Assembly: GCF_000807675.2 (NCBI RefSeq)
Contig: NZ_CP019962.1
Span: 1,984,001 to 2,048,000, forward strand
Direction: 5' to 3'
Origin: Eubacterium limosum
Lineage (GTDB): Bacteria > Bacillota > Clostridia > Eubacteriales > Eubacteriaceae
DNA: 64,000 bases
Shown: positions 1-64,000 of the stretch, piece after piece
Numbering within the stretch: position 1 is the stretch's first letter
Layout of the letters: every line of letters begins with the position of its first letter
Position numbers and translations under genes: made by a program
The notes under the pieces: generated by a model
The model's database searches: none
Seen by the model: the letters and a program-made list of their open reading frames with translations, nothing else
What the model was told of the DNA's origin: nothing

Positions 1-144
1 ATTCCGCTGTGCTCGGTCTGCTACACGCTTCTGCGTGAGGCCACCGGCAAGCGCCTGAGCAGACGGCGGGTTCCGGAGGAAAAATACCGGATCGGCGGCG
101 AGGCCACGCTGCCCGGGCAAGAAAAGCATCTGGACGAAATGTAA
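1..144 (+). CDS. C-terminal end of an unidentified protein (partial)
   Basis: Frame 1 is open from the first base to a TAA at 142-144 and gives the last 47 residues of a protein that begins upstream of the window. A CSVC pair near the N-terminal side could be half of a zinc or iron-sulfur site, as in the cysteine knuckles of PP-loop tRNA-modifying ATPases, but this is only a resemblance. The tail is rich in Arg, Lys and Glu. Codon use is GC-rich like the operon at 1.1-7.8 kb. Function is not assignable from this fragment. Confidence 0.6.
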   Translation: MPLCSVCYTLLREATGKRLSRRRVPEEKYRIGGEATLPGQEKHLDEM

Positions 145-267
145 AATAAATGCCCCCTGGATTTAACAATTTCTGCCTTTTTTAAAGGCCGCCGGGGTGC
201 TAAAATAAATACTGTTAAAACAAATGATCCGTGGAACGGCATCCCCAGGGGAGCTGTATCCAGTGTG

Positions 268-296
268 CCCCGGTCTCATGTCGGCCGGGTTTTTTT
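268..296 (+). terminator. Rho-independent terminator
   Basis: CCCGG (268-272) pairs with CCGGG (285-289) and seven T follow. It can end transcription of the partial gene at 1-144 or of a short transcript arising near 210. The other strand lacks a T-run, so it does not obviously serve the convergent TetR gene. Confidence 0.6.
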
Positions 297-307
297 ATGC
301 CTGTTGC

Positions 308-868
308 TCACTCGATTCTTTTGAAAATTTCCTCGGTCTGCTCAATGAAAAGACGGGTATCGAGGTGCTCGTTGCCCAGTGTCTGGTGGATAAAGAGCCC
401 GTCAGACAGGAATAGAAGCAGCCAGGCCAGATAATCGGCGGGCACCTCGCTGGTGCGCTCACTGATGCGCGCCGCGATGTATTCGGCGAATTCGCGGTAG
501 CGTGACAGGAGTTTTTCTCGGATGCGTGCGTTGCCCAGCATGGCGTCGTAGAAAAAGTGGAGCCGCATCCCCGCGGTACCCACATCACCCTCCAGAACAA
601 ATTTTATGAGCCGGTGCAGGGAGGTGTCCTTTTCAGGATTTTCGACCCAGGTCACCAGGTTTTCGTACTGTTCATCCAGATAGCGGTCTGTGATGTCAAA
701 CAGAATGTCATTTTTGTTCTTGTAATGGTAGTAAAGTGTTCCCTTGGAGATCCCCGCATACTCGGCGATTTCGGCCAGGGAGATGTCGGATATTTTCTTG
801 GTTTGCAGGAGGTCCTCGGTCGCCTTTATGATCAGTTCCCGGACGTCGTCCTTTCTCGGTGCTGCCAT
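308..868 (-). CDS. TetR/AcrR family transcriptional regulator
   Basis: The 186-residue protein has an N-terminal TetR helix-turn-helix (about residues 8-55, with ISLAEIAEYAGISKGTLYYHY in the recognition region) and a divergent ligand-binding C-terminal half. The start was set at the second in-frame ATG (868), because AAGGGAG lies eight bases upstream of it; an ATG 18 bases earlier lacks such a site. It is divergent from the five-gene oxidoreductase/kinase operon at 1078-7812 and is the obvious candidate repressor of that operon and of itself. The inducing ligand is not predictable; presumably it is a substrate or intermediate of the operon. Confidence 0.9.
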   Translation of the reverse strand: MAAPRKDDVRELIIKATEDLLQTKKISDISLAEIAEYAGISKGTLYYHYKNKNDILFDITDRYLDEQYENLVTWVENPEKDTSLHRLIKFVLEGDVGTAGMRLHFFYDAMLGNARIREKLLSRYREFAEYIAARISERTSEVPADYLAWLLLFLSDGLFIHQTLGNEHLDTRLFIEQTEEIFKRIE

Positions 869-890
869 GTTTATCGCTCCCTTCATTTTT

Positions 891-922
891 TACAGTATAG
901 CCTGTAATTTCTTTTTTGTCGA
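891..922 (-). promoter_or_regulatory. Promoter and inverted repeat of the TetR gene
   Basis: On the minus strand a -35 TCGACA (complement of 917-922) and a -10 TATACT (complement of 894-899) are separated by 17 bases. The -10 lies inside an inverted repeat, TACAG-N6-CTGTA, at 891-906, which would suit autorepression. Confidence 0.65.
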
Positions 923-950
923 GCCGTTTTTAAGAGAAGGAAAGTAAACC

Positions 951-980
951 TTGACAGAGGCTGAGGGAATTTGATACTAT
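951..980 (+). promoter_or_regulatory. Promoter of the oxidoreductase/kinase operon
   Basis: A perfect -35 TTGACA (951-956) is followed by GATACT (973-978, spacing 16) or TACTAT (975-980, spacing 18) as -10. It points at the GTG start at 1078. Confidence 0.7.
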
Positions 981-991
981 TAGCTTAAGAA

Positions 992-1013
992 AAGTCGGTC
1001 GTATAACCGACTT
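992..1013. promoter_or_regulatory. 8-bp inverted repeat, candidate TetR operator
   Basis: AAGTCGGT (992-999) and ACCGACTT (1006-1013) form a perfect inverted repeat with a six-base centre, about 12 bases after the -10 of the operon promoter. Position and symmetry fit a TetR-family operator for the divergent regulator; it could also form an RNA hairpin in the leader. Confidence 0.6.
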
Positions 1014-1060
1014 GATAGTTGATGATTAACTATCAACTATCCATTATCCATTATTCACTA
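1014..1060. repeat. Dispersed GATAGTT/AACTATC repeat, copy 1
   Basis: GATAGTT (1014-1020) and AACTATC (1028-1034) form an inverted repeat, followed by short near-repeats of the type AACTATCCATTATCC. A related element in inverse orientation lies at 6153-6240. Such AT-rich palindromic intergenic sequences behave as dispersed repeats in many genomes; no transposase is nearby. Confidence 0.6.
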
Positions 1061-1077
1061 GATAAAGGGGTGATTAA

Positions 1078-2793
1078 GTGAATGCAGAAAAAATGACCCG
1101 CAAACTGCGCGCCCGCTTTGGAGAGACGCTCTCTGTGCGGCTTGAGGGCCGCGTTATCCGTGTAATCGGGCAGCTTTCAAACTGGGAGGACATCGTCTCG
1201 GCCTGCAGCATGTGCGTCAGTAAAAAGCCAGGCGTGCACGTGGTCAATGATATTATTTTTACGGGAGCCCATATGCCCAAAATGCGTGTGCCCACGCCGA
1301 AAGACAAGGCCCTTGATGGGGCCCGGCCAGATGTGCTCATCATCGGGGGCGGCATCTCAGGGGCCAGCATCGCCAGGGAGCTGACCAGATGGCAGCTTGA
1401 TGTATTGTTGGTGGACAAGGAGGCTGATCTGGCCATGCACGCCTCAGGCAGAAATGACGGCGAGGTGCACCCCGGAGTCGATTTAAACAAAGGGTCGCTG
1501 AAGCAGCACTACGTGCTTCTGGGCAACCAGATGTTTGATACGGTCTGTGACGAGCTGGACGTGCCCTTTGAGCGGTGCGGGCAGTATGTGGGCTTTACAA
1601 GCAAGGCCCTGTACCCTTTTATCTGGGCCTATGCCTGGCAGCGCCGCCATGTGTGTGGTGTGGCAGATACCCGACTCATGGGGCGCCAGGAGCTGCGGGA
1701 GCGGGAGCCGCGCCTCAACCGGGATTTTGAATTTGCGCTGTTTAACCCAAGCGCCGGGTGTGTGTGCCCCTATGGCCTCACCATCGCCTATGGCGAGAAT
1801 GCAGTGCAGAACGGCGCGCGAATCAGCCTGAACACAGCCGTGCTTGGCATGAAAGTTGAAAACGAAGCCATCACTGCGGTGGAGACGAACCGGGGGACGC
1901 TGTACCCAGGGCTTGTCATCAACGCGGCCGGGGCCTTTGCCGAGGACATCGCCCGGATGGCCGGGGATTGTTTTTATTCCATTCATCCCCGCAAGGGGAC
2001 GAACTCGATTCTGGATAAAAAGGCCAGGGGCCTGCTCTCTGGCATCGCCTCTATCAAGACACTGGCAAAGAACGTTGCCCACACCAAGGGAGGCGGCATT
2101 CTGCACACCGTTCACGACAATCTGCTGGTAGGCCCCAACGCGGTAGAAACCTGGGAGAAGGAAAACTTCGCCACTGAGCAGTCCGCCATCGACGCGGTGT
2201 TTGAAAAGCAGAAAATGACCGCCCCCGACCTCCGGGAACGGGACATCATCACTTATTTTACCGGTGTGCGCCCAGCGACCTTTGAGGAGGATTTTGTCAT
2301 CGAGCAGGGCCGGCAGACAAAGAACCTGATCCACTGCGCGGGCATCCAGTCCCCGGGCCTCACGACCGCGCCGGCTGTGGCGGTGGATGTGGCTAAGACG
2401 GCGGTTGGCCTTCTGGGACAGGCGCGCGCTGTTCTGCCCAACAATCGTTTTAACCCCAGGCGGAAGGGCATTCCCGTTCTGAGGGAACTGCCCAGGGAGG
2501 AGCGGGACCGTATGATCCGGGAAAACCCCGATTATGGCGTGATTGTGTGTCGGTGTGAGGAGATCAGCAAGGGTGAGATTTTGGACGCTCTCAAGGCGCC
2601 GCTTTCGGTACCCACCGTGGACGGCGTGAAAAAGCGCGTGCGACCCGGCATGGGCCGCTGCCAGGGCGGATTCTGTATGCCGCTGGTCACACAGATCATC
2701 AGCGAGGCCACCGGTATGCCCGTCGAGGCGGTACGCAAGGCCGGTGACGGCGCGGTCATCAGCTATGGAAAGACAAAGGAGGGAAGCCAGTGA
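1078..2793 (+). CDS. GlpA-like FAD-dependent dehydrogenase with BON-like N-terminus and BFD [2Fe-2S] domain
   Basis: 571 residues starting at GTG (1078) after AAAGGGG. Residues about 7-63 look like a BON-type fold (VIRVIGQLSNWEDI then a KKPGVHVVNDI stretch). The FAD Rossmann motif GGGISG follows at 90-95 and a DAO/GlpA-type oxidoreductase domain runs to about 450. The C-terminus carries the BFD-like iron-sulfur cysteines C491, C493, C528 and C533. The family oxidises glycerol 3-phosphate or related hydroxy compounds and passes electrons to a quinone or partner flavoprotein. It overlaps the next gene by four bases, so the two are translationally coupled. The clostridial glycerol-3-phosphate module has the same three-gene core, but the extra oxidase and FGGY kinase here leave the substrate open. 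Confidence 0.85.
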   Translation: MNAEKMTRKLRARFGETLSVRLEGRVIRVIGQLSNWEDIVSACSMCVSKKPGVHVVNDIIFTGAHMPKMRVPTPKDKALDGARPDVLIIGGGISGASIARELTRWQLDVLLVDKEADLAMHASGRNDGEVHPGVDLNKGSLKQHYVLLGNQMFDTVCDELDVPFERCGQYVGFTSKALYPFIWAYAWQRRHVCGVADTRLMGRQELREREPRLNRDFEFALFNPSAGCVCPYGLTIAYGENAVQNGARISLNTAVLGMKVENEAITAVETNRGTLYPGLVINAAGAFAEDIARMAGDCFYSIHPRKGTNSILDKKARGLLSGIASIKTLAKNVAHTKGGGILHTVHDNLLVGPNAVETWEKENFATEQSAIDAVFEKQKMTAPDLRERDIITYFTGVRPATFEEDFVIEQGRQTKNLIHCAGIQSPGLTTAPAVAVDVAKTAVGLLGQARAVLPNNRFNPRRKGIPVLRELPREERDRMIRENPDYGVIVCRCEEISKGEILDALKAPLSVPTVDGVKKRVRPGMGRCQGGFCMPLVTQIISEATGMPVEAVRKAGDGAVISYGKTKEGSQ

Positions 2794-4049
2794 AAAGCGT
2801 TGATGTTTTAGTCATCGGCGGCGGGCCAGCCGGTCTGGCGGCCGCCATCGCCGCGAAAAAGGAGGGCGCTTCGGTGCTGCTCATTGAGCGTGAAGCCCGT
2901 CTGGGCGGCATTATGAAACAGTGTATCCACGATGGCTTTGGCCTGATCCGCTTTGGCGAAAAGCTGTCAGGGCCAGAGTACGTGGAGCGCTTTATGGATG
3001 AATTTTACGCCCTGGGCATCCCAGCCTTGCTTCAGACCTTTGTCACCGCGGTCTGTGAGAATGAGGACGGCTTTGGCGTGACCGCGGTCACCAGAGAGGG
3101 CATGGCCGAGATCTCGGCCCGCGCCATGATTCTGGCCACCGGCTGCCGGGAGCGCACCGCCCGCCAGGTCTTTATCCACGGCACAAGGCCGGCTGGCGTC
3201 TTTACCGCCGGCACCGCCCAGCATTTTGTCAACCTTATGGGCCAGATGCCCACCAGGCGCTGCGTGATTCTGGGCAGCGGTGACATTGGCCTCATCATGG
3301 CCAGGCGGCTGACGCTGGAGGGCGCCGAGGTGCTGGGTGTGTACGAGGTCAAGCCCACACCGTCGGGCCTTACCCGCAATATCGTTCAGTGTCTGGAGGA
3401 CTATGAAATTCCCCTGTACCTCTCGCACACCGTCACCCGCGTCTTTGGGCAGGAGCGGCTGGAGGGCGTGGCAGTCGCCCGGGTAGATGAAAAGCTGAAC
3501 CCCATCCCCGGCACAGAGGAAACCATTGCCTGCGACGCACTGATCCTGTCCGTGGGCCTTATACCCGAAAATGAGATGGCCGAGCATCTCGGAGTCGCCC
3601 TTGATCCGCGAACCAAGGGCCCGGTCTGCGATGACCGGCTGATGACAAGCGTGGACGGGGTATTCTCCTGCGGGAACGCCCTTCACGTCAACGATCTGGT
3701 GGACTATGTATCCGAGAGCGGCGAGCTGGCCGGCAGGGCCGCCGCGGCCTACCGCCCGGGCCAGCGCGAGCGGAGTCTCGAAATTACACCCGGGGATTCC
3801 CTCGGCTATCTGGTGCCCCAGCGTATCTGCCGGACAGGCGCGCTTGAGCCTGCCGTCTTTTATTTCAGGAGCCGCGAGATCCTGAAGCGCGGCACCTTTA
3901 CCCTGAGGGCAGATGGCCAGCCAGTGTTTGAGAAAAAGCTCAAAAACCTGAAGCCCCCGGAAATGGAGCGCCTGGTCATTGATTTTGGCGACCTTAGCCT
4001 GGACGAGGGCGTCCGGCTGACCGTCGCCATCGAAAAGGGGGAAGCGTAA
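2790..4049 (+). CDS. FAD/NAD-dependent oxidoreductase (pyridine nucleotide-disulfide type)
   Basis: 419 residues, GTG start overlapping the previous stop (GTGA), with AAGGAGGG just upstream. The N-terminal FAD motif GGGPAG (10-15) and a second, NAD(P)H-binding Rossmann motif LGSGDIG near residue 165 give the two-dinucleotide-domain architecture. A KQCIHDGFG motif near residue 45 is typical of the oxidoreductases that accompany GlpA-like proteins and DUF1667 in Firmicutes. It probably shuttles electrons between the dehydrogenase encoded upstream and NAD(P). The C-terminal ~80 residues form an extra domain and carry no catalytic dithiol that I can see. Confidence 0.85.
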   Translation: MKSVDVLVIGGGPAGLAAAIAAKKEGASVLLIEREARLGGIMKQCIHDGFGLIRFGEKLSGPEYVERFMDEFYALGIPALLQTFVTAVCENEDGFGVTAVTREGMAEISARAMILATGCRERTARQVFIHGTRPAGVFTAGTAQHFVNLMGQMPTRRCVILGSGDIGLIMARRLTLEGAEVLGVYEVKPTPSGLTRNIVQCLEDYEIPLYLSHTVTRVFGQERLEGVAVARVDEKLNPIPGTEETIACDALILSVGLIPENEMAEHLGVALDPRTKGPVCDDRLMTSVDGVFSCGNALHVNDLVDYVSESGELAGRAAAAYRPGQRERSLEITPGDSLGYLVPQRICRTGALEPAVFYFRSREILKRGTFTLRADGQPVFEKKLKNLKPPEMERLVIDFGDLSLDEGVRLTVAIEKGEA

Positions 4050-4050
4050 A

Positions 4051-4434
4051 ATGCGAGAAATGACCTGTATCACCTGCCCCAACGGCTGTATCCTGTCGGT
4101 TGAGGAAAAAGACGGCCGCATTGTGGTGACGGGCAACCAGTGCCCCAAGGGGGAAGCCTTTGCCAAAAGCGAGCTGACAAACCCCATGCGGACCATCAGC
4201 ACCACCGTCAGAACCGGGGATCCGGCTGTGCCCGTCGTCCCGGTGAGGGTATCCGGCGAGATCCCGAAGGGCCGGATTTTCGATGTGATGGAGGCAATCA
4301 ACCGCCTTACTGTTACCGCGCCAGTTGGCCGCGGCGCCGTCCTGGCTGCCGATGTGCTGGGTCTGGGCGTGGATGTGATCGTGACCAGCGATGTGCTGAT
4401 CACAGGCTTGAAAGGAGAAAAAAATGAGTCATAA
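4051..4434 (+). CDS. DUF1667 cysteine-rich protein
   Basis: 127 residues. The N-terminus carries C6-x2-C9-x3-C13 and C31, a four-cysteine set likely to bind a metal or iron-sulfur cluster, followed by the compact DUF1667 domain (VPVRVSGEIPKGRIFDVM). The family is nearly always encoded directly after a GlpA-like and a FAD/NAD oxidoreductase and is thought to be a third subunit replacing GlpC; its exact role is not established. The start lies one base after the previous stop and its 3' end overlaps the next gene by 11 bases, confirming operon membership. Confidence 0.85.
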   Translation: MREMTCITCPNGCILSVEEKDGRIVVTGNQCPKGEAFAKSELTNPMRTISTTVRTGDPAVPVVPVRVSGEIPKGRIFDVMEAINRLTVTAPVGRGAVLAADVLGLGVDVIVTSDVLITGLKGEKNES

Positions 4435-6166
4435 ACCCTATAAAGGCTTTGAGCCCAAGTGGGTTAAAACCCCGGCTCCAGCGGACAGCTACCGCTCAAT
4501 CTTCAGATGGGGCGATCCTGAGTTTGTAAAATATCCCAAGGAATCCCTGTTTAAGATGATGAAGGAAAAATTCCAGGTGACCGATGAGGATTTCAAAACC
4601 TATGCGGGAGACATTGGCATGGACAGCGTAAAGCTCGACAGGCCCTGTCAACTTTCTGAGACCCATCTGGAGGCCTTCAGGGCCATTGTGGGGCCCAAAA
4701 ACGTGACCACTGAGGACTACCCAAGGCTGGCCGTGGCCTACGGTAAAACCGGCTACGACGCAGCCCGCCTGCGTGAGAAGCGGGTCGACAGCCTGCCTGA
4801 TGTGGTGCTCTACCCCAGCGAGACCGAAGAAATTGAGAAAATAGTGGCCTATTGTACAGAGCATAGCATCCCCCTGTACGTGTACGGCGGGGGCAGCAGC
4901 GTGACCCGGGGCGTGGAGCCCATCAAGGGCGGCGTTTCGCTGGATATGCGCAAAAATTTTAATAGAGTGCTGTCCTTCAACGAGACCGACCAGACCATCA
5001 CGGTGCAGAGCGGCATCTCCGGCCCGCAGCTGGAGGACGCCCTTGAAAACGCCCCGGCGCGCTTTGGGGCCAGGCGTGCCTATACCTGCGGCCACTTTCC
5101 GCAGTCCTTTGAGTACAGCAGTGTTGGCGGCTGGGTTGTCACCCGCGGCGCGGGCCAGAACAGCACCTACTACGGCTGTATCACCGATATTGTGCTGTCC
5201 CAGAAATACGCCACGCCCATCGGCGTCATCCAGACCAGCCACTACCCCAGAGAGGCCACCGGGCCTGATCTCAACCAGATCATGATGGGCGGCGAAGGCG
5301 CTTTTGGCGTGCTCACCGAGGTCACCCTCAAGGTATTCCGCTATATGCCGGAAAACAGAAAACGCTTCTCCTATATTTTTAAGGACTGGGAAACTGCCAG
5401 AAAGGCTGCCCGTGAGATGATGCAGTGCGAGGCTGGTTATTCTTCCGTCTTCCGCCTGTCCGATGCCGAGGAAACAAACCTCATGCTGCGGCTCTACAAT
5501 GTAGACGAGACCCCGCTGTGGAAGCTCCTGGACCTCCGGGGTTACGAAAACATGCGGCGGTGCCTGTTCTTGGGCTTTACCGACGGCGAGAAAGGCTTTT
5601 CCAAAAATGTGGCGAAAAATATTTGGCGCATCGCCCACCGCTACGGAGGTATGAGCCTGACCTCCTACGTGACCAAAAGCTGGGAAAAGGGACGCTTTAA
5701 CGACCCTTATCTGCGGGACACCATGCTGGACTTCGGCGTGATGACCGACACCCTGGAATGCTCAGTCAACTGGTCTAATATGGGCAAAGTCCATAAAGAG
5801 GTGCGCGCTGTGTGCCACGCCCTGCCAAACACCATTGTCACCACGCATATGTCTCACTGCTATCCACAGGGCGCCAACCTGTACTTTATCTTCATCACCA
5901 GAATGTCCGACGCTGAGGCCTTTAAGGCCTACCACGCCACCATTCTGGACGCGATTCAGAAATCCGGCGCAGCCATGAGCCACCACCACGGCATCGGCAA
6001 AATGTTCGCACCCTGGCTGGAAGGCCAGATCGGGCGTAAGGAGTACGGTGTCTACCGGGCGCTGAAAAATTATTTCGACCCCGGCTACAACATGAACCCC
6101 GGCGGCACACTGGGGCTGGATTTGGAAGAAGGGGAGAAACGGTTCTTAAAAGAAATTGAGAATTGA
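4424..6166 (+). CDS. FAD-linked oxidase of the alkyldihydroxyacetonephosphate synthase family
   Basis: 580 residues, ATG at 4424 after AAAGGAG. The middle third is a PCMH-type FAD domain (about 120-305) with YGGGSSVTRGVEP and GGWVVTRGAGQNSTYYG, which match the pyrophosphate- and isoalloxazine-binding segments of AGPS. The C-terminal part contains the HHHGIGK histidine cluster, where AGPS-type enzymes keep active-site histidines, and ends with FDPGYNMNPGGTLG, the usual end of FAD-oxidase C domains. Bacterial relatives include D-lactate and glycolate oxidases and enzymes of unknown substrate. True ether-lipid synthesis would need a DHAP acyltransferase partner, which is absent, so oxidation of a polyol-derived 2-hydroxy compound is the more likely role. 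Confidence 0.8.
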   Translation: MSHKPYKGFEPKWVKTPAPADSYRSIFRWGDPEFVKYPKESLFKMMKEKFQVTDEDFKTYAGDIGMDSVKLDRPCQLSETHLEAFRAIVGPKNVTTEDYPRLAVAYGKTGYDAARLREKRVDSLPDVVLYPSETEEIEKIVAYCTEHSIPLYVYGGGSSVTRGVEPIKGGVSLDMRKNFNRVLSFNETDQTITVQSGISGPQLEDALENAPARFGARRAYTCGHFPQSFEYSSVGGWVVTRGAGQNSTYYGCITDIVLSQKYATPIGVIQTSHYPREATGPDLNQIMMGGEGAFGVLTEVTLKVFRYMPENRKRFSYIFKDWETARKAAREMMQCEAGYSSVFRLSDAEETNLMLRLYNVDETPLWKLLDLRGYENMRRCLFLGFTDGEKGFSKNVAKNIWRIAHRYGGMSLTSYVTKSWEKGRFNDPYLRDTMLDFGVMTDTLECSVNWSNMGKVHKEVRAVCHALPNTIVTTHMSHCYPQGANLYFIFITRMSDAEAFKAYHATILDAIQKSGAAMSHHHGIGKMFAPWLEGQIGRKEYGVYRALKNYFDPGYNMNPGGTLGLDLEEGEKRFLKEIEN

Positions 6167-6240
6167 AAATGGAGAATCAAGAGTTGATAGTTTAAGAACA
6201 AATTTGCCAAAGGCAAATTTGCGCCAATAACTATCCACTG
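6153..6240. repeat. Dispersed palindromic repeat, copy 2
   Basis: A 10-bp perfect hairpin, CAAATTTGCC (6199-6208) with GGCAAATTTG (6212-6221), is nested inside an outer inverted repeat GATAGTT (6186-6192)/AACTATC (6229-6235). The left flank (6153-6180) contains near-repeats of TTGAGAATTGAAAATGG. The reverse complement resembles the element at 1014-1060. It separates the oxidase gene from the kinase gene and could also act as a weak processing or pausing structure. Confidence 0.65.
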
Positions 6241-6261
6241 AATTGAAAGGGGGAGGCAAGC

Positions 6262-7812
6262 ATGAATGACCGAATTGTACTTGTGTTTGACGTTGGCACC
6301 CAGAGCTCCAGAGCGGAGCTTGTAAGTGACCGGGGCGAAATCCTGGGGAAAAGCCAGATCCGGCACGAGCCGCCCTATGTCTCAAAGGAGCCCGGCTTTG
6401 CCGAGCGGGACCCGGAGCTGTATTACCAGAATATCTGTGAGGCGGCAAGGCAGCTCAAGGAGAGCTGCCCGGCTTTGTGGAACCGGATCGAGGGCGTTTC
6501 CATCACCACCATCCGGGATACCGTGGTGTGTGTGGACAGAGAGGGAAAGCCCCTGCGGCCGGCCATCCTGTGGATGGACAAACGCCTGGCGAGCGGCGCG
6601 CCCAATCTGCCTCAGCTCTCAAAGGTGCTTTTTAAGGCCGTTGGGATGGATGCCACCGCCAAACTCCAATACCAGAAATCCCACTGCAACTGGATAGCCG
6701 AGAATGAGCCGGAAATCTGGGAAAAGACCCACCAGTACCTGCTGCTCAGCGGCTACCTGATCTACCGCCTCACCGGTAACATGGCCGACACGGCGGCCAG
6801 CCAGGTGGGGCATATCCCCTTTGATACTCAGCAGCGGGGGTGGCAGAAAAAGGGCGCCCTGACCCGTCCCATCTTTGATGTCGAAACCGAAAAGCTCTGC
6901 CCCATCGTGGAATCCGGCGAAGTGTTGGGGAAAATTACCCCGGAGGCCGCTGAGGACACCGGCCTGGCGGAGGGACTGCCACTCATTGCCTCCGGATCTG
7001 ACAAGGCCTGCGAGGTGCTGGGCATGGGCTGCACCACTAAGGAAAAGGCCGCTATCGGTCTGGGCACCACCGCCATGATTACCTTTACCATCGACCGTTA
7101 TCTGGAGCCGGAGCGGTTTATCCCGCCCTATCCTTCCATTATCCCGGGGAATTTCACCCCAGAGATCGAGATATTCCGGGGCTACTGGCTCATCTCCTGG
7201 TTTAAGCAGGAATTTGCCGAAAAGGAGGTACGCCAGGCCAGAGAGCTGGGCGTCCCGGCCGAGGAACTGCTGAACCAGCGCCTCAAAGAGATAACGGCCG
7301 GCTGTGAGGGCCTGCTGTTCCAGCCCTATTTTACCCCCAATGTCACCATGCCCACCGCCCGTGGTGCTGTCATTGGCTTTTCAGACTGCCATACCCGTAT
7401 TCATATTTACAGAGCCATTATCGAGGGCATAAACTTCGCGCTTATGGACGGCATGCGCCTCATGGAAAGACGGGCGGGTCACTGCTTTGAGGAAATCTAT
7501 CTGGGTGGCGGCGGTTCTCAGAGCGATGAGATCTGCCAGATCACAGCCGATATGTTTGGCCTCCCCGCAGTCCGTACCCAGACCCATGAGGTGGCAGGCA
7601 TCGGCTGCGCCGAAGCCGCCTTTGTGGGCCTTGGCGCCTTTAAGGACTACCATGAGGCTGTGGACGCCATGGTGCACAAAAAGGATGTTTTTACCCCGGA
7701 TATGGAGCAGTATAAAATATATAGCGAGCTCTATACCGAGGTGTTTAAAAACATCTACGGCTGCCTGTCAGGGCTCTATGGCAGGCTGCACGAAATTTAC
7801 CACAGAAAATAA
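6262..7812 (+). CDS. FGGY-family carbohydrate kinase
   Basis: 516 residues, ATG at 6262 after AAAGGGGGAGG. The FGGY fold is shown by the N-terminal phosphate-binding loop DVGTQS (10-15), the LWMDKR segment near residue 97 that contacts the sugar, the GLGTTAM adenosine loop near 270, and GGGGSQSDEICQITAD near 413. The family phosphorylates glycerol, xylulose, erythritol and related polyols; the substrate is not evident. As last gene of the operon it would supply a phosphorylated substrate to the GlpA-like dehydrogenase. The 95-base gap before it contains the palindromic repeat. Confidence 0.85.
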   Translation: MNDRIVLVFDVGTQSSRAELVSDRGEILGKSQIRHEPPYVSKEPGFAERDPELYYQNICEAARQLKESCPALWNRIEGVSITTIRDTVVCVDREGKPLRPAILWMDKRLASGAPNLPQLSKVLFKAVGMDATAKLQYQKSHCNWIAENEPEIWEKTHQYLLLSGYLIYRLTGNMADTAASQVGHIPFDTQQRGWQKKGALTRPIFDVETEKLCPIVESGEVLGKITPEAAEDTGLAEGLPLIASGSDKACEVLGMGCTTKEKAAIGLGTTAMITFTIDRYLEPERFIPPYPSIIPGNFTPEIEIFRGYWLISWFKQEFAEKEVRQARELGVPAEELLNQRLKEITAGCEGLLFQPYFTPNVTMPTARGAVIGFSDCHTRIHIYRAIIEGINFALMDGMRLMERRAGHCFEEIYLGGGGSQSDEICQITADMFGLPAVRTQTHEVAGIGCAEAAFVGLGAFKDYHEAVDAMVHKKDVFTPDMEQYKIYSELYTEVFKNIYGCLSGLYGRLHEIYHRK

Positions 7813-7821
7813 AAAAGAACG

Positions 7822-7855
7822 AAAAAAGAAGATGCGGCGTATTGCCGCATCTTCT
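7822..7855. terminator. Bidirectional terminator of the GATGCGGC hairpin family
   Basis: AGAAGATGCGGC (7827-7838) pairs with GCCGCATCTTCT (7844-7855). The A-run at 7812-7827 supplies U residues for the minus-strand methyltransferase gene; on the plus strand the T-run is weak. It belongs to a set of similar hairpins elsewhere in the window. Confidence 0.8.
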
Positions 7856-7860
7856 CAATT

Positions 7861-9237
7861 TCAGACTAGTAAAAGAATATTGTCTCTGAAGCTCTGATTG
7901 TAAGTCGTATCTAAAAATGAGCGCGCGCCTTCGGGAGTGAGCGGATATTTCTCTTTGTGCGCCTTCCAGTCAAAAGCGTATTTGGAGTCAAATGTCTCGA
8001 TGGAGGGATCAACACAATAGTTTTCGGTGTTCAGGGCCATACCGTAAGGGGTACCGGCATTGTCGTAAACCGCGTAATCCCGGAGGAAATCGGTCAGAGC
8101 ATAGAGGTTGTCAAGATTCATATCCTCAGCAGCCATCGGCGCTTTGTCGAAGTTAAAGAGATAGCCGCCGCCAGGGAGCATAATATCCAGAAGCTCCTTA
8201 GCCTTGTCGATACATTGCTGCGGGGTTCCAGTTTTCAGGAGGGCGAGAGGATAAAAACCGACGAGGATAAATTTATCGCCCAGCTTTTCCTTAAACAGTT
8301 TGGGATCGCCGTACTCAAAGGCGAGAATAGTTCCCGCAGGCAATTCTCTTAGAAGATCCAGGTAGCGGGTCCAGTCGCCCTCACAGAAAGCACGGACTCG
8401 AGCGCCTCTGGCAGCCAACTGCTCCAGTAATTTTTTGTAGGTTGGGAACCAAAGCTCCTCTACATCCTTGGGGCGCATGAAAGGCGGCATGTGAAGCGGA
8501 TTGCCGATAAAGCCCTCGGGATGCGGGTTAGGAGGAAGCGCAAAGCGGTACATCAGAGGAAGAAGTGCTTCGCAGGCTTCTTTGATCTGAGACTTATGGC
8601 GTCTTAAATCCATGCTGATGCCGCTAAATCCGCGTAGCTGGTCGCTCAGAAAATCGAAGGGGGCGGCGACAAATCCTCCTGAGCCCAGAGGGGCGCCAGG
8701 ATAATAACCATACCTTTCGATTAAGTACCTGAGCGTCTGTCCCATTTGTCCGGTTAATTTTTGAACAGCGCTCTGAGCGGCGTTTAAGGCCAAGGTGCGC
8801 TCGATAGGCTTGTCTAGGCTGAGTTTTTCATAATGTCTGGGAATGGCGGTTTCTAGCATAAAGGCGTAAGGGTCCGCGATAAGGGCCCCATATTCCTCAG
8901 CGGTCATTCCAGAAACCTCGGGATGCTGCATCTGTCCGTTGGCGCCCATCTGAAAATTATTAGAGGCCATAAAGTGATAGTAAGCGGGCACCCGGGCATT
9001 GTGCCCTACACCGATAATGGGGCAGGTATCGCTGTTTAAGGACATGCAGATATTATCGGCCGCGTCCCGGAGCAATCCAAAGTTATATTGATATTCGAAA
9101 GCGCTGATTTTGCCCACAGCGCCCATAATGGTGTGAGGGACCTGAATCTGAATAGGCATTCGTTTAGGCAGTCGATTGTTATAAAAATCATTGAAAAGCT
9201 GTTTGCGTTCTTCTTGAAGTGTTTTTACATTTTCCAT
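7861..9237 (-). CDS. Uroporphyrinogen-decarboxylase-fold protein, probable corrinoid-dependent methyltransferase
   Basis: 458 residues, ATG at 9237 after AAAAGGAG. It resembles the long (~450-residue) URO-D superfamily methyltransferases that acetogens use to move methyl groups from methylated substrates to a corrinoid protein, and aligns by eye with the homologue at 32267 (shared elements FDxLSDxxRG, PKxxxxxWxPTxxK and CEGxW/LEGxW). No heme pathway genes are near, which argues against a true HemE. The anion permease upstream in the same operon may import the substrate. No corrinoid protein gene adjoins it, so it would need one encoded elsewhere. Substrate unknown; methoxylated carboxylates are plausible. 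Confidence 0.75.
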   Translation of the reverse strand: MENVKTLQEERKQLFNDFYNNRLPKRMPIQIQVPHTIMGAVGKISAFEYQYNFGLLRDAADNICMSLNSDTCPIIGVGHNARVPAYYHFMASNNFQMGANGQMQHPEVSGMTAEEYGALIADPYAFMLETAIPRHYEKLSLDKPIERTLALNAAQSAVQKLTGQMGQTLRYLIERYGYYPGAPLGSGGFVAAPFDFLSDQLRGFSGISMDLRRHKSQIKEACEALLPLMYRFALPPNPHPEGFIGNPLHMPPFMRPKDVEELWFPTYKKLLEQLAARGARVRAFCEGDWTRYLDLLRELPAGTILAFEYGDPKLFKEKLGDKFILVGFYPLALLKTGTPQQCIDKAKELLDIMLPGGGYLFNFDKAPMAAEDMNLDNLYALTDFLRDYAVYDNAGTPYGMALNTENYCVDPSIETFDSKYAFDWKAHKEKYPLTPEGARSFLDTTYNQSFRDNILLLV

Positions 9238-9250
9238 TTCGAGGCTCCTT

Positions 9251-10693
9251 TTAAAAAATAATGTTACCCAGCGGTATTCCGATAAGTGAGAAAATTAATC
9301 CCATCATCAACATGACAATTAAAGCCATTTTTATGATGCTTTTACTATCCAGCCAATCCCGGTTTCCGTAAAGTAAAGCGGCCGACGGCGATGCAGAGGG
9401 CAGCATGAAGCCCAGGCAGGAGGCGTAGGAGATAAGAATAAAGCCAACGGTGCTGTTGACGCCTAGGCCGTCGCCGAAGCTGAACAAAATGGTCAGCATC
9501 ATGATGCCGACAACGGAATTGTTGATAAAGTTCGTTAGTATAATGGAGGTGACAGTAATCAATACCAGGAATATATAAGGACTCGTGTTAGAAAGGACAG
9601 GAGCCAACAGTTGATTGATAAATTGTGTGACGCCGGTTTCTTTAGAGGTCATGGCTGTTGAGATGGTAACTGCCGTGGCAACCATAAACAACATTCCCCA
9701 GAGGACACCGCGGTCAGAGATTGTCTTAATATTGAATACAGGTTTACCATTTTTCCGAATGAGCAGGGCGGCGCCGACAACCAGAGCAGTCATTCCGGTA
9801 TTGCCGATGGATTGTAAAAAGGTTTTAAAACCGCATTGTGGTAACAGGCCTGGTAGCATTAAGAGAATGACCAAGGAAATAATCAACACAATGGCGATTT
9901 TGTGCTCAAAATTCAGATGGTCCTTTTTAGGCTCGCTTTGATAATTGAGAATCGGGTCCATTTTTGGGCGGACAATAAATTTTCCCACCATTGTGTAGGC
10001 GGCGATCAGACACATACCCATGATGCTTGAAAAACATAAATAGTGTGGATAGGAAAGACTGAAACCTGGATCTAAAGCTTTGTAAACAGCAAGTTGCCCC
10101 GTTACAGGAACCTGAAACGGGAGAAAAAGCCCGCCCTGAGCACAGATGAGGGCCATCCCAAAGATGATATAGGTTGGCCATTTGTCATGTTTTGAGAAAC
10201 CAACGGTTTCGCATATACCATAGATAATGCTCCAGAAAATAAGAATGATTGGAATGCTGCCGATGATTGAGGACAACAGGAAAGCCGCAACTAAAATACC
10301 AACCGTTAAAAACCAGGGTCTTCCCTTAAAAATTTTCCAGAGCGTCACCCGTTCCGCAATTTCCTTGCCAATACCTGTGCAGGCAATTATTCCGCCGAAA
10401 AATAAAAGAAACAGAATAAATAAAATTGTATCGTTCCCGGCAGCCTTGATAAAAGCCTCGCTGACTTTACAGTACCCACTCAGTCCAAGAAGGACTAGCG
10501 CGAGAATACTCGGCCAAATATTATCAACGGTGCAGTATGCGTAAATCAGCCCAATCATAATTCCCACGATCTCCATGCCCAGAGGCGTAATGGGATCGAC
10601 GGCAGGAATAAACTTGAAGCAAATCATGATTACAATTGCAACAATACTGTGAATATAATAGGATATTGAGTTGTTTTTTAGATTTTCAGCCAT
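9251..10693 (-). CDS. SLC13/DASS-type anion permease
   Basis: 480 residues with about 12 hydrophobic segments and the ion-transporter-superfamily pattern of two inverted halves. Near the C-terminus, the NFINNSVVGIMM and GFMLPSASPSAALLYGN segments match the two SNT/SxP-type substrate and sodium loops of SLC13 carriers. It is 13 bases upstream of the methyltransferase gene and cotranscribed with it. The family imports di- and tricarboxylates or aromatic acids with sodium. The association with a methyltransferase suggests uptake of a methylated carboxylic acid. A second SLC13 gene lies in the other methyltransferase locus at 34399. Confidence 0.8.
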   Translation of the reverse strand: MAENLKNNSISYYIHSIVAIVIMICFKFIPAVDPITPLGMEIVGIMIGLIYAYCTVDNIWPSILALVLLGLSGYCKVSEAFIKAAGNDTILFILFLLFFGGIIACTGIGKEIAERVTLWKIFKGRPWFLTVGILVAAFLLSSIIGSIPIILIFWSIIYGICETVGFSKHDKWPTYIIFGMALICAQGGLFLPFQVPVTGQLAVYKALDPGFSLSYPHYLCFSSIMGMCLIAAYTMVGKFIVRPKMDPILNYQSEPKKDHLNFEHKIAIVLIISLVILLMLPGLLPQCGFKTFLQSIGNTGMTALVVGAALLIRKNGKPVFNIKTISDRGVLWGMLFMVATAVTISTAMTSKETGVTQFINQLLAPVLSNTSPYIFLVLITVTSIILTNFINNSVVGIMMLTILFSFGDGLGVNSTVGFILISYASCLGFMLPSASPSAALLYGNRDWLDSKSIIKMALIVMLMMGLIFSLIGIPLGNIIF

Positions 10694-10727
10694 TGTATTA
10701 CCCCTTGTTTTTTAAATTTTCGGAAAA

Positions 10728-10815
10728 ATAAATCGATTTATGTTTTCTAAGTTCATTATACGGGCTTTTGCAGATGAAGTCATTATTCATAAAATCAAAA
10801 AAGTTTAATTGATTT
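10728..10815 (-). promoter_or_regulatory. Promoter of the permease-methyltransferase operon with two palindromes
   Basis: On the minus strand, -35 ATGACT (complement of 10778-10783) and -10 TATAAT (complement of 10755-10760) are 17 bases apart. A perfect 14-bp palindrome, ATAAATCGATTTAT (10728-10741), lies just downstream of the start point. An inverted repeat AAATCAA-N10-TTGATTT (10792-10815) lies just upstream of the -35, the position expected for an activator such as the neighbouring PucR protein. Confidence 0.65.
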
Positions 10816-10857
10816 TTGTATGATTCGTACAGTGATAAAAAACCGGCTTCGAAACAT

Positions 10858-10894
10858 TAAAAAAGCTGAAACCACAAATGAATGCGATTTCAGC
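10858..10894 (-). terminator. Terminator of the PucR gene
   Basis: On the minus strand GCTGAAA (complement of 10888-10894) pairs with TTTCAGC (complement of 10865-10871) and is followed by TTTTTT. It lies about 110 bases after the PucR stop; 10895-11003 is AT-rich with nothing else recognisable. Confidence 0.65.
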
Positions 10895-11003
10895 CTGCGC
10901 TTTTGTTCTGAAATTTGCCTGTTAAACAATAAAATTTTTATAATTGTAATATATTTACTTTTTTTAAGACCTTTTTCATTTACGCTTTGTATGTTTGAAA
11001 TAA

Positions 11004-12590
11004 TTAAAAATTTTCCAGATAATTAAGGATTTCGTAGGAAAAAGCCATGCGCGTAGTATAGCTGTGGTCAAAGGCCTCGATCCCCAGAAGCTTGCTGATA
11101 CGCTCCAGGCGGTAGACCAAGGTATTTCGGTGAACACATAGGGTTTTCGCAGAATCGACTAAGGAATGGTTGGTGTGCCAGTAAATGTAGAGCGTGTGTA
11201 AAAGCTGGCTTTGATGTTTTTGGTCATATTGTTTCAATTTGATGGCGTCTGGATGGCAGAGGCTTTCGATTTCCCCATGCTCTGCCAGCAGTCTGAGAAT
11301 ATGGGAGTTGTAGTAGTCACTGTAAAGAAAAAGATGTTTGGTTTTTGTTCTTTCAAAATAGGCAGTGATAATGAACTCCATGTTTTGGTAATGGCGACTT
11401 AATTCCTCAAAGTAATAAAATCTATCAGAGACCACAGCCTGACAGTGGTGCAGCTCCAAGAATTGGCCGAGGCGGTCCAGGAAAAGTTTTACCTGAAAAT
11501 TCTTAGCGCCAGTGAAGGTCAGCAGGATGAGCTCGTCTTCCACCTTATAAACAGTGCCTTTAATCTTGTTGAAGGCGGGAATTACAGCGATGCTGTCTGT
11601 AAAGGTGGTTTTCAGAGATCGAAGTACCTGGTTTTTCATTCTCTCGTCTGTGGGTGATGTTGTCTTGATCCGGCTGAGAAGAAAGCCCTCTCCATTTTTC
11701 CAACGATTTTTGCTCAGAGCGTTATCTAAAAAATCCGCGTCGATATTTCGGTTGTTCAGCGAGCGGAAAATCAGCCGCTCCAGCAAATCAACCTTGCTGA
11801 AATTCAGCATAAAATCACGCTTGAACAGGGCGCGGATAATTTGGGAAAAACAGATAAGTATCTGCTGGTGGAACAATTGAAAGGGCTGTTGGTTTTCAAT
11901 GACGACCATAATAAAAAAAGGCTCGCTTTGCCGCGCGTTTTCGTACACATAAAGCGCAAAGCCCGGACAGCGGCTGCTGTCTCCCGGGATGGAGATGAAA
12001 TCACAGCTGTTTTCCTTTTGATGGGTTTTAATGTTCTCCAAATAGGCACTGATGTTTCGATTAAGAACACCAGTGTCGATGATTTCACGCCAGCAGGCGT
12101 CGCAGTTGTTAAAAAAGAGAGGGCCGTAATTGTAAAGAGTGTGCTTGGCGTCCATGATGAACAAAGGATTCCCCATAACCCGCACGATAAGGTTGAGAAG
12201 CTCTTTTAAGGAACGGCTTCCGTAGTTGAGCCCCGCCGCCATGAGTGTATCGTAGAGGCGGTTATACTTTTCGAATATGTCCTGAATTTTTTCAAAGGCA
12301 GTCTCCTTATCCATACCCGAGATGAACAGATAATTGGGACAGGAAGGGCTGAACTCACTGTCCTTTTTAAACTCATTTTTGGTAAAAACCACCATCAGAT
12401 TCCTGGGGAGAGCCTGCGTACAGCTCTGAATTTCTGCATAGCTTGCCAGATAGAGAATGGAATCCTTAAAAACAATTCCTTCTCTGTAATAGCGGATATT
12501 TACAAGGGAAATGTCCATGGTATCCGCGGTTTCGTAATGGTGGGGGTATATTTTTAAGGATTCTGCGAGTATTGGAATGCTGATTTTCAT
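11004..12590 (-). CDS. PucR-family transcriptional regulator
   Basis: 528 residues, ATG at 12590 after AGGAGC. The C-terminal ~65 residues are the PucR-type helix-turn-helix (NHSLVDSAKTLCVHRNTLVYRLERI), preceded by a long N-terminal part (about 1-130 PucR/purine-catabolism-like, then a GAF/GGDEF-like middle region). Family members activate catabolic operons in response to a substrate. It lies directly upstream of the permease-methyltransferase operon on the same strand but behind a terminator, so it probably activates that operon from a site near 10792-10815. Thirty bases separate it from DegV, so read-through from the MarR-DegV transcript is possible. Confidence 0.85.
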   Translation of the reverse strand: MKISIPILAESLKIYPHHYETADTMDISLVNIRYYREGIVFKDSILYLASYAEIQSCTQALPRNLMVVFTKNEFKKDSEFSPSCPNYLFISGMDKETAFEKIQDIFEKYNRLYDTLMAAGLNYGSRSLKELLNLIVRVMGNPLFIMDAKHTLYNYGPLFFNNCDACWREIIDTGVLNRNISAYLENIKTHQKENSCDFISIPGDSSRCPGFALYVYENARQSEPFFIMVVIENQQPFQLFHQQILICFSQIIRALFKRDFMLNFSKVDLLERLIFRSLNNRNIDADFLDNALSKNRWKNGEGFLLSRIKTTSPTDERMKNQVLRSLKTTFTDSIAVIPAFNKIKGTVYKVEDELILLTFTGAKNFQVKLFLDRLGQFLELHHCQAVVSDRFYYFEELSRHYQNMEFIITAYFERTKTKHLFLYSDYYNSHILRLLAEHGEIESLCHPDAIKLKQYDQKHQSQLLHTLYIYWHTNHSLVDSAKTLCVHRNTLVYRLERISKLLGIEAFDHSYTTRMAFSYEILNYLENF

Positions 12591-12620
12591 CGCTGTGGCT
12601 CCTGTCGGTTTTGTGATACC

Positions 12621-13487
12621 TTAATCATTTTCTCCCAGCACCAATATCCCGGCGCCCAGCAGGTTAGGGCCGACATGGGTGCCCAGGGTACAGTCGACTT
12701 CGCCCTCATACAGGTTTTCAAAATCCGGAAGCACTCTGGTGTAGTGGGCCTTGACGGCGTCCATCTCATCCGGACAGCCGCCGTTTGCGACCATGAGGAT
12801 ATAACGCGCCCCCTCCGGAGCGTGGGATTTCGCCAGGTCGATCATCTTCTGGATGGATTTCCGGCGCCCACGCACTTTGGCCACGCTCATCAGCTGGCCG
12901 CCATCGCTGAAGGTGATAATGGGCTTCACATTGAGTAAAGTGCCGGTCACCGCTGTAATCAGGCCGATGCGGCCGCCTTTTTGCAGGTACTCCAGGGTGT
13001 CAATGCTGAAAAAGACCTTGGTGTTGGCGATGAGGCGGGGCAGGATGGTCTTGATTTCCTCAAAGCTCCGGCCCTCTTCAATGAGCTCCGCAGTGTGTAC
13101 GGCGATGGCGCCAGTGCCCAGGCTTCCGCTCAGGGTATCCACCGCGTGCACGCTCAGGCCCTCAAACTCTCCGCCGATCAGCCGCACGAGGTTAAAGGTA
13201 CCGCTCAGACCGCTAGAAAAAATAATGGCGAAAACCTTGCGATAGCCTTTGTCGTAAATTTTCTGAAAAAGTGTGCGAACCTCCTCGGGAGCCGGGAGAG
13301 AGGTCTTTGGGATCTCCAATGGGAGTTTGTCATAAACCTGGGCAGCTGTGATGTCCACCCCGTCAGTGTAGGCTTTGTCGCTGAAAATGATTTTCAGCGG
13401 CAGAATGTGCAAGTCGTGCTTTTTAATCAGTGTCTCTGGGATATCCGCACAGGAATCCGTCAGCACGGCAATTTTTTCTCTATTCAT
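12621..13487 (-). CDS. DegV family fatty-acid-binding protein
   Basis: 288 residues. The start at 13487 (MNREKIAVLTDS) was preferred because AGAGGAG lies seven bases upstream; an ATG six bases earlier is too close to it. The start lies inside the last codons of the MarR gene, so the two are coupled. DegV hallmarks are TDSCADIP at the N-terminus, KTSLPAPEE, FSSGLSGTFN and DTLSGSLGTG. DegV (FakB-like) proteins bind a fatty acid and present it to the FakA kinase; no FakA is encoded here. The MarR partner suggests the pair responds to a lipid or fatty acid. Confidence 0.9.
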   Translation of the reverse strand: MNREKIAVLTDSCADIPETLIKKHDLHILPLKIIFSDKAYTDGVDITAAQVYDKLPLEIPKTSLPAPEEVRTLFQKIYDKGYRKVFAIIFSSGLSGTFNLVRLIGGEFEGLSVHAVDTLSGSLGTGAIAVHTAELIEEGRSFEEIKTILPRLIANTKVFFSIDTLEYLQKGGRIGLITAVTGTLLNVKPIITFSDGGQLMSVAKVRGRRKSIQKMIDLAKSHAPEGARYILMVANGGCPDEMDAVKAHYTRVLPDFENLYEGEVDCTLGTHVGPNLLGAGILVLGEND

Positions 13488-13968
13488 CTGCATGCTCCTC
13501 TTTTTTACTATTCTGATTGGCCTCGTGCATGCGCGCAAGCAGGGCCTCGATGGTGTCCATTCCGGTTTGCAGGGCATCAAAATCCTCCGGCGGTGTATTT
13601 TCCATTACCTGAGCATAGCGGTCCTGGATTACCCGGTCAATTTCTTTCAGCGTTTTCTGTCCCTTCTCCGTCAGCGAGACAAGGACGACACGTTCGTCAT
13701 TTTTATCCCTGAAGCGGTTCAGAAAGCCGGCCTGGGCCAGTTTTTTACACATGTTGGAAACATTTGCTTTATTGAGCTTCAGGGTATCGGCCAAGGCACC
13801 GATGGTGATGGTATTCGCGTGCTTGACCTCTGTCAGAACACGGCTTTGCAGGATTGTCAGCCCGTTATCGCTCAGTACATCGGCGAACAGAGCGTCAATT
13901 TCAGTGGTCACATGCCTCACATAGTCGATTAAAATATCTGCGAATTTCAATACCTGGTCAATATACAT
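13480..13968 (-). CDS. MarR family transcriptional regulator
   Basis: 162 residues with a central winged helix-turn-helix (ITIGALADTLKLNKANVSNMCKKL, then the wing RFRDKNDERVVLVSLT). Start at 13968 after GGGCGGA. It overlaps the DegV start by eight bases. A pairing of a MarR (FabT-like) repressor with a DegV/FakB protein would fit control of fatty acid uptake or synthesis, but no such genes adjoin. An inverted repeat over its own -10 suggests autorepression. Confidence 0.85.
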   Translation of the reverse strand: MYIDQVLKFADILIDYVRHVTTEIDALFADVLSDNGLTILQSRVLTEVKHANTITIGALADTLKLNKANVSNMCKKLAQAGFLNRFRDKNDERVVLVSLTEKGQKTLKEIDRVIQDRYAQVMENTPPEDFDALQTGMDTIEALLARMHEANQNSKKEEHADE

Positions 13969-14008
13969 GGCAACGTCCGCCCTTTCTTTTGTTGTAGTCT
14001 AAAATATG

Positions 14009-14049
14009 TTTACAGTACATATATTATAGTGTAAAGTTAAATTTGTCAA
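14009..14049 (-). promoter_or_regulatory. MarR-DegV promoter with operator-like inverted repeat
   Basis: A minus-strand -35 TTGACA (complement of 14044-14049) is followed by TAATAT at spacing 17 or TATAAT at spacing 15. TTTACA (14009-14014) and TGTAAA (14030-14035) form an inverted repeat covering the -10 and start point, as expected for a MarR operator. Confidence 0.65.
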
Positions 14050-14095
14050 TGAAAAGATTCGCAGGCGTTTTCATAGTGATAAAAATAAGATTCTA

Positions 14096-14124
14096 TGCAA
14101 TTTTTTAAGAAATTATGCTATACT
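14096..14124 (+). promoter_or_regulatory. Promoter of the VanZ-RDD gene
   Basis: TGCAAT (14096-14101), 17 bases, then TATACT (14119-14124). The -35 is weak but ATGC before the -10 gives an extended -10 character. Confidence 0.5.
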
Positions 14125-14183
14125 AAACAGGATAACCGATAAAATTGAAAAAAATGCTAAAAAGTAAAAAAGAGGTGATTTAA

Positions 14184-15347
14184 TTGCTGAGTGCATACAC
14201 ACTTCCCATAAAATTCGCCTGTCTGGTGTTTCCGGTCTTGGCAGCGTTTTTTACCATTCCCTATGCCATTTACCAATACCGGAAATACGGGTCTCTGCTG
14301 GTGCTTAGGGTAGTGATCGTCTACTCGTTCATTTTATATATGACCTGCGCTTATTTTCTGACCATGCTGCCGCTGCCGCCCATCGCGGAGGTATCCCGCT
14401 ACACCAGCCCCACCATGGACCTAGTGCCCTTCCATGCCTGGACAAATTTCTGGGAAAACACCAGCCTTGTCCTTTCAGACTCCAGCACCTATCTCAAGGC
14501 GATGAAAGAGCAGTGCTTTTACGAGCCCTTTTTTAATATCCTGCTGCTGGTGCCCTTGGGCGTTTACCTGCGATATTATTTTAGGAGAAGCTGGTGGCAG
14601 ACCATCCTCATCGGTTTTCTGGTGAGCCTGTCCTTTGAGCTGATCCAGCTGAGCGCCCTGTTTGGGATCTATCCGAGGCCTTACCGCCTGTTCCAGGTGG
14701 ATGACCTGATCAATAATACCCTTGGCGCCCTGGTGGGCTTCTGGATCACACCGGTATTCAGCTTTTTCCTGCCCTCGCGTGACCGGCTGGACGAGGTTTC
14801 CTACAAGCGGGGCCGCACCGTTACCTATATGCGGCGGGGCTTTGCCTTTCTCTTTGACTGGGCCATTCTCACTGGTGCTCTGCACCTTGCCGGGCGGGTG
14901 CTTGGAAGCCCGACCTTAAGCGATATGCTGGCAATGGACGGCAAACGCTCAGTGGTGCTTTACATCATCGTCATCGTGCTGTATTTTATTCTGATACCGT
15001 GGCTGACCCGGGGAAGAACCATCGGGAAGTTTATGGTCGGCATCCGGCTCATGTCCGAAAACAAACGCCCGCCCAAGCTTTTCCAATACATTGTACGCTA
15101 TGGCCTGCAGTACCTCCTTGTCATACCAGCCCCCTTTATCGCCATGAAGGTCTACGAGTTCCTGCCCCTGTATACCGGGACAGCCCACACCGTCCTTATG
15201 GTGATCGCCCTGGCCTTTGGCTTGGTCTTTGCCGTTTTCATCGTCCAGCTGCTCATCTCAGTCTTTACCCGTGAGACTCAGATCTTTTACGAGTCTCTGA
15301 GCCACACGATCAATGTGAGCACCGTTCGAGGCCGGAGGCAGCGTTAA
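14184..15347 (+). CDS. VanZ-RDD fusion membrane protein
   Basis: 387 residues from a TTG at 14184, which has GAGGTGA at the right distance; no ATG is better placed. The N-terminal ~195 residues are a VanZ-like domain: membrane segments, then EPFFNILLLVPLGVYL and FELIQLSALFGIYPRPYRLFQVDDLINNTLG. The C-terminal part (about 210-375) is an RDD domain, with RRGFAFLFDWAIL, ending in three to four membrane segments. VanZ-RDD fusions occur in Firmicutes; VanZ-like proteins have been linked to low-level teicoplanin and lipoglycopeptide resistance, while RDD proteins have been linked to ion exchange. No resistance operon adjoins, so the role is open. The stop overlaps the AEC start by one base. Confidence 0.85.
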   Translation: MLSAYTLPIKFACLVFPVLAAFFTIPYAIYQYRKYGSLLVLRVVIVYSFILYMTCAYFLTMLPLPPIAEVSRYTSPTMDLVPFHAWTNFWENTSLVLSDSSTYLKAMKEQCFYEPFFNILLLVPLGVYLRYYFRRSWWQTILIGFLVSLSFELIQLSALFGIYPRPYRLFQVDDLINNTLGALVGFWITPVFSFFLPSRDRLDEVSYKRGRTVTYMRRGFAFLFDWAILTGALHLAGRVLGSPTLSDMLAMDGKRSVVLYIIVIVLYFILIPWLTRGRTIGKFMVGIRLMSENKRPPKLFQYIVRYGLQYLLVIPAPFIAMKVYEFLPLYTGTAHTVLMVIALAFGLVFAVFIVQLLISVFTRETQIFYESLSHTINVSTVRGRRQR

Positions 15348-16270
15348 TGACATCCATATTACTAAAAGCAGCCGCATTCGTTCTGGTGATTATTCTCGGC
15401 TATGGGCTGAAAAGGGCAGGGCTTTTCGGGGAAGGCGCAACGGATACCGTCACTAAAATTATGCTGAATATTACCCTGCCTGCCGCCATCGTGACAGGCT
15501 TCTGCGGTTTTGAAAAAAACGGCACACTCTTTGCCCTGGTGCTGTTTGGGTTTTTCTGCAATGTAGGGATGTATCTTGTGGGCTTTGTGATCAGTATACG
15601 CAAGGGCAGGGCAAAAAAGGCGCTGTATACCTTGAATATGCCGGGGTATAATATCGGCGCCTTTACGCTGCCCTTTATTCAGAATTTTATGGGCCCCTCC
15701 GGCGTAGTGGCAACCTGCATGTTTGATACCGGCAACGCCATTATGTGTACGGGTGGTTCCTATGCTGTGACGGCCTGCCTGGTGGGCAACTGCGACGGCA
15801 GCCCGGTAACGGTGAAGTCCTTTTTTAAGCGGTTACTATCCTCCACGCCCTTTGACACCTATGTGGTGATGCTCCTTCTGGCCGGCCTGGGCGTCAGGAT
15901 ACCAGAGGCGGTTAATACGCTGCTCAGCCCCGTTGCAGCGTCCAACGGCTTTATGGCCATGCTGGTCATTGGAATGATGTTTGAGTTCAAGGCAAAACCC
16001 GAATATTTGAAGTCCATAGCGCTGATTTTGGCGATCCGCTATACGGTGGCGGCGGTTCTGGCCTGGGCGGCCTATTTCTACCTACCACTGCCGCTGCTGA
16101 TGCGGCAGGTGCTGGTCATTCTGCTCTTTTCGCCGATCACAGTACTATCGCCGGTATTCACAGAAAAATGCGGGGGCGACGCGGGCCTTTCCAGTTTTGC
16201 GGGCTCGGTGTCCATTCTGATCAGCATTGTGATTATGGTAACACTGATCGCAGCTATGCACATCGGCTAA
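15347..16270 (+). CDS. AEC (auxin efflux carrier) family transporter
   Basis: 307 residues with about ten hydrophobic segments. Typical AEC features are the N-terminal ILGYGLKRAGLF, LNITLPAAIVTGF, and the mid-protein YNIGAFTLPFIQNFMGPSG stretch around the conserved Asn and Pro. Bacterial AEC carriers move small carboxylates such as malate or malonate. The ATG at 15347 shares a base with the preceding TAA, so it is coupled to the VanZ-RDD gene. Confidence 0.85.
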   Translation: MTSILLKAAAFVLVIILGYGLKRAGLFGEGATDTVTKIMLNITLPAAIVTGFCGFEKNGTLFALVLFGFFCNVGMYLVGFVISIRKGRAKKALYTLNMPGYNIGAFTLPFIQNFMGPSGVVATCMFDTGNAIMCTGGSYAVTACLVGNCDGSPVTVKSFFKRLLSSTPFDTYVVMLLLAGLGVRIPEAVNTLLSPVAASNGFMAMLVIGMMFEFKAKPEYLKSIALILAIRYTVAAVLAWAAYFYLPLPLLMRQVLVILLFSPITVLSPVFTEKCGGDAGLSSFAGSVSILISIVIMVTLIAAMHIG

Positions 16271-16292
16271 GGACAGAAGCCTTGTTTTATGC

Positions 16293-16298
16293 TATAAT
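16293..16298 (+). promoter_or_regulatory. -10 element of the surface-protein gene
   Basis: TATAAT preceded by ATGC (extended -10) 34 bases before the ATG at 16332; no good -35 is visible. Confidence 0.45.
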
Positions 16299-16331
16299 TA
16301 AGATATAAAATTTTACAGAGGAGAATCGAGG

Positions 16332-16850
16332 ATGCGAGAAAAGAGCGTTTCATTTTTATGCACACTGCTGGTTTTGATGGCCTGCTTTTGCGTATCAGTT
16401 TTTGCCGAGGAGACCATCACCGTGACCACGAGCCCGGCTGATACCATTACCGATACCTCCGCTATTTTGAGAGGGGTATATTATACCGATGGTGCAGACA
16501 TTACCGAACGCGGCTTTGCCTATAAGCCAGCCGAAACTGGCGATGAAGACTATAAAAAAGTGGTAATGCATGGCGACAACAGTGTCACCAAGTTCGGCTA
16601 TACGCTGGATACGCTGATTCCGGATACGGCTTACACCGCCATGGCCTATATCAAGACCGAATCGGGCGTGCACTATGGCCTCGAAATTGAGTTCCGCACT
16701 CTGGCGGCGCCTGCCAAGCCCAGCGAAGCGGCCGAGGAAACACCAGAAACAGGGATGGTGGAGGATGCCCTGACAGCCGCGCTGCCCATGCTGCTGATGC
16801 TGTCCATGGCGCTGTCCTCCATGGTGCTGTTTAAGAATAAAGCACGATGA
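16332..16850 (+). CDS. Secreted Fn3-like protein with sortase-type C-terminus
   Basis: 172 residues. A signal peptide occupies about 1-25 (basic MREK, hydrophobic core, cleavage after VFA). Residues about 27-125 look like one fibronectin type III/Ig-like beta domain (ITVTTSPADTITDTSAILRG, then LIPDTAYTAMAYIKTESG). The C-terminus has TPETG (137-141), a hydrophobic span (about 146-167) and the basic tail KNKAR, the layout of a cell-wall sorting signal, with TPETG in place of LPXTG. Function unknown; an exposed binding or structural module is likely. The gene overlaps the next by four bases. Confidence 0.7.
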   Translation: MREKSVSFLCTLLVLMACFCVSVFAEETITVTTSPADTITDTSAILRGVYYTDGADITERGFAYKPAETGDEDYKKVVMHGDNSVTKFGYTLDTLIPDTAYTAMAYIKTESGVHYGLEIEFRTLAAPAKPSEAAEETPETGMVEDALTAALPMLLMLSMALSSMVLFKNKAR

Positions 16851-17371
16851 AAATCGCAGTGATTGGTTACAGCGGATCAGGCAAGTCGACGCTTGCTAAA
16901 CATCTGGGGGAGGAGACCGGGTATCCGGTGCTCCATCTGGATAAGGTCAACTTCCTTCCAGGCTGGCAGGAGCGGGACCGCGCAGAAGCGAGGGCGGTGG
17001 TCACAGCCTTTATGGCTCAGGACGACTGGATCATCGACGGCAACTACGGTGATCTCCACTGTGGACTTCGCATGGCTGCGGCGGATAAGATCATGATGCT
17101 CTGCATGCCGAGGCGGGTCTGCTTTCCGAGAGCCTGTCTGCGCTACCTCAAATGCAGGAACCAGGTCCGGGAGAGCATGGCGGAGGGCTGTGAGGAAAAA
17201 GTTGACTATGCCTTCGCCAAGTGGATTTTAAAAGACGGGCGCAGTAAACGCCACAGGGACTGGTACCGCAGTCTTCAGAAAGCCTACCCCGAAAAGGTTC
17301 TTTTCTGCCAGAACAGCCGGGATGTCAGGAAACTGCTTGAGAGTGAGAAAATATGGCAGTCTGAGTGTTGA
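16847..17371 (+). CDS. P-loop NTPase of the FlaR/topology-modulation type
   Basis: 174 residues. The Walker A motif GYSGSGKST sits at residues 7-15, followed by VLHLDKVNFLPGW and WIIDGNYGD, which recur in small adenylate-kinase-like proteins annotated as DNA topology modulation protein FlaR. These are probably nucleotide or small-molecule kinases; the DNA topology name is historical. The ATG overlaps the previous stop (ATGA) and lacks its own Shine-Dalgarno, so translation is coupled. Confidence 0.75.
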   Translation: MKIAVIGYSGSGKSTLAKHLGEETGYPVLHLDKVNFLPGWQERDRAEARAVVTAFMAQDDWIIDGNYGDLHCGLRMAAADKIMMLCMPRRVCFPRACLRYLKCRNQVRESMAEGCEEKVDYAFAKWILKDGRSKRHRDWYRSLQKAYPEKVLFCQNSRDVRKLLESEKIWQSEC

Positions 17372-17409
17372 GACAGCATCGCAGCAGCGGAGCTGTCTCT
17401 TGTTTTTTT
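17370..17409 (+). terminator. Rho-independent terminator after the P-loop NTPase gene
   Basis: GAGACAGC (17370-17377) pairs with GCTGTCTC (17392-17399), followed by a T-rich stretch at 17400-17409. Confidence 0.8.
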
Positions 17410-17460
17410 GATGGCGGCACCCTTGTCCGGATACAGGCTGAACACTGTCCCATCCCACTT

Positions 17461-17511
17461 AAAAAAAGATAAAGGCAGCCTGGACTATAAATAATCCTCA
17501 AGGCTGCCTTT
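17461..17511 (-). terminator. Terminator of the bcp gene
   Basis: On the minus strand AAAGGCAGCCT (complement of 17501-17511) pairs with AGGCTGCCTTT (complement of 17471-17481), then ATC and seven T. Confidence 0.8.
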
Positions 17512-17517
17512 ATTTGA

Positions 17518-17982
17518 TTATGCCTCGCCCTTTAAATGCTCCAGAATCTGGTCGGCGTTTTCCGCGGGCTTTACTTTTTCATAAACCTTTTCGATCATAC
17601 CAGCTTCGTCAATGATGTAGGTGGTGCGCACAATGCCCATATAGGTTTTGCCGTACATTTTCTTTTCCTTCCATACATCATAGGCCTGGATAACCTGGGT
17701 TTCCGGGTCGGAGAGCAGCAGAAAGGGCAGCTCATACTTCGAGGCAAAATTGGTGTGCGAGCGGGTGCTGTCCTTGCTGACGCCAATGACAACCGCGCCC
17801 AGAGCCTCAAATTCAGAATACGCGTCCCGGAAAGTGCAGGCCTGGGTGGTGCAGCCCTTTGTATTGTCCTTGGGATAAAAATAAAGAATAACCTTTTTTC
17901 CTTTAAAATCAGAAAGGCTGACCGGATGGTTGTCTTTATCAGGCAGTGAGAAATCCGGGGCCTTGGTACCTTGCTGTAACAT
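17518..17982 (-). CDS. bcp: Thioredoxin-dependent thiol peroxidase (Bcp peroxiredoxin)
   Basis: 154 residues. Two ATG codons are adjacent; the second (17982) is preferred because AAAAGGAG is six bases from it but only three from the first. The AhpC/TSA fold shows APDFSLPD, the FYPKDNTKGCTTQACTFRD active site with peroxidatic C44 and resolving C49, and the family's GVSKDS. It reduces hydrogen peroxide and organic hydroperoxides using thioredoxin, useful to an anaerobe meeting oxygen. It stands alone, divergent from the histidine-rich MarR regulator gene. Confidence 0.9.
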   Translation of the reverse strand: MLQQGTKAPDFSLPDKDNHPVSLSDFKGKKVILYFYPKDNTKGCTTQACTFRDAYSEFEALGAVVIGVSKDSTRSHTNFASKYELPFLLLSDPETQVIQAYDVWKEKKMYGKTYMGIVRTTYIIDEAGMIEKVYEKVKPAENADQILEHLKGEA

Positions 17983-17991
17983 CATTTGCTC

Positions 17992-18018
17992 CTTTTCTTA
18001 CTTTTCTTACTTTTCTTA
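17992..18018. repeat. Three perfect 9-bp tandem repeats in the bcp leader
   Basis: CTTTTCTTA occurs three times in a row. On the bcp strand this gives TAAGAAAAG units ending in the ribosome-binding site AAAAGGAG, so copy number could alter leader length or translation. Confidence 0.75.
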
Positions 18019-18080
18019 ATGGAATACCCTTATTTTACACTTTGGAACGGTGCCATGCAACAAAACTTTAAAAAAATTAA

Positions 18081-18136
18081 TAAGGTACCTTGACAAATCT
18101 GTGAAAAGGGTGTAAAATTCAATTATAAGGTACCTG
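18081..18136 (+). promoter_or_regulatory. Promoter of the MarR gene flanked by two GGTACC palindromes
   Basis: A near-consensus promoter, TTGACA (18090-18095), 17 bases, TAAAAT (18113-18118), is bracketed by two copies of the palindrome AAGGTACCT(T) (18082-18091 and 18127-18135). The first overlaps the -35 and the second covers the start point. This is the classic layout for an autorepressing MarR protein. A UTR hairpin GAAGCGG/CCGCTTC follows at 18144-18170. Confidence 0.75.
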
Positions 18137-18193
18137 AATAAAAGAAGCGGCGGCGGAACGCCCCCGCTTCACGAATCGAAAAGGAGATAAAAA

Positions 18194-18868
18194 ATGAACG
18201 AACTCAATGAAAAATTAATGGAACAGTTCAGAAAATACCAGGTTTTAATGCACCAGGGAATGCGCCGCTTTGCGCCGAGGGGGCCAAAGGAAGACCCACA
18301 CCACGGACAGGGAAAAGTGCTTGTGATGCTGGCTGAAAATGACGGCGTCAGCCAGAAGCTGCTGACTGAGCAGTCCGGCATACGCCCGGCGTCTCTGAGC
18401 GAGCTGATCATCAAGCTTGAACGGAACGGGCTGGTGGAACGCCAAAGAAATGAAGAGGACAAGCGAAACAGGAACGTTTATCTGACAGATGATGGAAGAG
18501 CGCTGGCAGAAACCATCAAAAGCCGAAAGGATGAATCCGCAGATTTTCTCTTTGATGCTTTATCGGAAGAAGAAAAGGAAACCCTCACGGTGCTTTTCGA
18601 TAAGCTGATCACCTCACTGGAAGATAAAGTAGCGGATATGGATGAAGAAATGCCACCGTTTGCCCCGCCGCATCCTCATTTACCGCACGGAGGTCCCCAT
18701 GGCCCGCATCATGGACCTCATCATGAGCACTTTGGCGGCCCGCACGGTCCTCATCACGGCCCCGGCCCCCATGATCCAGAGCATCCGCAGCCTCCGCGCC
18801 ATCCAGAAGCAGAGGAAGAGGATAAAATTGTACTGGATGTTCTTAATGAAGAACAAGAAGAGGAATAA
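18194..18868 (+). CDS. MarR family regulator with histidine-rich C-terminal tail
   Basis: 224 residues; ATG after AAGGAG. Residues about 10-145 form a MarR winged helix-turn-helix (SQKLLTEQSGIRPASLSELIIKLERNGLVERQRN and wing). Residues 160-203 are a low-complexity His/Gly/Pro tail with 15 histidines, followed by an acidic end. The tail could sense or buffer nickel, zinc or cobalt, metals that acetogen enzymes depend on. The regulator is monocistronic and divergent from bcp. MarR proteins with such tails are uncommon; the metal idea is inference only. Confidence 0.85.
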   Translation: MNELNEKLMEQFRKYQVLMHQGMRRFAPRGPKEDPHHGQGKVLVMLAENDGVSQKLLTEQSGIRPASLSELIIKLERNGLVERQRNEEDKRNRNVYLTDDGRALAETIKSRKDESADFLFDALSEEEKETLTVLFDKLITSLEDKVADMDEEMPPFAPPHPHLPHGGPHGPHHGPHHEHFGGPHGPHHGPGPHDPEHPQPPRHPEAEEEDKIVLDVLNEEQEEE

Positions 18869-18882
18869 TTCGATATGATTTA

Positions 18883-18927
18883 CCCGGTTTTGTATGCGAA
18901 TGGGGCAACAAAACCGGGATTTTTTTA
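18883..18927 (+). terminator. Rho-independent terminator after the His-rich MarR gene
   Basis: CCCGGTTTTG (18883-18892) pairs with CAAAACCGGG (18909-18918), then A and eight T (18920-18927). Confidence 0.85.
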
Positions 18928-18950
18928 TCAAAATATATCTGCAAATCTAT

Positions 18951-18979
18951 TTTACAAAAGGAAATGAATCCGATATAAT
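18951..18979 (+). promoter_or_regulatory. Promoter of the TIR gene
   Basis: TTTACA (18951-18956), 17 bases, TATAAT (18974-18979). Confidence 0.7.
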
Positions 18980-19070
18980 TGATTTACAAGAAACGTAAAC
19001 CATTGCAACGGCACCGGATATTTTGTTTTAACAAAAATTCAAGCGATTTTATTTTGAAATGAGGTACGAG

Positions 19071-19772
19071 ATGTTTACAGCGTTTAACTTAACAATGGAT
19101 GAAAAAGAGATGGCCCGGCTGGAAAAGGGAGCGCCATGCTCAGATGCGGATGAAAGTGTGAATCAGGCGAAAGTTGTGGAGGAACTGAAAAAATACCTTG
19201 GAATGGGGGCAGCTTTTGACGGCGAGGCTCTGCTTTCCGAGTGGTTTCCAGAGCTCAAATTCCAGGTGTTTTTATCCCACGCTCTGGCAGATGAGCCTTT
19301 GGCGTCCAGGCTTGAGCGCTGGCTTCAGAAAGAGCTGGGAGTTTCAGTCTTTGTGGATTCGTGGATCTGGCAGGCAGCAGACGAGCTGGTAGCCGGGGGA
19401 TTTGCGCCCGGCCATGTCTACCCTGTCCTGCACATGGCCTTGGGCAAGATGATCGCCCAGTGTGAGTGTGTGATTTTCCTGAACCCATATCATTCGCTGA
19501 AGAAGGAGGGAGCCGTTGAAGAAACACCGTGGATTTACGCAGAACTTCAGACAGCCCGCATGACGCGGAAGAAAAAGCCGGAGCGCTTTAAGAAATTTCA
19601 TTTTGCTGTCACGCTCGGCACCCAGTTAAAAATAGAGTTTGATCCGCAGCTGCCTAATTTGTTGCTTTTAAGCGCAGAGGATCTCGAAAAATGGTGCAGC
19701 CAGCAGCATATTGTCTCAGAGGATGTCTATCATTTGGATTTGCTCTATCTTCAAAAGCAAATTATTATCTAA
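19071..19772 (+). CDS. Stand-alone TIR-domain protein
   Basis: 233 residues. The start was placed at the ATG at 19071, which has GAGG seven bases upstream; an in-frame ATG twelve bases earlier overlaps that site. After an ~60-residue N-terminal region, a TIR domain begins at KFQVFLSH (63-70), continues with VSVFVDS (91-97), and contains the catalytic-type motif PWIYAEL with W154 and E158, where NAD-cleaving TIR enzymes have their glutamate. No membrane segment or partner gene is present. Bacterial TIR proteins act in phage defence as NADases or signal producers, or as effectors; here it is monocistronic between a MarR and a MerR gene, so its role is open. Confidence 0.8.
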   Translation: MFTAFNLTMDEKEMARLEKGAPCSDADESVNQAKVVEELKKYLGMGAAFDGEALLSEWFPELKFQVFLSHALADEPLASRLERWLQKELGVSVFVDSWIWQAADELVAGGFAPGHVYPVLHMALGKMIAQCECVIFLNPYHSLKKEGAVEETPWIYAELQTARMTRKKKPERFKKFHFAVTLGTQLKIEFDPQLPNLLLLSAEDLEKWCSQQHIVSEDVYHLDLLYLQKQIII

Positions 19773-19781
19773 ATTTAAAAT

Positions 19782-19811
19782 GCCATCTGACGGATTTCTC
19801 CGTCAGATGGC
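19782..19811. terminator. Hairpin between TIR and MerR genes
   Basis: A perfect 12-bp stem, GCCATCTGACGG (19782-19793) with CCGTCAGATGGC (19800-19811), sits between convergent genes. T-tracts are short on both sides, so termination may be modest. Confidence 0.7.
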
Positions 19812-19818
19812 GTTTCGC

Positions 19819-20640
19819 TTATTTGGCGGCAATGGGGAAGCAGCATTCTGTTACCCATTTTTCAGGCTCGCTGGTATCGCCAGGCCCCACATGGTAGACA
19901 TTGAACATGGTGCCGTTGGTCCGGTAGCCGTTTTCCTCAATCCACCTCATGGCTGTGATGTTGACATCGGTGATTTGGTCATAGGCGCCAGTGAAAGTGA
20001 CGCTTGCCACCAGGCGGGCGGGCAGTTTTTTGAAAAAGACGTGCCCGGTATTCTGGTAGCTGCCAATGACAGACACCTGAACCTCTACATCCGGGTTGGC
20101 TTCATTGTATTCTGCATCGTGGTAGGTCGCGGTGCTGAAGGGCGGGTTGGCGAACTTGGGATGCTGGGGTGCGATTTCAGCGTGCAACTTTTCCCAGAGT
20201 CGGCCTTCTTCAGTGTAGGTACTCAGGGTATCACGCAGGCTTGCAACCTGACAGGAGGGTAATTCTTTTGCAACGACGATATAATTTTTCATGATTTCTT
20301 CCTTTCTGCGAAGCCTTTCGCCAGCGGCTTTCAGCTGCCAGAGCTGAACCTGCAGTTTTTCAGCTTCCTTCAGCTTCTTCTGGTAGCAGGCTTCAATGTG
20401 CGTTTCAAGAGCCTGGGAAGTGCTGCTGCTTTCAAGAATTTCACCGATGGCTGTCAGGCTCAGGCCCATGCGCTGCAGAGAGACAATGGTGCTGACAGTC
20501 GTCAGCTGAGAAGCTGTGTAGTAACGGTAGCCGGTAAAGGGGTCAACCCGTTCTGGAAGCAGAAGCCCCATCTCCTCAAAATGGCGCAGCATTCGGACGC
20601 TGACGTGGCAAAGTTTAGAAAATTCTCCAATTTTCAGCAT
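19819..20640 (-). CDS. MerR family regulator with GyrI-like ligand-binding domain
   Basis: 273 residues; the start at 20640 (MLKIGEFSK) has AAGGAG eight bases upstream. The N-terminal MerR helix-turn-helix (1-70: SVRMLRHFEEMGLLLPERVD, then GYRYYTASQL) leads into a coiled coil (about 80-115) and a GyrI/BmrR-like multidrug-binding domain (about 125-273). Such proteins activate efflux genes on binding lipophilic drugs. No efflux gene is adjacent. Its own promoter has the 19-base spacer typical of MerR control, so it probably activates itself. A second protein of the same architecture is encoded at 26785. Confidence 0.9.
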   Translation of the reverse strand: MLKIGEFSKLCHVSVRMLRHFEEMGLLLPERVDPFTGYRYYTASQLTTVSTIVSLQRMGLSLTAIGEILESSSTSQALETHIEACYQKKLKEAEKLQVQLWQLKAAGERLRRKEEIMKNYIVVAKELPSCQVASLRDTLSTYTEEGRLWEKLHAEIAPQHPKFANPPFSTATYHDAEYNEANPDVEVQVSVIGSYQNTGHVFFKKLPARLVASVTFTGAYDQITDVNITAMRWIEENGYRTNGTMFNVYHVGPGDTSEPEKWVTECCFPIAAK

Positions 20641-20683
20641 ATTCCCATCTCCTTTCAAAGTTGGTTTTCGTGAGCTCATCCTT

Positions 20684-20714
20684 AGTATAATCCCTCACAT
20701 AATGGCAGAGTCAA
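20684..20714 (-). promoter_or_regulatory. MerR-type promoter with 19-base spacer
   Basis: On the minus strand -35 TTGACT (complement of 20709-20714) and -10 TATACT (complement of 20684-20689) are separated by 19 bases, the overlong spacing that MerR activators correct by twisting DNA. The promoter lies between the AAA ATPase stop and the MerR start. Confidence 0.75.
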
Positions 20715-20732
20715 GGAAGAAAATAAAGTTTT

Positions 20733-21479
20733 TCAGTCCAGTAAATAGTGCAGCAACCGTTCAGGGTCATCGAGGAACATTTTGGTCAGGCAATATGGCT
20801 CGGTATCCCTGTAGGGGGTCAGGGACAGACGGCCATCGGGGGATAAAACATAAATATCTGCATCGGGGCAGGCCAGCAGAATGGGAGAGTGGGTCGCGAC
20901 AATAAACTGGGAGCCGTCCCGTGCCAGGTTGTGGATCAGGGATAACAGTGTCATCTGGCGTGAGGCGGACAGTGCGGCCTCGGGCTCGTCTAGAATATAA
21001 AGTCCCTTGCCGCGGAAGCGGCTCTGGACCAGTGCCAGAAAGCTTTCGCCGTGGGACTGGGCATGAAGAGAGAGACCGCCGTAGCTTTTGTACAGGCCAG
21101 TCCCTCCGGGTTCATTCTCCATCCGGTCAATTTCTGTCGCAACATTGTAAAAGCTCTCAGCTCTTAGAAAGAAATTGTCTTTGGGAAGGGAGAGGCCCTT
21201 GGTCAGATTAATGAACTGGTACAGGAAAGAGTGGGTATCGTGGGAATGAAAATCAAAATTCTTTGACCCACCCTCTGGGTTAAAGCCATACCTCACCGCC
21301 AGAGCCTCCAGCAGGGTAGATTTGCCGTTACCGTTTTCGCCGCAGAAAAAAGTGACGTTCTTTTCAAAGAAAAAGGGCTCAAGCTGCTGAATGACTGGCA
21401 GGTCGGAAAGATAGCTCTGAGTGTAGGCCGGATCGTTCCGGTCAATGGAAAAGCCACTGAGATAAAGGGTGCTGAACAT
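20733..21479 (-). CDS. AAA/ABC-type ATPase of the solitary DEAD-box-free class
   Basis: 248 residues, ATG at 21479 after GGAGG. It is a compact ABC-ATPase-like protein with Walker A GENGNGKST (about 47-55), a signature-like QSHGESF, Walker B GLYILDEPEAALS, and a switch histidine in VATHSPILL. It has no membrane partner and no zinc hook or long coiled coil. Relatives are annotated as AAA family ATPases of unknown function; some related ATPases belong to anti-phage pairs, but no nuclease gene adjoins this one. It is followed by the MerR gene 93 bases downstream. Confidence 0.8.
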   Translation of the reverse strand: MFSTLYLSGFSIDRNDPAYTQSYLSDLPVIQQLEPFFFEKNVTFFCGENGNGKSTLLEALAVRYGFNPEGGSKNFDFHSHDTHSFLYQFINLTKGLSLPKDNFFLRAESFYNVATEIDRMENEPGGTGLYKSYGGLSLHAQSHGESFLALVQSRFRGKGLYILDEPEAALSASRQMTLLSLIHNLARDGSQFIVATHSPILLACPDADIYVLSPDGRLSLTPYRDTEPYCLTKMFLDDPERLLHYLLD

Positions 21480-21510
21480 GGGATACCTCCTCGATGTATC
21501 GGTTGTCTTT

Positions 21511-21538
21511 ATTGTACCAGTTAAAGGACAAAAAGCAA
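21511..21538 (-). promoter_or_regulatory. Probable promoter of the AAA ATPase gene
   Basis: Minus-strand TTGCTT (complement of 21533-21538), 16 bases, TACAAT (complement of 21511-21516). Confidence 0.5.
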
Positions 21539-21581
21539 AACCAGAATGCCGCGGTCCTCTTATATGAATGTCAAGCGTGAA

Positions 21582-21643
21582 TTGTTAAATGTTTGTTAAA
21601 TCTTCGGCAGTCTATTGTGTTTTGGCAGTCACTCTTTTATAAT
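21582..21643 (+). promoter_or_regulatory. Pho-box-like direct repeat and promoter of the Na/Pi transporter gene
   Basis: TTGTTAAAT occurs at 21582-21590 and 21593-21601, an exact 11-base period. On the other strand this reads TTTAACA-N4-TTTAACA, like the PhoP boxes of Firmicutes. A perfect -10 TATAAT follows at 21638-21643 with a poor -35, as expected of an activator-dependent promoter. The downstream gene is a phosphate transporter, which supports PhoPR control. Confidence 0.65.
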
Positions 21644-21667
21644 GACATCAACAGATTGTTTGGAGAA

Positions 21668-21733
21668 ATGATGATGAACAATGCCGTTGTTGCCCTTGTC
21701 TTTATAGACAATATCCGCATTGAGAATAGGTGA
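21668..21733 (+). CDS. Candidate leader peptide of the Na/Pi transporter gene
   Basis: A 22-codon ORF (three possible ATGs at 21668, 21671 and 21674; GGAGA at 21662-21666 best suits the third) encodes a short hydrophobic peptide, MNNAVVALVFIDNIRIENR from the third ATG. It ends with TGA at 21731-21733, immediately before a strong terminator hairpin. This is the geometry of translation-coupled attenuation. There is no run of one amino acid, so what the ribosome would sense is unclear. Confidence 0.5.
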   Translation: MMMNNAVVALVFIDNIRIENR

Positions 21734-21774
21734 GACGCAGCCTGTACCCTCAGGGATACGGGGTGTGTCTTTTT
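21734..21774 (+). terminator. Terminator/attenuator in the Na/Pi transporter leader
   Basis: An imperfect stem of about 15 pairs runs from GACGCA at 21734 to TGTGTC ending at 21769, with a CA loop near 21750, followed by TTTTT. It lies between the promoter and the transporter ATG, so it must be bypassed for expression. Confidence 0.65.
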
Positions 21775-21815
21775 GCGTGACGGTGGTTCATCTGGTAGGA
21801 GGAAAGTGAAAAGTT

Positions 21816-23492
21816 ATGGGTGTTACTGATGTTTTGGGTTTACTCGGAGGGTTAGCCCTGTTTCTGTACGGAATGCAGATGATGAGCTCGGGTCTTGAAG
21901 CGGCTGCGGGCAATCGTATGAAGCAGATACTGGAGCGGCTGACCGCCAACCGGTTTTTGGGAGTGGCCGTTGGGGCGGCCATCACGGCGGTCATTCAGTC
22001 TTCATCCGCCACAACCGTCATGGTTGTTGGCTTTGTGAACTCAGGGATGATGACTCTGATTCAGGCGGTCTGGATCATTATGGGCGCCAATATTGGTACG
22101 ACGATTACGGGCCAGCTCATCGCGCTCGATGTGGGGGCGCTGGCGCCGCTGTTCGCTTTTTGCGGCGTGGCATTGGTGGTTTTTACCAAAAAGGTTAAGC
22201 TGCACCACTGGGGCCTGATTGTCGCCGGACTGGGGATTTTGTTCATCGGTATGGATATGATGAGTACAGCGATGATGCCGCTTCGTGACTCACCGGCCTT
22301 TGTCAATCTGATGACCCGGTTTTCGAACCCGGCCCTCGGGATTCTGGCGGGGGCTGTTTTTACCGCTGCGATTCAGTCTTCATCCGCTTCAGTCGGAATT
22401 TTGCAGGCGCTGGCCGTCAGCGGCGTAATCGGCCTGCCAAGTGCGGTGTATGTGCTGTTTGGACAGAATATCGGAACCTGTATTACCGCGGTTCTGGCGT
22501 CCATTGGCACCAGCCGCAACGCCAAGCGCACCACAGTCATCCATTTACTGTTTAACATCATTGGAACGGTTGTTTTTACAGTCATTTGCATGCTGACGCC
22601 GCTTACGGCCTTTGTCGAGTCCCTGTCTCCGGCAAATCCAGCAGCCCAGATCGCTAATATGCACACACTGTTCAATATTGCGACAACGCTGATGCTGCTG
22701 CCCTTTGGCACGCTTCTGGCAAAGGCGGCGGTCAGAATTCTGCCCGAGCGCCCTTCAGAAAAAAGCGGCGAGCACCAGCTTTTATACATCAAGCCTGTTG
22801 AGGCTTCGCTGGAATACCAGATGGGTACCTCTGCCATTATCGTGAACGGTGTGTGGCGTGAACTGCGGCGCATGGCGAAAATGGTCACAGAGAACCTGGA
22901 ACAGGCATTTCAAGGGGTTTTGGAAAAGAGCAGCCGCTATACAGAGGATGTGGCAAAATCAGAAAAGTATGTCAATTATCTGAATACCGAGATTTCCAGG
23001 TACATTTCCCATGTCATAACCTATGAGCTCAATGAAGAAGATGGGGTTCTGGTTTCCGCATTTTTCAAAATCTGCGGCAGCCTTGAGCGCGTGGGGGACC
23101 ATGCGGTCAATATCAGTGAACAGGCCAGGCTTTTGGAGGAAAAACATATCGGATTTACAGAGGAAGCCCAGGAAGAAATGCGGTCGCTTCAGCAGGTCAG
23201 CATCGGCGTGCTGGACTCACTCAGCCGGCTGGAGGCCATTACTGAAAAGAGGCTGACTGAAATTGCCGACTATGAACAGAGAATGGATGATTTGACACTT
23301 GATTACCAGAGAAACCAGATTGCCCGTATGCGAAAAGGCCTCTGTTCAGACGAAGCCTGTGTGGTTTATTCCGAAATACTTATGGATATTGAGAGCATCG
23401 GCGATCATATCCTGAGCATCGGCGAGGTGCTGGTACAGGCCAGCGCCTCCAAAACAACGGTCGATATGGAACAGGAAGCTTATGCGAGGTAA
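21816..23492 (+). CDS. Na/Pi cotransporter family protein with PhoU-like domain
   Basis: 558 residues, ATG at 21816 after GGAGG. The membrane part (1-320) has the two inverted repeats of the family, each with a QSSSA motif (ITAVIQSSSATT and TAAIQSSSASV), which bind sodium and phosphate. The cytoplasmic C-terminal half (about 340-545) is a helical PhoU-like domain (SLERVGDHAVNISEQA and DIESIGDHILSIGEV). It should import or balance phosphate with sodium, with the PhoU domain regulating activity. The Pho-box and attenuated leader upstream point to phosphate-responsive control. The next gene begins nine bases after the stop. Confidence 0.9.
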   Translation: MGVTDVLGLLGGLALFLYGMQMMSSGLEAAAGNRMKQILERLTANRFLGVAVGAAITAVIQSSSATTVMVVGFVNSGMMTLIQAVWIIMGANIGTTITGQLIALDVGALAPLFAFCGVALVVFTKKVKLHHWGLIVAGLGILFIGMDMMSTAMMPLRDSPAFVNLMTRFSNPALGILAGAVFTAAIQSSSASVGILQALAVSGVIGLPSAVYVLFGQNIGTCITAVLASIGTSRNAKRTTVIHLLFNIIGTVVFTVICMLTPLTAFVESLSPANPAAQIANMHTLFNIATTLMLLPFGTLLAKAAVRILPERPSEKSGEHQLLYIKPVEASLEYQMGTSAIIVNGVWRELRRMAKMVTENLEQAFQGVLEKSSRYTEDVAKSEKYVNYLNTEISRYISHVITYELNEEDGVLVSAFFKICGSLERVGDHAVNISEQARLLEEKHIGFTEEAQEEMRSLQQVSIGVLDSLSRLEAITEKRLTEIADYEQRMDDLTLDYQRNQIARMRKGLCSDEACVVYSEILMDIESIGDHILSIGEVLVQASASKTTVDMEQEAYAR

Positions 23493-23500
23493 GGATTAAT

Positions 23501-24592
23501 ATGGAAACTGAAAAACGGCGGGCTTTTATCATTAATTTTATGTATTTTGCCATTCTTGCGCTTCTGTGCTTTGCGGTACTCAAATATGCCATGCCGTTGC
23601 TGGCTCCTTTTATCATTGGCTTCGCTCTGGCCTATCTGCTGAAAGGGCCGATCCGCCTGATGTCCGGAAAGCTGCGCCTGAACCGGAAAATTTCGGCGAT
23701 TGTGGTGGTGCTTGTCTTTTACTGCACCATTGGTATGCTCATTTCGCTCCTTGGGGTTAAGGCCTTTACGGCCTCCAGAGAGTTGATTTTTAATCTGCCC
23801 CAGATTTATGCCCTCCATGTGGAGCCAGTGCTTATGGGGATTTTTGACGGGGTGGAGCAGTCTGTGCTCAGGATGGACCCCGCCCTGGTAGCAGCTCTTG
23901 AGGAGATGTTTAACCGCCTGGTACAGTCTCTGGGGCAGATGGTTTCCAGCTTGTCCATGGGGGCCATGGGCGCCGTATCGGATATTGCGTCCTCGCTGCC
24001 CGGGCTTTTTATCAAGCTGCTGTTACTCATTATTTCCACCTTTTTTATTGCTATCGACTATGACCGTCTGACGGGCTTTGTCATGCACCAGTTAAACGGA
24101 AAGACCAGGACGGTTTTTGTTCAGATCAAGGAATACGTGGTGGGGACGCTCTTTGTGTGTATCCGCTCCTACGCGCTCATCATGAGCATTACCTTTGTCG
24201 AGCTTGTCATTGGTCTGACCCTCATCGGCGTCGACAATGCTCTGATCATCGCCTTTGTCATCGCGGTGTTCGATATTCTTCCGGTACTGGGCACAGGCGG
24301 TATCATGATCCCCTGGACGGTGATCACAGCCCTGCAGGGGAACTATCCGCTGGCATTGGGGCTGCTGCTGGTCTATCTGGTGGTCACAGTGGTGCGAAAC
24401 ATTATTGAACCGAAAATTGTGGGAAGCCAGATAGGTCTTCATCCGGTGATTACGTTGGCTAGTATGTTTGTGGGGCTGCAGCTCTTTGGCGTTGTAGGGC
24501 TTTTCGGCTTTCCGATTGTGCTCTCACTGCTGTGCCATCTGAACGACACAGGCACCATCCACCTGTTTAAGCCAGTGGATGAGACCCTGTAG
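23501..24592 (+). CDS. AI-2E family permease, YtvI-like
   Basis: 363 residues with about eight hydrophobic segments. The central soluble stretch and the C-terminal pattern (VFDILPVLGTGGIMIPW, IIEPKIVGSQIGLHPVITLASMFVGLQLFG) mark the AI-2E transporter superfamily. Length and motifs are nearest to the Firmicute YtvI sporulation membrane protein; other members are Na+/H+ antiporters. It is the second gene of the Na/Pi operon, and the reason for that pairing is not obvious. It ends 28 bases before a terminator. Confidence 0.8.
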   Translation: METEKRRAFIINFMYFAILALLCFAVLKYAMPLLAPFIIGFALAYLLKGPIRLMSGKLRLNRKISAIVVVLVFYCTIGMLISLLGVKAFTASRELIFNLPQIYALHVEPVLMGIFDGVEQSVLRMDPALVAALEEMFNRLVQSLGQMVSSLSMGAMGAVSDIASSLPGLFIKLLLLIISTFFIAIDYDRLTGFVMHQLNGKTRTVFVQIKEYVVGTLFVCIRSYALIMSITFVELVIGLTLIGVDNALIIAFVIAVFDILPVLGTGGIMIPWTVITALQGNYPLALGLLLVYLVVTVVRNIIEPKIVGSQIGLHPVITLASMFVGLQLFGVVGLFGFPIVLSLLCHLNDTGTIHLFKPVDETL

Positions 24593-24620
24593 GTTAAATG
24601 AATTGTTTTAGAGATCAAGA

Positions 24621-24660
24621 AGGAGAGGCTACGGCAAAACGCCGCAGCCTCTCCTTTTTT
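24621..24660. terminator. Bidirectional terminator, CGGC hairpin family
   Basis: AGGAGAGGCT (24621-24630) pairs with AGCCTCTCCT (24646-24655), with an inner CGGC/GCCG, and TTTTTT follows on the plus strand. It separates the AI-2E gene from the convergent MmcQ gene, whose stop codon overlaps the T-run. Confidence 0.85.
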
Positions 24661-25025
24661 TAAGCTTCTATGATTTCGCGCTGTACTTTTTTGGGAAAGC
24701 TCTGCAGGACTGCCTCGTAGGCGTTGTCGAGCATTTTTCGGACCGTGTCCTCTGGCACGCCGCCTTCGAGGTAGAGCGTGTTCCAGTGGACTTTATTCAT
24801 ATAATAGCCTGGAATAACCGCGTCGGGATAGGCGGCCCGGAGGACCTGCCCTTCCTCGGGCGGCAGCTTCATGGTGATGATGGGATCGCCGTTTTTATGC
24901 TCCCCCATATAGGCGAACATTTTTCCGTGAAGCAGATATTTCATCGCCTCCCATTCGGTCTGCCAAACCTTCTCGACACCTTTTTTATCCAGACAATAGG
25001 CGTCGATCCAGGAAGCATTATTCAT
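24660..25025 (-). CDS. MmcQ/YjbR family protein
   Basis: 121 residues. The start at 25025 (MNNASWIDAY) has GGAGG upstream and overlaps the VOC stop by eight bases. The family pattern is clear: WQTEWEAMKYLLHGKMFAYMGEH, MKLPPEEGQVLRAAYPDAVIPGYYMNKVHWNTLYL. MmcQ/YjbR proteins adopt a CyaY-like fold; some are called DNA-binding but no molecular function is established. It is the last gene of an AraC-HhH-VOC-MmcQ operon. Confidence 0.85.
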   Translation of the reverse strand: MNNASWIDAYCLDKKGVEKVWQTEWEAMKYLLHGKMFAYMGEHKNGDPIITMKLPPEEGQVLRAAYPDAVIPGYYMNKVHWNTLYLEGGVPEDTVRKMLDNAYEAVLQSFPKKVQREIIEA

Positions 25026-25506
25026 TTGTTTCCTCCACCAGCTCTTTGGCCAGGAACCGAACATAGGGAAGCGGGCACATGGTGCGCTCGGCGGTCGCCT
25101 CAATGCTTAACCCCTGGGATAAAAACCGCTTGATCACCAATGAGAGAGGCTCTCCAACCTCGATAATGTGGTGATCAGGGTCATAAAAGCGGATCACCCG
25201 CTGTCCCCACGCTTGGGTAAACATTGGCCGTACCAGCGCGGCGCCCCAGCTTTCCAGAACCTTGAGAAATCCGTCCAGATCATCCTCTTCAAAGTACAGC
25301 TCCTTATCATTGCCGCCAAAGCAGACAGCATTTTCCGGTTTGTCGATGAATTCAAGCCAGGTTTCCTTTGTCTGGAGAGCCACGCCGCAGTCATAGCTGA
25401 CATTGACGCCCAGATCCATGGCAACCTTGAGTCCTAGTAGCTTTTCATAAAAAGCGCGAGATTTTTCCATATCGGATACGACAAGCATGAATGCATTATA
25501 TTTCAT
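25018..25506 (-). CDS. VOC (glyoxalase/bleomycin resistance) family protein
   Basis: 162 residues, ATG at 25506 after AGGAGA. The first ~115 residues form two paired beta-alpha-beta-beta-beta modules (MLVVSDMEKSRAFYEKLLGLKV, then IRFYDPDHHIIEVGE). The last ~45 residues (VIKRFLSQGLSIEATAERTMCP) are a helical extension often seen in VOC proteins of Firmicutes. Substrate unknown; family members isomerise glyoxal adducts or bind toxic drugs. Confidence 0.85.
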   Translation of the reverse strand: MKYNAFMLVVSDMEKSRAFYEKLLGLKVAMDLGVNVSYDCGVALQTKETWLEFIDKPENAVCFGGNDKELYFEEDDLDGFLKVLESWGAALVRPMFTQAWGQRVIRFYDPDHHIIEVGEPLSLVIKRFLSQGLSIEATAERTMCPLPYVRFLAKELVEETNE

Positions 25507-25516
25507 ATGATCTCCT

Positions 25517-25777
25517 TTACCGGTGGCGTCCGTCTTTCCAGTTCCACCATTTTAGTTTTTCAGGCTCATGCTCGGTGTTTTCAGCGAAGTAAACCGCCAG
25601 CCGGTAAACATAGAGAACGCACCGATCCAGCTGCTCACCCCTCTGCCGGCATTCCCGGATATACATCTCTTCAGGGTCTGCCCCTTTCAGAGAATCGACC
25701 GTGCTGTAACCAAGCTCCAGGAGATGCCTCTCCATATTTGAGCCAACGCCGGGAATGGTTTGTAAATCACTTTTCAC
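25517..25777 (-). CDS. Helix-hairpin-helix Cdd1-type protein
   Basis: 86 residues. The GTG at 25777 is used because AAGGAGG is eight bases upstream. The N-terminal DLQTIPGVGSNMERHLLELGY is a helix-hairpin-helix; DPEEMYIRECRQRGEQLDRCVLYVYRLAVYFA matches the Cdd1 family, named after the C. difficile pathogenicity locus flank. The family binds nucleic acid or ligands in an unknown way and often accompanies small housekeeping enzymes. It lies between AraC and VOC genes. Confidence 0.85.
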   Translation of the reverse strand: MKSDLQTIPGVGSNMERHLLELGYSTVDSLKGADPEEMYIRECRQRGEQLDRCVLYVYRLAVYFAENTEHEPEKLKWWNWKDGRHR

Positions 25778-25808
25778 GAGCAAAACCTCCTTGTCCTGTC
25801 ACTATAAA

Positions 25809-26636
25809 CTAAAATTTGTAGAATTCATTGTAAAAATCCGACATGTGGGCATAGTATTTTGTCGGGGATTCGCCGCAGACCATCTTAAAATCGTGGTTGA
25901 AATGCGATTGGTCATAGTAGCCCAGCGCGTGCGCGAGCTTTGTGAAAGCGATGGGGTCTTTTTCCATACGTTGCATGGCGAGGTTGATGCGGGTCAGCCG
26001 GGTAAAGGTTTTGTAACGCATTCCCAAGGCCTCGGTTATGAGGCGCTGAAGGTGGCGTTCAGAATATCCGATTTTTTCAGCCGCTGTGCTGACCGTGGCC
26101 TGGCAGTTGACATGCTTCAGAATGGTCGAAAGGGGCCTGGGATTGCCGGGCATTTCCGCTAAGGCGGTCAGGAGCAGTGTGTCAATCGCATTGCTGAGGT
26201 AAGCAGCCTTTTGGTTTTGCTCAAAGGCGTTCTTTATCCCAATGCTCAGGGAAGAGCATACGAGCTCAAGCGGTTCTCTGCGGTCTGTAAAATCCTTGAG
26301 GTTCAGCCCCAGAAGCCGGTTCGCGCCGCCGGGAAGGAACTCGATAAAAAAACGCAGGGGAATGCTTTCAGCGTCGCCGAAAACCACCACCGTTTTGGTG
26401 GTAGGGCCCCAGAAGCAGCCGGACAGATTTCTGCCATTATAAGAAAAAACAACACAGCCGCTGGCATCGGGGATCAGCGTCAGTTTTTCAGGAAGGTGGC
26501 TTTCGGGTTTTGCTCCCTGGGCGCAAAAGGTGTAATGCGCAATATAAGGCCTTAACAGTGGATGGGGCGCGATATACAGATGTGTGGGGGTGTGGGCCAG
26601 AATGGATAATTCCGACCGTTTTTCAGGCTGCTGCAT
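25809..26636 (-). CDS. AraC family transcriptional regulator
   Basis: 275 residues, ATG at 26636 after CAGGAGG. The N-terminal ~150 residues are a sensor domain (HPLLRPYIAHYTFCAQG, then FLPGGANRLLGL, as in AraC proteins with a DUF6597-like region). The C-terminal ~100 residues contain two helix-turn-helix motifs (STAAEKIGYSERHLQRLI and KLAHALGYYDQSHFNHDFKMVCGESPTKY). It heads the four-gene operon and is divergent from the MerR gene at 26785; it may control either. Inducer unknown. Confidence 0.9.
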   Translation of the reverse strand: MQQPEKRSELSILAHTPTHLYIAPHPLLRPYIAHYTFCAQGAKPESHLPEKLTLIPDASGCVVFSYNGRNLSGCFWGPTTKTVVVFGDAESIPLRFFIEFLPGGANRLLGLNLKDFTDRREPLELVCSSLSIGIKNAFEQNQKAAYLSNAIDTLLLTALAEMPGNPRPLSTILKHVNCQATVSTAAEKIGYSERHLQRLITEALGMRYKTFTRLTRINLAMQRMEKDPIAFTKLAHALGYYDQSHFNHDFKMVCGESPTKYYAHMSDFYNEFYKF

Positions 26637-26710
26637 GGTATTCCTCCTGTTGTAGTGAGTCCATTATACCTGAAATAACTTAAGTGTTCGATGATAAAAT
26701 AAAAAACGGC

Positions 26711-26758
26711 TTGACCTTGTCATCATGTCAAGGTATAAACTACAAATGAACCGGTTCA
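26711..26758 (+). promoter_or_regulatory. Promoter of the second MerR gene with two palindromes
   Basis: TTGACC (26711-26716), 17 bases, TATAAA (26734-26739). ACCTTG (26714-26719) and CAAGGT (26729-26734) form a dyad centred in the spacer, as at MerR operators. A perfect 12-bp palindrome, TGAACCGGTTCA, at 26747-26758 covers the likely start point. Confidence 0.65.
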
Positions 26759-26784
26759 GAAAATAAATGACACAGGAGGTAAGG

Positions 26785-27579
26785 ATGTTCACCATTGGAG
26801 AATTTTCAAAGTTGGGGCGTATCTCGCCGCGTATGCTCCGGTATTATGACGCCATGGGATTGCTTCGGCCCACCCGTATTGGTGAAAATGGCTACCGTTA
26901 TTACGATGCTGCGCAGCTGGAAACTCTGGCGGAGATCGAGACACTGAAGGACTACGGCTTCGCCCTGTCAGAAATCGGCGAGCTACTCACGCTGTCCGAG
27001 CAGGAGCTGGCTGTAAGGCTCCATCGGAGGAGACTGGCGGCCTATGATGAAATATATACCCTTAGGAAAAAGCTCCGTCAGATGGAGGACGCCATGATGA
27101 AAATGGAAAAATGTAATTTGTTAAAGGATCAGTATCACGTTATTGTAATGGAAACACCAGCGCAGCGGGTTTACGGTATTCGCCGGAAAATTAACATCAG
27201 CGAAACCGGGGACTTGTTTGATGAACTGTATAAAAAAGTCGATGAACTGGGCCTGACGCGTTGCGGCGCAGCACAGCAGGTTTATCTGGGTGAGGAATTC
27301 AGCTATGAAAGTATGGATATTGAGGCTCAGGTAGAAGTAAGCGGCGAACACCCGGACGTCAAAATCATACCGGCGCGCCTGTGTGTTGCCACTACCCATA
27401 TCGGCCCCTTTGAGGGCCTGCACAACGCTTATGACGCGATCTGTTCGTGGCTGGCCGAGCACCCTGAATATAGGGTAACCGGCCCCTCGGTTGAACGCTA
27501 CCTGAAGGATGTGGATATGGTTAAAAATGAGGAAGAGCTGGAAACAGGGATTTTATTTCCAGTGGAAAAGCTGCAGTAA
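26785..27579 (+). CDS. MerR family regulator with GyrI-like ligand-binding domain
   Basis: 264 residues, ATG at 26785 after CAGGAGG. The MerR DNA-binding part (1-70: MFTIGEFSKLGRISPRMLRYYDAMGLLRP and YRYYDAAQLETL) is followed by a coiled coil (about 75-110) and a GyrI/BmrR-like effector domain (about 118-264). It is monocistronic. No transporter is adjacent, so targets lie elsewhere or it only regulates itself. The overall design is shared with the protein at 19819-20640, but the two are clearly divergent. Confidence 0.9.
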   Translation: MFTIGEFSKLGRISPRMLRYYDAMGLLRPTRIGENGYRYYDAAQLETLAEIETLKDYGFALSEIGELLTLSEQELAVRLHRRRLAAYDEIYTLRKKLRQMEDAMMKMEKCNLLKDQYHVIVMETPAQRVYGIRRKINISETGDLFDELYKKVDELGLTRCGAAQQVYLGEEFSYESMDIEAQVEVSGEHPDVKIIPARLCVATTHIGPFEGLHNAYDAICSWLAEHPEYRVTGPSVERYLKDVDMVKNEEELETGILFPVEKLQ

Positions 27580-27583
27580 GCAA

Positions 27584-27620
27584 AAAGAGAAGATGCGGCG
27601 TTTCACCGTATCTTCTCTTT
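27584..27620. terminator. Bidirectional terminator, GATGCGGC hairpin family
   Basis: AAAGAGAAGAT (27584-27594) pairs with ATCTTCTCTTT (27610-27620), with inner CGG/CCG. A/T tracts on both sides serve the MerR gene and the convergent cupin gene. Confidence 0.8.
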
Positions 27621-27639
27621 AAACGTTCTTCTGGACTCT

Positions 27640-27978
27640 CTATACTTCAATTTTGTCGGCATGATCCATCCAGGGGCTGGTGGTGACCACAAACCGAACT
27701 GTTTCAGTGCCCTTATTTTCAAGGCAGTGGATTTCTCCCGGCTCCAGATGGATAAAATCACCAGCCGAGTAGGTACTTTCGGCATCATTTACCGTCATGG
27801 AGACAGTCCCCTCCAGTATATAAAAGTTTTCTTCCATGATCTCATGGTAATGGGGGGACACCACATTGCCAGACAGCAGTTTGACAATACCAAAATTTGA
27901 GGTGGGGCCCATCATCAGGTATTTTGGCCCGTGATCGCCGTGACGATACGCTTTTTCGTCTTCGTGAAGTGTGTACAT
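27640..27978 (-). CDS. Small cupin-domain protein
   Basis: 112 residues. The start at 27978 (MYTLHEDEK) is preferred because AAGGAAA is nine bases upstream. The single cupin fold shows the metal-binding motifs SPHYHEIMEENFYILEG (His, His, Glu) and PGEIHCLENKG. Its role may be sensing, isomerisation or dioxygenation; no partner gene shows the substrate. Confidence 0.8.
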   Translation of the reverse strand: MYTLHEDEKAYRHGDHGPKYLMMGPTSNFGIVKLLSGNVVSPHYHEIMEENFYILEGTVSMTVNDAESTYSAGDFIHLEPGEIHCLENKGTETVRFVVTTSPWMDHADKIEV

Positions 27979-28054
27979 AATCATTTTCCTTTCCGATGAA
28001 GTGATTCTATTATAAACCATAAAAGTAGGAACGGCAAATAAGCCTAAATTTAGC

Positions 28055-28083
28055 TTGACAGAAGCTTAGATTTATTATAGAAT
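28055..28083 (+). promoter_or_regulatory. Promoter of the T-box-controlled tryptophan synthase gene
   Basis: TTGACA (28055-28060), 17 bases, TAGAAT (28078-28083). Confidence 0.8.
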
Positions 28084-28089
28084 AGCACC

Positions 28090-28376
28090 AATCCAGAATA
28101 ATCAAAACGACGAACGAGAGAAGTAGGTAATGACGGGTGTATCCAGAGAGCCGCGGCAGGTGGAAATGCGGCAGCACAGAAATTACTGAATGGACTTGGG
28201 AGTGCGGTCTGAAACCATTAGGAAGTAGGCACCGACGGGAGCCCCATCCGTTATCAGCGGGGTGCATATGATGGTATGTAAAATGAGTGGGTGTGCTGTA
28301 AAGTAGCACATCAATTTGGGTGGTATCGCAGAAGTTACAGACTTTTGTCCCTTAGCGGGGGGCAAAAGTCTTTTTT
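28090..28376 (+). ncRNA. Tryptophan-specific T-box riboswitch
   Basis: The leader contains the stem I hallmarks AGTAGGTAATGACGG and CCAGAGAGCCGCGG, a specifier region CTGAA-TGG-ACTT with the Trp codon UGG at 28191-28193, and the T-box itself (TGGGTGGTATCGCAGAA, 28317-28333). A terminator, GACTTTTG (28340-28347) with CAAAAGTC (28363-28370) and six T, follows. Uncharged tRNA-Trp should stabilise the antiterminator and allow expression of the TrpB-like gene. The divergence of the T-box core from AGGGTGGNACCGCG is slight. Confidence 0.9.
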
Positions 28377-28417
28377 GATTATTTGGGCAAATTTAACATA
28401 CAGAAGGAGAAAAAATT

Positions 28418-29797
28418 ATGGCAAAAATACCCTACCGTTTCTATTTAAGTGAAGAGGATCTGCCAAAGCAGTGGTATAACCTGCGGGCAGATATGAAAGA
28501 GCAGCCAGATCCCCTGATTAACCCAGGCACCATGCAGCCCGCGGTGGAGTCCGACCTGTATCCCGTATTCTGTGAAAAGCTGGCACACCAGGAAATGGAT
28601 GGTGAAACCCGGTATTTCGATATCCCAGAGCCCGTTCAGGAAATGTACAGAATCTATCGTCCATCCCCGCTGATCCGGGCCTACAACCTGGAAAAAGCCC
28701 TGGATACCCCGGCCAAAATCTACTATAAATTTGAAGGTAACAATACCTCCGGCAGCCACAAGCTCAACTCAGCTATCGCCCAGGTGTATTATGCCAAGGA
28801 ACAGGGCATGACCAGTCTGACAACAGAGACCGGGGCCGGCCAGTGGGGGACAGCCCTCTCAGAGGCAAGCTCTTATTTCGATATCCCGCTGACCGTGTAT
28901 ATGGTGAAGGTTTCCTATGAACAAAAGCCCTTCAGGAAGGCTGTGATGCAGGTCTTTGACGGGAAGGTAGTGCCGAGCCCCAGTGAAACCACAGACATTG
29001 GTCGCAAAATTTTAGCAGAAAACCCGGGAACGACCGGGAGTCTTGGCTGCGCTATCTCCGAAGCTGTAGAAACCGCAGTTAAAACCGAAGGCTGCCGTTA
29101 TGTGCTGGGCTCTGTCCTCAATCAGGTGCTGCTGCATCAGTCCATCATAGGTCTTGAGAGTAAAAAAGCAATGGAGATCCTGGGAGAATACCCTGATATT
29201 GTCATTGGCTGTGCTGGCGGTGGTTCGAACCTCGGCGGTCTCATTGCGCCGTTTATGCAGGATAAGCTCACAGGTAAAGCCGATCCCAGAATCATTGCCG
29301 TCGAGCCCGCGTCCTGTCCGTCACTGACCCGCGGCCGCTACGCCTATGATTTCTGCGATACAGGCAAGATCACCCCGATGGCCAAGATGTATACCCTGGG
29401 CAGCGGTTTTATTCCATCGGCCAACCATGCCGGCGGCCTGCGCTACCACGGGATGTCTCCGATTTTATCCAAGCTGTACCACGACGGCTATATGGAAGCG
29501 ACCTCTGTAGAGCAGACCCGCGTGTTTGAAGCAGCGATTTATTTTGCAAAAAAAGAAACTATTCTGCCAGCGCCCGAATCTGCCCACGCCATCCGCGCCG
29601 CCATGGATGAAGCCCTGCGCTGCAAGGAAACCGGCGAAGCCAAGACCATCCTCTTTGGCCTGACCGGCACCGGCTATTTTGATATGACCGCCTACTCAGT
29701 CTATCTTGAAGGCAGAATGAACGACTATATCCCAAGCGATAAGGATCTGCAGAAAGGCTTTGACAGCCTGCCGAAAATCCCGGGGATTCAGGAGTAA
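28418..29797 (+). CDS. trpB: Tryptophan synthase beta-like protein (TrpB2 type)
   Basis: 459 residues, ATG at 28418 after AAGGAG. The PLP lysine lies in SGSHKLNSA and the phosphate-binding glycine loop in GCAGGGSNLGG. The length, the N-terminal extension (PYRFYLSEEDLPKQWYN) and lack of a neighbouring trpA mark the TrpB2 branch. TrpB2 enzymes condense indole with serine and may salvage free indole independently of an alpha subunit. A Trp-specific T-box controls it, so it is made when tryptophan is short. It is monocistronic, ended by a strong bidirectional terminator. Confidence 0.9.
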   Translation: MAKIPYRFYLSEEDLPKQWYNLRADMKEQPDPLINPGTMQPAVESDLYPVFCEKLAHQEMDGETRYFDIPEPVQEMYRIYRPSPLIRAYNLEKALDTPAKIYYKFEGNNTSGSHKLNSAIAQVYYAKEQGMTSLTTETGAGQWGTALSEASSYFDIPLTVYMVKVSYEQKPFRKAVMQVFDGKVVPSPSETTDIGRKILAENPGTTGSLGCAISEAVETAVKTEGCRYVLGSVLNQVLLHQSIIGLESKKAMEILGEYPDIVIGCAGGGSNLGGLIAPFMQDKLTGKADPRIIAVEPASCPSLTRGRYAYDFCDTGKITPMAKMYTLGSGFIPSANHAGGLRYHGMSPILSKLYHDGYMEATSVEQTRVFEAAIYFAKKETILPAPESAHAIRAAMDEALRCKETGEAKTILFGLTGTGYFDMTAYSVYLEGRMNDYIPSDKDLQKGFDSLPKIPGIQE

Positions 29798-29810
29798 AGC
29801 GAAAAATAAA

Positions 29811-29843
29811 AAAACTACCGTTATAGCTGACGGTAGTTTTTTT
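29811..29843. terminator. Bidirectional terminator
   Basis: ACTACCGT (29814-29821) pairs with ACGGTAGT (29830-29837), with an A-run before and seven T after, between convergent trpB and TetR genes. Confidence 0.85.
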
Positions 29844-29844
29844 G

Positions 29845-30516
29845 TTAAAGTAAAGCATGAATTTGCGAAAGGTCATGTTCGTTATTGAATTGTATTGCCA
29901 ATTCCTGACTGGCAATAATTTCATCTTCTGGTATATGAAGCAGTTTTCCCATATTTGAGGATAAATAGTTTGCGATATTCTCAATTGATATGTTTTTCAG
30001 CTTGCCCTCTGTGTATTTTTTGATTAACCGATTTCTACCACCCACTTCAAAAATTGAAGCCAGTTCTAATTGGTAACCCATTTTGGGAATACGGTAATCT
30101 CGTAAACACTGTGCTTTCATTCCCTTAAAAAAAAGAGCGAGGGGATCTTCAGTGACATCGCCTGAATACAGTGTCTCAGACATGATGACTTCACAATAAA
30201 ACTGTCGGGAATGTTGATCCTCTAACAAGTTTTTATAATATGGAATACTGGCAATAAAATGGGTTTGGAAAGCATTAAGATTACTTTCAGAATGCTGATC
30301 AATGTAGGCATTGATATTTGTAATATAATTATACAAAATGGTTGATGCGATTGACTCTTTTTTTGAGTAATGATACGTCAGTGTTCCTAATGCTATTTCT
30401 GCATCATCTGCAATATTCTGCATAAGTGTTTTATTATAGCCCTTTGTATAAAACAATTTTTTGGAACTTTCAATTATTTTTCTTTTAGTGATTTCTCCCT
30501 TTTTTTGTCCAGCCAT
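29845..30516 (-). CDS. TetR family transcriptional regulator
   Basis: 223 residues, ATG at 30516 after AGGAGAAG. The N-terminal helix-turn-helix (KTLMQNIADDAEIALGTLTYHYSKK, about 28-52) is followed by an all-helical ligand domain. It is divergent from the MFS-methyltransferase-corrinoid locus, whose promoter carries three GTAAAT half-sites, so it is the likely substrate-responsive repressor of that locus. Codon use is AT-richer than the 1-28 kb genes, like the rest of the 29.8-35.8 kb block. Confidence 0.85.
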   Translation of the reverse strand: MAGQKKGEITKRKIIESSKKLFYTKGYNKTLMQNIADDAEIALGTLTYHYSKKESIASTILYNYITNINAYIDQHSESNLNAFQTHFIASIPYYKNLLEDQHSRQFYCEVIMSETLYSGDVTEDPLALFFKGMKAQCLRDYRIPKMGYQLELASIFEVGGRNRLIKKYTEGKLKNISIENIANYLSSNMGKLLHIPEDEIIASQELAIQFNNEHDLSQIHALL

Positions 30517-30589
30517 AATCTTCTCCTAATTAACTGTATTTTTCCTGTTTGACTTATTATAACAGATAATGAAAAGTAAACGATACTAA

Positions 30590-30780
30590 AATAAAAGAAA
30601 ATAAGTAGGAGTATTTTTTATAAATCGTTTTTACTGATACAAATTTGTAATATAGTTGTATGTGATAATGCCTTATACGAATAATATATATATATATAAT
30701 AAAAAATACGAATTTTTATTTAAAATAAAATATAAAATACAATAAAAATTAAGTTATAAATAAAATATACGGAAAATAAC
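30590..30780. other. AT-rich intergenic stretch
   Basis: Part of a 443-base gap (30517-30959). It is over 80 percent A+T, with a TA dinucleotide run at about 30685-30698. I see no gene in it. Such a stretch may bend DNA or act as an upstream activating region for the promoter at 30790. Confidence 0.6.
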
Positions 30781-30781
30781 A

Positions 30782-30818
30782 GTAAATACTTGATATTTAC
30801 GGTAAATGGGATTATACT
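30782..30818 (+). promoter_or_regulatory. Promoter of the second methyltransferase locus with three GTAAAT half-sites
   Basis: TTGATA (30790-30795), 17 bases, TATACT (30813-30818). GTAAATA (30782-30788), TATTTAC (30794-30800) and GTAAAT (30802-30807) form two overlapping inverted repeats covering the -35 and spacer, a good site for the divergent TetR repressor. The leader then has a long-range repeat GAACACG (30828-30834)/CGTGTTC (30865-30871). Confidence 0.75.
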
Positions 30819-30959
30819 GTGAAAAAAGAACACGATTACAAAAATGAGGAAGCATTCATTAGAACGTGTTCATCCAGTACGTGCTGATTAAATGAAACTC
30901 AGGTAAAGTAGCTACTTACCAGAGCAAAACTAATAGGGAGGAATAACAGGGGGTAAAAA

Positions 30960-32234
30960 ATGACAAACCAAGAAATGAATTCAAACGACCAAAATAAACA
31001 GGAAAAAATTGGTTGGTACAGCTGGGTGGTTGCCCTGCTCTGCTTGTGCACCTATGCCGTTTCGTTTATATCCAGAAATATCTGGAGTACCGCTATTCCG
31101 GTAGCAGCTCCAGATTTAGGGATATCAATGACTCAGGCGGGGGGCTTAGTAACAGCATACTATGTCGGTTATGTTGCAATGAACTTTTTCTCAGGGTTCT
31201 TTGTAGACAAATTTGGGCCGCGAAAATCCTTGGCGGTATCTTCATTACTGACGGCAGTATTCACTTTGGCAATACCTTTTTCAAGAAGCTACACGATCTT
31301 ATTTATTTTAAGAGTTTTAGCTGGTATGGCCAGCGGGCCACTGTTTTCAGGCTGTGCCAAGATGAATTTGGGATGGTTTGATGATAAACGCAGAGCTACG
31401 GCCATGGGATTCATTATGACAGGTCCAGCTTTGGGGAATGTTATTGCATCAGGTGTATTTCCAAGTGTTATAACCGGCCAGGGATGGCAGATGGCTTTTA
31501 CCTATGGCGGTATTATCGCTTTGGTCGTTGCTGTTTTGTTTTTTATCTTTGCAAAAGAGAGAGGGGTCGCAAAGGCATCGGGATCAAGTGTACAGAAAAC
31601 GCCGGAGGAAAAACAAAAAGACCGGCAGGGGGCTTTTCGTATTTTGACAACCCGAACATTAATGCTGGCCACACTGGCACAGTTTTTGGCCATTGGTGCA
31701 AATAATGGCTTCACAACATGGATTATGAAATTCTTTGTCGATACGCAGGGATTTACACTGGCAGCCGCCGGAGGAATTTTTGCCGCATCTTCAGCAATGA
31801 AATTGTTTAGCGGTACGCTCTCAGGAATTGCGTCAGACCTACTGAAATCCAGGAAAAAAGTAGCGATTCTGTGTGGGGTCATTACCTGTATTACAGTAGT
31901 TTGTCTGACACAGTTCAAAGATACCGCGATTCTCTGGGTAATTATGTTGATTTATGGACTGTTCTCATCAGGTTTAGGGAATCCTGTCAACACTATGGCC
32001 ACAGAAACAGCTAAGGGCCCCTTTGCAGGGACTGTAATGGGAATTTATAATGCCTTGTGTCAATTGGGCTCTGTTGTATTTCCAGCTTTGCTGGGGATGC
32101 TTCTTGATATTGCCGGTGGAAGCTTCTTTGCGGTACTCATGGTAATCGCGGGTTCCTATCTTATCGCAGCGGTTTCAGCCGCGTGTATGAAGGAAACCTA
32201 TGGCAAGACCAGTGATGAGATTCAGGAAAAATAA
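30960..32234 (+). CDS. Major facilitator superfamily transporter
   Basis: 424 residues with twelve predicted membrane spans. The N-terminal half has the loop 2-3 motif DKFGPRKSLA, and LGWFDDKRRATAMG in loop 4-5 is typical of the anion:cation symporter/oxalate-formate-like branch. It is the first gene of the methyltransferase locus and probably imports the methylated substrate or exports the demethylated product; the SLC13 permease at the other end would do the opposite. Unlike an orphan drug exporter, it sits under the TetR-controlled promoter with the catabolic genes. Confidence 0.85.
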   Translation: MTNQEMNSNDQNKQEKIGWYSWVVALLCLCTYAVSFISRNIWSTAIPVAAPDLGISMTQAGGLVTAYYVGYVAMNFFSGFFVDKFGPRKSLAVSSLLTAVFTLAIPFSRSYTILFILRVLAGMASGPLFSGCAKMNLGWFDDKRRATAMGFIMTGPALGNVIASGVFPSVITGQGWQMAFTYGGIIALVVAVLFFIFAKERGVAKASGSSVQKTPEEKQKDRQGAFRILTTRTLMLATLAQFLAIGANNGFTTWIMKFFVDTQGFTLAAAGGIFAASSAMKLFSGTLSGIASDLLKSRKKVAILCGVITCITVVCLTQFKDTAILWVIMLIYGLFSSGLGNPVNTMATETAKGPFAGTVMGIYNALCQLGSVVFPALLGMLLDIAGGSFFAVLMVIAGSYLIAAVSAACMKETYGKTSDEIQEK

Positions 32235-32266
32235 TATTTTTCAAATAAAATGAGGAGGAAAATTTA

Positions 32267-33640
32267 ATGTTCAAATCAAAAGAAGTTGAGGCGGCCTATA
32301 ACAGGCGACTGGGAAGATATATGGCAGCGATTCGTATGGAGTCTGTTGACCGTGTACCACTTGCCTTTAATACATGCTATTACGCGGAAAAGAATTCAGG
32401 CTATAATTTTCAGGAAATCCTTTATGATCCGGAAAAATGGGCGGACTGTGAATTTAAATTTGCAGAAAAATATCCTGAGGTGGATACATTTAGAAGTAAT
32501 ATCGCTTATGCACCAACCTGGGATGTTTTAGACTACCAACTTTATCGTATACCCGGAAGAGAGATCAGCCCTAACTCATTACAACAGTTTGTGGAATCGG
32601 ACTGGATGAAGGAAGATGAATATCAACAGTTTATTGACGACCCTGTTAAATATAAAATGGAAGTCTATTTTCCAAGAATTTTTGGGGAGTATAAGGAAAA
32701 AGGATCAATCCGTTCCTATATGGCTTTTCTGAAATCAGGTTTTCTGCAGGGGATTATCGGAACAATCAATAAAAGCAGAGCTTCAAGATTAAAATATGAT
32801 TACGGTTTCCCCGGAACAACTCAAAGCCAACTGACAGCGCCCTTTGATATCCTTTCAGATAATTATCGTGGGCTCCGTGGTATTATGCGGGATATGTTTA
32901 AAAAACAGGATGAAATTATAGATGCCTGTGAAAAACTGATGGAAATTAATTTAAATAACTGCGCTGCGCTTGTTGATCCTAAAAAGCAGATGCCAATTTT
33001 CATAGCGACACATAAACCATGCTTTATGTCACCCAAACAATTTGATAAATTCTACTGGCCTACCTTCTATAAAGGCATTATGACGATGATTGAAGCTGGC
33101 TATACCTTTAGAATTTTTCTTGAAGGCAACTGGGAGCCACATTGGGATCATTTGGCTGATTTTCCCAAAGGGAGTGTTTTGTTTGATGTTGACAATGAAG
33201 CGGATATCTTTAAGGCCAAAGAGGCCTTTGGCTATAAGAATTGTATTTCGGGAGGAATACCAACGGATATGATGATTTTGGGGACGCCAGATGACATTAA
33301 AGAAAGAGTTAAACTGCTCTGTGAAACGGTTGGAAAAGATGGAGGATGGATACCACAGGGGGGCGGTCATATTCCGGAAGATTGTAAACCAGAAAACTTC
33401 CAGGCACTCATCGACGCCGTCAATGAGTACGGTCGCTATACAGACGGTCCTGCCCCAATGCCGGAAGAAGCTTATAATCAGGATAAAAAACTTGAACTCC
33501 CTTCAGTTAAAAATGTTGTTACTCCTTGGGATATGTATAGAGATGACCACGGCTGGAAAATAACGGGAGACGAGGAGTTAATTGAGAGTAACTGGAATAA
33601 GTTAGAACGTATGGCATATTCCTGGATTATCAGATCATAA
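32267..33640 (+). CDS. Uroporphyrinogen-decarboxylase-fold corrinoid methyltransferase
   Basis: 457 residues, ATG after GAGGAGG. The URO-D-like barrel is recognisable from RMESVDRVPLAFN at the N-terminus, TAPFDILSDNYRGLRG in the middle, and FLEGNWEPHWDHLADFPKG and GGIPTDMMILGTPDDIKERVK in the C-terminal half. The corrinoid protein gene 14 bases downstream supports a role in methyl transfer from a substrate to cobalamin, as in O-demethylase or similar acetogen systems. The product of such systems enters the Wood-Ljungdahl pathway as methyl-tetrahydrofolate. The methyl donor is not evident; a methyltransferase II and reactivase must lie outside this window. Confidence 0.8.
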   Translation: MFKSKEVEAAYNRRLGRYMAAIRMESVDRVPLAFNTCYYAEKNSGYNFQEILYDPEKWADCEFKFAEKYPEVDTFRSNIAYAPTWDVLDYQLYRIPGREISPNSLQQFVESDWMKEDEYQQFIDDPVKYKMEVYFPRIFGEYKEKGSIRSYMAFLKSGFLQGIIGTINKSRASRLKYDYGFPGTTQSQLTAPFDILSDNYRGLRGIMRDMFKKQDEIIDACEKLMEINLNNCAALVDPKKQMPIFIATHKPCFMSPKQFDKFYWPTFYKGIMTMIEAGYTFRIFLEGNWEPHWDHLADFPKGSVLFDVDNEADIFKAKEAFGYKNCISGGIPTDMMILGTPDDIKERVKLLCETVGKDGGWIPQGGGHIPEDCKPENFQALIDAVNEYGRYTDGPAPMPEEAYNQDKKLELPSVKNVVTPWDMYRDDHGWKITGDEELIESNWNKLERMAYSWIIRS

Positions 33641-33654
33641 GGAGGAGTAAAATT

Positions 33655-34291
33655 ATGAGCAAATTAGCAGAAGCGATCAGAGATCTTGAAGACGAATTAG
33701 CATTGCAGATTGTCGAAGAAGAAATTGCACAGGGGAGAAATCCATTGGATATTGTAGCGGAAGCCAATGAAGGACTGGTGATGGTTGGAGACCTGTTTGG
33801 AGAAGAAACCTACTATCTTGGTGAGCTAATGTTTTCTGTTGAGATTATGGAATCTATTATGAAAAAACTTACTCCACTATTAGAATCTTCAGGGGAAGGC
33901 CAGGGTAATAAGGGGAAAATCGTCATTGGAACAGTTCACGGCGATATTCATGATGTCGGAAAAAATATTGTTATCAGTCTGTTGAGAAGCTCAGGTTTTG
34001 AAGTGATTGATCTGGGGATTGATGTATCGACTGGAGATTTTGTAGATGCTGTAAGGGATACAGATACAAAAGTGCTGGGATTAAGCGCATTGTTAAATAC
34101 CACCTATCCTGAGATGAAAAGTGTCATTGATGCTTTAAAAGAGGCCGGTGTGAGAGATCAGGTTAAAGTGATCATCGGAGGAACGATCTGTACGGATCTG
34201 TACGGAAGCAGTCAGAGAATTTACTGGTGCAGACGCATTTGCGACCCAGGCAATGGATGGTGTAGAATTCTGCAACGAGGTTTATAGTTGA
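33655..34291 (+). pseudogene. Corrinoid protein, frameshifted near the C-terminus
   Basis: The reading frame gives the helical cap (MSKLAEAIRDLEDELALQIV) and the B12-binding Rossmann domain with D97-x-H99-x-x-G102 (GDIHDVGKN) and LSALLNTT, then IIGGT. A perfect 10-bp tandem duplication at 34185-34204 shifts the frame at about residue 177, giving a foreign 30-residue end that stops at 34287. Removing one copy restores VREFTGADAFATQAMDG to a TGA at 34291, a 208-residue protein of normal family length. The lower ligand His, cap and cofactor loops are intact, so a partly active protein is possible; loss of the last helix and strand may destabilise it. Confidence 0.8.
34185..34204. repeat. 10-bp tandem duplication inside the corrinoid protein gene
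   Basis: GATCTGTACG occurs twice in a row (34185-34194 and 34195-34204). The single-copy reading agrees with the usual corrinoid-protein C-terminus, so one copy is the insertion. Confidence 0.95.
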
Positions 34292-34327
34292 GTTAATAAA
34301 GGGAATCCCTTTTAAATAATTTTTCAG

Positions 34328-34365
34328 AGGCTTCAACGGTTTTGTACATCGTCTGGAGCCTTTTT
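34328..34365 (+). terminator. Terminator after the corrinoid protein gene
   Basis: AGGCTTCA (34328-34335) pairs, with one mismatch, with TGGAGCCT (34354-34361), followed by TTTT. The SLC13 gene downstream may therefore be expressed only by read-through or its own promoter. Confidence 0.6.
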
Positions 34366-34398
34366 AAATTAAAAATTCTGAGATAATGGAGAACAAAA

Positions 34399-35781
34399 AT
34401 GCGAAAAAGAGTCATTGGTTTATTTCTCTGTTTAGCAGTGCTTTTATTTTATCCTTCACTGCCTGTTCCGGAGGGCTTGGGAATAATTGGCGTTAAAACA
34501 TTGGTTTTGCTGGTGATAGCAGTGCTGCTTTGGATAACAGAGGTGATTCCGCTTGGAATAAGCAGTATTTTTTTACTTGTTTTGCCCTTAATGATGGGGG
34601 TGTCCACATTAAAGGAGACATTGACGGCTTTTCCAAATCCTACGATCTTCTTTGTATTGGCTACTTTTGGGATAGCAGCCGCCATTTCCAGAGTACCGAC
34701 AACAAAAAGAATACTGTTATTTTTACTAAAGAAGCTGGGGGGCAATATCAATCGGTTTATTTTGGCCATTATGATTGCAACAGCATTCATTTCATCAATT
34801 ATGTCAAATATTCCTGCTACAGTCATGTTTATGACAATTGCACTCAGTTTTTTGACATTGTATGATACAGAAGCAGAGAAACAGCGAACAGGCAGAGCCG
34901 TAATGATCGCTTTACCTGTTGCGGGGATGATTGGTGGTATTATTACACCAGCTGGCAGCTCTAACAATATTCTGGCGTTGGAGCTTTTGAAAGAATATGC
35001 GAATATTTCCATCCGCTTTGTAGACTGGATAGGTATTTGTCTGCCGGTTGCCATCATTCTTTTACCGGTTGCCTGGATTTTGATTATAAAGATTTTTAAG
35101 CCAGCGTCCATTGAAAAGGTGAAAATTGACAGCTTTGTTCTCAAGCTTAAACAGATTGAAAAGCCTGAGCTGAAAGAAAAGCTGGTGGTTGTGATTATTT
35201 TTGTAATGGTAATCTTATGGATACTCAGTTCCTGGTTTCCAAATTTAAATGTAACGGTTATTGCAATTTGTGGGTTGGCAGTCATGTTTTTACCGGGGAT
35301 TGATATCCTCAGTTGGAAAGATTTTAAGGATGAGGTAAGCTGGGATGTTATTTTAATGGTTGGATGTGTGCTCTGTATTGGCAACCTGATTTTAAAAAAT
35401 GGCGTCGCGGCTTGGTTTGCAGAGATAATGTTTAAAATTGAAGCCGGGACAAATATTTTTCTTTTAATCCTTCAATTGGCGGCGTTTATGTATTTAATGC
35501 AGCTCATTCTTCCAAATGCGCCTGCAGTCATTACCTCCACAACACTTCCCGTTACAATTGTAGCAGCAGAATTGGGAATTAATGCGGCTGTACTGGTCGT
35601 ACCTTTATGTATCTTTTCAAGCTGGACAATGATTTTACCACTTTCAGCCGTTCCGATGATGACTTTTTCAAAAGGCTATTATGCCATGTCTGATATTGGA
35701 AAGGTGGGAATTCCAGTATTAATATTGCTTGCCTTTATCTTAGCTGCATGGATTCCTGTAGCCTGTAAAATTCTATTATAA
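34399..35781 (+). CDS. SLC13/DASS-type anion permease
   Basis: 460 residues, ATG after GGAG, with about 12 hydrophobic segments. The paired loops MSNIPATVMFM and PAGSSNNILALELL in the first half, and LPNAPAVITSTTLPV in the second, are SLC13 hallmarks for sodium and carboxylate binding. It is a divergent homologue of the permease at 9251-10693. Both lie in loci with a URO-D-fold methyltransferase, which strengthens the case that the substrates are anionic methylated compounds. A shared terminator follows the stop by four bases. Confidence 0.85.
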   Translation: MRKRVIGLFLCLAVLLFYPSLPVPEGLGIIGVKTLVLLVIAVLLWITEVIPLGISSIFLLVLPLMMGVSTLKETLTAFPNPTIFFVLATFGIAAAISRVPTTKRILLFLLKKLGGNINRFILAIMIATAFISSIMSNIPATVMFMTIALSFLTLYDTEAEKQRTGRAVMIALPVAGMIGGIITPAGSSNNILALELLKEYANISIRFVDWIGICLPVAIILLPVAWILIIKIFKPASIEKVKIDSFVLKLKQIEKPELKEKLVVVIIFVMVILWILSSWFPNLNVTVIAICGLAVMFLPGIDILSWKDFKDEVSWDVILMVGCVLCIGNLILKNGVAAWFAEIMFKIEAGTNIFLLILQLAAFMYLMQLILPNAPAVITSTTLPVTIVAAELGINAAVLVVPLCIFSSWTMILPLSAVPMMTFSKGYYAMSDIGKVGIPVLILLAFILAAWIPVACKILL

Positions 35782-35784
35782 AAA

Positions 35785-35813
35785 AAGATGCCCGGCGTTA
35801 GCCGGTGCATCTT
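35785..35813. terminator. Bidirectional terminator, GATGC-CGGC hairpin family
   Basis: AAGATGC plus CCGGC (35785-35796) pairs with GCCGG and GCATCTT (35801-35813). An A-run upstream gives the minus strand a T-run, so it ends the ABC permease transcript; it overlaps that gene's stop. Confidence 0.8.
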
Positions 35814-38319
35814 ATTCTGCTTCGCGCAGCCGCTCCACAATGCTCTGTTTAACGGTGCTCCGGTAGGAAATAACCGGAATCAGCACAGATAAGGCTAAAA
35901 GGATGGGGTAGGTGATGAGCAGCGGTGTAATGATAAAGTGGTAGGAGAAAAACCACAGGGACGCGGTAACTCCACGAAGGATAATGGAAGAGAACAGAAT
36001 GCCAAGAACCAGGGAAAACAGCATAGTTCCAAGGGCATAATAAAGCCCCTCCAGACAGAGCATTTTTGTCAACTGGCTTCCGGTCATACCGATGCTCTGA
36101 AGCATGGCGAACTCCCGCCGTCTGGTAATAATACTGGTCAGAATGGAATTGACAAAATTCAGGATACCAATGAGACCGATGATAAAAGTCAGAATACCGC
36201 CGATGACCAGAATCATCTGCCGCATGCTCTCAAATTCGTTGATAATGAGCTCGCGGGATTCGTAGTCCATTGTGGGCTCACTCTTTTCAGTATAATTTTT
36301 CAGGAAGGCTTCCATTTCACCCTCCAGGCTGTCAGATACGTCAAAGGTGTACTCCATCAGAGGCTGGTCGGGGTCAAGACTGCTGTACACCTCGGATGGG
36401 AGATAGAAGTTGTAGCCCCAGCTGCTTCGGTCCGATGCCACGTTCAGGTTTACTTTGGATTTTGCCAGCACCTCGTAAGTATGCGGCGTACCATTCTTGT
36501 CATACAGGGTAACGGACTGGCCAAGGCTGAAAGGAGCACTGTAAGGATAGGGATTGCCGTAATCGTCACACTCATAAGCGGCAATGATGTAGTTTCCGCT
36601 AGCAAGCTTTTCAGCGTCTGCAGTTCCCTCTAAGACCGTGAGTTTATCCAGTACGAAAGGGTCCACACCGTATACAGAGGCGAAAACCTGCTCACCATTT
36701 TTGCTGTATTCGGTTTCTCCGGGAGGATTGTCCATTTTGATGTTCTGGCTTTTTCCGCCAAAGACCCGTCCGCCCGCTTCAAAGCCTGGCTGAGATTCGA
36801 CCAATTGGATAAAGCTGTCAGACAGAGTGTTCTCAGGGCCTGTATAGTCATAATTAAAATAATCAGCGTGGGCAATAACAAAGTCTGTGTTGGCCCATCG
36901 GCTTACGTATTTTTCCATGTCCAGCCCTCTAGACAGCGTGAATACTGTGTTCAGGAGCACGAGGCTCAGAGACAGTGAAATGATTACAAGGATCGTTCTT
37001 CCCCGGCTGCGGCCGAGATTGGACAAGGCCATGCGGTAAAGCCTGCCGCCGTCTGTTGATTTTTTCTGTTTTTTTCGTTCTTTTCCACCTTCGGTATAAC
37101 GAACCGCCTCAATGGGGGATACTCTGGAGGCAACACGCCCAGGCTTGCGTGTGCTGATGAAAACTGTCACAATGGCAAACAGGGCAGAGCCGACAAAAAT
37201 CAGCGGGTTCAGTGAGACATAAACACCGTTATCCGCGCTGTAGTTACTGGCCGATAAAAGAATGGGAATCAGTGCTTTCCCGGTGAAAAAGCCAATAATC
37301 AGACCAATGGGAATACCGATGGCTGAAAGCAGAACAGCCTGCCGGTTAAGGATATGCCGAATCTGCCGCCCAGTCGTTCCAATGGTTTTTAACAGGCCAT
37401 AAAAACGAATATCCCGGATAACGGATATCTGAAAAATATTGTAGATAATCAGATAGCCTGTGAACACAATGAGGATAATGGCAGATGAAGCGGCCAGAAC
37501 AGTGGCAGGGCTTAATGAGAAGTTTGAGGACAGGTAAGCCCAGTTGACATTGGAGGCAATGTAGTCAGGCGCTTCGGAATCCGAAGCGTTGAAGCCACTC
37601 TCGGTGATCACCTGATGAAGCTTGGCATCGAGATTAAAGCTGTTTCTAAATAGGATATAGGCATTTACCACTCCGGCCATTTGGCCGTCTCCCGGGTCAG
37701 CCTGGCTGAGAATATCAGCATTTTCAGAGACAAAAGCCTGGGAGACATAAATCTGCCCGACATTAAAAACCGGGTCACTTTCCCAGTAACCGGAAAGAAT
37801 AAAGTTTCGGGTAAAAACCTGGTCTTGGATGGTGTAAGTCAAGGGAACAGTGGTGCCAATCTCGTGAGGCAGGCCCAACATGTCGAGGGTTTTAGTATCG
37901 GTGATGATCTCGTTGGCAGACTGGGGCTTCTGTCCTTCTGTCAGGTGGATGCCTGCAAATTTTAGGCCTGTATCGTCTTTATACCACATCTCAGACCGGC
38001 GTTTCAGCAGTTCTGGATTGTCTACTGAGTCTGCCATCAGGCGGTCGTAGCTGATCTCTTTAATCAGAGGATGTTTTTTGATTTTGTCAAATTCTTCATC
38101 GTTCAGGTACTTTAAAACCGCGTGCCCGTCCCCGCCGGCCTGACGGATGGTCTGCTGCTGAAAGGTTTCTACTACGCCGGTGCCCATGGTGAAAAGCGTG
38201 GTGAACAGGATGGTGGTCAGGGCAATGGCCACAATGGCGATGAGATTGCGGAGCTTATTGGCTTTAAAGCTCTTGAGAGCGATCCTGCCCACGGCTTTTT
38301 TATTTTTGACCTTAAGCAT
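35812..38319 (-). CDS. FtsX/MacB-type ABC transporter permease (BceB-like system)
   Basis: 835 residues. The start at 38319 overlaps the ATPase stop by eight bases; an upstream in-frame ATG lies inside the ATPase gene. There are about ten membrane spans: one at the N-terminus (NLIAIVAIALTTILFTTLF), three after a ~200-residue extracellular loop, one at about 450, and four at the C-terminus. Two FtsX domains and two large external loops suggest an efflux or peptide-sensing transporter. With its ATPase, sensor kinase and regulator in one locus, the layout matches Bce-type antimicrobial peptide detoxification modules, though the two large external loops differ from BceB's single one. Confidence 0.85.
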   Translation of the reverse strand: MLKVKNKKAVGRIALKSFKANKLRNLIAIVAIALTTILFTTLFTMGTGVVETFQQQTIRQAGGDGHAVLKYLNDEEFDKIKKHPLIKEISYDRLMADSVDNPELLKRRSEMWYKDDTGLKFAGIHLTEGQKPQSANEIITDTKTLDMLGLPHEIGTTVPLTYTIQDQVFTRNFILSGYWESDPVFNVGQIYVSQAFVSENADILSQADPGDGQMAGVVNAYILFRNSFNLDAKLHQVITESGFNASDSEAPDYIASNVNWAYLSSNFSLSPATVLAASSAIILIVFTGYLIIYNIFQISVIRDIRFYGLLKTIGTTGRQIRHILNRQAVLLSAIGIPIGLIIGFFTGKALIPILLSASNYSADNGVYVSLNPLIFVGSALFAIVTVFISTRKPGRVASRVSPIEAVRYTEGGKERKKQKKSTDGGRLYRMALSNLGRSRGRTILVIISLSLSLVLLNTVFTLSRGLDMEKYVSRWANTDFVIAHADYFNYDYTGPENTLSDSFIQLVESQPGFEAGGRVFGGKSQNIKMDNPPGETEYSKNGEQVFASVYGVDPFVLDKLTVLEGTADAEKLASGNYIIAAYECDDYGNPYPYSAPFSLGQSVTLYDKNGTPHTYEVLAKSKVNLNVASDRSSWGYNFYLPSEVYSSLDPDQPLMEYTFDVSDSLEGEMEAFLKNYTEKSEPTMDYESRELIINEFESMRQMILVIGGILTFIIGLIGILNFVNSILTSIITRRREFAMLQSIGMTGSQLTKMLCLEGLYYALGTMLFSLVLGILFSSIILRGVTASLWFFSYHFIITPLLITYPILLALSVLIPVISYRSTVKQSIVERLREAE

Positions 38320-38992
38320 AGCGGCCACCACCTGTGATCTGACCATCCTCGATGTGGATGATCCGGTCTGCCGTCTGAGCGATTTCCTCATTGTGAGTGA
38401 TCATCACAATGGTCTGATGAAAGTGCTCGCTGGTGATTTTTAAAAGACCCAGAACATCCAGACTGGTTTTGGAATCCAGATTACCGGTGGGTTCGTCGGC
38501 CAGGATAATGGCCGGCTTAGAGGCAAGGGCCCGGGCAATGGCGATGCGCTGCTGCTGGCCGCCGGAAAGCTGGCTCGGAAGGCTGTAAAGCTTGCTTTTA
38601 AGCCCGAGGATATCAATGATTCTGCTTACGTATTTTTTGTCAACTGTATGGCCGTCCAGCTCGATGGGCAGGACGATATTTTCATAAACATTGAGGACTG
38701 GCACCAGGTTGTAGTTTTGAAATACAAATCCAATTTTGCGGCGTCTGAAAATGGTCAGGGCATCATCCTTCAAATCAAAGATGTTTTTGCCATCTACCAT
38801 TACAGAGCCTGATGTAGGGCGGTCCAGTCCGCCAAGCATATGTAAAAGTGTGGATTTCCCACTGCCTGAGGTGCCGACAATGGCTGAAAATGAGCCCTCT
38901 TCTATTTCAAGGGACACACCGTCAAGGGCCTTCACATTGGTTTCACCTGTACCGTAATATTTTTTTAGCTGTTTTGTCTGTAAAATGATCAT
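38312..38992 (-). CDS. ABC transporter ATP-binding protein (MacB/LolD family)
   Basis: 226 residues. Walker [11 protein letters not shown]-loop [10 protein letters not shown], signature [15 protein letters not shown], Walker [13 protein letters not shown] and the switch histidine MITHNEE are all intact. This subfamily partners FtsX-type permeases, here the 835-residue protein encoded downstream. The region 38993-39102 before it carries a -10-like TATAGT on the minus strand and probably the binding site of the response regulator at 40043. Confidence 0.9.
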
Positions 38993-39102
38993 AATGACCT
39001 CCGTAAATGATAGTCTGTATGGGGTAAGAACACCATAAACAAACTATAACAAAAACTTCTTTCCATGTTCTTTCCGGAATCTTACAGTTTTGACAGATTT
39101 CA

Positions 39103-40041
39103 TTAAAAGACAGAAGATTCATTTTCGTTCTGAAAAGAGCGTGGCAGAAAAACAGAGAAGCAGGAACCTTTATCATGTTCGGAGGAAACCTTGATATAGC
39201 CGCCCTGCATGGTGATAATCTCCCGGGAGAGGTAAAGGCCAATGCCGACGCCCTCTTCCTGGCTGACTGCGGAGGAACGGTAGAAGCGGCTGAAAATCTT
39301 GGGTATTTCGTCTTCGGAAATACCGATTCCAGTATCCGAGATGTCGATTCGGCAGAACAATTCATAGGCCTGCACGGTGACGCGGACCTTTCCGCCTTGC
39401 GGGGTGTACTTGATTGCGTTGTCCATAATATTATAAAGAGCCTCTGCTGTCCATTTTGGATCAAAACAGGCGGACAGGCCTTGCGGAACATCTACAGTAA
39501 GTGCGACAGAACGGTTTTGAGCTTTTTTTAACACCCCTAGCGCGACGTTTTCTGAAAGCGTATCAATGGCTGAGGCTTCGGGTGAAACCTGTACGATGCC
39601 GTTTTCAAGCCGGGAGGCCTTGATCAGTGACTGGATCAGAAAATCAAGCTTTGCGCTCTGCCGGCCAATCTCATCTGCCAGCGGCTGGGCAGATTCTGGA
39701 AGGTCTGTCTGTTCTGCCAGCAAGTCTGAATAAAGCCTCAGGTTGGCAATGGGCGTTTTTGTCTGGTGGGAAATATCGCCGATAAGGGTCTGGACCTGAT
39801 CCCGCTCAGATACAGTGCGGCTGCTGCGGGCACGGCTGGCGCTTAGGAAATGATGGAGCTTTGTTTCAATGGCTGAGAGGCGGCTTTCGTCAAAAGCATT
39901 TTCCTCAAAGGTGCCCTCAAGAGCGCTGTCAAGCATTTGGTCCAGACGGGTAAGCGTCCGGTTTAAGCGGAACAGGCAAAGAATAAAGAACCCACCGAGG
40001 AGAATGGCCGATATTGAAATAAGGATAGCGGCTGTGTTCAT
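39103..40041 (-). CDS. Sensor histidine kinase
   Basis: 312 residues. One N-terminal membrane span (about 5-25), a short linker, a dimerisation and phosphoacceptor motif GDISHQTKTPIANL near residue 93, and a HATPase domain with DNAIKYTPQGGKV, DTGIGI and GVGIGLYLSREI. It lacks an extracellular sensor domain, as in intramembrane-sensing kinases that read the state of a partner ABC transporter, though it has one span rather than two. The response regulator gene precedes it by one base. Confidence 0.9.
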   Translation of the reverse strand: MNTAAILISISAILLGGFFILCLFRLNRTLTRLDQMLDSALEGTFEENAFDESRLSAIETKLHHFLSASRARSSRTVSERDQVQTLIGDISHQTKTPIANLRLYSDLLAEQTDLPESAQPLADEIGRQSAKLDFLIQSLIKASRLENGIVQVSPEASAIDTLSENVALGVLKKAQNRSVALTVDVPQGLSACFDPKWTAEALYNIMDNAIKYTPQGGKVRVTVQAYELFCRIDISDTGIGISEDEIPKIFSRFYRSSAVSQEEGVGIGLYLSREIITMQGGYIKVSSEHDKGSCFSVFLPRSFQNENESSVF

Positions 40042-40042
40042 T

Positions 40043-40732
40043 TTACTTCACCGCCCAGGTATACCCTAGGCCGTAGACCGTCTGGATATACACTGGCTTT
40101 GAGGAATTGTCCTCGAGCTTGCGGCGCAGACGGCGTATGGTTACAGAAAGGGCGTTTTCATCCACAAAGTCCATGCTGTCGCCCCAGACCTTTTCCAGCA
40201 GCAGCGCTCTGGTAACTGTGCTGCCGCGGTTTGTCAGCAGCAGCTTTAACAGCTTCTGCTCTGTTTTGCTGAGCGTCAGCTCATCTTCGCCCTTTAAAAA
40301 GACCATTTGGTCAAAATCAAAAGTAAAGGCGTCAATTTTTATGCGATCTGGGCTTTCGCTCAGGCTGCGGCGCAGTAGGGCGGCGATGCGGGCACGCAGA
40401 ATCGCCAGGCTGAAGGGTTTTGTGATATAGTCGTCTCCACCGCTTTCAAGGCCGACGACCACGTCCATTTCCATATCGTTGGCGGTCAGAAAGATAATGG
40501 GAACAGCAGAACGGCGCCGTATCTCCTGGCACAGCTCCAGCCCATTGCCGTCAGGCAGGTTTACATCCAGAACGATCAGGTCAAAGATACTATTCGCCAG
40601 CTGTTCTCTGGCCTCCTTAATAGAAAAGACCGGAAGCGTGGTATAAGAATCGTTTTTTAAGGACAGCACAAGTCCCTGGTTCAGGGCGAGATCATCCTCA
40701 ACGATGAGTATTTTTGATGGTTTGTCAGTCAT
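40043..40732 (-). CDS. OmpR/PhoB-type response regulator
   Basis: 229 residues. The receiver domain has the acidic pair EDD (12-14), the phosphoacceptor aspartate in LIVLDVNLPDGNG and the Lys in DDYITKPFS. The C-terminal winged helix (LTLSKTEQKLLKLL, then VTIRRLRRKLED and the wing IQTVYGLGYTW) binds DNA. It is the first gene of the RR-kinase pair that faces the ABC genes on the same strand, and should control the ABC promoter at about 39000-39100. Confidence 0.9.
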   Translation of the reverse strand: MTDKPSKILIVEDDLALNQGLVLSLKNDSYTTLPVFSIKEAREQLANSIFDLIVLDVNLPDGNGLELCQEIRRRSAVPIIFLTANDMEMDVVVGLESGGDDYITKPFSLAILRARIAALLRRSLSESPDRIKIDAFTFDFDQMVFLKGEDELTLSKTEQKLLKLLLTNRGSTVTRALLLEKVWGDSMDFVDENALSVTIRRLRRKLEDNSSKPVYIQTVYGLGYTWAVK

Positions 40733-40807
40733 AGGTACCTCCTTGTACGCAGTTCAGTATAACCAGAAAAGCAGCAAAATGCAAGAAGAAGCGCCGTTAT
40801 TCAAATA

Positions 40808-40840
40808 TGACACAACCTGTCAGGTTATATCTGATATAAT
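40808..40840 (+). promoter_or_regulatory. Promoter with TGACA-N5-TGTCA element, copy 1
   Basis: TGACACAACCTGTCA (40808-40822) is followed by 12 bases and TATAAT (40835-40840). The same element with the same 12-base spacing occurs at 49244-49276. No standard -35 is present at the correct distance, suggesting an activator. CTGTCAG-N-TATAAT recalls the RecA-independent damage promoter TTGTCRGTG-N8-TANNNT of actinobacteria (PafBC), with one extra base. Confidence 0.7.
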
Positions 40841-40867
40841 ATAGACAGAAAAAAAGAGGAGACATCA

Positions 40868-41752
40868 ATGGAAACAATACCGGCCAAAACACTGGTCACC
40901 AAGAATAAAAATACTGCCTGGTTCGGAACAGAATACAGCATGAATATTTACAGGGGCTGCTGCCACGGCTGCATTTACTGTGACAGCCGCAGCGAATGCT
41001 ACCAGAATACGGATTTTGACACGGTAAAGAAAAAGCAGGATGCCCTCAGGCTCATCGCCCGTGACCTTAAAAGTAAAAAGAAAAAAGGCGTGGTAGGTAC
41101 CGGCGCCATGAGCGATCCCTACAACCCTTTTGAGAGAAGGGAGTGCCTGACCAGGGAAGCGCTCAAGCTCATTGACCACTATGGCTTTGGCGTGGCCATC
41201 GCGACCAAAGGGAGCCTTGTCACACGGGATATTGATCTGCTGTCCTGTATCCAGAGCCATTCCCCGGTTATCTGTAAGGTTACAATCACAGCAGCGGACG
41301 ATGTGTTGAGCGGTATTGTCGAGCCTGGGGCGCCGCCAAGCAGCGAGCGGTTTGAGGCAGTGAAGGCCCTCTCAGACGCCGGTATCTATACCGGCATTTT
41401 GCTGATGCCGGTCCTTCCCTTTATTGAGGACAGCACAGAAAATATTCGGTCGATTGTGGAACAGGGGGAAAAGTGCGGCGCACGTTTTATTTATCCCGGT
41501 TTTGGCGTTACTCTGAGAGATGTCCAGAGAGACTATTATTTTAATCAGCTGGACCAGCATTTTCCCGGATTCCGGCAAAAGTATATGCGTCAATACGGCA
41601 ACGCCTACAGCTGCGGGGCTTCCAGAGCGCACGAACTTTACACGTTTTTAAAAACTAGCTGCGGTCAGGCGGGCCTCAGTTTCAGAATGAAGGATATTAT
41701 CAAAGACTACAAAGGCCGATATCAATGTGAACAACTGTCATTTCTGAGATGA
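40868..41752 (+). CDS. SPL-family radical SAM protein
   Basis: 294 residues, ATG after GAGGAG. The radical SAM cluster motif is C-x3-C-x2-C in RGCCHGCIYC near residue 36. The following VVGTGAMSDPYNPFERRECLTREALKLI and TKGSLVTRDIDLL are typical of proteins annotated as SPL (spore photoproduct lyase) family, which repair thymine photoproducts or have unknown substrates. It is shorter than true SplB. Its promoter element is shared with the Nei/Fpg-like gene at 49299, suggesting a common DNA-repair role. Confidence 0.85.
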   Translation: METIPAKTLVTKNKNTAWFGTEYSMNIYRGCCHGCIYCDSRSECYQNTDFDTVKKKQDALRLIARDLKSKKKKGVVGTGAMSDPYNPFERRECLTREALKLIDHYGFGVAIATKGSLVTRDIDLLSCIQSHSPVICKVTITAADDVLSGIVEPGAPPSSERFEAVKALSDAGIYTGILLMPVLPFIEDSTENIRSIVEQGEKCGARFIYPGFGVTLRDVQRDYYFNQLDQHFPGFRQKYMRQYGNAYSCGASRAHELYTFLKTSCGQAGLSFRMKDIIKDYKGRYQCEQLSFLR

Positions 41753-41753
41753 T

Positions 41754-42483
41754 ACGGCGTTTCGCAGCCGCTGATGCTGGCATTCGGTGTGGCACAGGAT
41801 GTTTTGGGCTATGCCATGACCTATACCCGTTCGCCATTCCATTGCTGATTTCGCCAACGGAACCAGCAATATCATAAATCAGATGGCAGCCCGCACAGTG
41901 CTCAATACCATCCGGGCCCCCTGTTGATGTTTGGCTTTGGCATGAGCATTGCAGGGGCATCCATTGCCACTACATTTTCACAGATGGTTTCCTGCGCCTG
42001 TGCGCTCTGGTATACAACCCGTTTTAGAAACATCCGGTTTAACCGTTCCGATTTCAAGCTTCGAGAGGACCTATAAGCTGGCGATTCTCAGCGCCTCAGT
42101 GGTCTTGGTGGTGTCATTTTTGTGCTTTCAAATTTTTCCAAGACAGATTATCAGCATTTTTGGAACAGGGAGCGGGGTCTACTTTGAATTTACAGAGCTT
42201 TATTTTCGGATCTTTATGTTTGACACGCTGGTCAACAGCGTCCAGCCTGTTACTGGAAACTTTTTTATCGCTATTGGTAAGCCGGCTAAAGGAATTTTTA
42301 TTTCAATGACACGACAGATCATTTTCCTTCTGCCGCTGATCCTTTTGCTTCGGCATTAACGGCAGCATGTATGCGGGACCGATCGCCGATTTCGCAGCCT
42401 TCGCGGTTGCCATGATCATGGTTTTGGGTGAAATGCGGCGCATGAAAAGAATGCGCGACTCTTTGGAAAACGCCATCGAATAA
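41754..42483 (+). pseudogene. Degenerate MATE efflux transporter gene
   Basis: MATE-like segments appear in successive frames: LMLAFGVAQDVLGYAM near 41775, LLMFGFGMSIAGASIATTFSQMVS near 41930-42000, then LSASVVLVVSFLCFQIFPRQIISIFG and YFRIFMFDTLVNSVQPVTGNFF (42095-42350), and finally SMYAGPIADFAAFAVAMIM to a stop at 42481-42483. Frameshifts and an internal stop break it, and the first ~90 residues are gone. Removal of the 5' part joined the fragment directly behind the radical SAM stop codon. It is nonfunctional. Confidence 0.85.
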
Positions 42484-42494
42484 CGCTGAACAAC

Positions 42495-42519
42495 GGCCTG
42501 AATTTTCAGGCCCTTTTTT
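42495..42519 (+). terminator. Terminator after the MATE remnant
   Basis: GGCCTGAA (42495-42502) pairs with TTCAGGCC (42505-42512), then C and six T. Confidence 0.8.
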
Positions 42520-42588
42520 ATTTTTTGTTCTTTTTTTCAGCAGAAGATGTTAGAATGAAAAGACAATCATGGACAAAAGAGGAGCAAA

Positions 42589-43287
42589 ATGAAAAATAGA
42601 ATTATAATCATTGACGATGATCCTAAGCTTTGCGCCCTGCTCGAAAAATGCGTCACCTGCGATGGATTTGAAGCGGTCTGCGCCGGCGACGGCCATGAAG
42701 GGCTTGAAAAGCTGGAGGAGGGCAGCCCGGTACTCGTGGTGCTGGATGTAATGATGCCTGGTCTGGACGGATTCGAGGTGCTCAGGAAAATCCGTGAAAC
42801 CAGCGCGGTGCCAGTATTGATGCTGACAGCCCGGGACGATAATATCGACAAGGTATACGGGCTCCGGCTCGGGGCTGATGATTATCTCACAAAGCCCTTC
42901 GATATTAACGAGTTCAGCGCCAGGGTTCATTCGTTGGTGAGACGCTATACGATTCTTAACGGCAGCGAGGCGGAAAACAGCCAGCGGCTGAGCTTTAAAA
43001 ATCTTGAAATCGACCCGGACAGGCGGCTGGTTACAGTTTGCGGCAAAGGGATTGAGCTCCAGACAAAGGAGTTTGATATTTTATATTATTTGGCTAAAAA
43101 CAAAGGGCGCGCCCTGACTAAAAAGCAGATCTATGAGGAGGTCTGGCAGGAAGAATACCTGTATGATGACAGCAATATCATGGCGCATATCAGCAAAATA
43201 CGCCGACTTATTGAACCGGATTCCAAAAAGCCGATCTATATCCAGACCATCAAGGGCGTAGGCTACCGTTTTAACGCGGAGGTGTGA
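42589..43287 (+). CDS. OmpR/PhoB-type response regulator
   Basis: 232 residues, ATG after GAGGAG. The receiver domain has IDDDPK (8-13), phosphoacceptor Asp in LVVLDVMMPGLDG and the ADDYLTKPFD lysine; the C-terminal winged helix carries LQTKEFDILYYLAKNKGRALTKKQI and the wing IQTIKGVGYRF. It pairs with the kinase encoded immediately downstream and should bind the three 11-base repeats at 44221-44249 to drive the BcrA-type ABC genes. Confidence 0.9.
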   Translation: MKNRIIIIDDDPKLCALLEKCVTCDGFEAVCAGDGHEGLEKLEEGSPVLVVLDVMMPGLDGFEVLRKIRETSAVPVLMLTARDDNIDKVYGLRLGADDYLTKPFDINEFSARVHSLVRRYTILNGSEAENSQRLSFKNLEIDPDRRLVTVCGKGIELQTKEFDILYYLAKNKGRALTKKQIYEEVWQEEYLYDDSNIMAHISKIRRLIEPDSKKPIYIQTIKGVGYRFNAEV

Positions 43288-43289
43288 TC

Positions 43290-44213
43290 ATGAAAGGATT
43301 GGAAATGCTGCTGACAGCGCTTTTGTTCCTTGTCGGCGGTGCGATTCTTGTTTTGGCAGGAAAACTCTATCAGGCACGCAAAAGCGTCCGGGATATGAAT
43401 GAAGCACTCGAAGATATCCGAAACGGCAATCTGAACCGCCGTATTCTGGCAGCTCCGGATAACATTTTGGCGCCCTTTTTTTATAAAATCAACGATATTA
43501 TGGAGGGCTATCGCGATACAATCGCGGAGCTCAATGAACGCGATCAGGCCAACAGACAGATGATGACCAGTCTTTCTCACGACGTCCGGACGCCGCTCAC
43601 CACCCTTATCGGCTATCTGGACGCTGTCCACAGTCATCTGGTTGAGGGCGGGGAGCGGGAGGCGTATATTGAGACAGCCCGTGAAAAGGCCCACAGTCTC
43701 CAGATGTATGTGGATGATCTTTTTGAATGGTTTAAGCTGAACTCCAACGAGCGGGTTCTGGAAATCGCTCCGGTGAATGTGACGGAAATGACCCAGACCG
43801 TTCTGAGTGACTGGCTTCCGGTTTTTGAGCAAAATAAAATTGATTATGCTTTTTTTATCCCGGAAAAGTGCATCACCGTCTCTCTGGATACAGCGGCTTA
43901 CAGAAGGATTTTAAATAATCTGATACAAAACGTGGTGAGCCACAGCAGCGCTTCTGCGATTTCTGTTGGCGTAGAGGAAAAGAAGGACTGTGTGGAGATA
44001 TGGGTAAAGGATAACGGAAGGGGGATACCGGCGAGGGAACTAGACCATATTTTTGATCGTCTTTATAAATGTGATCCTGCCAGAATGGGCAAGGGCAGCG
44101 GCCTTGGGCTCTCCATTGTGGAGCAGCTGGTCCGGCTGCAGAATGGCGGCATCCGTGTGACGAGCGAAGTGGGAAAGGGGACGAGCTTTCTTCTGGATTT
44201 TAAGCCGGTTTGA
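43290..44213 (+). CDS. Sensor histidine kinase
   Basis: 307 residues. The ATG at 43290 is preferred over an in-frame GTG six bases earlier because GGAGGTG is centred before it. One N-terminal membrane span (about 5-23), a HAMP-like linker (KLYQARKSVRDMNEALEDIRNG), the phosphoacceptor motif SLSHDVRTPLTTLIGYLDAV, and ATP-binding boxes NLIQNVVSHSS, DNGRGIP and GKGSGLGLSIVEQL. Extracellular sensing residues are lacking, so it probably senses inside the membrane or through the ABC transporter next to it, as in lantibiotic-immunity systems. Confidence 0.9.
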   Translation: MKGLEMLLTALLFLVGGAILVLAGKLYQARKSVRDMNEALEDIRNGNLNRRILAAPDNILAPFFYKINDIMEGYRDTIAELNERDQANRQMMTSLSHDVRTPLTTLIGYLDAVHSHLVEGGEREAYIETAREKAHSLQMYVDDLFEWFKLNSNERVLEIAPVNVTEMTQTVLSDWLPVFEQNKIDYAFFIPEKCITVSLDTAAYRRILNNLIQNVVSHSSASAISVGVEEKKDCVEIWVKDNGRGIPARELDHIFDRLYKCDPARMGKGSGLGLSIVEQLVRLQNGGIRVTSEVGKGTSFLLDFKPV

Positions 44214-44220
44214 TGAAAGA

Positions 44221-44273
44221 CAAGGTTAAAGCAAGGTTGAGGCAAGGTTGGGGCAGGACACAGGTGGTATCAT
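44221..44273 (+). promoter_or_regulatory. Three 11-bp-spaced CAAGGTT repeats and promoter of the ABC operon
   Basis: CAAGGTT occurs at 44221, 44232 and 44243, an exact 11-base period, with CAGG at 44254 as a possible fourth remnant. The third copy overlaps the expected -35; TATCAT (44268-44273) is the -10. Tandem sites on one DNA face, ending at the -35, are the usual class II site for OmpR-type regulators. Confidence 0.8.
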
Positions 44274-44302
44274 AGCAGTATCAACAGAGGAGGATCTGAA
44301 CT

Positions 44303-45226
44303 ATGAAGGAAAAATATGTTATCGCTACAAAAAATCTGACAAAGGTTTATGGCGATCAAGTCAGTGTTTCGTCTCTTGATCTGCATGTGCGCAGAGGAAA
44401 GATATATGGCCTGCTGGGCCGCAACGGCGCAGGAAAAACCACCACCATGCGAATGCTCCTGGGATTAACCGAGCCCACCCAGGGCGCTATCCGTATCTTT
44501 GGGAAAGACCCGATTAAGGACGGTAAAACCCTGTATCCCAGGATTGGAAACCTGATCGAGTCACCAGGCTTTTATCCCAACCTGACTGGAACAGAAAATT
44601 TGAACATTTTTGCCACGCTTCGTGGCATTCCGAGAAAGGATGCAGTCCGGGAATCCCTTGAGCTTGTGGGGCTTCCATACAAAGACAAAAAGCTCTTTTC
44701 CAAGTATTCGCTGGGTATGAAACAGCGCCTGGCCATTGCCCTGGCCGTCATGCACGACCCCGAGCTTTTAATTCTGGATGAGCCCATCAATGGCCTGGAC
44801 CCCATCGGTATCGCAGAGATCCGTGATCTGCTCAAAGCATTTGCGAAAAAGGGAAAAACCATCCTGGTATCCAGCCACATTCTTTCAGAAATTGAGCTTC
44901 TGGCCGACGATGTGGGCATTATTGATAACGGTGTGCTTTTGGAGGAAGAGAGTATGTCTGTGCTCAGGGATAAAAACCAGATGTATATCCGTTTTGTTTT
45001 GTCCGATACGGCTAAAGCGGCGCGTATTCTGGAAAAGGTCTTTAAAACCAATGATTTCAGTATTGACGACGGACAGACACTGCGGCTGTTCGATACGACC
45101 TTTAGGGTCGGCACACTGACAAAATGTTTCGTGGAGAATGAGCTGACGGTGGACGACGCCCACATCTGTGAAGATACCCTGGAGGATTATTTCAAAAAGG
45201 TCACAGGGGGTGTCGGCATTGCTTAA
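44303..45226 (+). CDS. BcrA-type ABC transporter ATP-binding protein
   Basis: 307 residues, ATG after GAGG. Walker A GRNGAGKTTT, signature SLGMKQRLAIALAV, Walker B LLILDEPINGLD and the H-loop VSSHILSE are all present, followed by the ~90-residue C-terminal extension typical of BcrA/lantibiotic-immunity ATPases. It should energise export or expulsion of a membrane-active peptide with the two permeases downstream. The first permease starts inside its last codons. Confidence 0.9.
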   Translation: MKEKYVIATKNLTKVYGDQVSVSSLDLHVRRGKIYGLLGRNGAGKTTTMRMLLGLTEPTQGAIRIFGKDPIKDGKTLYPRIGNLIESPGFYPNLTGTENLNIFATLRGIPRKDAVRESLELVGLPYKDKKLFSKYSLGMKQRLAIALAVMHDPELLILDEPINGLDPIGIAEIRDLLKAFAKKGKTILVSSHILSEIELLADDVGIIDNGVLLEEESMSVLRDKNQMYIRFVLSDTAKAARILEKVFKTNDFSIDDGQTLRLFDTTFRVGTLTKCFVENELTVDDAHICEDTLEDYFKKVTGGVGIA

Positions 45227-46013
45227 GCTTGTACACTGTGAGTTTTTAAAACTGAAGCGCAAAAAATTTGTGCTTTTTATCATGCTGGCGGCTTGTATCA
45301 TGCCCATTCCGCTCACGGCCATTGTCCTGAAAACCGGCATCGGACAGAGTGCGGGTCAGCTTATGCCGCCTGAAGAAATGTACGACGGCCTGTTCGGTAT
45401 GATTGTGGGCTTTGGAAATTTTATCTCTATGCCCTGCATTATTGGGATCGTGGCAGCCATGCTGTTTTACATGGAAAGGGATAACGACACACTAAAAAAT
45501 TTGCGGACCATTCCCCTCAGCAGTAATCAGATTATTGCGGCCAAGATCATTACATTGTTTATATTAGGCATTTTCTATTCCGTTGCGCTCATGGCCTCAT
45601 CCATGGTGGGTGGACTGATCGGCGGCGGCATCAATGGGGTGGGCTATAAGCTGTGGATCAGCATTATGACTGGTATTCTCCTGACTGCCGGAACCCTGCC
45701 AGTGGTCATTGCCATCGTCTTTTTCAATCGGAGCTATATTTTTTCGATTCTTCTGTCCCTGGTTTACTCGGTGGGGGGCTTTGGCGTGGCGAGTACCAGC
45801 TTTACCAGCGGTAATATCACCAATCCGCTGCTTACCATTCTGCCTGTCCCGCTTATCTGGCGCTGGCAGAATATGGCGATTCAGGGTGATGCGGCCGCGG
45901 AAGCCGTTAAAAAAACAGCCGTATCCCTGCCAATGGCGGCCGGGATTGTCGGGTTGATCGCGGCGCTGTCTATTGCTGGTATTTTGTTTATCTACAGTAA
46001 ACGTGAAAGCTGA
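45219..46013 (+). CDS. ABC-2 type permease, first subunit
   Basis: 264 residues from a TTG at 45219, which has AGGGGGTG six bases upstream and overlaps the ATPase stop. An ATG-initiated version 17 codons longer would lie inside the ATPase gene. Six membrane segments are predicted, beginning with LKRKKFVLFIMLAACIMPIPLTAIV, and ERDNDTLKNLRTIPLSSNQIIAAKIITLFI is the cytoplasmic coupling segment of lantibiotic-immunity permeases (BcrB/EpiE-like). It is homologous to the second permease. Confidence 0.85.
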   Translation: MLKLVHCEFLKLKRKKFVLFIMLAACIMPIPLTAIVLKTGIGQSAGQLMPPEEMYDGLFGMIVGFGNFISMPCIIGIVAAMLFYMERDNDTLKNLRTIPLSSNQIIAAKIITLFILGIFYSVALMASSMVGGLIGGGINGVGYKLWISIMTGILLTAGTLPVVIAIVFFNRSYIFSILLSLVYSVGGFGVASTSFTSGNITNPLLTILPVPLIWRWQNMAIQGDAAAEAVKKTAVSLPMAAGIVGLIAALSIAGILFIYSKRES

Positions 46014-46021
46014 GGTGCACT

Positions 46022-46108
46022 GTGAAAAAGTTAAAGTGGATTTTGAGTATTGCGGCGGTTTTTAAACTTATCTATATTACCAGCGGGAGGGAAAAGAAAA
46101 ATGCTTAA
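46022..46108 (+). CDS. Possible small hydrophobic protein between the two permeases
   Basis: A GTG-initiated ORF of 28 codons with GAGGTG a few bases upstream encodes VKKLKWILSIAAVFKLIY followed by a basic tail, one predicted membrane helix. It overlaps the start of the second permease by eight bases. It could be a real small membrane protein or just a coupling ORF; its hydrophobic profile is the only support. Confidence 0.3.
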   Translation: MKKLKWILSIAAVFKLIYITSGREKKNA

Positions 46109-46901
46109 ACTGATCAAGACAGAAATATTCAAGCTCAAGCGCTATTCCATTGTATGGGTGGCGGCAGCCGCCATGCTCTGCGGGCCGCTGCTGTCCTGGT
46201 TTACCATCTCCATGGATACCAGCGGCAGCTATACGTTCACGGAATTTTCGGACAATACGATCTGGACAAATTTTGACGCGGTCAATCCTCTGGTTTTTAC
46301 GCTGCTGGCAGGCTACATCATTTCAAGAGAGTGGACAGATGATACCCTTAAAAACCTGCTGACCATACCCGTCCCTTTCAGTAAGCTGCTGACCGCTAAG
46401 CTTTTGGTTATCACGGCTCTGGTGGCGCTGTCGGGAGTCGGCAGTTTCCTGGCAACCATACTGTTTGCTGGAATATCAGGGCTGGAAGGCTTTACAGCAA
46501 ATCTGGCAGTTCAGTCGCTTGTGCAGATGGTGGTCATGAACCTGTGCGTGTATATTGCGGTACTGCCCATCATTGTTTTTACCAGTAAAAAGCCGGGCGG
46601 CTTTGTCGCGGGGGTGGGGTTTGCTTTCTTTTACGGGGTCTGCGGCGGTCTGGTGGCAGGCCACGGACTTGGAAATGTGTATCCGCTCACGGCTGGCTTT
46701 GCCCTTATCAATTACAGAATTGATCCAGGTGCTTTTTCAGAAGGCTTTACCTATAACTTGCCCCAATGCTGTACGGTGCTGGCGCTGACACTGCTTTTAT
46801 CCATTGTGATGGTGCTGAGAACCGATAAGCATGTGCAGAAAAACAGTCATTGGCAGAGGGCGGCGGTTGCGGCAGCCGGTTCAAAAAGTAAAAAGAGATG
46901 A
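46101..46901 (+). CDS. ABC-2 type permease, second subunit
   Basis: 266 residues from the ATG at 46101 (MLKLIKTEIF), which follows GGGAGGG. It parallels the first permease: LKLIKTEIFKLKRYSIVWVAAAAMLCGP at the start, SREWTDDTLKNLLTIPVPFSKLLTAKLLV as coupling segment, and six hydrophobic spans. ATPase and two such permeases form a complete lantibiotic- or bacitracin-type exporter, regulated by the upstream two-component system. The terminator overlaps the stop codon. Confidence 0.85.
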   Translation: MLKLIKTEIFKLKRYSIVWVAAAAMLCGPLLSWFTISMDTSGSYTFTEFSDNTIWTNFDAVNPLVFTLLAGYIISREWTDDTLKNLLTIPVPFSKLLTAKLLVITALVALSGVGSFLATILFAGISGLEGFTANLAVQSLVQMVVMNLCVYIAVLPIIVFTSKKPGGFVAGVGFAFFYGVCGGLVAGHGLGNVYPLTAGFALINYRIDPGAFSEGFTYNLPQCCTVLALTLLLSIVMVLRTDKHVQKNSHWQRAAVAAAGSKSKKR

Positions 46902-46929
46902 TACGGCGTTTTGCCGAATCATCTCTTTT
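46891..46929. terminator. Bidirectional terminator, GATGAT-CGGC hairpin family
   Basis: AAAAGAGATGAT (46891-46902) pairs with ATCATCTCTTTT (46918-46929), with an inner CGGC/GCCG. The same sequence type recurs at 7827, 27584, 59656 and elsewhere. Confidence 0.85.
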
Positions 46930-46930
46930 A

Positions 46931-47425
46931 TTATTTTCTGGTGATCTTTGTGCGGGACAGATTTTCACGAATGGTGCTGCGGGTTATTTCAAACTGCTCT
47001 TTTGGCAGAATATCCTCGATATAGGGGAGAGAAGGAGCATAAATAAAGGAGCCGCCCTTTTTAAGCGCTGTCAGAATAGATTTATAGCACTTTACCCATT
47101 CCAGGTCACTGCCGTCCTGTGCGGACATGGCAGCAGACATTTCTTTAATAAAGGCCAGGGGGGAGAGAATACTGCCCCAGTAGTCCTTACCGTAATCGAC
47201 GTGTAAAAAATCGGATGCGCGCGTAACATCTGTATCTTCGGCGCTGGGGTCAATGCCGCAGGCGCGGTGGCCCTGTGCGTTTAAAAAGAAAACGAGATTA
47301 CCTGTAGCGCCGGAGCCCACAACTAAAATGGGGTCTTCCAGCTTATCCATATCTAAATCCAGGAGTTCAATCTGAAAGCCCGCGGAGTATTCAGAGTTCA
47401 AATTAATGGTATTGTTGTTATCCAT
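46931..47425 (-). CDS. Small SAM-dependent methyltransferase-like protein
   Basis: 164 residues; the start at 47425 has AAGGAAAG upstream. ILVVGSGATGNLVFFLNAQGH followed by GIDPS matches the glycine-rich SAM-binding loop and acidic strand 2 of class I methyltransferases, but the protein is short and the C-terminal half is not recognisable beyond a further Rossmann-like strand (ALKKGGSFIYAPS). It could be a methyltransferase or an enzymatically inactive relative. No partner is visible. Confidence 0.55.
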   Translation of the reverse strand: MDNNNTINLNSEYSAGFQIELLDLDMDKLEDPILVVGSGATGNLVFFLNAQGHRACGIDPSAEDTDVTRASDFLHVDYGKDYWGSILSPLAFIKEMSAAMSAQDGSDLEWVKCYKSILTALKKGGSFIYAPSLPYIEDILPKEQFEITRSTIRENLSRTKITRK

Positions 47426-47572
47426 GATCTTTCCTTTCTGAAATTGATGATGCAAAACTTATACCCATTATAACGAATTTAGGACGGAATGCCCAGATAA
47501 AAATTAAATTTACCATTTGCGGTACAATTGGTGTATAATAGAGCCATTATCGAAAAAATAAAAGGAAGCAAA

Positions 47573-48079
47573 ATGAAAACATTATTTGAAAACACAACCA
47601 TTTACGGCAAAAAAATTTATCTTGAGGCACAGGGAAAATGGTATCAGAAAAACGCTCTGAAAAAACGCTGGTTCTATTTACTCATGGCTGCTTTTTGTTT
47701 TGTTTGCGCCTACTATTATCTGTCGAGAGCGTCATGGCCGGCAGGCGTGATATTTATAGTGATGGGAATACTGCTGGTGCTTGTCTATTTTCAGGGATAC
47801 CGCTTTTCGGCAGAGAGAGCCTACAATGAGCAAAAAGATATTTTTCCGGCCAGTGGCTTTAAATGGACTATCACCAAGGATAAGATGGTTTGGAAAACGG
47901 CTGAGGCAGAGCGGCCTGTTTTTTACAAACAGATTGAAAAAATCTATGAAACAGGGCATACCTTCGTGATCGTGGCTGGCGGAAAAATGCATATTCTTGA
48001 TAAGGATGGCTTTACGGCCGGCGGTGCAGCTGATTTCAAAAGCTTTTTAATGAAAAAATGCCCTCAGGCTTTTAAATAA
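47573..48079 (+). CDS. YcxB-like membrane protein
   Basis: 168 residues, ATG at 47573 after AAAGGAAG; TATAAT at 47534-47539 is its -10. Two adjacent membrane spans (about 32-50 and 56-73) precede a C-terminal domain of the YcxB type (GFKWTITKDKMVW, then FYKQIEKIYETGHTFVIVAGGKMHILDKDGF). Such proteins are common in Firmicutes; function unknown. Confidence 0.7.
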   Translation: MKTLFENTTIYGKKIYLEAQGKWYQKNALKKRWFYLLMAAFCFVCAYYYLSRASWPAGVIFIVMGILLVLVYFQGYRFSAERAYNEQKDIFPASGFKWTITKDKMVWKTAEAERPVFYKQIEKIYETGHTFVIVAGGKMHILDKDGFTAGGAADFKSFLMKKCPQAFK

Positions 48080-48144
48080 AGCTTGACCTTTACGCGGCGT
48101 TATCCCTTAAACTGTGATTAAGACACGAGAGGAGATGACGTTTT

Positions 48145-49056
48145 ATGAAAATCAATGCCATTTATTCTGGCAAAATTTATGAAAAGATGATGAACGCTTC
48201 TGCTGGAAAAAGAGATGACCTTTACCGTTATGAGATGATGAAGCCTTTTGAGTACAAGTGGGCATGTATCAATGTGCCGATTAAGGCTGCCCGGAAAGGC
48301 GGCTACGATGTGGTGATGGCCTCTGAAATGATGGGGCTTTTCCCACCAGAAAGGGTGGATCATTCACAGAAAGAAGCGGTGGAGTGGCTTAAAAAAGAAA
48401 GTCTTTGGTCTGCCAGCGAGGCGGCTATAAAGAAATCTTTGGATTGTTTTGTAAAGGCGGGTATCGAACTGCCGGTTCAGGAATACTTTTTTACCCTTCT
48501 TCTGGCCAATCCGGATAATCCATATACACAGATGAGTGAGGGTTACTGCGGGGACGGCGGCATTCCAGGCTATATTTTGGGCTCACTGGTGCCGAGTGAA
48601 GCGACGGTCGCCAGGATGCCTGCGGCCCTGGCCCATGAGTGCAATCATAATGTGCGGTTTCAATTCCAGAAATGGCGGACGGATATTACGCTGGCCGAAA
48701 TGATGGTAAGTGAGGGGCTGGCCGAAAATTTTGCCGCGGCTCTCTACGGGGAGAAAGCCGTTGGTCCGTGGGTAACTAAAACAGATGCGTCAGTTTTGGA
48801 AGCGGTTATAAAACCAAGGATTGTTGAAGTTTTTGATGTAACCGGCTTTGATGGCATCACGCCCTGGCTCTACGGCGACGAGATAGCAGAGATACAGCAT
48901 TTCTTCCCGGTGGGGATGCCTTATTGCGCAGGGTATGCCTGCGGTTATCATATGATCCGCCATTATCTCAAAAAAACAGGCGTCCCTATTGTGGAAGCAA
49001 CCCTGAAACCAGCCGCTGAGATTATGGCAGAATGTTCGGATTTTTGGGGGCATTGA
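48145..49056 (+). CDS. DUF2268 putative zinc metalloprotease
   Basis: 303 residues, ATG after GAGGAG. The zinc-binding motif HECNH (within ALAHECNHNVRF) has the HExxH pattern, and the MVSEGLAENFAAALYG segment ~30 residues later supplies the third zinc ligand (Glu), as in DUF2268 and related gluzincins. No signal peptide. Family members have been described as predicted Zn-dependent proteases; substrates unknown. Monocistronic, ending at a terminator. Confidence 0.85.
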   Translation: MKINAIYSGKIYEKMMNASAGKRDDLYRYEMMKPFEYKWACINVPIKAARKGGYDVVMASEMMGLFPPERVDHSQKEAVEWLKKESLWSASEAAIKKSLDCFVKAGIELPVQEYFFTLLLANPDNPYTQMSEGYCGDGGIPGYILGSLVPSEATVARMPAALAHECNHNVRFQFQKWRTDITLAEMMVSEGLAENFAAALYGEKAVGPWVTKTDASVLEAVIKPRIVEVFDVTGFDGITPWLYGDEIAEIQHFFPVGMPYCAGYACGYHMIRHYLKKTGVPIVEATLKPAAEIMAECSDFWGH

Positions 49057-49108
49057 CAGGGAAGCCTGGCCTTTCTATGATAAAAGCAGAAAAATAAGAG
49101 TGATGTAA

Positions 49109-49140
49109 GGCCGTGGACATTATCTGTCCGCGGTCTTTTT
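49109..49140 (+). terminator. Rho-independent terminator after the protease gene
   Basis: GGCCG-T-GGACA (49109-49119) pairs with TGTCC-G-CGGTC (49125-49135), with one G-T pair, followed by TTTTT. Confidence 0.8.
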
Positions 49141-49213
49141 AATGGTTTAAAACAGAGTCCGGGGATGAGAGATGCTCTGCCGCCGTTAATTTCATCGGCT
49201 TTGGGCATTGTTT

Positions 49214-49276
49214 ACTGCAAAAAAGGCAAATTGCAGTGAAATATGACAAAACCTGTCAGTGTTTATAGGGTATAAT
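49214..49276 (+). promoter_or_regulatory. Promoter with TGACA-N5-TGTCA element, copy 2
   Basis: TGACAAAACCTGTCA (49244-49258), 12 bases, TATAAT (49271-49276), nearly identical to 40808-40840 in sequence and spacing. An extra inverted repeat, ACTGCAA (49214-49220)/TTGCAGT (49231-49237), lies just upstream and is specific to this copy. Confidence 0.7.
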
Positions 49277-49298
49277 ACAGGAAAAGAGGAGGTACATT

Positions 49299-50132
49299 AT
49301 GCTGGAATTACCAGAAAGCTATACCATAGCTGGACAATTAGACGAGATCGTTAAAGGAAAACAGATTGAGCAGGTGGTTGCGGGAGCATCACTACATAAA
49401 TTTGCCTTTTTTAATGGCGAGCCGGAAGCCTGCCGCGAGATACTTCTGGGGATGAGAGTAGACAGGGCCACGTCGTACGGCGGCTATGTTGAAATTGAAT
49501 TTGGGGATAAGCGGCTTTTGCTGGGGGACGGTGTCAATATACGCTATCTGGAGGCAAAGGAAAAAAAGCCTAAGAAGCATCAGTTGCTGCTGACCTTTGA
49601 GGATGAGAGCGCCCTGGTCTTTTCAGTGGCGATGTACGGGGCAATCTGGGCATATGCAGAGGGAGAAAATGACAATTATTATCATCGGGTTGCCAGAGAA
49701 AAGCCATCGCCCCTAAGCGGAGAATTTGACCGGGAATGGTTTGATGGCATTGTGGCTGCGGCTAAGAAGAATACCAGCGCAAAGGCTCTTCTGGCGACGG
49801 AACAGCGGATTCCAGGCCTGGGCAATGGCTGCCTGCAGGATATTCTTTTTAACGCTCGAGTGAACCCCAGAACAAAGCTGGAATATCTGACGGAGGAAGA
49901 GCTCAGCCGCCTGTTTGATTCCGTTAAGGGTACCCTGCATCAGATGACTGTAAAAGGAGGCCGGGATACCGAGAAAGATATTTTTGGCATGAAGGGCGGC
50001 TATAAAAGCATTTTATCCAAAAATACTTATAAAACGCCCTGTCCGGTCTGCGGTGGTGCCATTATCAAGGAAGCCTATCTGGGCGGCAGTGTTTATTATT
50101 GTCCAAACTGCCAGCCCAATAAAAAAGATTAA
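49299..50132 (+). CDS. Fpg/Nei-family DNA glycosylase-like protein with altered position 2
   Basis: 277 residues, ATG after GAGGAGG. The full fold is there: N-terminal beta sandwich, helix-two-turn-helix (ATEQRIPGLGNGCLQDILFNARVNP) and a C-terminal four-cysteine zinc finger (PCPVCGG and YYCPNCQ). It begins MLELPE where Fpg/Nei enzymes have MPELPE: the nucleophilic Pro2 is Leu, while Glu3, Pro5 and Glu6 are kept. Loss of Pro2 should remove the Schiff-base lyase chemistry, so it may be a lesion-binding or mono-functional protein. A Firmicute subfamily shares this start. The 3' end abuts the transglutaminase remnant. Confidence 0.85.
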   Translation: MLELPESYTIAGQLDEIVKGKQIEQVVAGASLHKFAFFNGEPEACREILLGMRVDRATSYGGYVEIEFGDKRLLLGDGVNIRYLEAKEKKPKKHQLLLTFEDESALVFSVAMYGAIWAYAEGENDNYYHRVAREKPSPLSGEFDREWFDGIVAAAKKNTSAKALLATEQRIPGLGNGCLQDILFNARVNPRTKLEYLTEEELSRLFDSVKGTLHQMTVKGGRDTEKDIFGMKGGYKSILSKNTYKTPCPVCGGAIIKEAYLGGSVYYCPNCQPNKKD

Positions 50133-50474
50133 AGCAAAAGAACGGTTGTTCCGGCCGGCTTTTGTTATCAGCGTCTGACCATTGGGGACACACCGGATAC
50201 CGGCCATTGTATACACTGCCTGAACAGTGTGTATCTGGAGGGAGAAAAGCTGTGGATACGTATTGACGCACGGGGAAATACCTTTGGAAAAAATGCTCAG
50301 TTTAGTAAAGAGCATTTAGAAAGGGAGCAGTTGGCTTTTCCTGTCCGACCAGAGTGTGGTGAGAAAGACTATCCAGAAATCTATGTCAGTCCGGCGCCTG
50401 CCACCATAAAGGCTCTCGAAACAAATGAGGATGCTCTTAATATGATTTTACATGGCCTACCAGAAGACATATAA
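50133..50474 (+). pseudogene. 5'-truncated transglutaminase-like domain remnant
   Basis: Directly after the TAA of the glycosylase gene the next frame is open for about 113 codons with no acceptable early start; only a GTG at 50229 is possible. It reads FCYQRLTIGDTPDT, GHCIHCLNSVYLEGEKLWIRIDARGN, then AQFSKE and REQLAFPVRPECGEKDYPEI, matching the C-terminal part of transglutaminase-like proteins (catalytic His and Asp regions). The catalytic-cysteine half is missing. It is either a decayed gene end joined by deletion or, less likely, a small protein of 81 residues starting at 50229. Confidence 0.6.
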
Positions 50475-50486
50475 GGGAGAAATGAA

Positions 50487-51548
50487 ATGAAGTCAGAAAA
50501 AATGATGAAAGGGCTTGTCTGTCACGAGTCCGGCGCCATCGAGCTTTTGGATATGCCGCGTCCAAAGCTTGAGGAAGACACCGACGCCATTGTCCGTGTG
50601 ACACTCTCAACCATTTGCACCAGCGACCTTCACATCATGCACGGAGCAGTTCCAAGGGCTGTTCCCGAAAAGGTGCTTGGCCACGAGTTTGTGGGTGAAG
50701 TTGCTGAGGTGGGGAGAAGTGTTAAAAAGTTAAAACCGGGAGCGCGCGTTGCGGCCAACTGTATCACTTTCTGTGGAGAGTGTGCGTACTGCCGGCAGGG
50801 CTTTATCAACAACTGTGAAAAAGGAGGCTGGGAGCTGGGATGCCGGATTGACGGCTGCCAGGCCGAATATGTAAGAGTCCCCTTTGCAGATATGGGACTG
50901 ACTGAAATACCAGATACTGTCACAGACAAAGAGGCGTTGCTACTTGGAGATATTTTGTCAAGCGGCTACTTCGGGGCGGAGCTCTGTGAGATAAAACCTG
51001 GTGATACCATTGCGGTTATCGGAGCCGGACCGGTGGGGCTCTGTGCCATGAGCTGTGCGCGGATGTTTGGCGCGGCCCGGATCATCGCATTGGATATTCA
51101 GGATGAACGTCTGAAATTGGCGGTAGAACAGGGATTGGCAGATGAGACAGTCAACCCGTCTTCAGAGGACGCTGAGAAGGCGGTTGCAGCCTTAACAGAT
51201 GGCCGCGGGGCAGACGGCGTGATCGAGGCGGCCGGCGGCGAGAACACCTTTGAGCTGGCTTGGAAACTGGCGCGGCCCAACGCTGTCGTCGCCCTGATTG
51301 CCATGTACGAAAAGGCTCAGACACTTCCGCTTGAAAAGATGTATGGAAAAAATCTGATCTTCAAGACCGGCGGCGTAGACGCTGTGCATTGTGAGCGCCT
51401 TATGAAGCTCATTGAGGCCGGACGGATCAATACAGAATTCCTCATAACGCACGAGGCCCCTCTCAATGATATTCTAGAGGGCTACCGTATATTTGAGAAG
51501 AAGCTGGATCACTGCATTAAATGGGCAGTGACACCTTATCAACGTTAG
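50487..51548 (+). CDS. Zinc-dependent medium-chain alcohol dehydrogenase
   Basis: 353 residues, ATG at 50487 after GGGAG. The catalytic zinc ligands lie in STICTSDLHIMHG and GHEFVGEV; the structural zinc cysteines are in CGECAYCRQGFINNC; the NAD(P)-binding motif is GAGPVG near residue 180. The sequence is nearest to secondary-alcohol/threonine-type dehydrogenases (AALTDGRGADGVIEAAGG). Physiological substrate is not evident; an anaerobe could use it to reduce an aldehyde or ketone as electron sink. Confidence 0.9.
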   Translation: MKSEKMMKGLVCHESGAIELLDMPRPKLEEDTDAIVRVTLSTICTSDLHIMHGAVPRAVPEKVLGHEFVGEVAEVGRSVKKLKPGARVAANCITFCGECAYCRQGFINNCEKGGWELGCRIDGCQAEYVRVPFADMGLTEIPDTVTDKEALLLGDILSSGYFGAELCEIKPGDTIAVIGAGPVGLCAMSCARMFGAARIIALDIQDERLKLAVEQGLADETVNPSSEDAEKAVAALTDGRGADGVIEAAGGENTFELAWKLARPNAVVALIAMYEKAQTLPLEKMYGKNLIFKTGGVDAVHCERLMKLIEAGRINTEFLITHEAPLNDILEGYRIFEKKLDHCIKWAVTPYQR

Positions 51549-51558
51549 CTTTGGTTAT

Positions 51559-51819
51559 TTAGAGGTATTCGAGTATGCCATATGGGGTAAGGACGATGGT
51601 GCCAGCAGCGATAAGCTGTTCAGTGCCTTTTTGCAAAGCGCTGAGAGAGTCACAGCCACCGTCTTCCTCCAGCATCAGGGCATAACCCTCTTTCTGCATG
51701 CCGGGGTACAGAATAAAGTCCACGCCTTCCTGCATTAACGAAAGCTTAGGATCAATCGCAGCGATGATTTTTTCCTTGAACATGTTTTTCTCATTGGAAG
51801 ATAAACTAAGAGTTTCCAT
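51559..51819 (-). CDS. Small protein of unknown function
   Basis: 86 residues; the ATG at 51819 has AAGGAGCG upstream. I do not recognise a family. It begins METLSLSSNEKNMFKEKIIAAIDPKLSLM, has a central EGVDFILYPGMQKEGYALMLEEDGG, and ends with hydrophobic TIVLTPYGILEYL. No membrane helix or cysteine-rich site stands out. It lies between convergent ADH and the upstream branching-enzyme gene and is preceded by the family hairpin at 51841. Confidence 0.6.
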   Translation of the reverse strand: METLSLSSNEKNMFKEKIIAAIDPKLSLMQEGVDFILYPGMQKEGYALMLEEDGGCDSLSALQKGTEQLIAAGTIVLTPYGILEYL

Positions 51820-51840
51820 AAAAGCGCTCCTTTCACAATA

Positions 51841-51875
51841 AGGAGATGATGCGGCGTAACGCCGTATTCTCTCCT
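51841..51875. repeat. GATGATGCGGC hairpin without clear T-run
   Basis: AGGAGA (51841-51846) pairs with TCTCCT (51870-51875) and inner CGGCGT with ACGCCG. It has the sequence of the terminator family but no adjacent T-run; it lies in the leader of the small gene at 51559, so it may be a relocated or decaying copy. Confidence 0.7.
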
Positions 51876-51908
51876 GCAACTATAACATGTGCGGGGCCAA
51901 AATACAAG

Positions 51909-51950
51909 AAAGGGCGGATTACGCATTGTAATATCCGCCTTTTCTTTTTT
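51909..51950 (-). terminator. Terminator of the branching-enzyme gene
   Basis: GGCGGAT (51913-51919) pairs with ATCCGCC (51933-51939), with TAC/GTA inside. It directly follows the glgB stop on the minus strand, ending in CTTTCTTGTATT; the plus strand has the better T-run. Confidence 0.65.
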
Positions 51951-53943
51951 AACGTGCCGGGGCGTATACGGCGGCTGAGCGTTTTGGAATATACAGGGTG
52001 GTAAGCTGACCGGGGCAGTCTGCCTTAGCGTCAATGGGGTCAGGCTCTGTGTCCATCCAGCCGCCAAAATGGCGGGATTCTGTGTTGAGAATGGGCTGAT
52101 AGCCGTTGTTGTCAGGAAGTGGGATGAAGCCGCTGAAATCTCTTGTGGGATGGAAATTAAAGGCGAAGAGATAAGGTCCCTTTGAATAGAGCAGCAGTTT
52201 TGCCCAGGTGTCAATGAGCAGAAGTTCAGACGGATATTCAAGCAGCTTTGTCTCCTTGACAAAATGGATCATGGCTTTGTCAAAATCCTGCAAATAGCGG
52301 TATCGAAGGTTTGTGTCCTCTGCCAGATGCCACTGCCGGCGGGCATACTGGTAGCTCCAGCCGTTATCCTCACGCGGGAGATCAATCCATTCGGGATGAC
52401 CAAACTCGTTACCCATAAAGTTCATATAGCCCTCGCCGGCGCAGGTACAGGTGATCAGCCGGATCATTTTATGCAAAGACATGGCGCGTTCAATAACAGG
52501 GTTCTGGTTAAAAACATTCATATCACTGTACATGTCCTGGTCGGCCAGCCAGAACATGATGGTTTTGTCACCGACAATGGCCTGATCGTGGGATTCGGCA
52601 TAGCCAATGACCTTTTCACCTGGCCGGCGCTGTGTAAGCTCATGCCAGAGTGCGTTTAAATCCCAGTCCTCGTCTCTTAAATCCCTTAATGTATGAATCC
52701 AGAAATCGGGGAGGCCCATGCCCAGCCGGTAGTCAAAGCCAAGCCCGCCCTGAGAGACGGGAAGCGCCATGCCGGGAAGTCCGCTCATATCTTCAGCGAT
52801 AAGGAAACAATCCGGCTTTATTTCCTTTGCAAGGGCAGAAGCCATCTGGAGATAGGTAAGGCCGGACATATCCGTATTGGATGAAAAGTACTGATCGTAT
52901 GAATTAAAGTTTACGCCCAGGCCATGGTTATGGTACAGCATAGAGGTAACACCGTCAAAACGGAAGCCGTCAAAATGGTATTCGTCCAGCCAGAATTTTA
53001 TATTGGACAAGAGAAAATGGAGAACCTCGGGCTTATCGTAATTAAAAACCTTTGAACCCCAGGCAGGATGATCACCCTCCGGGCCGGCATGAAAAAACTG
53101 ATACTCTGTTCCGTCAAATGCTCCAATACCGTCCAGAACATTGCGTGAGGCGTGGGAGTGTACTAAATCGAGGATAACCGCGATACCCAGGCGGTGCGCT
53201 GTGTCAATGAGTACCTTTAAGTCCTCGGGAGTACCAAAGCGGGAGGAAACCGCAAAGAAATTAGAAACCTGATAGCCAAAGGAGGCGTAATAAGGGTGCT
53301 CCATAACAGCCATAAGCTGGACAGCGTTGTAGCCAAGTCCGGCAATGTGTGGCAGCATGTTTTGTGTAAACTCGCTGAAGGTTGAGACCTCCGGAGCCTC
53401 TCCGGCAATGCCGATGTGAGCTTCATAGATGAGCGGCGGCACGGATTGATCGGGGTGAAAGGCCTTATCATGCCATTTGTAGGGCTGTTCGGGATTCCAG
53501 ATCTGCCCGTCAAAGGCAAAGGTGTCTTTATTTTGTATTACACGCTTACAATAGAGCGGAATCCGGTCAAAGGACTGTTCCTTGGTATTAATATGTACTT
53601 TAACCCGTGAGCCATGTGCCAGCGCTTTTTTTCCTGGGAGAAAGACTTCCCATCTGCCGCTGCCCAAAGGCTTTAAAGGGGTAGTGGCTCTATTCCATCC
53701 GTTAAAATCACCAATGAGAAAAACAGATTTGGCGTTCGGAGCCCACTCACGGTATACCCAACCATCTTTTTTTCGGTGAAAGCCGAAGTAAAGGTCACCG
53801 TCTGCAAAATCAGAAAGGCTCTTTTTATTTTTCAAAAGAGCCTTTTTTTTCATATTAAACCGTTTATTTCGCCATTCGATTGCAGACTTATAGGATTCCA
53901 AATAAGGATCTATCTTTAAAATTTCTAAATTAACTGAAGACAT
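51949..53943 (-). CDS. glgB: 1,4-alpha-glucan branching enzyme, GH13_8 (eukaryote-like) type
   Basis: 664 residues, ATG at 53943 after GGAG. An N-terminal CBM48 (YREWAPNAKSVFLIGDFNGWN, about 65-140) is followed by a GH13 barrel with the nucleophile in DGFRFDGVTSM, acid/base in LIAEDMSG, transition-state Asp in YAESHDQ, then the C-terminal beta domain. Segments such as YYASFGYQVSNFFAVSSRFGTPEDLK and HSHASRNVLDGI resemble the eukaryotic-type branching enzyme (GBE1/Sbe). No glgA, glgC or glgP adjoins, so it is an orphan in place. It forms alpha-1,6 branches in a storage glucan. Confidence 0.9.
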   Translation of the reverse strand: MSSVNLEILKIDPYLESYKSAIEWRNKRFNMKKKALLKNKKSLSDFADGDLYFGFHRKKDGWVYREWAPNAKSVFLIGDFNGWNRATTPLKPLGSGRWEVFLPGKKALAHGSRVKVHINTKEQSFDRIPLYCKRVIQNKDTFAFDGQIWNPEQPYKWHDKAFHPDQSVPPLIYEAHIGIAGEAPEVSTFSEFTQNMLPHIAGLGYNAVQLMAVMEHPYYASFGYQVSNFFAVSSRFGTPEDLKVLIDTAHRLGIAVILDLVHSHASRNVLDGIGAFDGTEYQFFHAGPEGDHPAWGSKVFNYDKPEVLHFLLSNIKFWLDEYHFDGFRFDGVTSMLYHNHGLGVNFNSYDQYFSSNTDMSGLTYLQMASALAKEIKPDCFLIAEDMSGLPGMALPVSQGGLGFDYRLGMGLPDFWIHTLRDLRDEDWDLNALWHELTQRRPGEKVIGYAESHDQAIVGDKTIMFWLADQDMYSDMNVFNQNPVIERAMSLHKMIRLITCTCAGEGYMNFMGNEFGHPEWIDLPREDNGWSYQYARRQWHLAEDTNLRYRYLQDFDKAMIHFVKETKLLEYPSELLLIDTWAKLLLYSKGPYLFAFNFHPTRDFSGFIPLPDNNGYQPILNTESRHFGGWMDTEPDPIDAKADCPGQLTTLYIPKRSAAVYAPAR

Positions 53944-54024
53944 TTAATCAACTCCTTAGCTTGCTTTATAAATACCCTTTTGAGTAAAGAATAAAACAAC
54001 TGAGAGAAGAATTATAGTCTGAAA

Positions 54025-54504
54025 TTATGATAAAACAGGAAGAAGCCAGCCGTAGCCCTCCGCCTCCATTTGATCCTTTGGGATAAACCGGAGCGCGGCA
54101 CTGTTGATGCAGTAGCGTTCACCGCCAAGGGCAGTGGGTCCGTCATCAAAGACATGACCAAGGTGTGCGTCGCCCGTCCGGCTGCGTACCTCTGTCCGGA
54201 CCATGCCGTAGCTGGTATCTTTGTGCTCACGGATCGTATCCGGATCAATGGGTTTCGAAAAAGAAGGCCAGCCACATCCGGCGTCGAATTTATCAGATGA
54301 GGAAAAGAGAGGTTCACCAGTGGTGATGTCCACATAAATTCCAGGTTCAAACTGGTCCCAGTATTCACCGGTAAAGGCGTGTTCCGTCATGCTGTTTTGT
54401 GTCACCTCATAGGCTTCGGGTGATAGTGTCTCTTTTAAGGACTGGTCGTCAGGCTTTTTATATGTATCTGGTACTTTAGCTGATTTTGGGGTATGTTGTT
54501 TCAT
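54025..54504 (-). CDS. msrB: Peptide-methionine (R)-S-oxide reductase MsrB
   Basis: 159 residues; the ATG at 54504 has AGGAGG upstream. The selenocysteine/cysteine motif position is Cys in [11 protein letters not shown], the substrate Trp-His region is AGCGWPSF and [13 protein letters not shown]. The zinc-binding CXXC pairs of the metal form are absent. It repairs methionine-R-sulfoxide in proteins after oxygen exposure. It lies 81 bases upstream of glgB, without visible coupling. Confidence 0.9.
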
Positions 54505-54627
54505 AGGAAAACCTCCTTGCATAAGATGATTTGATTATACCCAATTTGACACAAAGCACGCTTAAATAAAATAATAGGGAGGAGGGAAGGATGTTTCTGT
54601 TGATAAACTTAAGAAATCAGCAAAAGC

Positions 54628-54656
54628 TTGACAAATTGAAACAGAGAAAGTAAAAT
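54628..54656 (+). promoter_or_regulatory. Promoter of the M-box leader
   Basis: TTGACA (54628-54633), 17 bases, TAAAAT (54651-54656). Confidence 0.8.
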
Positions 54657-54664
54657 AGCACTGA

Positions 54665-54835
54665 AATAAATATTTCGGTAGGTGAGGCTACCACAGGGAT
54701 ATGGATTACTGCCGCAAACTAGTGGAGACACTACAAGAGGGTCAACAGTTTATGTCGAAAACAAGGCATTGACTAATGTAATTTCACCGCCCTGTGAAGC
54801 TAAAGCTTGAACGGTGAACGGATAAGAGACGATTT
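54665..54835 (+). ncRNA. M-box (ykoK) magnesium riboswitch
   Basis: Conserved segments of the M-box occur in order: GGTAGGTGAGGCTACC (54677-54692), ATGGATTACTGCCGC (54701-54715), GGGTCAACAG near 54740, and GAAGCTAAAGCTTG (54797-54810). High Mg2+ should fold the aptamer and favour the terminator at 54850, lowering mgtA expression. Confidence 0.9.
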
Positions 54836-54849
54836 TTTTGATATGTTGT

Positions 54850-54885
54850 CCTCTGTCATTGCTTGGGCTTTGGCAGAGGTTTTTT
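54850..54885 (+). terminator. Riboswitch-controlled terminator of the mgtA leader
   Basis: CCTCTGTCA (54850-54858) pairs with TGGCAGAGG (54871-54879) with one mismatch, followed by six T. It is the expression platform of the M-box. Confidence 0.8.
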
Positions 54886-54929
54886 ATTGCAACAAAATAA
54901 GTATAAAGTTGAAAAGGCAGGTGAGAGAA

Positions 54930-55046
54930 ATGGACATTGGACGAGAGAAAGGCATAGGTCCCGGAAGGGCAGAGGAAGCAGTGGAGGAACCGTGCAGACA
55001 AAAGAAATGGGTCTGTTTTTCCACCTCCGGCAGCTGCCTTTACTGA
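54930..55046 (+). CDS. Candidate 38-residue protein between the M-box terminator and mgtA
   Basis: ATG at 54930 with GGCAGGTGAGAG upstream; ends with TGA at 55044-55046, 50 bases before mgtA. It has a polar N-terminal half (MDIGREKGIGPGRAEEAVEE) and a Cys-containing C-terminal half (RQKKWVCFSTSGSCLY). No family recognised. Position after the attenuator means it would be made only in low magnesium. The ORF has a good ribosome site but no conservation evidence. Confidence 0.45.
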   Translation: MDIGREKGIGPGRAEEAVEEPCRQKKWVCFSTSGSCLY

Positions 55047-55096
55047 GGCTTGTGTCTTAACAGAACTGATAAACAAAAATTCAGGAGGTTAAGACA

Positions 55097-57748
55097 ATGA
55101 AAATGATTTTAAATAATGTAAAAGACAGATTGCTGGAGGCCGCCGTTACAGAGCAAAACGCTCTTGTAAAGGCTTATGGTGCCGGAAGCTACAATGAAGA
55201 AAAGGCCGCTGAAATGCGTGAGGCCTTTGGCGAAAATAAACTGAGCCGCCATCAGAATGATTCTGTCCTGAAGCGGATTTTTGAGGCTTTTGTCAATCCC
55301 TTTACGGTTATTCTGATTGTGCTGGCACTGGTCTCATTTGTGACAGATGTCATGCTGGCAGCCCCGGAAGAAAAAGATCCTGTGTTTGTGATGATTGTTG
55401 GAGTCATGGTGCTGATCAGCGGATCACTGCGTTTTTTTCAGGAACAGAAATCAGACCGGGCAGCCGAACGGCTTGGCGAAATGGTTGAAACAACCGCCGC
55501 AGTCGACAGGAGTCCGGCCGGAAAAGCAGAGATCCCCCTGGATGAAATTGTGGTGGGGGATATTATCTATCTGGCGGCTGGGGATATGGTTCCGGCCGAT
55601 GTGAGAATCCTGAACGCGCGCGATCTTTTTATCAGCCAGTCCTCCCTGACAGGAGAAAGCGAAGCGGTCGAAAAGTATGGAAACCCGGTGGAAAATGCGG
55701 AGAACGATCCGCTGTCCTGCAATAATCTGGCTTTTATGGGTACGAATGTCGTCAGCGGGTCTGCAAAAGCTTTAGTACTGGCAGTGGGCGATGATACTAT
55801 TTTTGGTTCTCTTGCCAGCCAGCTGAGTCCAAAGCGTCAGGATACAAGTTTTGATAAAGGGGTCAATTCTGTTTCATGGGTTTTGATCCGCTTTATGCTG
55901 GTCATGGTACCTCTGGTATTTTTAGCCAATGGACTGACAAAAGGAGACTGGCCTGAAGCCTTCTTATTCGCGATCTCAGTCGCTGTCGGGCTGACACCAG
56001 AGATGCTGCCGATGATCGTCTCGGCAAATCTCGCGAAAAGCGCTGTGGCCATGTCAAAGAAAAAGGTCATTGTCAAAAATCTGAGTGCGATTCAGAATTT
56101 TGGCGCCATGGATGTTTTATGTACCGATAAAACGGGGACCCTCACGCAGGATAAGGTGGTTCTTGAATACCCGCTGGATATTCATGGTAATGAGGACGAC
56201 CGTGTCATGCGCCACGCTTTTCTGAACAGCTGGCACCAGACAGGACTTAAAAATTTAATGGATCAGGCCGTCATCAATCATGTGGATCTGGGAACTGCAG
56301 CTGTTTTAAAAGAAGAATACCGGAAAGTGGATGAAATCCCATTTGATTTCAACCGCCGCCGTATGAGTGTGGTTGTAGCAGACGGCACCGGCAAGACCCA
56401 GATGATCACAAAAGGTGCCATTGAGGAAATGCTGAGTGTGTGCAGCTATGCGGAGTATAAGGGAAAGGTAGAGCCCATCACCGAGGAGGTCTGGAATGAA
56501 ATCCTCGAGCAGGTACGGCGTTATAATGACGCTGGTATGCGGGTTTTGGGTGTAGCGCAAAAGACAAATCCGGCACCGGTGGGGGTGTTCTCGGTCGCGG
56601 ATGAATCCGACATGGTGCTGATTGGCTACCTGGCTTTTCTCGATCCGCCAAAAGAAAGCACCGAAGCGGCCCTGAAGGTTCTTAAAGAATATGGTGTGGG
56701 TGTTAAAGTGCTGACAGGTGACAATGAAGTAGTGACAAAAGCAATCTGCCGCCAGGTCGGTATGCCGGCCCGGGAGATACTGTTAGGCTCAGACATTGAA
56801 AAAATGGAGGATAACGCCCTGAAAAAAGCTGTGGAAAGGACCGATATCTTTGCAAAGCTCTCACCGCTGCAAAAGGTGCGGATTGTGGAGGCCTTAAAAA
56901 ATAATGGGCACACCACTGGGTTTCTGGGTGATGGGATCAATGACGCCGGTGCCATGAAAGCCGCTGATGTAGGGATTTCGGTCGATACGGCTGTGGATAT
57001 CGCAAGAGAATCCGCGGATATTATTCTGCTGGAAAAAGATCTGATGGTGCTGGAAGAAGGTGTGGTAGAGGGCCGTAAAACCTATGCCAACATCATTAAA
57101 TATATTAAAATGACCGCGAGCTCAAATTTTGGCAATATGTTTTCTGTTTTGGCGGCCAGCATTTTTCTGCCAATGTTGCCAATGCTGCCCATGCAGCTTT
57201 TAGTGCTCAACCTGATTTATGACATTTCCTGCACGGCTATCCCGTGGGACAATGTCGATCCGGAATATTTGAAAATGCCAAGAAAATGGGACGCCTCCTC
57301 CATTGTCAAATTTATGCTGTGGATGGGGCCTGCCAGCTCTGTGTTCGATATTACCACCTATTTGTTCCTGTTCTTCTACATTTGCCCTATGGTTTTCGGC
57401 GGTGCCTTCCATACCCTTGGCCAAACAGCTCAGATAGGTTTTATTGCGCTGTTCCATGCTGGGTGGTTTGTAGAGTCCCTCTGGACTCAAACACTGGTCA
57501 TTCATATGATTCGTTCGCCAAAGCTGCCTTTTATCGGAAGTCATGCTTCCTGGCAGCTGACAGGATTAACCACCCTGGGGATTGCTGTTGGTACAATTCT
57601 TCCCTTTACCTTTATTGGCGTGGCTCTGGACATGGTGCCGATTCCGGGAATGTATTTTCCGTTCCTTATTGTTACAGTGCTGTTGTATATGGCCCTGGTT
57701 ACAATGCTGAAAAAAATTTTTGTCCGCCGCTATGGCGAGCTGCTTTGA
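55097..57748 (+). CDS. mgtA: Magnesium-translocating P-type ATPase MgtA
   Basis: 883 residues, ATG after AGGAGG. Features in order: N-terminal cytosolic domain, [17 protein letters not shown], dephosphorylation motif [12 protein letters not shown], membrane helices with [16 protein letters not shown], phosphorylation site [15 protein letters not shown]-binding [11 protein letters not shown], hinge [22 protein letters not shown], and C-terminal membrane helices. It imports Mg2+. M-box control agrees with this assignment. It is monocistronic, ended by a terminator. Confidence 0.95.
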
Positions 57749-57756
57749 GCGTACTG

Positions 57757-57796
57757 GAAACCTGTGCAGGCGAAATGTCCTGTACAGGTTCTTTTT
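57757..57796 (+). terminator. Rho-independent terminator after mgtA
   Basis: AACCTGT-CAGG (57759-57770) pairs with CCTG-ACAGGTT (57779-57790), with one mismatch, then CTTTTT. Confidence 0.85.
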
Positions 57797-57957
57797 ATAT
57801 CAGAGTCACAGCGGTTGTCTCCGGGCGCGTTAAATGATAAAATGTCTGGAAACAGGCTGAAAATAAAGAATGCAACTGCTGGTTGACAAAATGTAAAGAA
57901 GGGGTGGTGGCACGATAAACCATGCCTTTGCTAAAATAGGAGACGGAGGTGGAAAAA

Positions 57958-58764
57958 ATGGCATTTCAAGAAAGGCTGCTTCAGCTTAGAAAGCAAAAGG
58001 GGTTTTCCCAGGAAACGCTCGCAGAGCGTATGGGTGTTTCCAGACAGGCCGTTTCTAAATGGGAATCGGGATTATCCAATCCGGATATCAATAATCTTGT
58101 TCTTTTAAGTGAAATTTTCGAGGTTTCTTTAGATGAGCTCATAAAGGGTGAGGCGCCGCGCGATTCTGAGAAAGAGGAGACTATAAAAGTTGTGGAAGTC
58201 CCTTGGAGTCGGCACTATGAATACAAAAGCCGGCGTCATATTGGCGGTATTCCCCTGGTTCACATAAATGTTGGATGGCGCGGCGGACGTTTCAAGACGC
58301 ATTTCAAGGCAAAAGGCATTATCGCCGTTGGAAACATTGCGACAGGACTTATCTCCATTGGTTTGATTTCATTGGGACTCTTTTCTTTTGGGGCGTTGAG
58401 TTTTGGTCTGCTGGCGATAGGAGGGTTAGCTCTTGGGCTGGTGCTCGCCTGTGGCGGCATGGCCGCAGGGGGCATCGCAATCGGCGGCGTTGCTCTGGGA
58501 GTCTTTGCGCTCGGCGGACTGGCGGTAGGGATGTTTGCCAGCGGCGGCTGTGCCATCGCTTCCCATATAGCAGTGGGCGGTTATGCAAGAGGGCATATTG
58601 CCTGTGGCGACATCGCCAGAGGAGTGCGGATTGTTGAGCGGCAGATCAGCGGCAGCGGCACAGTCATTGACAGTGAGAGGATGATATCAGCCATCAAGCA
58701 GGAATTTACAGGAATGTGGGCGCCGTTCCGGGAGTTTCTGATAATGCTTTATGGGGGATGGTAA
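57958..58764 (+). CDS. XRE-family HTH protein with a long glycine-pentad repeat domain
   Basis: 268 residues. The ATG at 57958 is preferred over a GTG nine bases earlier, because CGGAGG is eight bases upstream. Residues about 5-62 are a Cro/C1-type helix-turn-helix (FSQETLAERMGVSRQAVSKWESG). Residues about 118-222 carry a repeat with glycine every fifth position: G120, 125, 130, 135, 140, 145, 150, 155, 160, then 166, 171, 176, 181, 186, 191, 196, 207, 212, 217, 222, with Ala/Ser two places before many of them. This may fold as a regular helix or solenoid or associate with the membrane. Such tails occur in some Firmicute HTH proteins; function unknown. Confidence 0.8.
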   Translation: MAFQERLLQLRKQKGFSQETLAERMGVSRQAVSKWESGLSNPDINNLVLLSEIFEVSLDELIKGEAPRDSEKEETIKVVEVPWSRHYEYKSRRHIGGIPLVHINVGWRGGRFKTHFKAKGIIAVGNIATGLISIGLISLGLFSFGALSFGLLAIGGLALGLVLACGGMAAGGIAIGGVALGVFALGGLAVGMFASGGCAIASHIAVGGYARGHIACGDIARGVRIVERQISGSGTVIDSERMISAIKQEFTGMWAPFREFLIMLYGGW

Positions 58765-58775
58765 GGAGTTGAAAA

Positions 58776-59642
58776 ATGAAAATATACATTGTTGATTCAT
58801 TTACAGAAAAGCGTTTCTTTGGTAATCAGGCGGGGGTCGTTCTTCTTGAAAACGGAGAGGATTTCCCGAATCCGGATTTTATGCGTCTGCTGGCCGCAGA
58901 GCTGCGTTATTCTGAAACAGCCTTTGTAAAGAAACTGGAAAGAGAAGCCTTTAATCTGAGGTATTTTACACCAGTGCAGGAGGTTGAGCTCTGTGGGCAC
59001 GCAACGATTGCGGCCTTTACTGTTTTGCGTGAGGAGGGCGTCATAAAAGCTGGAAGCTACAGGGCTGAGACAATGGCCGGCTCCCTTGAGATCGAAGTAT
59101 CCGGTAAAGATATTTGGATGGAAATGGCTGCGCCAAAAACCATTAAAACCTTTGAGCGGGAAGAAAGCATCGTTCTTTATGCTTCTCTGGCGCTTGACAA
59201 ATCTGACGAAGCAGAAGCGATGGCGCCCCAGATAATAAACACAGGCCTCAGTGATATTATGCTGCCGGTAAAAAACCAAAGGGCTTTGGAAACAGCGGTA
59301 TTAAACGCTCGGGAGGTTTCTCGATTATCTGCTGTTTATGATGTGACAGGGATTCATCTTTTCTGTCTGGAAGAGGATCAGGAAATCACTGCCCGCTGTC
59401 GTAACTTTGCGCCAGCCTGTGGGATTGATGAGGAATCCGCCACAGGCACCTCCAATGGCGCGCTGACCTGGTACCTCAGGCAGCATAGCATTATAAAGCC
59501 CGGTGAGATCAATCATTTTATTCAGGGCGAGGCTATGGGAAAGCCTTCGGTGATTAAAACAATTTTTGATGAGAAAGAGGAAGAACCGCGCATCCGGGTT
59601 GGTGGTACGGCGGTCGTTGTGCTTAAGGGAACGCTTATTTAG
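58776..59642 (+). CDS. PhzF family isomerase-like protein
   Basis: 288 residues, ATG 11 bases after the XRE stop with AAGGAG upstream. The PhzF fold (two diaminopimelate-epimerase-like halves) shows VDSFTEKRFFGNQAGVVL, the catalytic glutamate E47 in RYSETAF, VELCGHATIAA near residue 72 and GIDEESATGTSNGAL in the second half. Bacterial PhzF homologues isomerise small acids; no phenazine genes are present, so the substrate is unknown. It may be cotranscribed with the XRE gene. Confidence 0.85.
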   Translation: MKIYIVDSFTEKRFFGNQAGVVLLENGEDFPNPDFMRLLAAELRYSETAFVKKLEREAFNLRYFTPVQEVELCGHATIAAFTVLREEGVIKAGSYRAETMAGSLEIEVSGKDIWMEMAAPKTIKTFEREESIVLYASLALDKSDEAEAMAPQIINTGLSDIMLPVKNQRALETAVLNAREVSRLSAVYDVTGIHLFCLEEDQEITARCRNFAPACGIDEESATGTSNGALTWYLRQHSIIKPGEINHFIQGEAMGKPSVIKTIFDEKEEEPRIRVGGTAVVVLKGTLI

Positions 59643-59655
59643 ATTAACAAAGAGT

Positions 59656-59695
59656 AAAAGAGATGATGTGTCGTTTTGCCACACCATCTCTTTTT
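59656..59695. terminator. Bidirectional terminator, GAGATGATG hairpin family
   Basis: AAAAGAGATG (59656-59665) pairs with CATCTCTTTT (59685-59694), with inner GTG/CAC, between convergent phzF and MFS genes. Confidence 0.8.
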
Positions 59696-59701
59696 AATGT
59701 T

Positions 59702-60958
59702 CTAATGTTCCTCTGCTGGAATCAGTTCAATGCTTTGAAAAATTTTGCGCGAAGCCAGAGTGATGGCAATGGCAATAAGACCAGTGCCAAAAATGACTGT
59801 CCAGGGAGTACTGCCAAATATTTTAAACAGAAAACCATACAGGGCTTGTCCGATGGGCTGTGAACAGACCGAAATTGCCATAATAAAAGACATCACCTTT
59901 CCGATTAGGCTTTCCGGTGTAATGATCTGCACATAAGACATCATCATAACAGTAAAAATAGAGGCCAGGGCCATCAGCGACATTCCAAAAAAGGTGATGA
60001 CCGCGTAGCTGATCATTGACGGCAATCCGAGCAGAAGCACCAGGCCCATTGGAAGAACACAGAGAGCAGAACCAGCCAGAATGAGGTGTGCTTTATCCTG
60101 GGTGAGCTTGTTTGAAAGAAGGCTGACAAGAATGCCGCCAAGCAGCGCTCCGGCCATCATGATCCCTTGGGCGATACCGTAAAGCTGGCTGGAAAGGGCA
60201 AGGTTGATAGTGATGACTGTAGGCATCCCAATAATAAACATGGAGGTGATAAAAAGGTTAAAGGCACAGACGACAAGCAGGGCTTTAAAAATAACGGGCT
60301 GTCGATGCAGAATAAAGTCAAGACTGTCTCGCATATCGCCTTTGACAATAGAAAAAACAGAGCTCTCAGCCGGCCGTTTTTTATAGGGCATATGAATAAA
60401 AATTTCCATGACTGCGGAAAGGAAGAAGCTGATCCCGCCGATAAAGATAATGGGGGTAAGGCCAAAAAAACCATAGAGCATACCGCCGAAAACAGGTCCC
60501 AGAAGTGAGGAGAGGGACTGTACCTGATTGACGACAGCGTTGGATTTCATAAGGTTTTCAGGTGAGGAAAGCATAGGGATGCTGGACTGAACCGAGGGGC
60601 TGTAAAAGGACTGAATAATGGACAGTAACACCATCATAATACCAATTAGAACCACCGCCTGATCAGGGACAAAAACAAGTCCGAAGACAATGACAATTCC
60701 CGAGGTGATAAAATCCAAAACGACCATAATATTCCGGCGGTTCACACGGTCTGCAATAATACCGCCGATAGGGGACAGCAGGGCCATCGGGATCATTGAT
60801 ATGGCCATGATCGAGCCAAAAACAGCCGAAGAACCCGTAAGGTTAAGCAGGTAAAGCGGCAGGGCAAAACGTAAAATCGCGTTCCCGAACAGTGAAATAA
60901 TCTGCCCGATAACGACCAGGGTAAAATCCCGGTTAAAAAGTTTTGAGTTGCTATTCAA
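59702..60958 (-). CDS. MFS drug-efflux-type transporter
   Basis: 418 residues from a TTG at 60958, which has GGAGG eight bases upstream. The 12-span MFS_3-like (macrolide/tetracycline type) pattern is clear: SKLFNRDFTLVVIGQIISLFGNAILRFALPLYLL, IGGIIADRVNRRNIMVV, FGGMLYGFFGLTPIIFIGG. The TetR gene upstream and the operator lying inside its promoter suggest drug-induced export. Substrate unknown. Confidence 0.85.
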   Translation of the reverse strand: MNSNSKLFNRDFTLVVIGQIISLFGNAILRFALPLYLLNLTGSSAVFGSIMAISMIPMALLSPIGGIIADRVNRRNIMVVLDFITSGIVIVFGLVFVPDQAVVLIGIMMVLLSIIQSFYSPSVQSSIPMLSSPENLMKSNAVVNQVQSLSSLLGPVFGGMLYGFFGLTPIIFIGGISFFLSAVMEIFIHMPYKKRPAESSVFSIVKGDMRDSLDFILHRQPVIFKALLVVCAFNLFITSMFIIGMPTVITINLALSSQLYGIAQGIMMAGALLGGILVSLLSNKLTQDKAHLILAGSALCVLPMGLVLLLGLPSMISYAVITFFGMSLMALASIFTVMMMSYVQIITPESLIGKVMSFIMAISVCSQPIGQALYGFLFKIFGSTPWTVIFGTGLIAIAITLASRKIFQSIELIPAEEH

Positions 60959-60977
60959 AGTAAGAACCTCCAAAAGA

Positions 60978-61005
60978 ATTTTAATACCGACCGATGGTAT
61001 GTAAA
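60978..61005 (-). promoter_or_regulatory. MFS promoter with TetR operator as spacer
   Basis: Minus strand -35 TTTACA (complement of 61000-61005) and -10 TAAAAT (complement of 60978-60983) are 16 bases apart. The spacer holds the inverted repeat ATACC-N7-GGTAT (60984-61000). TGGTATGTAAAAA is shared with the promoter of the TetR gene itself. Confidence 0.75.
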
Positions 61006-61020
61006 AAACTAAAAAATGAT

Positions 61021-61084
61021 GCTCCTTAAGGAGCAGTATCAATACCGCATACCCAATGCATTAACCGGGCACTGGGTATGCGGT
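61021..61084. repeat. Two palindromes between TetR and MFS genes
   Basis: GCTCCTTAAGGAGC (61021-61034) is a perfect 14-bp palindrome, followed on the minus strand by ATCATTTTTT, and may be the TetR terminator. ACCGCATACCCA (61043-61054) and TGGGTATGCGGT (61073-61084) form a second, 12-bp stem. Confidence 0.7.
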
Positions 61085-61095
61085 GATGTTTGAAT

Positions 61096-61746
61096 TTACT
61101 TTTCTGAGTAAACGGCATCGGCAAATACATCGATGGCCTTTTTAACAGCTTCATTGATAAGATTCAATCCCTGAGAAGAAAGAAGAGCATCAAGAAATTT
61201 GATTTTTTCATAAAACTCATCCCGCGTTTTAGTAAACAGCGCAGGCGTAATCCAGAGATTCGACAGCAGAATCAGGGTTTCTGCCAGTTCTTTCGGATAT
61301 TGGGTATGAATCGAGCCGTCCGCGACCCCCTGTTCAATTAAGACTTGAATGGCTGGAGCGGTGTCCTCCATTGAGGTTTTAACCTGCATGACAAGCATCC
61401 GCGCGTTTTTTAACAGGTCTGGGACCATATGATAGACAGCGTGATTAAAGGGGCTTTCCAGCGATATAATCATACACTGCTGCAGGCGTTCCAACCCAGT
61501 TTTATTTGTCGGGTTTTGAGTCATTACATCCGAAAGACCCTGTTCCTTGTAAAATCTGTCAGTCACAGCGTCGAGAATTTCTTCTTTACTTTTAAAATGG
61601 TGGTAGATTGCGCCTTTGCTCAGGTTTCCGAGCGCATTGACGATATCTTGAATCGTGGTGGCTTCATAGCCTTTTTCCATAAATAATTCCCAGGAGGTGT
61701 CCAGAATACGGTTAATTGTTACCTCGGGATGTTTGTTTCTAGCCAT
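61096..61746 (-). CDS. TetR family transcriptional regulator
   Basis: 216 residues; the ATG at 61746 (MARNKHPEVT) has AAGGAAG upstream. The N-terminal helix-turn-helix (ATTIQDIVNALGNLSKGAIYHHFKSKEEIL) is followed by a helical ligand domain. It controls the MFS gene downstream and itself through the shared GGTATGTAAAAA operators. The ligand is probably a drug or other toxic compound exported by the MFS protein. Confidence 0.9.
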   Translation of the reverse strand: MARNKHPEVTINRILDTSWELFMEKGYEATTIQDIVNALGNLSKGAIYHHFKSKEEILDAVTDRFYKEQGLSDVMTQNPTNKTGLERLQQCMIISLESPFNHAVYHMVPDLLKNARMLVMQVKTSMEDTAPAIQVLIEQGVADGSIHTQYPKELAETLILLSNLWITPALFTKTRDEFYEKIKFLDALLSSQGLNLINEAVKKAIDVFADAVYSEK

Positions 61747-61775
61747 AGCTACTTCCTTTTTAGATACATTCGGTT

Positions 61776-61815
61776 GGTATGTAAAAATAATACCATCATG
61801 TTTTTTTATTGTCAA
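61776..61815 (-). promoter_or_regulatory. TetR promoter and operator
   Basis: Minus-strand TTGACA (complement of 61810-61815), 17 bases, TATTAT (complement of 61787-61792). The inverted repeat GGTAT-N9-ATACC (61776-61794) overlaps the -10 and start point. Confidence 0.8.
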
Positions 61816-61830
61816 GCCAATCGTTATAAT

Positions 61831-62463
61831 TTAAGCATTCTTCATAAGGGCGTCAATATTTCCAGATGTAATGTCTGTCAGGTGTCTCTGTACCTTCTCA
61901 GCAGGCCAGTCCCACCAGCTTATTTTAAGCAGTTTATCAATTGTTTTTTCATCAAAACGTTTTTTTATCGCTTTAGCTGCAATACCGCCGACAATGGTGA
62001 AAGGTTCGACATCTTTTGCGACTACAGCTCTGGAGCCTACAATGGCGCCATGTCCAATATGGACACCGGGAAGAATAATGGCCTCATAGCCGATCCATAC
62101 GTCACTTCCGACAACAGTGTCGCCTTTGTTTTCCCAGCCATCCTGCATTTGAAGCGGCGTGTACCAGTCGTCGGAAAAGAGAGGGAAAACAAAGGTGGAT
62201 AACGAGTCCATCGCGTGGTTGGCACCGTTCATAATAAACTTGGCCCCACAGGCAATCGACCCATATTTTCCGATAATTAAGCGGTCATGGTTGATGGGAT
62301 AGTGATAAAGAACATTGTTCTTTTCAAAATTGCGGGGATCATTGACAAAGTCGTTATAAACGGTAAAGTCCCCGACTTCAATTGCGGGAGTTGTTATGGC
62401 GTTTTTGAGATAAATACTGTTTGTATCGCCCTTTCGCGGATACATTTTATTTGCGTTTGGCAT
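61831..62463 (-). CDS. Vat/CatB-type xenobiotic acetyltransferase
   Basis: 210 residues; ATG at 62463 after GGAGG. It is a left-handed beta-helix acetyltransferase. The catalytic histidine is in FIMNGANHAMDSLS, and hexapeptide turns include VGSDVWIGYEAIILPGVHIGHGAIVGSRAVV. The LYHYPINHDRLIIGKYGSIACG segment, and the overall length, are those of Vat streptogramin A and CatB chloramphenicol acetyltransferases. Whether it confers resistance is unknown. TATAAT on the minus strand (complement of 62492-62497) is its -10. Confidence 0.8.
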   Translation of the reverse strand: MPNANKMYPRKGDTNSIYLKNAITTPAIEVGDFTVYNDFVNDPRNFEKNNVLYHYPINHDRLIIGKYGSIACGAKFIMNGANHAMDSLSTFVFPLFSDDWYTPLQMQDGWENKGDTVVGSDVWIGYEAIILPGVHIGHGAIVGSRAVVAKDVEPFTIVGGIAAKAIKKRFDEKTIDKLLKISWWDWPAEKVQRHLTDITSGNIDALMKNA

Positions 62464-62604
62464 TCTGTTTCCTCCTTGATGTCTTTTAATGATTATACCA
62501 CAGTGCATAAGATTTAACCGAAGTATAGAAGGTAAAAAGGCTTTTCTTTTTCCAGAAAAGGTGGTAATATTAAAGGCCCTATTTATGAGATTGGAGGATA
62601 GTGT

Positions 62605-63159
62605 ATGATTGAGAAAATACTTTTTACGGATCGACTGGTGCTTAGACGTTCAGAGGCAGTACTTTCGGGACTGGTAGCCAACTATTTTATACGAAACGCA
62701 GATTTTTTGAAAGCCTGGGATGCAGCGCACGACTCAGAGTTTTTTACAGAAGCCTGTCAGAAAAAAGCCTTGGAACAGGATGAAAAAAAATTTTTGCAAG
62801 GGCAAGGTTTAAGATATTGGCTGATGCCAGAAGATGAAAGCGAGGTTATTGGTAATATTTCTTTTAACAATATCGTTATGGGACCATTTTGTTCATGCTT
62901 TCTCGGTTACCGGTTGGATGAAAAAAGGCAGGGCAGAGGGCTTATGACAGAAGCGCTGAGGAAAGGGATTGAAACAGCCTTTGGACCGCTGGGGCTTCAC
63001 CGAATTGAGGCCAATATTATTCCTAGAAACAGGGCGTCTCTGCGGGTAGTTGAAAAGCTTAATTTTAGGAATGAGGGCTTATCCTCTAAATACTTAAAGA
63101 TTAATGGTGTGTGGGAGGACCATATCCACATGGTTTTATTGAACGAGGAGATGGAATGA
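62605..63159 (+). CDS. GNAT N-acetyltransferase, RimJ/RimL type
   Basis: 184 residues, ATG after GGAGG. The acetyl-CoA binding signature is DEKRQGRGLMTEALRKGIETAF, followed by HRIEANIIPRNRASLRVVEKLNFRNEG, typical of RimJ/RimL-like enzymes that acetylate protein N-termini or small amines. It overlaps the next GNAT gene by four bases (ATGA). Confidence 0.85.
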   Translation: MIEKILFTDRLVLRRSEAVLSGLVANYFIRNADFLKAWDAAHDSEFFTEACQKKALEQDEKKFLQGQGLRYWLMPEDESEVIGNISFNNIVMGPFCSCFLGYRLDEKRQGRGLMTEALRKGIETAFGPLGLHRIEANIIPRNRASLRVVEKLNFRNEGLSSKYLKINGVWEDHIHMVLLNEEME

Positions 63160-63674
63160 ATATGATTTTAGAAACAGAACGATTATCACTCAGAGAAATG
63201 AACGATGGTGATTTTGAAGACCTCTGTCAGATGCTTCAGGATCCTGTTGTTATGACTGCCTATGAGCATGCTTTTGAGGATGAGGAAGCAAGACGGTGGC
63301 TGGAAAATCAAAAAAGACGTTACCGTGAAGATGGTTTTGGCTTATGGGCCGTACTGCTCAAAGAAACCGGAGAAATGATCGGGCAGTGTGGCCTGACCTG
63401 GCAGTGTGTGGGGGAAAACAGTGTTTTAGAGATTGGCTATCTGTTTAAGAAAGATTTCTGGCATAAGGGTTATGCGACCGAGGCAGCCACAGTCTGCAAG
63501 CAGTATGCTTTTGAGGTTTTAGACATCGACGAGGTCTATTCCATTATCCGAGATACAAACATCGCCTCACAGGCCGTCGCAAAACGTAACGGAATGACGT
63601 TGAAAGGCAAAATCGTCAAGCACTATTATGAAATGGACATGCCCCATTTGCTTTACTCGGCAGTAAGAAAATAA
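63156..63674 (+). CDS. GNAT N-acetyltransferase
   Basis: 172 residues; the ATG at 63156 overlaps the previous stop and has GAGGAGATGG upstream. It starts ILETERLSLREMNDGDFEDL, and has the acetyl-CoA motif EIGYLFKKDFWHKGYATEAA and the C-terminal NIASQAVAKRNGMTLKG. The two adjacent GNAT genes differ well enough not to be a recent duplication. Confidence 0.85.
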   Translation: MNMILETERLSLREMNDGDFEDLCQMLQDPVVMTAYEHAFEDEEARRWLENQKRRYREDGFGLWAVLLKETGEMIGQCGLTWQCVGENSVLEIGYLFKKDFWHKGYATEAATVCKQYAFEVLDIDEVYSIIRDTNIASQAVAKRNGMTLKGKIVKHYYEMDMPHLLYSAVRK

Positions 63675-63695
63675 AAAAACTCCCCTTTTGGGGAG
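63673..63695 (-). terminator. Terminator of the partial XRE gene
   Basis: On the minus strand CTCCCC (complement of 63690-63695) pairs with GGGGAG (complement of 63680-63685) around AAAA, followed by TTTTTTT (complement of 63673-63679). Confidence 0.85.
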
Positions 63696-63705
63696 AGGAC
63701 AGAAT

Positions 63706-64000
63706 TTAAGTCTCTTTATCAAGGGCAATCCGGTGCTTTTCATAAGTTTTTATCATGTCCAGCACATAGATTTGTTCCTCAGGGCGGAGATCAACCAAAA
63801 TTTCATGAATCTGTGTTAAAATCTCATTAGCATTCCACTCGGGGAGTGGATAGGCCATCGGCCCCTCATCACGGAGCAGCCACTCTTTGCTAATTTCCAG
63901 TGTTTTACAGATCGTATCGACATAAGAGACCCTCGGATGTTCTGTTTTGTCGCGTTCAATATCTGTGATAACCGTACGTGAGGTGCCTATTGCTTCAGCC
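63706..64000 (-). CDS. Partial XRE-family HTH protein
   Basis: The minus strand is open from the window end to a TAA at 63706-63708, giving 97 residues. The upstream end shows the second half of a Cro/C1 helix-turn-helix (SRTVITDIERDKTEHPRVSYVDTICKTLEISKEWLL), followed by a ~50-residue helical C-terminus with ILTQIHEILVDLRPEEQIYVLDMIKTY, typical of small regulators. The N-terminus lies beyond the window. Confidence 0.8.
   Translation of the reverse strand, partial: AEAIGTSRTVITDIERDKTEHPRVSYVDTICKTLEISKEWLLRDEGPMAYPLPEWNANEILTQIHEILVDLRPEEQIYVLDMIKTYEKHRIALDKET

Follow-up and report, generated by a model that had tools for sequence, protein, structure and literature searches.

In Bacillota, the control of DNA-damage responses is usually discussed in terms of LexA and the SOS system. 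Among the regulators with a WYL domain, CapW and BrxR are repressors of neighbouring phage-defence operons that use inverted-repeat operators, and PafBC of actinobacteria goes with the promoter TTGTCRGTG-N8-TANNNT. The WYL activators of damage genes described in four papers come from Caulobacter and the actinobacteria (PMC12340889, PMC10693628, PMC11804915, PMC8223512). PafBC is a heterodimer whose element lies at about -26 in promoters that use no -35, and which does not bind the promoter without RNA polymerase (PMC11804915, PMC8223512). SiwR of Mycobacterium smegmatis is a homodimeric activator tied to genotoxic stress, which acts on the neighbouring operon through a palindromic promoter site and an essential -26 region with a conserved GGA; the genes next to it are of the DinB superfamily, which is taken to include DUF1706/ClbS (PMC10693628). 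DriD of Caulobacter crescentus, whose targets include didA, bapE, recJ, and dnaG, acts from a palindrome, ATACGAC-N7-GTCGTAT, that overlaps a poor -35 and stands at a fixed distance from a -10 with G at -14 (PMC12340889).

The window analyzed here, i.e., the whole 64-kb stretch of Eubacterium limosum DNA, contains two genes preceded by one and the same dyad:

40808..40822, + strand: dyad operator of the SPL-family gene, TGACA-N5-TGTCA (TGACACAACCTGTCA), exact match read directly
40832..40840, + strand: extended -10 of the SPL-family promoter, TGA then TATAAT (hexamer 40835-40840), 12 bases 3' of the dyad
40868..41752, + strand: SPL-family radical SAM protein, 294 aa (PF04055, 5.2e-11; NF038135, 145.9 bits for a cut-off of 430)
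49244..49258, + strand: dyad operator of the Fpg/Nei-like gene, TGACA-N5-TGTCA (TGACAAAACCTGTCA), exact match read directly
49271..49276, + strand: -10 hexamer TATAAT of the Fpg/Nei-like promoter, 12 bases 3' of the dyad, with G at -14
49299..50132, + strand: Fpg/Nei-like glycosylase-family protein, 277 aa, N-terminus M-L-E-L-P-E

The initial annotation had read TGACA-N5-TGTCA-N12-TATAAT at 40808-40840 and 49244-49276, and direct reading confirms it to the letter. The window holds no other exact dyad; if one mismatch at most is allowed, the number rises to five, against a mean of 1.57 after shuffling, a figure of five being reached in one of 100 shuffles. The statement that the upstream regions differ elsewhere holds for the flanks, which are unlike each other, but identity extends beyond what had been noticed, since across G000-G003, four genomes of the same genus, all eight promoters of SPL and Fpg-like genes share the invariant block AAATATGACA..AC.TGTCAG..T.T.T..G.TATAATA. 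As had also been proposed, a -35 at normal spacing is lacking (a 17-base spacer gives the hexamers ACAACC and AAAACC), which supports an activator-type promoter. Both promoters have G at -14 and the SPL promoter has a complete TGN extended -10, whose T and G reach 62% each among the 69 sites with a 12-base spacing in the wider set described below. Relative to the inferred start site, the SPL dyad occupies about -39 to -25. Regarding the proteins, the NCBIfam models nearest to the SPL-family protein are the Rv2578c and PA0069 families, with scores under their cut-offs, and the Fpg-like protein has leucine in place of the N-terminal catalytic proline that Fpg/Nei enzymes expose after removal of the methionine; the start M-[LI]-E-[LI]-P-E is found in all seven Fpg-like proteins examined, that of the window included.

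The genome-wide scan that had been recommended, made with TGACA-N5-TGTCA-N11..13-TANNNT, returned eight matches in 4.42 Mb and none for the reversed pattern. Four of the sites are clean and precede the SPL, the Fpg-like, a Zn-ribbon, and a Cass2/GyrI-like gene. The match at 869952 was not kept as a separate member, being the opposite strand of the Zn-ribbon dyad; that at 2915607 belongs to an ordinary promoter (TTGACA with a 17-base spacer), and 1168041 was considered and set aside. The gene at 2357849, a GNAT-YoaP protein according to Pfam, may be read as a member because homologues in loci L126 and L181 carry canonical sites, but the dyad there also forms a hairpin that resembles a terminator and carries a T run, and this hairpin recurs 1.2 kb away, so that membership of the gene is ambiguous. 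Three mismatches raised the count to 74 matches against 39 for the reversed controls, which is too noisy to add members to the four clean sites.

The Cass2/GyrI-like gene is located directly 3' of a WYL gene, and its dyad overlaps the stop codon of the latter:

G000:C1:1867293-1868189, - strand: P0001, HTH_11-WYL-WCX protein, 299 aa (PF13280, PF08279, PF25583)

A WYL-family protein encoded outside the window had been suggested as the likely binder, and P0001 supports this, adjoining another copy of the element about 116 kb from the window. It matches PF08279 (9.8e-14), PF13280 (WYL, 1.7e-23), and PF25583 (1.7e-07) and, less strongly, the HTH of PafC, and thus unites the wHTH, WYL, and WCX parts by which WYL-domain transcription factors are recognized. 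Two WYL loci were found in this genome, about 355 kb apart, and P0001 is the only uninterrupted one; the second gene is broken by an in-frame TGA and has a one-mismatch dyad just upstream. P0001's own upstream region in the E. limosum genome has no dyad. In a phmmer search of PDB sequences, P0001 matched PafC best (5.8e-18), along with PafBC, CapW, BrxR, and one unnamed WYL protein; DriD was not found among the matches at 1e-3. Foldseek placed PafBC (5.1e-18) and DriD (8.4e-14) on top for an AlphaFold model of medium quality (pLDDT 71, pTM 0.34), with low TM-scores to both (0.37-0.43, full-length chains, top matches). Around the WYL motif, R/K181, R185, and R191 are conserved in 15 of 15 aligned proteins. 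They are candidate counterparts of the basic residues 3' of the WYL motif that bind ssDNA in PafBC, DriD, and SiwR, and their equivalence to R204/R208 of PafB was set by hand, counting from the WYL tyrosine.

How does this arrangement compare with the described systems? The initial annotation had taken PafBC as the closest parallel. The likeness lies in the WYL family, in an element at about -26 without a -35, and in PafC being the best solved sequence relative of P0001. However, P0001 is a single gene without an adjacent WYL partner, the operator is a full palindrome, and TGTCA stands 12 bases from the -10 at the window sites instead of the 11 of the PafBC promoter, a spacing which nevertheless occurs at 17 of 88 sites in the wider set. 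The genes controlled are also different. DriD proves the better structural match, with its palindrome over the -35 and its fixed distance to the -10: ATACGAC-N7-GTCGTAT compares with ATATGAC-N7/8-GTCATAT here, the half-sites having T for C, and both systems combine dispersed targets with a WYL-WCX protein bearing a wHTH and a palindromic GAC-N7-GTC. P0001 differs from DriD in that it is not close in sequence, DriD being retrieved by fold only; gaps of 5 or 6 are tolerated, the regulator often sits beside its own target, and the targets are detoxification-like as well as SPL/Fpg-like. SiwR, compared by architecture and targets, is described for one adjacent operon in actinobacteria, whereas we find a dispersed set in Bacillota, mostly of GyrI-like and DUF1706 genes. 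Unlike those of CapW and BrxR, the labelled targets are not defence genes, many class-wide targets being unlabelled.

To examine the link between the element and the WYL group, only the WYL protein was used as bait, which brought in 80 loci. Within them, TGACA-Ng-TGTCA occurs 33 times with g = 5, which equals GAC-N7-GTC, and 51 times with g = 6, against 0-3 times for any other g from 0 to 20; the control TGTCA-Ng-TGACA gives 0-4 per gap and once 9. A TATAAT-like hexamer follows the dyad at 12 bases in 55 cases and at 11 bases in 14. Over the 88 listed sites, six of which repeat another dyad of the list on the opposite strand, the distance from dyad to -10 is 12 bases in 69, 11 in 17, and 13 in 2. 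Matches to the promoter number 86 in these loci, whereas 20 random resamples yielded 0-1 apiece; 21 of the 80 loci have no site. At the closest WYL loci (L061-L084; 61 related genomes), scanned like L085-L090 on the strand of the WYL gene only, the exact dyad with its -10 is present in 16 of 24, and in 19 of 24 when up to one mismatch is allowed. None of the six more distant loci (L085-L090) has the exact dyad with a -10, although L087 has a dyad without a -10 just upstream and L090 a one-mismatch site. The baited loci also led us to reject the idea of a regulator special to acetogens.

Conservation of the element depends on the gene considered. On the SPL and Fpg-like genes it is kept in all four congeneric genomes having them, and it is present on six distant SPL homologues; it is absent upstream of 26 of 26 SPL homologues taken from other genera of the order and of three of three further Fpg-like homologues. 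Absence from orthologues in related species had been named among the refuting outcomes, and on this point the result is mixed. Repair genes are therefore not a fixed part of the regulon, and SPL as a constant member throughout the order is ruled out. Three other genomes of the genus have a gene other than the GyrI-like one next to P0001, and there the site is missing. Among 291 genomes of the class, the motif occurs in 23 of the 35 with a close WYL orthologue against 60 of the 256 without (Fisher p = 1.1e-6), and the strict site is missing from 12 of those 35. Counted by hand, a strict site lies within 50 bp of 14 of 36 WYL loci and is lacking at 22 of 36, and the class-wide matches amount to 132 against 36 for the reversed control. 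Some matches in genomes without a close orthologue are background, and others may go with more divergent WYL proteins, one of which, with 32% identity, is encoded 3' of the L210 site.

The initial annotation expected lesion repair to be the core of the regulon, a view that the baited loci do not sustain. The WYL gene itself lies 3' of 31 of the 88 sites, and 41 of the 52 sites before other genes precede GyrI-like or DUF1706 genes; DUF1706 genes account for 11 of the 88 sites in WYL loci, an arrangement that the E. limosum genome does not show. Altogether, the target families in these loci are GyrI-like, DUF1706/ClbS, Zn-ribbon, SPL, and GNAT. One DUF1706 target protein matches PF08020 at 4e-53 and ClbS (6anr) at 3.2e-08. 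Class-wide, 40 regions were hand-picked from the 132 matches for a good -10 or a position far from the WYL gene, hence not at random, and 25 of their 38 downstream proteins are unlabelled by the reference set. Pfam comparison of six unlabelled proteins gave DUF3788 (L178), DUF3795 (L188), PNPOx-like (L192), GyrI-like (L196), and BtrH/DUF4872 (L201), and no match for that of L171; the protein downstream of the L109 site is an SDR. To our knowledge no hydrolysis has been ascribed to Cass2-type GyrI-like proteins, and the one of E. limosum is shorter than the lin2189-type targets. The latter, GyrI-like proteins of 205-218 aa, match lin2189 (one at 1.1e-26), which like YtkR7 is described as a cyclopropanoid cyclopropyl hydrolase with W85, E157/E185, and Y187 catalytic (PMC5684135). 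W85, the aromatic at 154, E157, E185, and Y187, in numbering moved by hand from the alignment, are kept in 13 of 15 lin2189-type targets, the two others being one cut short and one divergent; judged by alignment, this GyrI-like group keeps catalytic residues of the cyclopropanoid hydrolases.

Taken as a whole, we consider it likely that a homodimeric WYL factor, P0001, uses the element as its operator and activates from it in answer to chemicals that attack DNA. The absence of a -35 hexamer together with the extended -10 suggests that polymerase needs a regulator. The operator comes close to the DriD consensus, overlaps the -35, and keeps a constant distance to an extended -10, features that point to a WYL activator working as a homodimer and not as a heterodimer of the PafBC type. 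We infer that P0001 would bind the half-sites AATATGACA / TGTCATATT, which flank the -35 region around a dyad centre at about -32; the downstream half-site, at -29 to -25, would take the place of the "-26" contact of PafBC and SiwR, and P0001 would hold RNA polymerase with the housekeeping sigma factor at the promoter, like DriD. P0001 probably responds to single-stranded or damaged DNA through its WYL domain. Depending on the lineage, the regulon would destroy the agent, through GyrI-like, ClbS/DUF1706-like, and perhaps SDR and GNAT enzymes, and would handle the lesions through the SPL radical SAM and Fpg-like proteins.

An opposite sign of control is conceivable on the same dyad, with P0001 as a CapW/BrxR-like repressor that a ligand or damage signal would release from the -35 region. 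The dyad does overlap the position of sigma-4, the relatives of P0001 with solved structures include CapW and BrxR (ranking behind PafBC and, by fold, DriD), and autoregulatory sites such as the 31 before WYL genes are common for repressors. A repressor would, however, need no fixed distance to the -10, yet 11-12 bases are strongly preferred, and the window promoters have no suitably placed -35 hexamer, while the -10 tends to be extended as in DriD promoters (PMC12340889); repression is accordingly an unlikely reading in our eyes. We regard it as very unlikely that another DNA-binding protein, of the MerR, GntR, AraC, or an unrecognized type, binds the dyad and that the WYL gene is a mere neighbour or target. 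Many sites do lie far from any close WYL orthologue, as the 60 genomes holding a match without one illustrate, and the second WYL gene of E. limosum has its own near-dyad, but that gene is interrupted, and a bait consisting of the WYL protein only sufficed to make gaps 5/6 and the 12-base spacing stand out sharply, with a site at most of the closest WYL loci. The ambiguous hairpin at 2357849 could finally suggest terminators, or inverted repeats arisen by chance, in front of ordinary extended -10 promoters; neither window site is followed by a T run, both are conserved in four genomes, and 86 sites against 0-1 in resamples, together with the fixed spacing, make chance improbable for the whole set, so that we give this explanation hardly any credence.

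In open-licence full texts, no link was found of WYL proteins with GyrI-like proteins, of YobV with YobU, or of Rv2578c with DNA damage; WYL with spore photoproduct lyase gave only unrelated work by title, WYL with ClbS or colibactin only SiwR as relevant, judged by title among the matches listed, WYL domain with DNA damage and Clostridia only work on Y-family polymerases, and WYL domain in Clostridium nothing on this system in titles or the opening parts of abstracts. The code described here is easily scanned and connects one group of WYL proteins with about seven families of target genes across Clostridia, some of which are recorded from gut or rumen samples, and it offers a shared label, genotoxin defence, for families of uncertain role such as Cass2, DUF1706, Zn_ribbon_2, YoaP-type GNAT, SPL-like radical SAM, and proline-less Fpg-like proteins. 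It is tempting, if still speculative, to propose that Clostridia possess a RecA/LexA-independent genotoxin response in which a family of WYL activators works through one uniform promoter code resembling that of DriD. A single switch would then couple the destruction of DNA-alkylating natural products, by lin2189-type and ClbS-type cyclopropane hydrolases together with further GyrI-like binders and SDR and GNAT enzymes, to repair by SPL and proline-less Fpg-like proteins; the targets would be reshuffled by lineage while operator and regulator stay constant, and gut anaerobes could in this way counter the colibactin-type toxins of their neighbours.

Both promoter elements proposed by the initial annotation, one before the SPL gene and one before the Fpg-like gene, were read directly in the sequence at the coordinates it had reported, and they hold the only exact TGACA-N5-TGTCA dyads within the 64-kb window.

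Genes and dyad sites considered here (window positions for the first four, genome positions for the others)
40808-40840: dyad and -10 before the SPL gene, TGACACAACCTGTCA-N12-TATAAT
40868-41752 (+): SPL-type radical SAM protein, 294 aa, PF04055; nearest NCBIfam families, Rv2578c and PA0069, below cut-off
49244-49276: dyad and -10 before the Fpg-like gene, TGACAAAACCTGTCA-N12-TATAAT
49299-50132 (+): Fpg/Nei-family protein, 277 aa
869970: clean N12 site before a Zn_ribbon_2 gene
1867260, minus strand: clean N12 site before a Cass2/GyrI-like gene
1867293-1868189, minus strand: WYL-domain candidate regulator P0001, 299 aa
2357849 (locus L007, 1501): ambiguous N11 site before a GNAT-YoaP gene, inside a terminator-like hairpin

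When both promoters are aligned across four congeneric genomes, AAATATGACA..AC.TGTCAG..T.T.T..G.TATAATA is invariant in 8/8, and the remaining SPL and Fpg-like flanks are unlike, as had been claimed. The genome scan suggested at that stage extends the pattern beyond the window: in the 4.42-Mb single contig, TGACA-N5-TGTCA-N11..13-TANNNT has eight matches versus none for the reversed pattern. Clean N12 promoters account for four (SPL, Fpg-like, Zn_ribbon_2 and Cass2/GyrI-like) and the GNAT-YoaP site for one; the remaining three probably represent a chance match, an ordinary promoter or a palindrome's opposite strand. The hairpin (AAAAACCTGACAGACATTGTCAGGTTTTTTT) occurs in two copies 1.2 kb apart (L007 312 and 1501; genome ~2356660 and ~2357849), the second directly 5' of TATAAT and the GNAT-YoaP gene, with the dyad/-10 layout in 4/4 of the congeneric genomes G000-G003.

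The regulator, placed outside the window by the initial annotation, which had recommended looking for a WYL-family protein, has a candidate beside one of these dyads. The gene for P0001, ~116 kb before the window, lies immediately 5' of the Cass2/GyrI-like gene on the same strand, and its stop codon falls where the dyad of that gene begins. P0001 carries HTH_11, WYL and WCX domains, with a weaker PafC HTH match; R/K181, R185 and R191, close to the WYL motif, are conserved in 15/15 aligned proteins, and a fold search with a medium-quality model (pLDDT 71, pTM 0.34) placed PafBC and DriD on top with low TM-scores. One other locus in the genome matches PF13280, a WYL gene broken by an in-frame TGA (L212 1090-2022; genome ~2223214-2224146); it is divergent from a gene named by eye as DJ-1/PfpI-like, and a one-mismatch dyad lies between the two, just upstream of the WYL gene.

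The association of dyad and WYL gene is not restricted to this genome. P0001-like genes at E <= 1e-40 occur in 25/61 related genomes, and 30 loci were taken among the matches listed. On the WYL strand, the 24 loci treated as the orthologue group (L061-L084, E <= 3.2e-49) include 16 with TANNNT 11-12 bases after an exact dyad of gap 5 or 6, and 19 when one mismatch is allowed. None of the six more distant loci (L085-L090) has the exact form; a one-mismatch site is present in L090, and in L087 a dyad lacking a -10 lies immediately 5' of the WYL gene. The loci read from one genus (g3) are arranged as WYL, dyad, GyrI-like gene, and in one genome (G045) a DUF1706 gene stands behind the dyad.

A further survey, in a named genome collection, was baited with the WYL alignment only. 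The best 80 of at least 592 relatives were kept (758,548 bases; most are Clostridia according to their titles, alongside Bacillus, Paenibacillus, one Treponema and one Endomicrobium record). TGACA-Ng-TGTCA is found 33 times at g=5 and 51 times at g=6 and at most three times at each remaining value of g between 0 and 20, versus 0-4, once 9, for the control TGTCA-Ng-TGACA. The distance from dyad to TATAAT-like hexamer peaks at 12 (55 cases), with 14 at 11, 24 at 0, 22 at 5, 10 at 17 and at most eight elsewhere; we read the peaks at 0 and 5 as coming from the A/T-rich half-site itself. Dyads with TANNNT at 11-12 number 86, versus 0-1 in 20 first-order resamples. Widening to 11-13 yields 88 sites (six being second strands) in 59/80 loci, the other 21 having none. 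Behind them stand the WYL gene itself (31), Cass2/GyrI-like (19), DUF1706 (11), lin2189-type GyrI-like (11), Zn-ribbon (3), SPL (2), GNAT-YoaP (1), other genes (5) and no identified reading frame (5). The extended consensus is approximately A-A-Y-A-TGACA-N5/6-TGTCA-N-N-T-T, and T and G of an extended -10 reach 62% each in N12 sites. Dyad promoters also precede a short-chain dehydrogenase (Pfam; L109 3088) and a gene that by eye is nitroreductase-like (L118 6858), both possible detoxification members.

Across the class, TGACA-N5/6-TGTCA-N11/12-TATNNT is present in 83/291 genomes (by hand count, 132 matches versus 36 with the pattern reversed) and a P0001 relative at 1e-50 in 35/291; the two coincide in 23 genomes (odds ratio 6.3, p = 1.1e-6). 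A strict site lies within 50 bp of 14/36 WYL loci, and 22 have none (hand count). Dispersed members came to light in 40 chosen regions with 38 downstream proteins, 25 of which received no label from the reference set. SPL homologues 40-56% identical stand behind sites in four genomes, two with a close WYL relative (L185, L187) and two with none at 1e-50 (L199, L208); lin2189-type genes do so in three genomes plus a weak fourth (L195), and Zn-ribbon, GNAT, Cass2, weak GyrI-like and WYL genes are single cases. The dyad also recurs before a 152-aa GyrI-like subfamily in genomes of other families (L196, L198, L200, L202, L209; PF06445 at 3.4e-24 for L196, the other four alike by eye). The dyad and -10 thus form a genuine regulatory element, for which a candidate regulator has been identified.

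If the -10 hexamer occupies -12 to -7, the two half-sites cover -39 to -35 and -29 to -25, centred at ~-32. The DriD operator ATACGAC-N7-GTCGTAT overlaps the -35 region and keeps a constant spacing to the -10 (PMC12340889); ATATGAC-N7/8-GTCATAT here, likewise constantly spaced from an extended -10 and with no -35, has the same arrangement. One HTH of PafBC contacts the -26 motif (PMC11804915), and SiwR binds a palindrome as a homodimer and requires a -26 region (PMC10693628). We infer three properties for the regulator, which would be a homodimeric, ssDNA-responsive activator.

Whether orthologues in related species carry the motif, a point raised by the initial annotation, receives a divided answer. 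P0001 is kept at 88-97% in three congeneric genomes along with the SPL, Fpg-like and Zn-ribbon sites; a different gene lies next to it there, with no site. In the fourth congener (G004, 80% complete), the WYL, SPL and Fpg-like genes and the motif were all not found. Outside the genus, the element is upstream of 0/26 fetched SPL homologues (30 of 32 found were fetched overall) and 0/3 Fpg-like homologues, including genomes with P0001 orthologues; individual lineages would therefore have recruited repair genes on their own. More stable is the core formed by the WYL gene and its GyrI-like or DUF1706 neighbour.

The Fpg-like protein begins M-L-E-L-P-E and lacks the catalytic N-terminal proline. 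Since M-[LI]-E-[LI]-P-E starts 7/7 proteins examined, the window protein included, the whole subfamily may be without this residue of Fpg/Nei. In the interval separating the SPL gene from the response regulator that follows it (41760-42360), short frames resemble by eye a decayed MATE-type transporter.

For the Cass2-type GyrI-like protein of this genome, we know of no reaction. Among the lin2189-type targets, 13/15 keep W85, an aromatic residue at 154, E157, E185 and Y187, which are cyclopropanoid hydrolase pocket residues (PMC5684135), and one DUF1706 target matches ClbS at 3.2e-08. WYL damage activators are an already known kind of system; a regulon, operator and host range like these were not found in the open-licence papers searched. 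The theme uniting the lin2189-type, DUF1706, SPL-type and Fpg-like set appears to be defence against DNA-reactive chemicals.
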